Made by a program: the position numbers and the translations under genes. Positions 1 through 24,572 of a stretch of DNA of 24,572 bases are shown here, one piece after another. The notes under the pieces were generated by a model. The model was not told the origin of the DNA. It worked only from the letters and a program-made list of their open reading frames with translations, and made no database searches. Origin of the DNA: a virus; IMG/VR virus record IMGVR_UViG_3300042463_000005, positions 1 to 24,572 of that record. One strand, 5' to 3'. Every line of letters starts with the position of its first letter. Positions within the stretch are counted from its first letter, which is position 1.

Positions 1-1387
1 TTAAAGACTCAATAGTACTTCCAGTTGAAGATGTATTTAAAGTAAAATACGTAGGGGTTGATGTAGTACCAATATTTTGTTTTAAAGCAACATAACCTCC
101 ATCAGTAAGTATTCCGCTTGATGTTCTAACTCTACCAGTAAGAATATTATCCGTACCATTCCATTGGTATCTAATATTACCAGCACCATCTGCTAAAATA
201 ATATTATTTGAAAGTGAACTTGATAATGTTAGTACACCACCTATGATAGTATTATTAGAACCTGTAGTTATTCCCCTTCCTGTATCATATCCTAAAAAAA
301 TATTATTTTGTCCACTTGTTAAATCACTACCTGATGAAACACCTACTGATGTATTAAAAGAATGTGTTGCGTTAAATAAATTAGACCATCCAATAGCAGT
401 ATTACCTGTGCCTGATATACAATTTTCTAAAGTATGTGCGCCAAGTCCAATATTGCTATCACCGCTAACTAATTTTAATAGTGAATTCATACCAATAGCA
501 GTATTATCATTTGCAGTAGTATTAGCACTTAATGCACCATAACCAAAAGCTGCATTGTGTATTCCTGTTGTATTACTTTTTAATGACTCAAAACCAAATG
601 CACTATTTGTACTATTATTTGAACCTGCACCCCTACCTACTCTTATTGAATTAACTGTTAAATCATAAGCACCTAAATTTACTGCACCAGTTGCACCTGT
701 GTATGGTACATAGGTAGATGCTGCATTTGCTATTGTCAAATAGGTAGATGATGCACTAGATGTAGTCAAATATGTGCTAGAATCTACACTACCATCTGCT
801 TTTAAAAATTGGCTAGATGTGCCGCCTGTTTTGACTAATGTAGTAGCTTCTAATGTTCCTACAAAAGTAGCAGCATTACCAGATCCGCTTGTTTTGTTTA
901 TATAAATGCCCTCACCATTGCCACCCTTTGTGATGTTCAAAGCTATGCCGCTGCCACTTGAATGATTGATAGCAAATGTATTACTACCCCCACTTGATGC
1001 AAAGCTACCAGTTGCACCTGTAATCACATCAGCAGTCAAATCAAAAGTACCCAAATTCACATTTGCAGTTGCACCTGTGTATGGCACATACCCACTTAAA
1101 TCAATAGTAGCATTCACCCAGTTTGATCCGTTGTATCTTAGCACCTGATTATTGCTTGCACTAGTAATGATCACATCACTCAGCTGTGTCAATGTGTAGT
1201 CACCCTCAGCAGGTACTACTGCACCAAATCTGCCATTGAATGAAATCACCCCTGCACCTGTCAATGTTTTTAAATCACTGATGGTAGTCTTGTATAAATA
1301 TCCAGTGCTAGGATCACCCACCGCCATCAAATCTGAAAGTGTCAGGGTAGCCCTACTGTCTAATTCGTTTATTTTCTTATTTGCCAT
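1..1387 (-). CDS. Tail fibre / receptor-binding protein, N-terminal 462 codons (partial)
   Basis: The frame is open from the ATG at 1385-1387 to the left edge, so the C-terminus is missing. The N-terminus (MANKKINELDSRATLTLSDL, followed by a GDPSTGYLYKT segment) is of the kind seen on Bacteroidota phage fibres and would anchor the protein to the tail tip. Two copies of a YVPYTGAT motif (about residues 100 and 228) precede a Ser/Thr/Gly/Asn-rich stretch. From about residue 250 to 385 there are about six degenerate repeats built around N-x-A-x-G motifs (NAAFGYGAL, NTAIGMNSL, NTAIGWSNL), resembling trimeric YadA-type head repeats. The role is probably host recognition. Low-complexity beta-rich composition and end-of-tail-module position support this. 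A CTATTTAT element lies 4 bases upstream of the start. The receptor and C-terminal chaperone, if any, lie outside the window. Confidence 0.85.
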   Translation of the reverse strand, partial: MANKKINELDSRATLTLSDLMAVGDPSTGYLYKTTISDLKTLTGAGVISFNGRFGAVVPAEGDYTLTQLSDVIITSASNNQVLRYNGSNWVNATIDLSGYVPYTGATANVNLGTFDLTADVITGATGSFASSGGSNTFAINHSSGSGIALNITKGGNGEGIYINKTSGSGNAATFVGTLEATTLVKTGGTSSQFLKADGSVDSSTYLTTSSASSTYLTIANAASTYVPYTGATGAVNLGAYDLTVNSIRVGRGAGSNNSTNSAFGFESLKSNTTGIHNAAFGYGALSANTTANDNTAIGMNSLLKLVSGDSNIGLGAHTLENCISGTGNTAIGWSNLFNATHSFNTSVGVSSGSDLTSGQNNIFLGYDTGRGITTGSNNTIIGGVLTLSSSLSNNIILADGAGNIRYQWNGTDNILTGRVRTSSGILTDGGYVALKQNIGTTSTPTYFTLNTSSTGSTIESL

Positions 1388-1401
1388 GCTTATAAATAGG
1401 T

Positions 1402-1863
1402 TTAACTAGGATATTGGTATGATGTAGGTACTTGACATCTGTCAGATGTGAATGGTAAATTCAGGCTGATGTCAGCTTTCCATGCCACTAGATTGTCTGG
1501 TGTGTCCTCAGTGATAGGTGTCAAATTCACAGTAGTATTCATTTCAAATTCAAATTCATTGTACATCAGCTGTGCTAGGATGTCCTGTGCTACTGATAGC
1601 ATATCACTCAATGCCTCTGTCTCATTTACTTTCTCTGCTAGCATTCTATCAAAAAAATACAAACTGAAATTCAATGTCAATGTCCTAGTAGATATATTGC
1701 TAGGCACTACATCAAAGTACATGGCAGGATAGATATTGTCAGCACTCTCACCTAGAAACTCATCAAAGTCACCAAAATAAACAGTGTTAATTTGTTGGTG
1801 TGCCTCTGCTATTGCTTTTACTTGACTTACTATTTGGTTTAATGTCAATGTTTTTGCTGCCAT
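1402..1863 (-). CDS. Tail terminator / head-tail joining-like protein
   Basis: This 153-residue protein starts MAAKTLTLNQIVSQVKAIAE and is followed directly by the tail fibre gene. It has an N-terminal helix, then an alternating beta pattern (YPAMYFDVVP, TLTLNFSLYFFDRM), then a helix (ALSDMLSVAQDILAQLM) and a C-terminal strand region. This helix-beta-helix layout and its place directly after the portal-connector pair suggest a tail-completion or tail-terminator protein, which would cap the tail tube at the neck. That is inference from size, fold pattern and gene order; no catalytic motif is visible. The start has an A-rich leader (AACAAACAAAAA) rather than a Shine-Dalgarno site. A structural unknown is the main alternative. 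Confidence 0.7.
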   Translation of the reverse strand: MAAKTLTLNQIVSQVKAIAEAHQQINTVYFGDFDEFLGESADNIYPAMYFDVVPSNISTRTLTLNFSLYFFDRMLAEKVNETEALSDMLSVAQDILAQLMYNEFEFEMNTTVNLTPITEDTPDNLVAWKADISLNLPFTSDRCQVPTSYQYPS

Positions 1864-1933
1864 TTTTTGTTTGTTTGTCTAGATAAACTTTCAATTTATC
1901 CTGGTTTTTTCTACTATATGTTTTATTCGCCAT
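1787..1933 (-). CDS. Possible overlapping small basic protein (48 aa)
   Basis: The ATG at 1931-1933 lies inside the last codons of the upstream connector gene, and the frame stays open across the 59-base gap and into the start of the tail-terminator gene, ending at TAA 1787-1789. The product (starting MANKTYSRKNQDKLKVYLDK) is rich in Lys, Ser and Asn and has no recognisable domain. Overlap at both ends is compatible with phage packing, but the second half is read in an alternative frame of a convincing gene, and a Lys/Asn-rich frame can arise by chance in A-rich DNA. It is reported because it would fill the only untranslated gap here. Low confidence. Confidence 0.25.
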   Translation of the reverse strand: MANKTYSRKNQDKLKVYLDKQTKNGSKNIDIKPNSKSSKSNSRGTPTN

Positions 1934-2516
1934 CACAGCATCTGTTTATATTTCCCTGATATTTTTCCTCAAATGTCATATTCTTTCCACAGCAATCATC
2001 ACCCAGCCAAATGCTAGTAGTGTATGATTGATTGTCTGGCAGGATCGTGTCTACACCGTTCCCTGGATTGTTATACAGCGGAAATAGTACACTAGTAGAT
2101 GCCTGCTTTAAATATTTTACCAGTCTTTGTTTGTAAAATTCAGCCCTTGATCTGTATCTGTCTGCTACATCAATCATGTCCTGTGCAGATGGTAGATCAG
2201 TATTTTCACTGCTCTTTCTCACCACACCTTTATTGTAAAACTGATAAGACAGCCCCATTGGCAACTCACTCATCACATAATACACCAGGCAGTTTGTGAT
2301 ATATCTATCAATTAGATCAGCTTCATTTGCTGTCAGATTATTTGCTGCAACACCATCCTGCAATCTGTCATACAATCCTGTGCCTAATGCTGGCAAAATG
2401 TACATGTCCTGTGCAGTCAGGATCTCAGGCAATACTAGTTTTTCATCTACATTTGCATGCAATCCTGTTCTTTCCTTTATTGTGTCTACTGAAATAAAAA
2501 GTATATTTCTGCTCAT
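1923..2516 (-). CDS. Head-tail connector-like (neck) protein
   Basis: This 197-residue protein lies 5 bases after the portal gene. It opens with ILFISVDTIKERTGL, followed by a helix-rich middle (VLPEILTAQDMYILPALG, DLIDRYITNCLVYYVMSELP, and MIDVADRYRSRAEFYKQRLVKYLK). I recognise this arrangement from proteins encoded next to portals in Bacteroidota phages, where they are assumed to be adaptor or connector proteins that sit under the portal ring. The role is inferred from position and helical content. The C-terminus is unusual: two Cys-Cys pairs (DDCC, RCCDGE) within the last 25 residues could bind metal or form disulfides. The leader is A-rich, without a Shine-Dalgarno site. Confidence 0.7.
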   Translation of the reverse strand: MSRNILFISVDTIKERTGLHANVDEKLVLPEILTAQDMYILPALGTGLYDRLQDGVAANNLTANEADLIDRYITNCLVYYVMSELPMGLSYQFYNKGVVRKSSENTDLPSAQDMIDVADRYRSRAEFYKQRLVKYLKQASTSVLFPLYNNPGNGVDTILPDNQSYTTSIWLGDDCCGKNMTFEEKYQGNINRCCDGE

Positions 2517-2521
2517 TGTTC

Positions 2522-4546
2522 TTATTTTTTAATTACTATATTACTCACCCATGTATGTCTGCATGCAGGGCTGTGCTGACCTGTAGGCATTGTCCACCAT
2601 CCACCTCTACGATCAAAAACACTGTAGCCTAGTCTAGCAGTGATCTGCTGAATGTCTGATCTGCTGTACACCTTATTCAATGCCATCAATCTTTTGCAGA
2701 ATGATCTAGATGTAGTAGAATCTGCCACTGCACCCACCCTTGCTAGTTTCTCAAAATCCCAGTCATATTTGTAAACTACTTTGAAATTTGTAGTCTGTGC
2801 AGGATCACCTGGTGTCAATCTACTTAATGGTTTGACTGGCTGTCTTTCAGTGATGCCACCTACTACCTTTTGTTTTAAGATCCCAGCCTTGTCTAGTCTT
2901 TCCATCACTTTGATGATGATAGCTAGTTCAGTCTTTGTCACATCAGCCAAAACCTCAGGTGTGATCCTTTTATCCTTAGTCACCAAATCAATCACATTCT
3001 TTTCTAGATCACTCAATACCATATCAGCAAATTGCATTGACATTATCTCATTGTCATCCATTGCCTCTACTGAATGGAATTTCACATTCTTTTTTTTTAA
3101 TGTGCTATAATTATCTGCATCTTCACCAAACTGTGCAAAGATACCTATGACATCATCCTCACTAAATTTCAATGCATGTGTCTGCTCATCCTCACCTAGC
3201 CATGTGTTCACCTCATCATCAGTCAAAGCATAGCCGCCTTTCAGCATAGCTGTAGCCTGATCCCTGGTGATTTTCCCTTTCACATATTCTCTGATGATTC
3301 TTTGCATGTTCTGCCACTCTCTGCCTTTCATGCCTTTCAAATGCTCATTCACTGACTGATCCTGTGGTGCTACTGCCCCATCAGGTACTGGCAAATACTT
3401 AGATGCATCAATACCCATCTTTTCTAAGATCCATTCTTTTGGTGCTACCTGAGCAATGATATTCTCACTGAACTCAAAACTGATAGGCTCTACAGGCTGA
3501 ATGTACAGTTCCTGTGTCACACCTTTCAATCTAGCTAACATATTAAAAATGCTTTCTAAAAATTGCTGCTTATCGTTTACATAGGTATTTTTAAAAATCT
3601 CATAGCCATCTCTCATCTCTGATCTGCTGCCTAATTTACCAGGCTCTGCAATACCAAACAATGCAGGTGTAGTGATCTGATGCCCTGCAAAGATGTTCTG
3701 CTGGATCATTGTATCTACTCTGCTGAAATCCTCTTTTGTCAAATCTGATGCCCCTAGATCCTCAACAATAGGCTTTCTGTCTGCATTCTGCACAAAGGAT
3801 AAGATGAACTTTTTGCCATCAGATCCTGTGAATCTATTTTCAAATCTCTTTTCAATGTTTCTTTTCTCATCAGGTGTAGGCTCACCATTTGGCAATGTGA
3901 TCAGTTTGCTAGCAGAAAACCCTGTCTGTGCATTTCCTAGTACATGTCTAGATACCTCAATGTCTGATTCAATAAAATTCAATGCCCCCATGTAACCAGG
4001 TAGTGCATAGGTTTCTAGTCCTGGCCTGTATTCCTTAATGTACAAAATCTGCTTTCCTTGTCTATTCTGTGTATTGAATGCAGGCAGCACAATCTCTTTT
4101 TCCTTTCTATCAGACCAGTCCTGCTTGTACCAGAAAGATGTATTGTCTTTGTTTGATCTGATCTTTGTGTAGTCAATATGGCCTATCTCAGTAAGCTGTC
4201 CACCAAACTCTGACCAGATCACCTCTAAGTATGCCCCACCAAAAACCTCAATGTCAATGTCTACTTTTCTAGTCAAATCATTTAATGATTCATCAAAGCT
4301 GTTCACCTTATTGATAAATTCCTGAGCAGCTGGATCAGCCTCTTTTGTAGCCCACCCATTGCCTATGATATAGTTCACTTTCCCTCTTACAATAGCATTG
4401 TGCTTTGCACTCTTATTGTATAGACTTAAAAGGTAGCCAGGATAGTCATTTCTCTCTCCGAACTCTATATATCCGCTGCCCTTTTTTTCTCTGTACTCAG
4501 GCTGTCTAGCCTCAGCAAAATTCAATATGATTAGATCGTTTGTCAT
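2522..4546 (-). CDS. Portal protein with C-terminal extension
   Basis: This 674-residue protein would form the dodecameric portal at one capsid vertex, through which DNA is packaged and ejected. Residues up to about 400 look like a portal core: GERNDYPGYLLSLYNKSAKH and NAIVRGKVNYIIGNGW near the start, ESDIEVSRHVLGNAQTGFSA in the middle, and a helical stem/clip region (FSRVDTMIQQNIFAGHQITT). It is longer than a simple portal. After a linker there is a helical, winged-helix-like segment (about 495-570), then a terminal domain with SRSFCKRLMALNKVYSRSDI, RRGGWW and CRHTW, resembling ends of minor head proteins. The fusion may combine portal and minor-head functions. The start overlaps the stop of the preceding gene by one base (TAATG-like coupling). 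The gene lies far from the terminase, which is unusual. Confidence 0.88.
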   Translation of the reverse strand: MTNDLIILNFAEARQPEYREKKGSGYIEFGERNDYPGYLLSLYNKSAKHNAIVRGKVNYIIGNGWATKEADPAAQEFINKVNSFDESLNDLTRKVDIDIEVFGGAYLEVIWSEFGGQLTEIGHIDYTKIRSNKDNTSFWYKQDWSDRKEKEIVLPAFNTQNRQGKQILYIKEYRPGLETYALPGYMGALNFIESDIEVSRHVLGNAQTGFSASKLITLPNGEPTPDEKRNIEKRFENRFTGSDGKKFILSFVQNADRKPIVEDLGASDLTKEDFSRVDTMIQQNIFAGHQITTPALFGIAEPGKLGSRSEMRDGYEIFKNTYVNDKQQFLESIFNMLARLKGVTQELYIQPVEPISFEFSENIIAQVAPKEWILEKMGIDASKYLPVPDGAVAPQDQSVNEHLKGMKGREWQNMQRIIREYVKGKITRDQATAMLKGGYALTDDEVNTWLGEDEQTHALKFSEDDVIGIFAQFGEDADNYSTLKKKNVKFHSVEAMDDNEIMSMQFADMVLSDLEKNVIDLVTKDKRITPEVLADVTKTELAIIIKVMERLDKAGILKQKVVGGITERQPVKPLSRLTPGDPAQTTNFKVVYKYDWDFEKLARVGAVADSTTSRSFCKRLMALNKVYSRSDIQQITARLGYSVFDRRGGWWTMPTGQHSPACRHTWVSNIVIKK

Positions 4547-4926
4547 TATCTTACTATGTATGTATTATTCGTTGAATATTCAGTGAAACTGAAACTGTCT
4601 GTATCTGACAATCTCATGATGCCTGTTTCTAGTAAACCAGTAGCCAGGGCTGGATTCACATTTGTAGTGCTGCTTTGCTCATAGATCATGTATTCCCATT
4701 CACCTGCTAATTCACTAGAAAAATGTGTCACCCCATTTATGCTGAATTTATTGTATCTGTCTTTGTATTCAGACAGATCAGCTGCATTCAATATCACAAA
4801 TGCTACTACATCATTGCTAGATCTTTGTTTAAAATAGAATAGATAGTTTGGCACTGATAGTGTTTGCTTTTCTGTCAGTGTTACTATCACCTGATCTGTA
4901 TGTCCTTTTCTTAGATATATCATCAT
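4546..4926 (-). CDS. Small virion-associated protein of unknown function (126 aa)
   Basis: The protein starts MMIYLRKGHTDQVIVTLTEK and is beta-rich (LSVPNYLFYFKQRSSNDVVAFVI, GEWEYMIYEQ, IMRLSDTD). It shows no enzyme motif. Lying between the tube-like protein gene and the portal gene, it is probably a virion or neck component, but I cannot assign a specific role. Two ATG codons stand in tandem (4926 and 4923); either may be used. A CTATTTAT element ends 2 bases before the first, and a strong terminator hairpin lies just upstream, so a new transcript probably begins here. The gene end overlaps the portal start by one base, suggesting coupled translation. Confidence 0.75.
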   Translation of the reverse strand: MMIYLRKGHTDQVIVTLTEKQTLSVPNYLFYFKQRSSNDVVAFVILNAADLSEYKDRYNKFSINGVTHFSSELAGEWEYMIYEQSSTTNVNPALATGLLETGIMRLSDTDSFSFTEYSTNNTYIVR

Positions 4927-4928
4927 TG

Positions 4929-4936
4929 ATAAATAG
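4929..4936 (-). promoter_or_regulatory. CTATTTAT start-proximal element
   Basis: One of five CTATTTAT copies placed just upstream of a gene start on the minus strand. Here it follows a terminator and ends 2 bases before the first ATG of the 126-residue gene. It could be the -10 part of a late promoter or a translation-initiation element; no consistent upstream box was found. Confidence 0.4.
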
Positions 4937-4961
4937 CATCTGCACTGACTTTTACCACAAT

Positions 4962-4992
4962 AAAAAAGCCAGCCCCCTTTTGAGAGACTGGC
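4962..4992 (-). terminator. Rho-independent terminator after the tube-like protein gene
   Basis: In the minus-strand RNA, GCCAGUCUCU pairs with GGGGGCUGGC (10 pairs, three of them G-U) around a CAAAA loop, and is followed at once by six U. It lies 31 bases after the stop of the 170-residue gene and before the next start, with no gene in between. Confidence 0.85.
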
Positions 4993-5023
4993 CGACTACC
5001 TACTATTTGAAAACCACGAAAGC

Positions 5024-5536
5024 CTAAGCTGTCAGTGCTGCAATGATTCCACTAGCTACCTCAGGTGCTAATGCTTTTTCACCAGAACTGAATGTCAAAG
5101 TGTAGCCGTTTCTGTCTGCCTGAGCAGTACCAGTTGCACTAGATCCAGCAGTCAGGTCTAAGCCGTTCTCCTTTCCTATTAACCAGTATTTGCCGTTCGC
5201 ATCTTCTACTACAGCCAACAAATTGTTTTTAGCTAATAACAAGATTTCATTTCTTGTATTTGCTTGCATCTTGTTTAAGACTACAGCTAACTCCTGAGCA
5301 TAGAACACAGTGCCATTTTGCACATTTGCGTTCACATTTTCAGTCAATGAACTGCTTTGCTTTACAAGCTGATATTTATAGAATACTTTGCCAGATGCTT
5401 TTGTGATAGCTGTCACTACTCCTGATGCCTCAGCTACTGCTGTCACATCACCAGCAGCAATAAACCAAACAGCTTTAATGCCGCCTATGCTATCCTTGCA
5501 ATCTAGTGTATATCCCTGTGTTAATGCACATGACAT
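5024..5536 (-). CDS. Abundant virion protein, probable major tail tube or head protein (170 aa)
   Basis: The protein starts MSCALTQGYTLDCKDSIGGI and is beta-rich, with ASGVVTAITKASGKVFYKYQ, NARNEILLLAK-type and YWLIGKENGLDLTAG segments and an Ala-rich end. I recognise the type as a conserved protein directly after the capsid gene in Bacteroidota phages. Because it has its own transcription unit, flanked by hairpin terminators on both sides (5561-5591 and 4962-4992), it is probably made in large amounts. A major tail tube protein or a capsid decoration protein are the two likely roles; sequence alone does not separate them. It uses more CpG-containing codons than the terminase, as the capsid gene does. 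Confidence 0.72.
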   Translation of the reverse strand: MSCALTQGYTLDCKDSIGGIKAVWFIAAGDVTAVAEASGVVTAITKASGKVFYKYQLVKQSSSLTENVNANVQNGTVFYAQELAVVLNKMQANTRNEILLLAKNNLLAVVEDANGKYWLIGKENGLDLTAGSSATGTAQADRNGYTLTFSSGEKALAPEVASGIIAALTA

Positions 5537-5560
5537 ATTTTGAATGTTTTATTTTTTTTT

Positions 5561-5591
5561 AAAATAGGGCAGTAAACCTAATTACTGCCCT
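5561..5591 (-). terminator. Hairpin terminator after the major capsid gene
   Basis: In the minus-strand RNA, AGGGCAGUAA pairs perfectly with UUACUGCCCU (arms 5582-5591 and 5566-5575) around a six-base loop, followed by AUUUU. It begins 7 bases after the capsid stop codon. The U-tract is short, so it may be a partial terminator or may stabilise the 3' end of capsid mRNA. Confidence 0.75.
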
Positions 5592-5597
5592 GTATAA

Positions 5598-6548
5598 TTA
5601 TACTGTGAACTTTACGATTTCCGCTGGGAATGCAAAGTTTACACCCATTTTGAACTCAGATACAAAACGCACTTGATCAGCTTCTTTTGCATAGAAAATT
5701 TCAAATCTTTCTTCTTCATTCAATAAGTCTGTACCAATGAATAAATTAGAAACTCTCATTGAATAGATCTTGTTTGTTCCGTTCAAACCTTGTACAGCAA
5801 TCACCTTGATAGATGTACCTGGCAATACGAACTCAGAATCAGCTTTGCCATCATATGAATAGCTGAACATGTTTGCATTCTTTAATGCAATTGTGTAAGT
5901 TCTGAAAACATCCATACCACAGAAAATTGCAGTATCATCCTTTGCTACTACCTCAGCTGGGATTGCTTTATAAACTGCATCAAATACAGCTATAACATTT
6001 GCAGCAGTGATTGCAGTTGCAGGTGTACCGAAATAAGTAGTAGTGTTTGCATCTACAATAGCACCGCCAGCAGCAGTTGCTAATTTGATCACACCATCAA
6101 ACTTGTTTAAGTTACCATTTGCAGATGCTGTATCACCTTGCCATAAACCGATTTCTAATTGACTAGCAATTTTTTCAGTTTTTCTAGTTGAATACTCCTC
6201 AGCAAATACTACTGAATCATATTGAGATCCAGCTGGTAAAGCCTTTTGCAAATATGTTCTTTCTAAATCTTTAGGACATAAAGCCTCATTTACTTTCATT
6301 TTACCTACAGTCACAGTTCTTTGTGTGAAAGTAGTAGTACCACTTGCATTGAAACCGCAAGATGATCCATCCTGAAAAAATGCGTCTGTGTCCATGATGT
6401 TAATCTTTTCGCTAGATTTAACACCTACCATCACATTGCCCTGTGATTTGATTAAGCTAGCAGTTTTGCTACCTAATACAGATGATGCTACTAAAAGGTC
6501 TTGATTTTCCTTTGTGTATGTAGCTAGTGCTGATACGTCAAATGCCAT
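5598..6548 (-). CDS. Major capsid protein, HK97-fold type
   Basis: This 316-residue protein starts MAFDVSALATYTKENQDLLV and would form the icosahedral shell. Features that fit an HK97-like capsid are a short helical N-terminus, an E-loop-like stretch (SSEKINIMDTDAFFQ, TFTQRTVTVGKMKV), a long helical spine (AEEYSTRKTEKIASQLEIGLWQ), an A-domain-like segment (IFCGMDVFRTYTIAL, FVLPGTSIKVIAV) and a terminal VRFVSEFKMGVNFAFPAEIV strand region. The gene order protease, scaffold-like protein, capsid supports the call. It lacks the long delta domain of HK97 capsids, in keeping with the separate scaffold-like gene upstream. The leader is A-rich (AACAAATAAC) with no Shine-Dalgarno. CpG count is 12 in 960 bases (5581-6540), higher than in the terminase, with some CGN arginine codons. 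Confidence 0.9.
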   Translation of the reverse strand: MAFDVSALATYTKENQDLLVASSVLGSKTASLIKSQGNVMVGVKSSEKINIMDTDAFFQDGSSCGFNASGTTTFTQRTVTVGKMKVNEALCPKDLERTYLQKALPAGSQYDSVVFAEEYSTRKTEKIASQLEIGLWQGDTASANGNLNKFDGVIKLATAAGGAIVDANTTTYFGTPATAITAANVIAVFDAVYKAIPAEVVAKDDTAIFCGMDVFRTYTIALKNANMFSYSYDGKADSEFVLPGTSIKVIAVQGLNGTNKIYSMRVSNLFIGTDLLNEEERFEIFYAKEADQVRFVSEFKMGVNFAFPAEIVKFTV

Positions 6549-6579
6549 GTTATTTGTTTTTTGTTTGTTTTAAAAAATT

Positions 6580-7221
6580 TTACTTGTTTATATTCTTAGC
6601 TAAATCTAAAAATCTTTTCATTTTATCATCCTTGCTTTCTACATGCTGATTGAATTTATCTTTTGGATTCTCAGTTGCATTAGATGATGATGTGTTAATC
6701 ATGCCTACAATTACATCAGATAAATCACTGATAGCCTTGCTGAATTTTGCATCTGCAGCAGACATCATTTTCTTTTTCATTTCAGCATCTTTCTTTATTT
6801 CATCAATAGCAGCTTCTAATTCTTTGATCTTCAATTCTGCTACTGTTGGCTCTACTGGTGCAGTGATCTCTATTTCTACCTCAGGTGCTTCTACCTGTGC
6901 AGATTTGATCTCTAAAATTTTACCAGCCTCATCTAAGATGATGATTGTGCCATCTACTAACTCATGTTCACCAGCAGGTGCAGGTGCAGTATTCCCAGCT
7001 TCATCAATCAATGTAACTAAGCCGCCAACTTCTAGCATGTCAATCATTACTTTTCCGCCAGACTTTAAATCATATTCTTTTGCCGCTTCAATAGGTAAAA
7101 CAGCAGGCTCTGCAGCAGGTGCAGCAGCAGGATCAATAGCAGGCAAAACAGGATCAGCGAAATTCGCCCCAGCTTGCTCAAACATTGCTTTGATCTTCAA
7201 TACAGCTTCTAATGGTGTCAT
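6580..7221 (-). CDS. Scaffold-like capsid assembly protein (213 aa)
   Basis: Located directly before the capsid gene, this acidic Ala/Pro/Glu-rich protein has three parts: an N-terminal helix (MTPLEAVLKIKAMFEQAG) with a Pro-Ala linker; a small beta domain (YDLKSGGKVMIDML, then GEHELVDGTIIILDEAGKIL); and a long coiled-coil-like helix (VAELKIKELEAAIDEIKKDA) leading to a charged tail ending KRFLDLAKNINK. The coiled coil, acidic composition and position are typical of scaffolding proteins, which organise capsid subunits and are removed by the prohead protease. The exact function is inferred. The gene follows a terminator hairpin, and a CTATTTAT element lies 18 bases upstream of its start. Confidence 0.72.
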   Translation of the reverse strand: MTPLEAVLKIKAMFEQAGANFADPVLPAIDPAAAPAAEPAVLPIEAAKEYDLKSGGKVMIDMLEVGGLVTLIDEAGNTAPAPAGEHELVDGTIIILDEAGKILEIKSAQVEAPEVEIEITAPVEPTVAELKIKELEAAIDEIKKDAEMKKKMMSAADAKFSKAISDLSDVIVGMINTSSSNATENPKDKFNQHVESKDDKMKRFLDLAKNINK

Positions 7222-7239
7222 ATAATACTTGTTTAAACC

Positions 7240-7247
7240 ATAAATAG
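7240..7247 (-). promoter_or_regulatory. CTATTTAT start-proximal element
   Basis: Copy of the recurring minus-strand element, here 18 bases before the scaffold-like gene and just after the terminator at 7275-7300. The larger spacing than at the other copies argues for a promoter role over a fixed ribosome contact. Confidence 0.4.
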
Positions 7248-7274
7248 ACTACACATGACAATATGACCACATAG

Positions 7275-7300
7275 AAAAAGGGCAGCATCTCTGCTACCCT
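7275..7300 (-). terminator. Rho-independent terminator after the prohead protease gene
   Basis: In the minus-strand RNA, GGGUAGCA pairs with UGCUGCCC (8 pairs, one G-U, plus an outer A-U) around a GAGA tetraloop, followed by five U. It lies 26 bases after the protease stop and before the scaffold-like gene. Confidence 0.85.
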
Positions 7301-7325
7301 CTATTCATTTTTTTTTGCTCAGTTT

Positions 7326-7931
7326 TTATTTTACCTGGCTCAGTATCTGCTGAATCTGTGACCATAGATCCTGTGCCTGGCTTTGTTGTATGTCAGCTTT
7401 TTTGTAGCTGAATAAACCCTCTACTGAAAAGCCTTTCACTTTGCCATCTTTGATCATTTTCCATACCTCAGGATTGTTCACTTTGAATGATCCAAACCAG
7501 CTGCCATCAGGTACATCCTCAAAGCCTTTCATGGCCATGATGCCTCTTTTGCTGTCAGTGATCCAGGATTCAAACATAGTCAACCCCTCTAGTTTTGTGC
7601 CACTGTCATGCATCAAATTCACATTTGACTGGTAGCCCTTAGCAAAGAATTTTTGAGCAATTTGCTTGATCGTGTCTTTTGTGAACACTACATAGTATTC
7701 ACCATTCTCATCATTTCTGTATATAGGTTTGTCAGCCAGCATCAATGCACCTGTGATGATCTGCTCATCCTCATCCTGGATGGCAAATGACATCTGTACA
7801 TTGTTTTCATTGAATGCCAAAAAGTTTTTGTCTATTGCAGGCCTGTCTACCAGTGCCACATAGTCCACCTCCATGTCACTGTCTACATCAGACAGGATCT
7901 CTAGGTTATATATTGGTAAGTTTCTTTCCAT
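7326..7931 (-). CDS. XkdF-like prohead serine protease
   Basis: This 201-residue protein resembles the XkdF-like protease domain found in phages of Bacillus PBSX type and many Bacteroidota phages. These enzymes mature the prohead by cutting scaffold and capsid. The N-terminus carries the EVDYVALVDRPAID motif typical of the family. Candidate catalytic residues are His108 in NVNLMHDSG and Ser169 in KVKGFSVEGLFSYK, matching the His/Ser pattern of herpesvirus-assemblin-like prohead proteases. The adjacent scaffold-like and capsid genes fit. The C-terminal tail (Gln-rich, QAQDLWSQIQQILSQVK) could be removed or bind scaffold. A CTATTTAT element sits 4 bases before the start. Confidence 0.85.
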   Translation of the reverse strand: MERNLPIYNLEILSDVDSDMEVDYVALVDRPAIDKNFLAFNENNVQMSFAIQDEDEQIITGALMLADKPIYRNDENGEYYVVFTKDTIKQIAQKFFAKGYQSNVNLMHDSGTKLEGLTMFESWITDSKRGIMAMKGFEDVPDGSWFGSFKVNNPEVWKMIKDGKVKGFSVEGLFSYKKADIQQSQAQDLWSQIQQILSQVK

Positions 7932-7935
7932 TCTT

Positions 7936-7943
7936 ATAAATAG
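7936..7943 (-). promoter_or_regulatory. CTATTTAT start-proximal element
   Basis: Copy of the recurring element in the 16-base gap between tape measure and protease genes. The context CTATTTATAAGAATGG is nearly identical to that of the tail fibre start, with the same 4-base spacing to ATG. Confidence 0.45.
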
Positions 7944-7947
7944 TTTT

Positions 7948-9975
7948 TTAAGTTAATCTTGCTGCTCTGTTAATTCTAGTGATCCTTTCCTGGCTGTTGG
8001 TAATATCTGATTCTACCACATAGGCTCTGTTTGTAGCAGATCCCATCTGATTGATTGATTGCTGATCTATTTGTGTCACTGTGTTCTGTATAGGTGATGC
8101 AGGTAGAACAGGTGCAGCTGACAATGCTGGTGCTGATGCTGTAGCACCTCCACCGCCTCCACCTTTTACCTGTGTCATGATTTGTTTTGCTCTAGATGCC
8201 GCCCCTAATACTGCAGCTATTTGTGTAGCATAGAAAATAGGAAATGCAAATGCAGCAGCTGGCCCTGTAGCCTTAGCTGATTTCTGTGCAATGTCCAAAC
8301 CTTGTACAAATCCCACACCTGTGCCTATTGCGATCTCTGCCAAACCTGCCACCTTTGCTGCTGTAGTGCCTTGCTCAAATAAACCAGATAAGCCAGCAAA
8401 AACCCCACCAATTGCACTGGCAAATTGTAGTTTGGCTTGTAATTCTGCATCCTGGTATGCTATTCTCTGATCTGTCAATGATTTGACTTTCTCATTGTAT
8501 TCTTTTTCAGTGATCAGTTTCTTATCAAATGCCTCCTGCACTACCATTTGCTCTATGTCTAATGCTGCCAGTCTATCCTCGTATTCTACACCTCTAGCTG
8601 TCTGCAATCTATCTAGATCCTCAATCTCTCTAGTGAAATTTGCAACTGCTATCTGATTTTCTAGTGATGCAAGTTGTAGATCTATTTCCTGTTTCTTTTC
8701 TGCATAGGCAATCTCTGCATCTACCCTGGCCTGTGTGCCTGCATTTGTATTTGCAATGTTTTGCTGCAATCTAGCTAGTTCTAGATCTGCCTCCTCTTTT
8801 GCAATCTGTTTCTGTGTTTCTAGTTTTAGGATCTCATCTTTGATCAGTTCAGCATTTGCCTTTTTACGATCTACCAGCAGTTTATTTTCACTAGCTGCAA
8901 TGGATTGATCCAGGGCTAGTTTTTCTTTTGTCAATGCAGTGGCATTCACTAATTGCTCTGATCTTAAACCTGCTATCTGTGCCTCTACAGCTGCCACCTC
9001 GTTCTGTGCCTCTATCAATGCAGCCTGCAATTCTACTGACTGTTTATTCTGTGCTAATTCAGCAGCAGCAGCAGCCACTCTTTGCTGTGCCAGGGCTTTC
9101 TGTGCTTTTTCCTGCTGATCTAATACTTTTCCCAATGCAGCATTTGCTGCTATTCTTTCATCAATACTTTTGAACTCATCATCTCTGATCTGTCTCAATT
9201 GTTCAGCCTGTCTGTCATATTTCTCTACCAAACCAGCTAACTGTGCAGCAGCAATCACTGCATTGTTTTTTAGTGCAATGGTAGCTTTTGACTGCTCATA
9301 AATGGCAGCTACATTCATTTTGCTAGCCTTATCTACAGTCTTGCTCACTACATCCACCACAGATGATGCAGCCTCTCCAAAATTGTTGTATATATCCTTT
9401 CCAGCTTGTACTGCATTTTTCCCTGTCTTTGACAAACTCTCTTTTGTAGCCTCAATGTCAGCTGTCAAATCCTTTATGACCTTTTGATCCTTATCACCAA
9501 ATGGTGATTTTTCCCATGCTAGCTGTACCTCTTTGATCACTAATTTGATGCCATCAAATGCTAGTTTCAATGGTGTGATTGCTAGTGTAAAAATGCCCAT
9601 CAATACCTTTCCTAGTGCTTCAAACCCATTTGAACTTTTGCCCACCTCTGATGTCACACTGATAAAAATATCTATCAGATTACTGATGATAGTTGAAATA
9701 GTATTAAACACAGCAGCTACCCCATCAGCTACTTTCTGATTTTTACTCAGTGTCTCTTTAAAAAAATTAAATGCACCTGCAATCACTGTGATGATCCCCA
9801 GTGATTTCAATGTATTCCCTAATGATCCAAATGCACCAGATGCACCTTTGGCATCTTTACTTGATTGTTTTGCACTATCACCTAGCCCATCAATCTGCTG
9901 TTTGGTGTCTTTTAGCTTTTTGTCCGAATCACCAGTATTGACTTCAATGTCTACACCTACTTTTTCATTTGCCAT
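7948..9975 (-). CDS. Tail tape measure protein
   Basis: At 675 residues this is the longest helical protein in the tail module. It starts MANEKVGVDIEVNTGDSDKK. Hydrophobic, potentially membrane-active segments occur near residues 55-150 (SLGIITVIAGAFNFFK, FNTISTIISNLIDIFISV, VLMGIFTLAITPLKLAF). Residues from about 230 to 520 are Ala/Gln/Glu-rich coiled coil (RVAAAAAELAQNK, AAVEAQIAGLR). A second hydrophobic patch (AAAFAFPIFYATQIAAVL) precedes a GGGGGG linker and a Ser/Pro tail. Tape measures set tail length at roughly 1.5 angstrom per residue, so the tail may be near 100 nm. Its start overlaps the previous stop by one base. Unusually, it lies before the head genes. Confidence 0.9.
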   Translation of the reverse strand: MANEKVGVDIEVNTGDSDKKLKDTKQQIDGLGDSAKQSSKDAKGASGAFGSLGNTLKSLGIITVIAGAFNFFKETLSKNQKVADGVAAVFNTISTIISNLIDIFISVTSEVGKSSNGFEALGKVLMGIFTLAITPLKLAFDGIKLVIKEVQLAWEKSPFGDKDQKVIKDLTADIEATKESLSKTGKNAVQAGKDIYNNFGEAASSVVDVVSKTVDKASKMNVAAIYEQSKATIALKNNAVIAAAQLAGLVEKYDRQAEQLRQIRDDEFKSIDERIAANAALGKVLDQQEKAQKALAQQRVAAAAAELAQNKQSVELQAALIEAQNEVAAVEAQIAGLRSEQLVNATALTKEKLALDQSIAASENKLLVDRKKANAELIKDEILKLETQKQIAKEEADLELARLQQNIANTNAGTQARVDAEIAYAEKKQEIDLQLASLENQIAVANFTREIEDLDRLQTARGVEYEDRLAALDIEQMVVQEAFDKKLITEKEYNEKVKSLTDQRIAYQDAELQAKLQFASAIGGVFAGLSGLFEQGTTAAKVAGLAEIAIGTGVGFVQGLDIAQKSAKATGPAAAFAFPIFYATQIAAVLGAASRAKQIMTQVKGGGGGGATASAPALSAAPVLPASPIQNTVTQIDQQSINQMGSATNRAYVVESDITNSQERITRINRAARLT

Positions 9976-12074
9976 TATTCGTATGTTGTTTCAATTACTT
10001 TTAAAAATTCTGCTTTCGTAGTGTCTATGTCCATAGGATTGAAATCTTGAATATTGTTTAGCCTCCACAATGCCCCATCTATCCAGATCAGCTTTGAAAA
10101 GTCTAGACTGAAAATGTCTTTTGCTTTTAAATAGATAAATGCTGACAATAGTCTACTGTCTTTGTCTGTTATCTCTGCCACATATTCTGACCAGTATGCA
10201 TTGAATAGGTTTGCTGTAGGGTATTCTGTAGCCAATGGAAAATAAAGTTCTGCAGGTACACTAAAATTCAAATCTGCATTTGGTGTGTCAGGATTGTCTA
10301 AATGACCTGAAAATCCGTATGTAGTCAAATTTGAAATAGTTGTATTGCCATTTTTAAGTGCATAAGATGTGACACCTGCTATTTTTTTAGCCTGCATGAT
10401 TCTGATATTGTGATCTGTTCTATCTTCTATGTTATTATTCAATTTAAAAATAGTGCTGAATACTTTGTCCTCACCAGGATAGCCTACCAATGGTGTAGGT
10501 GAAAAAATCACCTCCGCTGTTTGTTTTTCTTTTGCAAAAACAAATCCACTATCTTCAATTCTAGTTCCGTATGTTTCACTAAACTTTTTCTGATATTGCT
10601 CATTGTAGTAGTCTATGTCACTCTTATATTTAAACTCAAAGTATCTGCCATTCAGTTCACTCATTGGTTTCAACTTCATAGGCTTTGATCTGTCTACCTT
10701 ATATGTCCAGTCTAGATATTGTATTGTGCCATCAGATAGTAGCAAATAGTCTAGTTCATTTACCTGTAGTAAACTATTGAAATCATCTACTGCCAGCAGT
10801 GACTGTCCATCAAAATCATAGTATTCAATATATGGTTTGATGATAATATGATTTGTTCTGTTTGTGTCCTCTACCACATACAGATTGAACATCTTGACAA
10901 TAGATGCAAAAAAATCCCTTTGAAATATTCCTTTAGGTATTACATCAGCCATCACCAGTGAATCATTGAAACTGACAGTAGTAGTCACTAATGCATCAGA
11001 GAAAAATGACACCTGTGTCTCAATCAATGTGACTGGTGGATCATCTCTATTTGGTGCTGTATTTGTGATCCTAAATTGTATGTAGTCATCTTTGTTTACT
11101 AAAAGTTCTAGCACCCCATCAATACCAAACCCATCAGTGAAATTAAATTCATAAACCACTGCACCATTCCTAAGTATGTAAAAAATCCCACTGGTAGAAT
11201 CACCAGAAAATGAATAGTTTATTTTTAAGTTTGTAGATGTTTCAAATGGATATGTGAATACACTATTTGCTGATGTCACCACTAGACCAGATCCTGTCAC
11301 TGTTTCAAATGGAATCACTCTTGTACTCAATATTTCTAGTGCAGTAGTCCTAGTGGCCACATTGAAATTGCTAGTGGTTTTTGTTAAATCCTTTTGATTC
11401 TGTGGTATTATCAATCTCCTGAATACTGCTGAATTAAAAAATGAGCATTCATAAGTGTAGCCTGAATTTGTGATAATCTTATCCATATATTCTTTGACAT
11501 ACAGTGCAGGTCTATATGCTCGTACATCCCAGTCATGCTTGTTTGTACTGCTGACCTTTCCATAGTCAATCAATGGATAGTAGTAGCCTGATCCATCAAT
11601 AGAATCCCATGATGCCTGAATGTTTGCTAATGTCCAGTCATGATCATATTCAGAAAAATCAAGCTGCTCTAGTTTGTTATTCCCTAATGCATTGATAAAT
11701 CCACCTAATTCACCAAACACAGCACATTCATATTCTATTGTGCCATTGTCTATGACAATCTCTAAAAGTCTGATGATCCCTTTGAATATCTGAACTTTGT
11801 CAATAAATACTATACATGCTGCAGCTTTTGATGCGTTAAAATTATACCCTATATTTGGCTGATTATCATCATACAAATTAGATGATCCAAACTCAAAGAC
11901 ATGACCAAATAGTTTATTATTTACAGCATTGCCTGGCAATATGATAGTCTTTGAGAAATTGGTATTCCTAGATGCAAAGTCTTTGATGTCATCAATATTG
12001 TATGTGAACTCAGTAGATAGATCCTTTGACAGATCTAGTCTTTGATTCTCTATGTATATCTCTGTGCTTATCAT
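9975..12074 (-). CDS. Tail tip / baseplate-like structural protein (699 aa)
   Basis: The N-terminus, with MISTEIYIENQRLDLSKDLS and then FASRNTNFSKTIILPGNAVN, is a pattern I know from large structural proteins next to tape measures in Bacteroidota phages. The protein is beta-rich and Asn/Tyr/Phe-rich throughout, with no catalytic motif; a late segment reads FSVPAELYFPLATEYPTANL. By size and position it is probably a distal tail or baseplate component, but the assignment rests on context. It is coupled to both neighbours: its first base lies at the last base of the preceding gene, and its stop overlaps the tape measure start by one base. It carries few CpG. Confidence 0.65.
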   Translation of the reverse strand: MISTEIYIENQRLDLSKDLSTEFTYNIDDIKDFASRNTNFSKTIILPGNAVNNKLFGHVFEFGSSNLYDDNQPNIGYNFNASKAAACIVFIDKVQIFKGIIRLLEIVIDNGTIEYECAVFGELGGFINALGNNKLEQLDFSEYDHDWTLANIQASWDSIDGSGYYYPLIDYGKVSSTNKHDWDVRAYRPALYVKEYMDKIITNSGYTYECSFFNSAVFRRLIIPQNQKDLTKTTSNFNVATRTTALEILSTRVIPFETVTGSGLVVTSANSVFTYPFETSTNLKINYSFSGDSTSGIFYILRNGAVVYEFNFTDGFGIDGVLELLVNKDDYIQFRITNTAPNRDDPPVTLIETQVSFFSDALVTTTVSFNDSLVMADVIPKGIFQRDFFASIVKMFNLYVVEDTNRTNHIIIKPYIEYYDFDGQSLLAVDDFNSLLQVNELDYLLLSDGTIQYLDWTYKVDRSKPMKLKPMSELNGRYFEFKYKSDIDYYNEQYQKKFSETYGTRIEDSGFVFAKEKQTAEVIFSPTPLVGYPGEDKVFSTIFKLNNNIEDRTDHNIRIMQAKKIAGVTSYALKNGNTTISNLTTYGFSGHLDNPDTPNADLNFSVPAELYFPLATEYPTANLFNAYWSEYVAEITDKDSRLLSAFIYLKAKDIFSLDFSKLIWIDGALWRLNNIQDFNPMDIDTTKAEFLKVIETTYE

Positions 12075-13246
12075 TATCTGTACTGGCTATTTATTTTTTG
12101 AGCAAATTGGACATTCAATTCAAAATTGAAAATCTTATCTGCTGCCCTGATCTTTTCCTGCCATGTGTTTGTTCCTATTGCTACAGGGTAGTAGTACCCA
12201 CCTTGCTCATAGTAAACCTCAGGGCTAGTGATCAGGTCTTTCAGCCATAAATAGTCAGTTTGATTAATATAGTCACTCACCAGTTTGAAACTCACTGTCT
12301 CATTGACAGCAAATGTACTATTGCCTGGATTGATTCTTTTGTAGCTGTCATATCTAGTCATGGATGCACTATTGTATTGCCATGTCATTTGCTCAAATGA
12401 TTTTTTCTCTACAGATGCCTCTCTCCTGTTCACTAGCCTGAATGTGATGCTGTCATATCCACCCAAACGATTTAAAAAATGCAATGTCACAGGTGTCCAT
12501 CTAGGCTGACATGCCAGTGTCACTTTAAACTCAGTAGATTGATTCCCTCCATAGTTTACTTTCACCCCATACTGATATGTAGATGCTGTGATGAATCCAC
12601 TCCCTAGATATGCATTGATGGCAGCAGGTGAAAGATCAAATAAAACAAATGCACTACATGTGACACTGCCACCTGTAGATGGTAATCCATCTGCACCGCT
12701 TTGTGTGTACTTTTGAACTGTCAATGTCAGGTTTGTAGTAGTGCCTGCTGTATTCATCCAGCCTGCAAATAGCCTTTCAGTCATAGTACAGTCTGCCTTT
12801 GTCACATCTCTGCCTGTTAGCCAGCTGCTTATTTTAGGCTGATAGTATGATGTGCTGAAATCCCTGAAAATAGGATTTGCAAAGTTGAATGCTTTATATG
12901 TGCCTGATGCCAGGTTTGTGTATGTAGTGCCACCATAGTCCTCACCGAATCTCACCTCATAGTCTATGTACAGATCATTGCCTGTGTAGCTGAATGCTGT
13001 AGATGTAGCATTTGGTTTGAAATAGCTGTACAGGTAATCTCTCACAATCCCACCTGCATTGAAAATGCCTTTTGTATTCACTGGATCAGGAAATAGTTTA
13101 ATTCTAGAAACTAGAACACTGCTGATGTAAACATCAAACACAAATTTGAATCCTGCCTGTGCCACATTTGTAGATGTAGCTACAAAGTACAGATCATCAT
13201 GTGCTGATGGATATGCCTCAGGTGTGCTGTTTATTGTTATTGCCAT
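12074..13246 (-). CDS. Virion structural protein, tail-associated (390 aa)
   Basis: The protein starts MAITINSTPEAYPSAHDDLY and is beta-rich, with many Tyr, Thr, Ser and Asn residues (FVFDVYISSVLVSRIKLFPD, GIVRDYLYSYFKPN, WTPVTLHFLNRLGGYDSITF). No enzyme motif is present. It lies between a connector-like gene and the 699-residue baseplate-like gene, and the latter begins at its last base, so the two are probably made together and may interact. A tail-tip or tail-associated role is inferred from this. The start follows an A-run (ACGAAAAAAAATAAGAC) and is 3 bases from the stop of the upstream gene. Confidence 0.62.
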   Translation of the reverse strand: MAITINSTPEAYPSAHDDLYFVATSTNVAQAGFKFVFDVYISSVLVSRIKLFPDPVNTKGIFNAGGIVRDYLYSYFKPNATSTAFSYTGNDLYIDYEVRFGEDYGGTTYTNLASGTYKAFNFANPIFRDFSTSYYQPKISSWLTGRDVTKADCTMTERLFAGWMNTAGTTTNLTLTVQKYTQSGADGLPSTGGSVTCSAFVLFDLSPAAINAYLGSGFITASTYQYGVKVNYGGNQSTEFKVTLACQPRWTPVTLHFLNRLGGYDSITFRLVNRREASVEKKSFEQMTWQYNSASMTRYDSYKRINPGNSTFAVNETVSFKLVSDYINQTDYLWLKDLITSPEVYYEQGGYYYPVAIGTNTWQEKIRAADKIFNFELNVQFAQKINSQYR

Positions 13247-13249
13247 GTC

Positions 13250-13957
13250 TTATTTTTTTTCGTTTAATTTGTTATTTGCCTGTCTGATTGCTATTCTCAC
13301 ATCCTGGCCTACTACCTTAGATAGTGCATCCAGAAAACTTTGTCCAAACACACTATTGATGGTGTCATCAAAGAATCCTGACCGCCTGATACCTTTCTTT
13401 TTAATGTTCACAGCTGTAGCATAGGCCATTGATTTCAACCTAGTTGCAGCATCCACTTGTCTTTTTATGCTTCTATTTTTCCTTTGTGTAGCTGATAGCT
13501 TTTTTGTTTGATCATCATTTCTAGCTGCATTGCCTCTTTTCCTGTACCATAGCAGAATGCTTCGCTGCATGTTTCTAGATACTTTCAGATTTCTAAATGC
13601 ATAGGGGCTGCTAGATGGATTCCCAGAGACTACACCTTTCACACCCTTATTGACAAAATCATAATATTTAGATGCAGGATCTGATGAATCCCATCCTATG
13701 CTGATCTCATAGCCATTGCCTGTATTATTCAGGCTGCCTGATGATATGCCATCCTCTAAGCCTCCACTAGATACCTTTCCCTGCCTATTCAGCACCTCTT
13801 TAATTTGTAGGACAAATGCAGCAGCAGATCTGATCATAAACAGTTCTACTGATGGAAATTCACCCATGCCAGCATAGTCTGTAGAATTATCTCCTAGACT
13901 ATCCAGAAAGCCATCATTGACTATCTCATCCTGTAATTGCTTAGTGCTTTTTGCCAT
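13250..13957 (-). CDS. HK97 gp10-like / neck protein candidate (235 aa)
   Basis: This protein starts MAKSTKQLQDEIVNDGFLDS. It has a helix with RSAAAFVLQIKEVLNRQGKV, a beta segment with SIGWDSSDPASKYYDFVNKG, and a basic helical C-terminal half (VSRNMQRSILLWYRKRGNAA, KRQVDAATRLKSMAYATAVN). The middle DFVNKGVKG and YAFRNL elements recall gp10-like tail-completion proteins, but the resemblance is weak. Its start overlaps the end of the frameshifted tail chaperone by 17 bases. The strongly basic C-terminus could contact DNA or an acidic partner such as the DDDDSEDE stretch of the chaperone extension. Structural role likely, exact role unknown. Confidence 0.55.
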   Translation of the reverse strand: MAKSTKQLQDEIVNDGFLDSLGDNSTDYAGMGEFPSVELFMIRSAAAFVLQIKEVLNRQGKVSSGGLEDGISSGSLNNTGNGYEISIGWDSSDPASKYYDFVNKGVKGVVSGNPSSSPYAFRNLKVSRNMQRSILLWYRKRGNAARNDDQTKKLSATQRKNRSIKRQVDAATRLKSMAYATAVNIKKKGIRRSGFFDDTINSVFGQSFLDALSKVVGQDVRIAIRQANNKLNEKK

Positions 13958-14228
13958 ACGATTTTTTTATCTGCTCTTTGTCATACTCTGCTTTTGCTTT
14001 CAAATAGGATAGATCGTTCAAAAATTGTATTGTCATCATTTCATAGACTTGTTCTAGTTTGATTTTCTCATGTTCTGCCACAATTGTGGCTTGATAAATC
14101 CATCCAAAACGCTGCATAAACCCTGATGCAGTATCTCTGCTTGCAACCTGCTCATCTTCGCTGTCATCATCATCTGCCATATCAAATAGTCCTTTGAAAT
14201 TTTTATCCAGTTCCTGTACACTTGACAA
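13941..14228 (-). CDS. Tail assembly chaperone, -1 frameshift extension
   Basis: This frame is joined to the upstream chaperone ORF by a -1 shift on T9, giving a fusion of about 256 residues (161 from the first frame plus 95). As a free ORF it could only start at a TTG (14226-14228), which is why fusion is preferred. It opens with SSVQELDKNFKGLFDM, has a very acidic DDDDSEDE linker, and then a conserved-looking helical domain (GFMQRFGWIYQATIVAEHEK and MMTIQFLNDLSYLKAKAEYD), the type of sequence expected in the T part of G/GT tail chaperones. These bind the tape measure and bring tube subunits to it. The stop overlaps the next gene's start region. A length error in the T run is the alternative explanation. 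Confidence 0.8.
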   Translation of the reverse strand: MSSVQELDKNFKGLFDMADDDDSEDEQVASRDTASGFMQRFGWIYQATIVAEHEKIKLEQVYEMMTIQFLNDLSYLKAKAEYDKEQIKKSYGKKH

Positions 14229-14710
14229 AAAAAAACCACAGATCCCAGCACCTCAGTGATAGGTGCAGACAATAGATCATTTGCATAGTCCTCATGCTTA
14301 GATGCATCAAATGGCATATCTACCCATTTGCCGTACCAGTTCCTCTTTTGTGGGATGACCATACTAGCTGCAATCCTGTGGATGTTCTCATTGAAATTAG
14401 ATGCAAAATGCTTTGATTCTACATACCTAGCTGTAGGCATGTTTTTGACATCATAGACACATCTGTATCTTTTGCCTTTTGTGTGGATGTACTTTTCATG
14501 TTTCACATCAAAATTCTTTTGCAAAAATCTAGTCTTTCCCACAATTTTAAACAGCTTTCTGTCATCCATTTCTTTGATCTGCTGCTCAGTCAGATTTGTG
14601 ATGATTGCAATAGTCTTGATAGACAGATCCTCATCTGTCATGCCCTCTTTCGTGTTTTGTAGGTCAGCCAGTTGCTGCCATTGAAATACATTTATGTTTT
14701 TCCATGTCAT
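14054..14710 (-). CDS. Tail assembly chaperone, zero-frame product (218 aa)
   Basis: The protein starts MTWKNINVFQWQQLADLQNT and has a helical N-terminal part (EQQIKEMDDRKLFKIVGKTR), a central basic segment (KYIHTKGKRYRCVYDVKNMP, ARYVESKHF) and EVLGSVVFF directly before the slip site. This corresponds to the G part of G/GT tail chaperones. In the zero frame the ORF continues 57 codons beyond the slip site (YRNWIKISKDYLIWQMMM to the end); that part also looks protein-like, so both frames may be used over 14054-14228. It follows a repeat-rich gap after the terminase, and a CTATTTAT element lies 4 bases before its ATG, so it probably begins the late tail transcript. Confidence 0.8.
   Translation of the reverse strand: MTWKNINVFQWQQLADLQNTKEGMTDEDLSIKTIAIITNLTEQQIKEMDDRKLFKIVGKTRFLQKNFDVKHEKYIHTKGKRYRCVYDVKNMPTARYVESKHFASNFNENIHRIAASMVIPQKRNWYGKWVDMPFDASKHEDYANDLLSAPITEVLGSVVFFCQVYRNWIKISKDYLIWQMMMTAKMSRLQAEILHQGLCSVLDGFIKPQLWQNMRKSN
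14226..14236 (-). other. Slippery site for -1 frameshift (G-T9-G)
   Basis: The minus strand reads GTTTTTTTTTG. In the zero frame the codons are GTT TTT TTT TGT (residues 159-162); a -1 shift gives TTT TTT TTG and enters the extension frame. Nine T in a row permits tRNA slippage on Phe codons and could also allow transcriptional slippage. A downstream pseudoknot was not evaluated. Confidence 0.75.
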
Positions 14711-14714
14711 ACCA

Positions 14715-14722
14715 ATAAATAG
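14715..14722 (-). promoter_or_regulatory. CTATTTAT start-proximal element
   Basis: Copy of the recurring element, ending 4 bases before the tail chaperone ATG and lying immediately after a terminator-like hairpin (14725-14749), whose U-tract it adjoins. Confidence 0.4.
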
Positions 14723-14749
14723 AAAATGTCAGCTGTTTAGACTGACATT
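14723..14749 (-). terminator. Terminator-like hairpin upstream of the tail chaperone
   Basis: In minus-strand RNA, AAUGUCAG pairs with CUGACAUU (8 pairs) around a 9-base loop, followed by UU within a pyrimidine tract (the arm plus UUCU). The stem is A/U-rich and the U-tract is interrupted, so it may be a weak terminator or a regulatory structure. Confidence 0.5.
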
Positions 14750-14886
14750 GTAAAGTTATAAATTGACACATGTCATAGAAAAGTAAGTCAATAGCTTTAC
14801 TTTTTGACATATGTTTTGATTGATAAATGGATCATGATTGATTGATAAATCAGTAGTGATACTGCCACAATTAGTGAAAAAATAAA
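14750..14886 (-). promoter_or_regulatory. Repeat-rich gap between terminase and tail operon
   Basis: No convincing gene is present. Seen here are an inverted repeat AAAAGTAA (14779-14786) / TTACTTTT (14797-14804) flanked by TGTCA / TGACA, one CATATG (14808-14813), and an 11-base direct repeat GATTGATAAAT at 14818 and 14840, exactly 22 bases apart. A 23-codon hydrophobic frame with only a GTG start (14797-14868) crosses the same DNA. A regulatory region or operator for the late genes is the most likely reading. Confidence 0.45.
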
Positions 14887-16056
14887 CTAGCCGAATGAAT
14901 ACCTGCCTGTGCCTCGTTTCATGTTTGTATTATTCCAGGCCAGTGCTAGTGCCATGACACAGTCATCATGAAATCCACTAGGTGCAGAATATTTCACACC
15001 TGTAGCTGTGAACTCATATTCAAAGATGTTCAGTTCAGCTGTGATAGCACCATCAGGAAATGCAATCTTTCTCTGCTGGATAGCTGCTGCTAGTCCTGTC
15101 ATCAGTTGCTGCTTTGATCCCTGGCTAAATTTAAACCCTGTGACATCCAGCCCCTCTGCCTGTAGATCCTCAAAGATAGGATCACCCACACCAGTGCTAT
15201 CCATCAGGATAGGTGCAGCTGGCAGATTCTTAATTCGCTGTTTGGTAGTCCGCCAGTCCTCTTGAAATCTGTCAAAGTATGATACTGTGCCATTGCTGTC
15301 CAGGCCTATGATCACTGTGTAGTCAAATGACTTTGCCAGGTCAATGCCATAGCATACAGTGGGCTGTGTACTCATTGGATATGTACACTGCTGTATAAAC
15401 ATAGCACCAAATGGATTTGCTACATTCTCATTGAACTCTGCCATGTATTCCTGGCTGAATGCTAATTCAGGCAGATCACCTCTGGCCTCATCTATCTCAT
15501 TGGGATCTATGTATGGATTGTCATAGGTAGACATCTGCCAGCTAGTCCATCCTGGATCACCTGATTTGCCCCTCTGCCATATTTTGTGAAAATCGTTTTT
15601 GCCCTTAGGTGTAGACAGAAAGAATGCATCCCCTCTATAGTCAGTCAGTGTAGGTCTGATTGATTCAGTCCATCTGTGCCATAGGTTTTTAACGAATGCA
15701 GCCTCATCAATGATGTTTCTGTGATACTTTCTAGATCTACCTGCCAGTTCATTCTCTAAACTCCAAAACTCTATTTTGCCACCTGTGATCAATTCAATAA
15801 ACTGATGATCATTTTTCCTGGATATGATAGGCTCTAATGCATGCAGGCATTCATTGTATGTGCCATCTAGTAGTTTGTATGTAGGTGTGAAATACCCTGC
15901 TAGTTTGCCAGCTATGGCAGTCTCAGATAGTAGATTGATAGCCAGGGCAGATTTGCCCCATCTTCGACCACATGATAGCACAGAAAACCTTTTATGGCCA
16001 TCTACTACTTTCTGCTGATTGATGTGCAGTTCATTTAGGTGTACTGTCTTATCCAT
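14887..16056 (-). CDS. terL: Terminase large subunit
   Basis: This 389-residue protein is the packaging motor, an ATPase fused to a nuclease that docks on the portal. The ATPase domain has a Walker A of the phage type (GRRWGKS, residues 30-36), a Walker B RNIIDEA (113-119) and the coupling motif FFLSTPKGK (about 145). The nuclease domain shows the RNase-H-like acidic residues: Asp in YGIDLAKSFDYTVI, Asp in PILMDSTGVGDP and Asp pairs in GFHDDCVMALALAW near the C-terminus. It is on the short side for the family (often 420-550), lacking a long N-terminal arm. The start overlaps the stop of a 29-codon ORF by one base. The DNA here has only 5 CpG in 1020 bases. Confidence 0.95.
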   Translation of the reverse strand: MDKTVHLNELHINQQKVVDGHKRFSVLSCGRRWGKSALAINLLSETAIAGKLAGYFTPTYKLLDGTYNECLHALEPIISRKNDHQFIELITGGKIEFWSLENELAGRSRKYHRNIIDEAAFVKNLWHRWTESIRPTLTDYRGDAFFLSTPKGKNDFHKIWQRGKSGDPGWTSWQMSTYDNPYIDPNEIDEARGDLPELAFSQEYMAEFNENVANPFGAMFIQQCTYPMSTQPTVCYGIDLAKSFDYTVIIGLDSNGTVSYFDRFQEDWRTTKQRIKNLPAAPILMDSTGVGDPIFEDLQAEGLDVTGFKFSQGSKQQLMTGLAAAIQQRKIAFPDGAITAELNIFEYEFTATGVKYSAPSGFHDDCVMALALAWNNTNMKRGTGRYSFG

Positions 16057-16145
16057 TATGCAAATATTCGTTTCAGAATTTCAATCACTATCCATGTGAA
16101 AGAAAACCCTATCATGAACTCTCTCAGATTAAATTTGAATTTCAT
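16056..16145 (-). CDS. Tiny membrane-type peptide (29 aa) before terL
   Basis: ATG at 16143-16145 to TAA at 16056-16058, the stop overlapping the terL ATG (TAATG). The peptide opens with a basic stretch (MKFKFNLREF) followed by a hydrophobic helix (MIGFSFTWIVIEILKRIFA). This would be a single membrane-spanning or membrane-associated helix. The one-base overlap with terL suggests translational coupling. No function is known to me; a lysis or host-membrane effect is possible but not shown. Small size means chance cannot be excluded, yet the perfect junction is evidence for translation. Confidence 0.55.
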   Translation of the reverse strand: MKFKFNLREFMIGFSFTWIVIEILKRIFA

Positions 16146-16164
16146 AGTATTAGTGTTTCTTTTA

Positions 16165-16293
16165 TTAGTCCATCCATTTGCCATGTGTTCTCAAATGCCA
16201 GAATCTATGCTTCAATACTTCACATACTAATTGAAAGAATGTGTCAGCTTCATAGATCCCTGCTTTGCATGTTAGTTTAAAATTTGCTTTCAT
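16165..16293 (-). CDS. Tiny basic/aromatic protein (42 aa) between terminase genes
   Basis: ATG at 16291-16293, TAA at 16165-16167. The product (starting MKANFKLTCKAGIYEADTFF) has two Cys, and its C-terminal part (HRFWHLRTHGKWMD) is rich in Trp, His and Arg. No domain is recognised. It starts 8 bases after the stop of a 23-codon ORF and ends 19 bases before the next one, so the three form a tightly spaced set filling an otherwise gene-free 320-base interval. The frame and its codon use (AGA, no CpG) resemble the neighbours. Function unknown. Confidence 0.55.
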   Translation of the reverse strand: MKANFKLTCKAGIYEADTFFQLVCEVLKHRFWHLRTHGKWMD

Positions 16294-16301
16294 GTTTTAG
16301 T

Positions 16302-16373
16302 TTATTTATTGATTAGTTTATAAAATAACCATTTGCAAAATTCCCATGCAGCTATTGAAAGAATGATGATCAT
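16302..16373 (-). CDS. Tiny hydrophobic peptide (23 aa) after terS
   Basis: The ATG at 16371-16373 comes 2 bases after the terS stop codon (TAGAAATG), and the frame ends at TAA 16302-16304. The peptide has a hydrophobic start (MIIILSIAAW) with aromatic residues and a basic end (WLFYKLINK), consistent with a short membrane-inserting helix. Close spacing to terS favours coupled translation, but its length is within the range of chance ORFs. No function can be assigned. Confidence 0.45.
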   Translation of the reverse strand: MIIILSIAAWEFCKWLFYKLINK

Positions 16374-16375
16374 TT

Positions 16376-16870
16376 CTAGTCTTTTAGTGTTTCTTTCTTT
16401 TCATACTTCACTTTGATGGTCACCTCTTTGCTGCCATCCTCCTGGATCTTTTCAGTCAGGCCATTCAATCTCTGTGTGATGGATGCATTGTAGATCCCTG
16501 CCATGCCACCTGCTATCTGATCCTCTCTGATATTTTTCCTTATGCGTGAACAGACAGACACAAAATTTGTGTACCTGCTTTCTCTATTTGCGAAATACTG
16601 ATCTAGATCTGACATGTCTAGTTTGTCCATCACAAAGATCTCAAAGCCCTCCAATGTCAATGGCCTTTCCTTTTCTCTGTACACCTCTTTTGCTATGCCA
16701 CCTACCCAGTCCTTTACTATCAATGGTTTGCCTTTTATCTCTTTTGCATATTGACAGAATAGCTGCCACATGATCTCAGGTGTCTCTATATTCTTAGGCC
16801 TGCCTACAGGTCTAGGTTTCTCTATTTTTTTAGTTACTTTTTTAGTTGCACTTTTAGTTGCTTTTGCCAT
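16376..16870 (-). CDS. terS: Terminase small subunit
   Basis: This 164-residue protein is predicted to recognise the packaging site on phage DNA and load TerL. It begins with a Lys/Thr-rich basic tail (MAKATKSATKKVTKK) and a GRPK motif, typical of DNA contact. A helical region follows (EIMWQLFCQYAKEIKGKPLI), then VYREKERPLTLEGFEIFV and a helix with NRESRYTNFVSVCSRIRKNI, then GMAGIYNASITQRLNGLTEK at the end of the core, and a charged C-terminal strand. The latter half matches small terminase subunits of the gp3-like type that I recognise from Bacteroidota phages. Synteny with terL supports it, although three tiny ORFs intervene. Its start overlaps the preceding gene by 17 bases. Confidence 0.82.
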   Translation of the reverse strand: MAKATKSATKKVTKKIEKPRPVGRPKNIETPEIMWQLFCQYAKEIKGKPLIVKDWVGGIAKEVYREKERPLTLEGFEIFVMDKLDMSDLDQYFANRESRYTNFVSVCSRIRKNIREDQIAGGMAGIYNASITQRLNGLTEKIQEDGSKEVTIKVKYEKKETLKD

Positions 16871-17114
16871 ACATAAATGTCTTGTTTACAATGTCCTGAA
16901 ATTGTTTAAATGATAGACTGCTCACAAATGAATCCTCACCTGATACTATCTCTGTGTATTCTTTCCCATCCTGTTCATACCTGCATGCAAAATCTATAGT
17001 GAAAAACATGAAATCTACCTCAGTCAGTCTGGTGTAGGTAGTTTTGACATCTAAGTCTCTCAGCACTATAGTCTCATCATTGTGGCATAAAATAGGGATC
17101 ACTACTGGTATCAT
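16854..17114 (-). CDS. Small conserved-looking protein of unknown function (86 aa)
   Basis: I do not recognise this protein. It starts MIPVVIPILCHNDETIVLRD, is moderately acidic, and has beta-type segments (FMFFTIDFACRY, EYTEIVSGEDSFV) ending in a short helix (FKQFQDIVNKTFMYGKSN). It overlaps the glycosyltransferase stop by 4 bases (ATGA) and the small terminase start by 17 bases. The tight coupling makes it a real gene; the position gives no clear clue whether it belongs with glycan modification or packaging. Confidence 0.65.
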   Translation of the reverse strand: MIPVVIPILCHNDETIVLRDLDVKTTYTRLTEVDFMFFTIDFACRYEQDGKEYTEIVSGEDSFVSSLSFKQFQDIVNKTFMYGKSN

Positions 17115-17737
17115 CTTTCTAGTCTTTTAAAATTGTTTGTACTTTCGTATCTTTCTATCAATTTATTCCATACATCCTGGGCTTTGTTCAGCCCCTCATC
17201 TTTCATCTTTCTGTATTCTGTCTGCTGGCCTACATCATGTCCTATGTGATTGCTAGTGATGCCAGGGATGTAGTAATTGACAAAGCCTAGTTTGTTTAGT
17301 CTGTAGGCATAGTCAGAATCCTGCATTCCGTATGGATCATATTCCTCTGAAAAATATCCTACATCTCTGAATGCTGTGCCAGGGATCATGACATTTCCAA
17401 ATGCTGTGAATGATCTATTGACTAGCACCCCATTGATATTTTCAGGTGTACCTGCATTCTCTACACAATGAATGCCACACATCCCTGTGTTTGGTATTGA
17501 TGAAACATATCCTATCATTGTTTTAAGCCAATTGTCAGGCATCACTATGTCATTTGCTGCTGTGACTATTGCATCATGATTCCAGCCTTTCTCTAGGCCA
17601 TCATTCAATGCTGCTGCTATTCCTTTGCGTTGGATAGTGATCAGATCAAATGGATGTCCTGCATTGTTTATGCTGTCCAGTGTCCTGGATGTATGATCAT
17701 GCCTTTCATAGTCTAAAAATATGACTGCTACTTTCAT
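17111..17737 (-). CDS. Glycosyltransferase, GT2-like (208 aa)
   Basis: The start at ATG 17735-17737 was chosen because it overlaps the previous stop as ATGA and gives the canonical start MKVAVIFLDYERHDHTSRTL; the longer upstream frame is a shadow of the acyltransferase gene. The GT-A fold pattern is visible: an N-terminal Rossmann-like strand, IQRKGIAAALNDGLEKGW, a nucleotide/metal-binding-type AANDIVMPDNWL, an acceptor-site DPYGMQDSDYAYRL similar to the ED-Y motif of GT2 enzymes, and a late HIGH pair that could bind metal. The enzyme would transfer a sugar from a nucleotide donor. The NDI in place of a strict DXD is a departure. Adjacent acyltransferase and a GT4-like gene suggest a shared glycan pathway. 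Confidence 0.82.
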   Translation of the reverse strand: MKVAVIFLDYERHDHTSRTLDSINNAGHPFDLITIQRKGIAAALNDGLEKGWNHDAIVTAANDIVMPDNWLKTMIGYVSSIPNTGMCGIHCVENAGTPENINGVLVNRSFTAFGNVMIPGTAFRDVGYFSEEYDPYGMQDSDYAYRLNKLGFVNYYIPGITSNHIGHDVGQQTEYRKMKDEGLNKAQDVWNKLIERYESTNNFKRLER

Positions 17738-18213
17738 CTGATGTTTTCTCCTATATATTTGGCAGGCACACCTGCATACTTTGCGTTTGCTTTCAATTCT
17801 GTTTTCTTTCCTATGAATGCTGATGCCCCTATCATGCATCCACCTGGCACAATTAGTTTCTGATGGATCACTGCATTTAGTCCTATGTTTGTGCCATCAC
17901 CTATCACACTATGGCCACCTACTTTTGCCCCACAGCTTAATGTCACCCCATTGCCTAGCTGTGCATCATGACCTACATGGCTATGTTTCATCAAATAGCA
18001 ATTCTCACCTATCACTGTAGGTTTTTCTGCACCTGAATCTACTGTCACCAGGCCTGTCAATCTAGCCCCATTATTTATGATCACACCTTTGTCCTCTTTC
18101 TCTTTGCCTTTCCATTCAGGGGCTGCACCTATGATACAATATGCACCTATGTAGACATTGTCACCTATTTGTACATTGTTCCCTATTAATGCTGTTGGAT
18201 GTATAAATGTCAT
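17734..18213 (-). CDS. LpxA-like hexapeptide-repeat acyltransferase
   Basis: This 159-residue protein folds as a left-handed parallel beta helix of the hexapeptide class. Repeats start at once (MTFIHPTALIGNNVQIGDNV, YIGAYCIIG) and continue with VIGENCYLM, QLGNGVTLSC, KVGGHSVIGDGTNIG and GGCMIGASAFIG. The segment HSHVGHDAQLG (His79, His82) corresponds to the catalytic His region of LpxA (UDP-GlcNAc acyltransferase), and IGLNAVIHQ matches the LpxA QF/HQ-type segment. At 159 residues it lacks the C-terminal helical domain of cellular LpxA (about 260). It could acylate a lipid A precursor or, more likely, a sugar on a surface or virion glycan. Substrate is unknown. Starts 1 base after the upstream gene's stop; overlaps the GT2 start. 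Confidence 0.85.
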   Translation of the reverse strand: MTFIHPTALIGNNVQIGDNVYIGAYCIIGAAPEWKGKEKEDKGVIINNGARLTGLVTVDSGAEKPTVIGENCYLMKHSHVGHDAQLGNGVTLSCGAKVGGHSVIGDGTNIGLNAVIHQKLIVPGGCMIGASAFIGKKTELKANAKYAGVPAKYIGENIR

Positions 18214-18214
18214 A

Positions 18215-18565
18215 CTAGTCTAGTTTGCTTTTAAAGTGATCACAAATCTTTTCCATCTTTGCCTGGTAGTATGTAGCAAAGTCTTTGTAGCCCTCCGCCT
18301 TTTGCTGATAATTTACATATAGAATGCCTCTCAGTCTTTGACTGGGTGTCTTTTCTGTGTCTAGATCAGTTTTCAATGCATTGATCTCATCTGCCTCAGT
18401 AGTAGTGAATAGTTCCTCTTTGATTGCTGTGTAGCAGAATTTCTGATTCAGCTGGAATATCTCAGCTGCCTGTGCAGGTGATAGTTCCTGTGTACCTAGT
18501 GTGATCCTGACTGTTTTATCTTTTCGTGATGCTATGCTTTCAATCTGTGCTGGTAGTATGATCAT
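18215..18565 (-). CDS. Conserved phage protein of unknown function (116 aa)
   Basis: The protein starts MIILPAQIESIASRKDKTVR, then TLGTQELSPAQAAEIFQLNQ, and ends in a long helix with ATYYQAKMEKICDHFKSKLD. It reads as an N-terminal beta segment followed by helices, and the sequence style is like conserved Bacteroidota phage proteins, but I cannot name a function. It overlaps the start of the preceding gene's end by 4 bases (ATGA) and lies 1 base before the acyltransferase, so it belongs to the accessory operon. A DNA- or protein-binding role is possible but unsupported. Confidence 0.7.
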   Translation of the reverse strand: MIILPAQIESIASRKDKTVRITLGTQELSPAQAAEIFQLNQKFCYTAIKEELFTTTEADEINALKTDLDTEKTPSQRLRGILYVNYQQKAEGYKDFATYYQAKMEKICDHFKSKLD

Positions 18566-18786
18566 TGTACTTTGTTTAAAATATTCTTTGCTTCATCTAG
18601 TGCTAGTTCCTGCATTTCATCTATGACTATCAAATCAGTCAGATTGTATGCTATTGTATTAGCCATCCCCTTTGTCATCAAACTCACTTGATTCATTGTA
18701 TCATTATGCTCACCTGTTTTGCAGGTAGCTACATAGTAGCATTTGTGTGTTAAGATCTGCCAAATTGCTAAAAGTTTGTTTCTCAT
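18562..18786 (-). CDS. Small protein of unknown function (74 aa)
   Basis: Starts MRNKLLAIWQILTHKCYYVA and continues with TKGMANTIAYNLTDLIVIDE and a C-terminal helix ending NKVQ. The first 20 residues could form a short amphipathic helix; no transmembrane segment or enzyme motif is clear. The start overlaps the stop of a 40-residue basic gene as ATGA, and its own stop overlaps the next start as ATGA, so translation is probably coupled on both sides. Function unknown. Confidence 0.68.
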   Translation of the reverse strand: MRNKLLAIWQILTHKCYYVATCKTGEHNDTMNQVSLMTKGMANTIAYNLTDLIVIDEMQELALDEAKNILNKVQ

Positions 18787-18905
18787 CTGCCCTGGCCTCT
18801 GTAGGCCTTTGGCCTGGGTGAATGTTTATTGAAACTCTTTTTTGCATGCCCCTGCTTTCTTTTCCCAAAACTTACTTTTATAATATTGCTGCTACCTTTT
18901 GCCAT
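18783..18905 (-). CDS. Small very basic protein (40 aa)
   Basis: The ATG at 18903-18905 lies inside the end of the HNH gene, in another frame, and the TGA at 18783-18785 overlaps the next ATG (ATGA). The 40 residues begin MAKGSSNIIKVSFGKRKQGH and end with NKHSPRPKAYRGQGR. About 12 Lys/Arg plus 2 His make it strongly basic, with a KRKQ/AKK pattern and a Pro-rich RPKAYRGQG tail. It fills what would otherwise be a 105-base gap with a perfect ATGA coupling, and the sequence is not repetitive. Nucleic-acid binding is a reasonable guess. It is too short for routine ORF calling. Confidence 0.7.
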   Translation of the reverse strand: MAKGSSNIIKVSFGKRKQGHAKKSFNKHSPRPKAYRGQGR

Positions 18906-19149
18906 CTAGTTTGTTTTTATGCTTATCAATTAAAAAATCCATCCATTGTTTTTTGTCACCGAAATCCAGGTGACATTTTCTGCACAGTGCCTGTAGATTT
19001 TCAATCACATCCTTTGTGTTTGATCCACCCATGCCCCTGGCTTTGATATGATGGATGTCTACTGCCTTAGCCCCACAAACCTCACATGGTATGAAATCAT
19101 CTGTATCATAATCAAAGTGATCCAGGTAGACTACTATGTGCTTTTTCAC
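18892..19149 (-). CDS. HNH endonuclease (85 aa)
   Basis: The gene starts at GTG 19147-19149, overlapping the previous stop as GTGA. The single HNH domain covers the protein: a first Cys pair Cys22-x2-Cys25, the catalytic VDIHHIKARGMGGSN segment with His33/His34, Asn51 in IENLQALC, and a second zinc pair Cys56-x2-Cys59 followed by His60. Small HNH proteins of this type near terminases assist DNA packaging in some phages; others cut host or competitor DNA. Its place upstream of terS/terL in the same operon suggests a packaging role, but several genes intervene. The metal and DNA target are unknown. Confidence 0.85.
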   Translation of the reverse strand: MKKHIVVYLDHFDYDTDDFIPCEVCGAKAVDIHHIKARGMGGSNTKDVIENLQALCRKCHLDFGDKKQWMDFLIDKHKNKLDGKR

Positions 19150-19571
19150 TTTCTGTCAATTTGCTCTAGCTTTCTGATAGCCCACTCAATCCCTGCATCA
19201 CCGCCCCATGCATCCCACATCAATCCACCACATCCCTCAGAATATGGCACATCTTTATGCTGCTGATGTCTTTTGAAAGATGCCATCCTTGCTATTGTAT
19301 CTCTAGATATTGGCTCTCTATTTGCTAGCTGGTTTGCCCTGGCTTTGCCTGTAGCTTCACCACATGATCCCCAGCCATTCTCATCAGCCCATTTCAATGC
19401 TCTTTTTGCATTGTTTGTGGCAGCCTCAGGATAGTCAGTGAATGAATCCTCTGCAAACTTACCTGATGCTAGTATGGCTTGCCACACCTCTATGGCTTTC
19501 TCTTTTGTGTCATAGATACATTCACCTGTTCCTACTCTCCATTTCCCATTTGTGCATTGTTTTACTGGCAT
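19146..19571 (-). CDS. Small phage domain protein (141 aa), unknown function
   Basis: The N-terminus (MPVKQCTNGKWRVGTGECIY) is a Cys-containing beta-type segment, followed by a helix with EKAIEVWQAILASGKFAED. The C-terminal half carries a distinctive pattern: YPEAATNNAKRALKWADENG, then TGKARANQLANREPISRDTI, then ARMASFKRHQQHKDVPYSEG and CGGLMWDAWGGDAGIEWAIR. I know this pattern as a domain attached to phage head proteins such as XkdF-like proteases and portals. Here it stands alone and 11 kb from the protease gene. Function is not known to me. It overlaps the glycosyltransferase stop by 10 bases and the HNH start by 4. Confidence 0.72.
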   Translation of the reverse strand: MPVKQCTNGKWRVGTGECIYDTKEKAIEVWQAILASGKFAEDSFTDYPEAATNNAKRALKWADENGWGSCGEATGKARANQLANREPISRDTIARMASFKRHQQHKDVPYSEGCGGLMWDAWGGDAGIEWAIRKLEQIDRK

Positions 19572-20572
19572 AAACTTTTATATAATTGTTCCCTTAATTT
19601 ATTTATTTTGTCCAGGTGAAAATTCTGAATACACCATTCATAGTTTGCCTCACCTAGTTCCTTTCTATAAATAGCATCATTTGCTAGTTTTTTTAGTTCC
19701 TTATACCAGTCTGTTTGATAGTTGACCTTTGCCACATAGGGGCAGCCGCTGTATGGATCTACATTGCTCACCAATACTGCTATTTTCTTTGTAGCAGCTT
19801 CTAGTACTTTTAGATTTGATTTCATGCCATTGAACTTGCTAGATACCAGTGGCACTACTGAAATGTCAGCCTCATTGTAGAAATTCATGTACTCCATAAT
19901 TGGTAAAGCCTTTTTGACTGCACCTGGCATCTTTAGCCCACAGGTAAAATCATGAATCATTCTGTGCCATACCATCTTGCTGTACTCATTGGCAGGATCA
20001 TAGCCACACAATGTGAAATGCATTTTGTTAACTAATGATTTGTCAGATAGAATCTTTTTGAATGGATTGCCTAGCAATGCCACATCCTTTTGATGTGTGA
20101 TAGATCCTGTGTAGACTACCCTGACATTTTCACCTGGTACATGTACATCTATGAACTGATCTTTCCCAAATGGCAAAGCATTAGGGATCACATGTACATT
20201 CTGATTCATTTGACTGATCTCATATCTTAGCTTCATGTTTGTACAGGTCACCATGTCTGCTGCCTTAATATGATCAATGATAGGCTGTGCATCATATTGG
20301 TCATACAGGATATGCCATGGATCTAGATCCCAGTAGTCATCTACATCTAGAATCAATTTGAATCCATACTTTTCTTTGTATGCAATTAGATCAGTGATGT
20401 GACATGTAGGTATGTATCTATTGACTACTACTAGGTCAAATCCCTCAGATAGTATTTCATCATTGATAGTATCTGTGAAATAGGCATAGTCTTTTGCCAT
20501 GTAGTAGATAGGCAGCATCAATCTATGATACCCCACCCCACTGTTTTGCTGTGTGATTACTAGTAGTCTCAT
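19562..20572 (-). CDS. Glycosyltransferase, GT4-like (336 aa)
   Basis: This protein has a GT-B fold pattern. The N-terminal domain begins MRLLVITQQNSGVGYHRLML, with the acceptor-loop Gly-rich motif, and includes FDLVVVNRYIP and KLILDVDDYWDLDPWHIL. The C-terminal domain holds VHVIPNALPFG, VRVVYTGSITHQKDVALL, ADISVVPLVSSKFNGMKSNL (equivalent to the donor-binding E-x7-E region of GT4 enzymes) and KVLEAATKKIAVLVSN. It would transfer a sugar from a nucleotide donor to a glycan or protein. The start overlaps the stop of a 36-residue membrane peptide (ATGA). With the GT2-like and acyltransferase genes in the same operon, surface-glycan modification is the likely theme. Confidence 0.83.
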   Translation of the reverse strand: MRLLVITQQNSGVGYHRLMLPIYYMAKDYAYFTDTINDEILSEGFDLVVVNRYIPTCHITDLIAYKEKYGFKLILDVDDYWDLDPWHILYDQYDAQPIIDHIKAADMVTCTNMKLRYEISQMNQNVHVIPNALPFGKDQFIDVHVPGENVRVVYTGSITHQKDVALLGNPFKKILSDKSLVNKMHFTLCGYDPANEYSKMVWHRMIHDFTCGLKMPGAVKKALPIMEYMNFYNEADISVVPLVSSKFNGMKSNLKVLEAATKKIAVLVSNVDPYSGCPYVAKVNYQTDWYKELKKLANDAIYRKELGEANYEWCIQNFHLDKINKLREQLYKSLCQ

Positions 20573-20679
20573 TTCTTAATTAGGCTGAATATTTTTTGTA
20601 AACTCACAGCTGTCACATAAACTATGCATGCTAGTGGCAGACAGATAAAAATAAAATGCAGGAATTGTATTGCTTTCAT
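20569..20679 (-). CDS. Small single-pass membrane peptide (36 aa)
   Basis: ATG at 20677-20679 to TGA at 20569-20571, the stop overlapping the glycosyltransferase ATG as ATGA. The sequence (starting MKAIQFLHFIFICLPLACIV) is hydrophobic over residues 4-25 and ends with SLIKK, so it reads as one transmembrane helix with a basic end. It starts just after a long hairpin with a U-tract (20692-20769), which could control its expression. Membrane localisation next to glycosyltransferases could fit a membrane anchor or flippase accessory, but it could also be a small holin-type peptide. Too short for routine calling; the ATGA junction is the main evidence. Confidence 0.6.
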   Translation of the reverse strand: MKAIQFLHFIFICLPLACIVYVTAVSLQKIFSLIKK

Positions 20680-20691
20680 AGTAGTAGTTTT

Positions 20692-20769
20692 AAAAATGTC
20701 ACCCCAGGATTTCCCCCAATTACTATCTGGTTATTAATTTTTAATGTTTAAATAAATCCCAGGATGACA
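20692..20769 (-). terminator. Long-armed hairpin with U-tract
   Basis: In minus-strand RNA, the arm UGUCAUCCUGGGAUUU (20769-20754) pairs with AAAUCCUGGGGUGACA (20712-20697): 16 continuous pairs including three G-U, with a 41-base A/U-rich loop that contains a small inverted repeat. Five U follow at once (20696-20692). It begins 6 bases after the stop of the 122-residue gene. It is likely a terminator or attenuator between the early region and the accessory operon. Confidence 0.7.
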
Positions 20770-20775
20770 ATATTT

Positions 20776-21144
20776 TTATTTCTTTTTTGCTTTCTTTTTT
20801 GGTGCTGGTGGTGTATGCTTAAAATCAGGTAATGAATCACTAAAGATTGGCTTTGATGCCTCTACTGCCAGCTGATGCAATTCCTCAGATACAGGCACTG
20901 TCACAGTCAATGTTTCAGGCTCTGCTTTTGGTAGCCCCTCATAGTAGTATAGCAATCGTTTGAGCATGTCAAATACACAATCACCACACCAGTATGTCAA
21001 TACATAGCTAGGATTCAAATACAGGTGATAAATATGCTCATACATCTGTAGATCCTGAATAGGTATGTTTCTAGTGTAGCCTAATTTGACTGTGTCAAAA
21101 TTGATCTTGTTAGTTTCTAGAAAATCAATGTGTTCCTGTTTCAT
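20776..21144 (-). CDS. Protein of unknown function with Cys motif and Lys tail (122 aa)
   Basis: Starts MKQEHIDFLETNKINFDTVK. The central segment LTYWCGDCVFDMLKRLLYYY has a CxxC pair in a helix-rich context, and the C-terminus is a Pro/Lys tail (TPPAPKKKAKKK). The pair Cys-Gly-Asp-Cys could bind metal or be redox-active, but no matching partner residues are obvious. The basic tail suggests contact with nucleic acid or an acidic surface. The start overlaps the end of a small membrane protein gene by 20 bases. I do not recognise the family by name. Confidence 0.68.
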   Translation of the reverse strand: MKQEHIDFLETNKINFDTVKLGYTRNIPIQDLQMYEHIYHLYLNPSYVLTYWCGDCVFDMLKRLLYYYEGLPKAEPETLTVTVPVSEELHQLAVEASKPIFSDSLPDFKHTPPAPKKKAKKK

Positions 21145-21379
21145 AGGCTTTGTTCATTATTGTTTTAAGTAATACAGAAAAAATTGCTGCACCCATCATC
21201 ACTATGATCACATCAGTGACATACATAGGCAATAGATACAGTGCTAATGCTACCCATGCAGGTAGACATACCAGGCAATTGAATGGCCTGAAATCTAGCT
21301 TCAATTTTTTGTGAAATCTAGCCATCTCAATAAAATAGAAACTGAAAAGGCCAGCAGCTAAAATGTTTAAAATTATCAT
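21125..21379 (-). CDS. Small membrane protein, DUF1360-like (84 aa)
   Basis: Starts MIILNILAAGLFSFYFIEMA and has three hydrophobic segments: residues 1-18, about 38-52 (WVALALYLLPMYV) and about 53-72 (VIIVMMGAAIFSVLL). The loop between the first two has FNCLVCLPAWVA, a C-x2-C-x3-W pattern like that of small DUF1360-type membrane proteins. It starts with a 4-base ATGA overlap with the sigma factor. Holin-like function cannot be excluded by size and topology, but the Cys-Cys-Trp motif points away from classical holins. Role unknown. Confidence 0.7.
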   Translation of the reverse strand: MIILNILAAGLFSFYFIEMARFHKKLKLDFRPFNCLVCLPAWVALALYLLPMYVTDVIIVMMGAAIFSVLLKTIMNKAYETGTH

Positions 21380-22077
21380 ATTACAGTTTTTATTCTTAGT
21401 CCACCAATTGATTTGATGCAGACATCATCTTTTGATCTGCCCTCAATCTTTTCTCTGATATATTCATTCACCTCATCCATGATGTCTAGTAGTGCATCCA
21501 TGTCAGTCTCTTTGTTTATGTCAATGACTACATCTAGGCCTGCATGTATATAATTGCCTATCAATTTTTTTTGTGTGTTATCCTCTTTTCTCACTGCTTT
21601 TGAAAGTTTCTTTTTTACCTTTGTTACAGTTTTAAATAGGGATCTGTATGGTATTTTCGTGTCTCTGCTTAGTTTCAAAATATTTCTGCCATTGTCTGCA
21701 TACAGTTCAAATACATTTTTCTCATACCAGTGCAACTCACCCATTGACTTTTTAACCTTAGAATCCATCTCATCATCTATCCCAGTGCTTTCATCTGCTT
21801 TCTCATAGTTATCACAATATTCAGTAAATGACTTTCTGAACTGATTGAAAAAAGTAGATCTGTCACTCTTTGCCATATTCAGCATTGTCCTGACAATAAA
21901 GTATTTCAAATACCCACTAGTCCACATGCCACACAATCGTTCATCATTCATTTCACATAGCACTAGGAAAATTTCCTGTCTTAGATCATCCTGCAGTTCT
22001 GTTGGCTGCATTTTGCTGATTGCCTGGTTTATGTCTTTGTCCAGGTACATCTGTGTGATGATCGTTTCTTTGTTCAT
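21376..22077 (-). CDS. Sigma-70-like (ECF-type) transcription factor
   Basis: This 233-residue protein has a region-2-like helix cluster at about residues 28-85 (LQDDLRQEIFLVLCEMND, GYLKYFIVRTMLNMAKSDRS) and a region-4-like helix-turn-helix at about 112-165 (LHWYEKNVFELYADNGRNIL, LSRDTKIPYRSLFKTVTKVK), the two domains of ECF sigma factors. A C-terminal acidic extension (DINKETDMDALLDIMDEVNE) is extra. Phage-encoded sigma factors redirect host RNA polymerase to late promoters, and this gene lies in the early region, upstream of the late genes. The CTATTTAT elements in front of late genes are candidate targets. The -10 and -35 contacts cannot be judged from sequence alone. Confidence 0.82.
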   Translation of the reverse strand: MNKETIITQMYLDKDINQAISKMQPTELQDDLRQEIFLVLCEMNDERLCGMWTSGYLKYFIVRTMLNMAKSDRSTFFNQFRKSFTEYCDNYEKADESTGIDDEMDSKVKKSMGELHWYEKNVFELYADNGRNILKLSRDTKIPYRSLFKTVTKVKKKLSKAVRKEDNTQKKLIGNYIHAGLDVVIDINKETDMDALLDIMDEVNEYIREKIEGRSKDDVCIKSIGGLRIKTVI

Positions 22078-22080
22078 AGG

Positions 22081-22395
22081 TTAGTTATTTGTCCATTCTT
22101 TTAAAATTACAGCACCATCACTTTCTGTAGCTATCAGGCAATGGCATCCTGATGTTTTTGCTTTGTTCATGAAATCTATTTGATACTGGCTCATTTTGTC
22201 ATTGATTGTTTTCACCTCACAATAAACGCTAATTCCTGAGAACTTATTGTACCCAATGATGTCAGGTACACCTTTTAAACCATTGAATGTCCTGCCCTTG
22301 ACAGCCAGATTGTTTTGCCTCCATACAAAACAGAATCTAGATTCTAGTGTTTTTATAGCCTCTGCTGTGATCTGTGATACTGTCAATTCTTTCAT
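22081..22395 (-). CDS. VRR-NUC nuclease (104 aa)
   Basis: This compact PD-(D/E)xK nuclease shows the family order: an N-terminal helix with SQITAEAIKTLE, then FVWRQNNLAVKG and KGVPDIIGY with catalytic Asp45, then VYCEVK with Glu60 and Lys62, then SQYQIDFMN with Gln72 and a final strand GCHCLIATES. VRR-NUC enzymes of phages are thought to act in replication or recombination, cutting branched DNA, and stand-alone forms like this are common in early regions. It follows the conserved protein of 22437-23057 and precedes the sigma factor gene by 3 bases. Confidence 0.88.
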   Translation of the reverse strand: MKELTVSQITAEAIKTLESRFCFVWRQNNLAVKGRTFNGLKGVPDIIGYNKFSGISVYCEVKTINDKMSQYQIDFMNKAKTSGCHCLIATESDGAVILKEWTNN

Positions 22396-22436
22396 GTTTT
22401 CAAATTTGATTCAAAATTCTGATAGTAAAAAATATT

Positions 22437-23057
22437 TTACTGATTATTTTTTGCATTTGTTTGCATGTAGTTTTTCATTGCATCTCTGAATGATTCTTTT
22501 TCTGTATCTAGTGACATCCTGTTTGAATCACCAGCAGCCTTGTATTGTGAATGATGCTCATCTCTTTTGCTTATAAATGCCTGGTGTCTTTGTTCTCTGT
22601 AGACTTCTAGCATCTCAAAAAATGTAGGCATGTCCATACGATCATAGACTTTGCCATATTTGAATCTAGGCATACCATCCAAAAACAGCATGATGTCCTC
22701 AAATGCTAGCTGATCCTCAGCAGATGAATCAATCAATGCATAGGCTAATTCTAGCACCTGATCTGCATTCATTCCTACTCTTAGATTAAAATTTGACAAT
22801 GCCTTTGTGATAGCTTTTGCCACTACAGCTGCAATCTTATCTGTGCCATAGCTTACAGCTAGTGCTGGCAGTCTGCTGCTCACAGGGATGTTCTCAATGA
22901 TAGCCAGTGGCATTGGATTCCCTTTGTCCTTGTACCTGCATAGTTCATTGAATACCTGGCCAGTGCTACCCACCATGACTGCGTTTAAAAATTGCCTCGT
23001 TAAGCTGTTGGTCTGTGATATGGCTAACTCTAGTTTGCTGTGTTTTTGTATTTGCAT
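22437..23057 (-). CDS. Conserved early protein, probable replication accessory (206 aa)
   Basis: The start at ATG 23055-23057 gives MQIQKHSKLELAISQTNSLT; an in-frame TTG at 23078 preceded by GGAAAGG is an alternative. The protein overlaps the replication gene by 92 bases in another frame. It is helical, with NPMPLAIIENIPVSSRLPAL, KIAAVVAKAITKALSNFNLR, an acidic DQLAFEDIMLFLDGMPRFKY and a Lys/Glu-rich tail. I associate the arrangement with conserved Bacteroidota phage early proteins, some annotated as helicase-loader-like or of unknown function, but cannot name it. Its place directly after the initiator-like gene suggests a replication role. Confidence 0.65.
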   Translation of the reverse strand: MQIQKHSKLELAISQTNSLTRQFLNAVMVGSTGQVFNELCRYKDKGNPMPLAIIENIPVSSRLPALAVSYGTDKIAAVVAKAITKALSNFNLRVGMNADQVLELAYALIDSSAEDQLAFEDIMLFLDGMPRFKYGKVYDRMDMPTFFEMLEVYREQRHQAFISKRDEHHSQYKAAGDSNRMSLDTEKESFRDAMKNYMQTNAKNNQ

Positions 23058-23706
23058 TATTTTCGTTTTTAAGTTCAAATAAACCTTTCCATCCTTTTGC
23101 CATAGATTGACTGATGATCATGATTGCTGCATCTTCAATTCCTTTTGACAATGTAGCTAATTCATTTAGGCTGGCTTGTTCTGACTGTGGTGACCTGAAA
23201 TTGAATTTATGTTCAGTAGATTTGTATGCTTTCCAGTTATTCCACCAATTCTCAAATCTTGCATTAGGCCATGGCAAAACTATATCAAATTCTATTTTAG
23301 ATTTTTTGACTTTCTTTTTTTCAATTTTAATTAAATCTATATTTATATTTTCATCTTCATTTTCATTTTCCATATGTGATGACATATGTTTTTCATATGT
23401 AGATGATATGATGTCTTTTTTGCTAATTCTATTAGTTTTTCTGCTTAAAGTAAAGTTTTTTCGTTTATTGATTTCATCCTCTACTCTTTGATTGTAGTAC
23501 AAACTGTTCTCATCTTTTTTAAATTTTGCGAAAATGTCAGAATCATATGTTTTACATATGTGCATCATATGTTTTTCACTTAGCCTGCCATGTAGATGCT
23601 GCATGCACAAAAGTCTGATGTATTTGCCTACCTGTTCATCACTCATAAATGCCACACCAGTGATGAAATCACTTGAATAAAATAGAAATGCTGGATCTTT
23701 TGCCAT
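22966..23706 (-). CDS. Replication initiator / helicase-loader-like protein (246 aa)
   Basis: The start at ATG 23704-23706 gives MAKDPAFLFYSSDFITGVAF, the usual beginning of DUF1376-like proteins; an in-frame ORF upstream reads through a hairpin and is rejected as the start. Residues 1-80 form the winged-helix-like domain (EQVGKYIRLLCMQHLHGRLS). A charged, low-complexity linker follows (ENENEDEN, KKKVKKSK). The C-terminal helical domain (ENWWNNWKAYKSTEHKFNFR; AAIMIISQSMAKGWKGLFEL) resembles DnaD-like primosome parts. Phage proteins of this design bind the origin and load helicase. Six CATATG sites lie inside this gene, as in lambda O. The linker and central segment are A/T-rich, consistent with an unwinding element. 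Confidence 0.8.
   Translation of the reverse strand: MAKDPAFLFYSSDFITGVAFMSDEQVGKYIRLLCMQHLHGRLSEKHMMHICKTYDSDIFAKFKKDENSLYYNQRVEDEINKRKNFTLSRKTNRISKKDIISSTYEKHMSSHMENENEDENINIDLIKIEKKKVKKSKIEFDIVLPWPNARFENWWNNWKAYKSTEHKFNFRSPQSEQASLNELATLSKGIEDAAIMIISQSMAKGWKGLFELKNENNANTKTQQTRVSHITDQQLNEAIFKRSHGG
23371..23399. repeat. CATATG iteron cluster A (three sites)
   Basis: CATATG occurs at 23371, 23383 and 23394, spaced 12 and 11 bases, each followed by GT(G/T/A) on the plus strand. CATATGTTTTTCA at 23383 is repeated exactly at 23566. Part of a candidate origin inside the replication gene. Confidence 0.65.
23544..23571. repeat. CATATG iteron cluster B (three sites)
   Basis: CATATG occurs at 23544, 23555 and 23566, exactly 11 bases apart, and the three sites fall in three different codon phases of the gene, so the repeat exists at DNA level and not as a peptide repeat. 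It pairs with cluster A across an A/T-rich 145-base spacer. Confidence 0.7.
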
Positions 23707-23827
23707 AGTATAAAAAATGCCCCAGTGCTGTGGATCGCAAAGGGGCAGGTTATTACAAACCAATAAACTCATGCAGTCATCCACTACTGCATGAATCGTG
23801 TTTCAAATATGTTTCAATAAATTGAAA
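23707..23827 (-). promoter_or_regulatory. Structured leader of the replication gene
   Basis: This 121-base gap holds three inverted repeats: GTTTCAAT-AA-ATTGAAAC (23811-23828), CATGCAGT (23770-23777) with ACTGCATG (23786-23793), and TGCCCC (23718-23723) with GGGGCA (23742-23747), the last being a hairpin with a U6 tail just before the ATG. Two copies of TTTCAA also occur near 23800. No tRNA or other gene is visible. Confidence 0.55.
23712..23747 (-). terminator. Attenuator-like hairpin before the replication gene
   Basis: In minus-strand RNA, UGCCCC (23747-23742) pairs with GGGGCA (23723-23718), separated by 18 bases, and is followed by six U (23717-23712) ending 5 bases before the start codon. 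The pairing arm contains GGGG, the only purine run near the start, so folding would also hide the likely ribosome-binding region. It could end transcription or block translation. Confidence 0.5.
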
Positions 23828-24097
23828 CTACAAAATAAAATTTGATATTTTCCAAAAATTTACTGTCCTGCCTGTTTCAAAATCTTTGCCCCTGAATGCA
23901 ATATGTATCTTTCCTGCATCTACCAGTTCACCCCTCCTAGGTGTCACCCTATTGATAGGCCAGACTAGATGTTCAGCAATTTGATGATCACAGCACACAC
24001 CTAGTTTTTCAATAGCATCTAGGACATCCTGCTGCTTATTGTTTATGTTTTGTTTTGCCTCTTTATATGCAGGCAAACTGGTTTGATAATCGTACAT
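23828..24097 (-). CDS. Small winged-helix DNA-binding protein (89 aa)
   Basis: Starts MYDYQTSLPAYKEAKQNINN and contains a winged-helix pattern: helix QQDVLDAIEKLG, turn and helix CCDHQIAEHLVWPINRVTPR with recognition helix NRVTPRRGELVDAG, and wing KIHIAFRGKDFETGRTVNFW. This type is common among small phage proteins in early regions and would bind DNA as a regulator or in replication. The start follows the stop of the 65-residue gene by 1 base. Its stop codon (TAG) falls at the inner edge of the GTTTCAAT palindrome, so it may bind its own 3' region or the leader of the replication gene. Confidence 0.78.
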   Translation of the reverse strand: MYDYQTSLPAYKEAKQNINNKQQDVLDAIEKLGVCCDHQIAEHLVWPINRVTPRRGELVDAGKIHIAFRGKDFETGRTVNFWKISNFIL

Positions 24098-24098
24098 T

Positions 24099-24296
24099 TT
24101 AAATTTCTAGTTTTATGTCAATGTAGTAGCTGTCTGGTGTGCCTATTTTACAAACTTCAATAAATTCTTTCATCCACTGCCTCCGCAATTTCCTAGTATG
24201 AAATGGCCTGTCTCTGATTAATTTATCATTTTTATACAGGTAGATCCAGCCTTTTGTTTGATCATTTTTTATATTGTAATTCCTGCTTGCTGCCAT
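24099..24296 (-). CDS. Small basic protein of unknown function (65 aa)
   Basis: Starts MAASRNYNIKNDQTKGWIYL and is basic (KNDKLIRDRPFHTRKLRRQW), then reads MKEFIEVCKIGTPDSYYIDI before a short acidic end. No domain is recognised. It lies 1 base before the winged-helix gene and downstream of a hairpin after the SSB-like gene. Real-gene status rests on tight packing and a clean ATG, with an A/T-rich leader. Confidence 0.6.
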   Translation of the reverse strand: MAASRNYNIKNDQTKGWIYLYKNDKLIRDRPFHTRKLRRQWMKEFIEVCKIGTPDSYYIDIKLEI

Positions 24297-24308
24297 TGTA
24301 AATGATTA

Positions 24309-24332
24309 AAGCCCAGTCATTTAGACTGGGCT
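24309..24332 (-). terminator. Hairpin after the SSB-like gene
   Basis: In minus-strand RNA, GCCCAGUC pairs perfectly with GACUGGGC (arms 24324-24331 and 24311-24318, plus an outer A-U) around a 5-base loop, followed by UUUAAU. The U-tract is weak, so it may be a partial terminator that lowers expression of the genes that follow. Confidence 0.6.
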
Positions 24333-24339
24333 AGTTAAA

Positions 24340-24572
24340 TTAAAATGGTAAATCATCAAATGATTCAGTAGCAGGTGCAGTTTTTTTAACTGGTGCAGAT
24401 CCTGTCTGCTCTTTTGCCTGTACTGTTTTAAGATTTCCCACATACTTTTTTGGCTCACCTGCATCTCTCTGCTCTTTTGTTTGGCTGATCTGGATGCTGG
24501 CATTATTCCCAAATTTGTCCGCTTCATCATTGATCCATACATTGATGTTCAAATAAGACTTTCCAGTCTTTT
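24340..24572 (-). CDS. SSB-like protein, C-terminal part (partial)
   Basis: The frame is open to the right edge, so the N-terminus is missing; the visible codons read KTGKSYLNINVWINDEADKF and so on, and the TTG at 24550-24552 need not be the start. The segment NASIQISQTKEQRDAGEPKK with KYVGNLKTV fits a small beta-barrel-type protein, and the Ala/Pro/Lys linker ends in ESFDDLPF, an acidic tip like the C-terminal DDDIPF of single-stranded DNA-binding proteins, which recruits partner proteins. Together with the replication gene nearby this indicates an SSB-like function. Ends in a TAA at 24340-24342. It could also be another OB-fold-like early protein. Confidence 0.72.
   Translation of the reverse strand, partial: KTGKSYLNINVWINDEADKFGNNASIQISQTKEQRDAGEPKKYVGNLKTVQAKEQTGSAPVKKTAPATESFDDLPF

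What the first reader, a model, noticed from the sequence alone, without database searches (positions are those of the whole stretch)
23371..23571. Helically phased CATATG iterons inside the replication gene: candidate phage origin
CATATG occurs six times in 201 bases, in two clusters of three (23371, 23383, 23394 and 23544, 23555, 23566) with spacings of 11-12 bases, one helical turn. The three sites of cluster B lie in three different codon phases, so the coding sequence does not explain them. A 13-base extension (CATATGTTTTTCA) is exact at two sites. Elsewhere I noticed only single CATATG sites (for example 5852 and 14808). Iterons within the initiator gene parallel lambda O, and the sequence between and left of the clusters is A/T-rich, as an unwinding element would be. 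Origin function is inference.
Basis: partly seen in the sequence, partly recalled or inferred. Interest (0 to 1): 0.75.

Follow-up and report, generated by a model that had tools for sequence, protein, structure and literature searches.

The report
Phage start-of-replication site inside its gene
A phage gene for a replication-starting protein carries, inside its own coding sequence, evenly spaced copies of the short DNA word CATATG next to the most A/T-rich stretch of the fragment; relatives keep such words at the DNA level whatever the protein says, which makes this very probably the phage's replication origin and suggests a job for a protein family of unknown function (DUF1376).

Summary
In relatives found without using the sites (78 non-redundant genes), CATATG is realised wherever the protein allows it (HM 86/87, xY 71/71, xI[CW] 34/46) against 65%, 11% and 12% in neighbouring ORFs. 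Of 105 spacings under 40 bp, 104 are 11, 12 or 22-24 bp. Relatives without CATATG carry other, clade-specific, mostly palindromic words in the same two gene regions. Most share a tandem 6-mer (GAAAAT/GAAGAT/GAAACT) just after the last iteron, almost without synonymous variation; in the window this is part of its most A/T-rich stretch. In 11 of 20 relatives scanned the next gene is a DnaB-type helicase, a primase-helicase or a DnaC/IstB-like loader. Best reading: an origin (iterons plus unwinding element) embedded in the gene of its own initiator, laid out as in lambda O and SPP1 gene 38 but in a DUF1376-type protein, with a second iteron cluster inside the codons of the DNA-binding domain. Binding and origin activity are inferred. 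GC skew does not switch, so that prediction was not met. New variant of a known kind.

The parts
22966..23706 (-). initiator gene, 246 aa, ATG at 23706; N-terminal DUF1376-like domain, disordered linker, C-terminal adaptor domain
23416..23694 (-). codons 5-97: N-terminal domain, predicted HTH-like helices plus hairpin and long helix; presumed iteron-binding domain
   Evidence: AF2 pLDDT about 90, pTM 0.76; DNA binding inferred
23544..23571 (.). iteron cluster B: CATATG at 23544, 23555, 23566 (11-bp spacing), three codon phases, in codons 46-55 of the DNA-binding domain
23371..23399 (.). iteron cluster A: CATATG at 23371, 23383, 23394 (12 and 11 bp), in linker codons 103-112
23405..23410 (-). 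degenerate site CATATC (GATATG on +) in 11-bp register with cluster A
23347..23370 (-). tandem 6-mer GAAAAT GAAAAT GAAGAT GAAAAT directly after the last iteron; 6-mer conserved without synonymous change in relatives
23276..23400 (.). presumed DNA unwinding element: most A/T-rich 120-bp region of the 24.5-kb window
   Evidence: unwinding inferred
23293..23415 (-). codons 98-138: linker predicted disordered, carries cluster A, the 6-mers and much of the A/T-rich stretch
   Evidence: pLDDT below 50 at residues 100-138
23095..23262 (-). codons 149-204: C-terminal domain, within the part matched by the PHROG 'replication initiation O-like'; replaced by unrelated-looking C-termini in relatives
22437..23078 (-). 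next gene (start uncertain), distantly similar to the DUF6633-like gene in the same place of relative L061; other relatives have helicase or loader genes here

Best explanation
This is the phage's replication origin, embedded in the gene of its own initiator. The N-terminal domain binds the CATATG iterons, each one helical turn apart, so that bound subunits lie on one face of the DNA in two groups about 150 bp apart; the nucleoprotein complex opens the adjacent A/T-rich tract that begins with the tandem GAAAAT 6-mers; the exchangeable C-terminal domain recruits the replicative helicase or its loader, encoded by the next gene in many relatives. Shown here: DNA-level conservation of iterons, spacing, the 6-mer block and A/T-richness; clade-specific iteron words at the same places; helicase or loader gene next door in relatives. 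Inferred: that this protein binds these sites, unwinding, and origin activity.
For: Unbiased relatives (query without HM) keep the sites: realised 86/87, 71/71, 34/46 in the three phases against 20/31, 24/210, 17/141 in other ORFs of the same loci; spacings 11 (68), 12 (22), 22 (10), 23 (3), 24 (1). Pooled 201 sites against 103.9 in synonymous shuffles. Relatives lacking CATATG carry other words there, often in both clusters: GCCGTGGCA at 136, 148, 313, 325 (L122), AGATAACCC (L138), AAGCTA (L148, L149), TTAACCAA (L154), and ATACCA in the linker (L117, L118). Six of seven such words, CATATG included and fixed beforehand, exceeded all 200 synonymous shuffles in a further sample of 44 genes, e.g. 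GCCRYGGC 33 against 2.9. The 6-mer run uses GAA 164/164, AAT 114/114, GAT 24/24, ACT 22/24; further sample GAA 63/63, AAT 48/48, GAT 12/12; E[NTD] runs of other ORFs use GAA 71/82, AAT 26/40. A/T peaks at 0.85 just after the last iteron in 46 relatives. Where an endonuclease domain is inserted in the linker (L089, L108), iterons and 6-mers move together about 240 nt down the gene. Next gene is DnaB-like, Toprim-DnaB or IstB/DnaC-like in 11 of 20 relatives. PHROG O-like match 1.7e-7; BFVD structural neighbours include 'Replisome organizer' and 'Replication protein'.
Against: No binding, unwinding or replication data. GC skew does not switch. No significant structural match to a solved DNA-binding or initiator protein. 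Pfam DUF1376 match of the window protein itself is below cut-off. TACCRYGGTA was not found in the second sample, and a generic word test was significant in only 6 of 44 genes there.
Confidence: 0.87

Rival explanations
1. The sites are binding sites of the initiator, but serve autoregulation (intragenic operator or roadblock) or titration (handcuffing) rather than initiation.
For: Intragenic arrays could block transcription; the clusters lie well inside the gene; plasmid initiators can have both roles (general knowledge).
Against: A repressor array does not need an adjacent conserved A/T-rich 6-mer tract or to stay beside it when the linker is lengthened. Not exclusive of origin function.
Confidence: 0.06
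2. The sites are recognised by another factor (host protein, restriction-modification, packaging), not by the encoded protein.
For: CATATG is a palindrome and a known restriction site (NdeI, general knowledge); it is under-represented outside these genes (60 against 115 expected).
Against: The word differs between clades of the same protein family and clusters on the tree of the N-terminal domain (20 changes, shuffled mean 27.1, none of 200 as low), at the same two gene places; under-representation outside is ordinary for palindromes in these loci (rank 21 of 64).
Confidence: 0.05
3. The repeats are a by-product of the protein: conserved His-Met, Ser/Thr-Tyr and Glu-Asn motifs plus A/T-rich codon usage.
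For: The amino acids are themselves conserved; synonymous shuffles alone still give about half the sites.
Against: Synonymous realisation near 100% in two phases and 74% in the third, against 65%, 11% and 12% elsewhere; helical spacing across phases; same DNA word encoded by different amino acids; AF2 predicts the linker as disordered.
Confidence: 0.01

Closest known systems
Bacteriophage lambda ori-lambda inside gene O
   Same: Origin in the middle of the initiator gene, 4-6 iterons followed by an A/T-rich region (PMC7466680); N-terminal DNA-binding and C-terminal P-binding domains joined by a flexible linker, ori within gene O (PMC6022878); partner gene P acts on the helicase DnaB.
   Different: Here the iterons are short palindromic words one helical turn apart, with an additional cluster inside the codons of the DNA-binding domain, a conserved 6-mer run, and a DUF1376-type N-terminal domain; no sequence relation to lambda O was tested directly beyond a PHROG O-like match of the C-terminal half.
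SPP1 oriL inside gene 38 (gp38)
   Same: Direct repeats plus A/T-rich unwinding element within the initiator gene; works with loader gp39 and helicase gp40 (PMC6316719).
   Different: SPP1 also has a second origin oriR elsewhere; here the only CATATG arrays found are in the one gene. Homology to gp38 was not tested.
DUF1376 (PF07120) proteins, e.g. YdaU of the E. coli Rac prophage
   Same: 33 of 54 relatives match DUF1376; ydaU is followed by ydaV, annotated as putative ATP-binding; Rac has an active origin, oriJ (PMC3945230).
   Different: No paper on a function of DUF1376 was found in the library searched. Whether oriJ lies in ydaU was not established; repeats in the ydaU linker were seen by eye only.
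Iteron plasmids and DnaA-type origins (DUE, DnaA-trio)
   Same: Repeats plus A/T-rich element; short-period repeats in the unwinding region (general knowledge).
   Different: Repeats lie within the coding sequence; the 6-mer differs from the DnaA-trio; no DnaA boxes were sought.

Membership tests
Initiator-gene-embedded iteron origins (lambda O / SPP1 gene 38 kind) | repeats inside the gene of the presumed initiator | tested here: met
Initiator-gene-embedded iteron origins (lambda O / SPP1 gene 38 kind) | repeats selected at the DNA level | tested here: met
Initiator-gene-embedded iteron origins (lambda O / SPP1 gene 38 kind) | A/T-rich element directly beside the repeats | tested here: met
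Initiator-gene-embedded iteron origins (lambda O / SPP1 gene 38 kind) | helicase or helicase-loader gene next to the initiator gene | tested here: inconclusive
   met in 11 of 20 relatives; in the window the next gene is DUF6633-like, role unknown
Initiator-gene-embedded iteron origins (lambda O / SPP1 gene 38 kind) | encoded protein binds the repeats; replication starts there | not testable with these tools
   needs binding and replication assays
Lambda O protein family | sequence homology over the protein | tested here: inconclusive
   PHROG 678 'replication initiation O-like' 1.7e-7 on residues 107-257 of the 272-aa ORF (81-231 of the protein) only; no Pfam O-protein match
DUF1376 (PF07120) | score over the curated cut-off | tested here: not met
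   window protein 15.6 bits against 30.1; 33 of 54 aligned sequences match at E<=0.01, and relative L154's gene is over the cut-off

The most novel reading that the evidence does not exclude
A whole superfamily of phage initiators (DUF1376 type, in phages of Bacteroidota, Bacillota and others) carries its origin in two places of its own gene, one of them in the codons of the very domain that reads the sites, so that recognition domain and recognised DNA must change together; iteron words switch between clades while a near-universal 6-mer (GAA-RMT) at the unwinding element stays fixed, perhaps as a single-strand binding element comparable to the DnaA-trio.
Probability: 0.45. Interest if true: 0.8.

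Novelty: new variant of a known kind. Interest (0 to 1): 0.64.

Why it matters
It gives a concrete, testable function (origin-binding initiator) to a widespread phage protein family of unknown function, lets origins be read directly from sequence in many uncultured phages, and offers a natural series in which an initiator's DNA-binding domain and its binding word appear to have changed together many times, with the binding word partly encoded in that same domain.

Tried and rejected
relatives were found with patterns that contain HM (EKHMMHIC, HMENENED) and are therefore biased; they were not used for statistics and were replaced. GC-skew test: no switch in the window or in three longer relatives; uninformative because nearly all genes lie on one strand. 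PDB fold searches gave no significant match. No relative in plasmids; in the phages collection one N-terminal relative, MT837034.1, without CATATG. PF14297 (Lin1244) was absent from the three genomes tried, and PF07120 was rare in 295 genomes of one class, so generality to those families was not pursued. A generic exact-word test in the second sample was weak (6 of 44 at p<=0.05): iterons of those clades look like degenerate palindromes. The second sample is not fully independent: L256 is the same contig as L106, L175 is close to L152, and one query pattern (RLSDKAIK) touches the first bases of the iteron zone.

Full report
Observation. All coordinates of the finding are right: CATATG at 23371, 23383, 23394, 23544, 23555 and 23566, otherwise only at 5852 and 14808; the 13-base extension is exact at two sites. 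The sites lie in gene 22966-23706 (-), 246 aa, at gene nt 136, 147, 158, 308, 319, 331, in phases 0, 2, 1, 1, 0, 0. A further degenerate site CATATC at gene nt 297 keeps the 11-bp register. Chance does not explain the cluster: at most 4 sites in any 201 bp in 300 simulated windows, and p=0.007 against synonymous shuffles of the gene.

The gene. The protein has a weak DUF1376 match below the cut-off, which many relatives share more strongly (33 of 54; L154's gene over the cut-off), and a PHROG match to 'replication initiation O-like' over its middle and C-terminal part. AlphaFold gives a confident N-terminal domain (helices 11-18, 23-39, 44-51, 56-59, a hairpin at about 63-72, a long helix 73-97), a linker of low confidence at 100-138 and a helical C-terminal domain at 149-204. 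The order of elements resembles a winged helix-turn-helix, but no solved structure matches significantly; predicted viral structures that match are DUF1376, Lin1244-like, 'Replication protein' and 'Replisome organizer' entries. Cluster B lies in codons 46-55, that is, in helix 44-51 and the following turn; cluster A lies in the linker.

Relatives. A first search used peptide patterns containing HM and is biased; it was set aside. Two searches with queries free of the iteron codons gave, with the window gene, 78 genes below 80% identity over the N-terminal 110 aa. In these, wherever the protein permits CATATG within the two zones, it is nearly always there: 86/87 (His-Met), 71/71 ([SPTA]-Tyr-[VADEG]), 34/46 (x-Ile-Cys/Trp); in other ORFs of the same loci 20/31, 24/210 and 17/141. 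Spacings between neighbouring sites are 11 (68), 12 (22), 22 (10), 23 (3), 24 (1); only one other value below 40 occurs. Density is 201 in 56.6 kb of these genes against 60 in 397 kb of flanks. This is selection on DNA in all three reading phases.

Other iterons. Genes without CATATG pairs carry other words at the same two places: GCCGTGGCA (L122), GCCACGGC (L125), ATACCA/TACCACGGTA (L117, L118), AGATAACCC (L138), AATACAAT (L140), AAGCTA and AAGCGACCC (L148-L152), GGTTAACC/TTAACCA (L154-L157), ATTAGGT (L120, L126). Several occur in both clusters of one gene. Word class is clustered on the N-terminal-domain tree but changes many times (20 changes, shuffled mean 27.1); the tree is short (100 columns) and many forks are unresolved. 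These words were found by inspection, so they were fixed and tested in a further sample of 44 non-redundant genes: six of seven patterns, CATATG included, exceeded all 200 synonymous shuffles, while TACCRYGGTA did not occur. The sample is not fully independent (see tried and rejected).

The 6-mer block. Directly after the last iteron the protein reads ENENEN, EDED or ETET. The codons are GAA 164/164, AAT 114/114, GAT 24/24, ACT 22/24, against 75%, 62%, 72% and 28% in the rest of the genes; in the second sample GAA 63/63, AAT 48/48, GAT 12/12, while similar runs in unrelated ORFs use GAA 71/82 and AAT 26/40. GAARMTGAA occurs in 64 of 78 genes, including most with other iterons. Repeat slippage could share codons within a run, but hardly across clades. 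A/T content peaks at 0.85 within 45 bp after the last iteron in 46 relatives, and in the window the most A/T-rich 120 bp of all lies here. In L089 and L108 a T5orf172/MUG113 domain is inserted in the linker; iterons and 6-mers have moved together to nt 547-600. The two elements thus behave as a DNA unit not tied to a protein position.

Context. In 11 of 20 relatives scanned the gene right after (or overlapping the end) is DnaB-like (L036, L059, L088, L134, L161), Toprim plus DnaB_C (L030, L102, L118) or IstB/DnaC-like (L123, L140, and L129 just below the cut-off). In the window the next gene is distantly similar to a DUF6633-like gene in the same place of L061 (22% identity); its role is unknown. 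C-terminal domains differ between close N-terminal relatives, and single members match DnaB_2 or Phg_2220_C, as for an exchangeable helicase-recruiting part.

Mechanism. The best account is an in-gene origin: initiator bound to iterons on one face of the helix, opening at the 6-mer/A-T tract, helicase recruited by the C-terminal domain. Lambda and SPP1 have the same layout (PMC7466680, PMC6022878, PMC6316719). Shown here is the DNA-level architecture and its conservation; binding, opening and initiation are inferred. The GC-skew prediction was not met, but with nearly all genes on one strand it has little force. Autoregulation is possible in addition.

Novelty. Origins inside initiator genes are known. 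New here, as far as the held literature shows, are the DUF1376-type setting, the second cluster inside the DNA-binding domain's codons, the clade-wise switching of iteron word, and the codon-invariant 6-mer block. Subscription literature was not searchable, so earlier description cannot be excluded.

Noticed in passing
L106:3001-3975; L089:2998-3990; L108:203-1165: Endonuclease-type domains (HNH in L106, T5orf172/MUG113 in L089 and L108) are inserted in frame in the initiator's linker just before the iterons, as if mobile elements home to the origin.
   Followed up: partly
window 24340-24570 (-): Open reading frame cut by the window end, ending in ESFDDLPF, like the acidic tail of single-stranded DNA-binding proteins; no family match.
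   Followed up: no
window outside 22966-23706, and flanks of relatives: CATATG is under-represented outside the initiator gene (2 sites in the rest of the window, where dinucleotide shuffles give about 16 for the whole), but many other palindromes are depleted more strongly in these loci.
   Followed up: partly
L167:4120-4977 (E. coli K-12 ydaU): The DUF1376 gene of the Rac prophage has GTTCAAAC/GTTGAA/TTTGAAC repeats in its linker, with AAAGATACAGATAAAGAT after them, a similar layout seen by eye; Rac has an active origin, oriJ.
   Followed up: no
window 19562-20572 (-): Glycosyltransferase gene (PHROG 7162, 2.3e-56) in the phage fragment.
   Followed up: no
L183:1501-2025: DUF1376-type start followed by an HNH-like C-terminus and no CATATG, TTAGGT words or 6-mers: possibly a truncated initiator fused to an endonuclease.
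   Followed up: no
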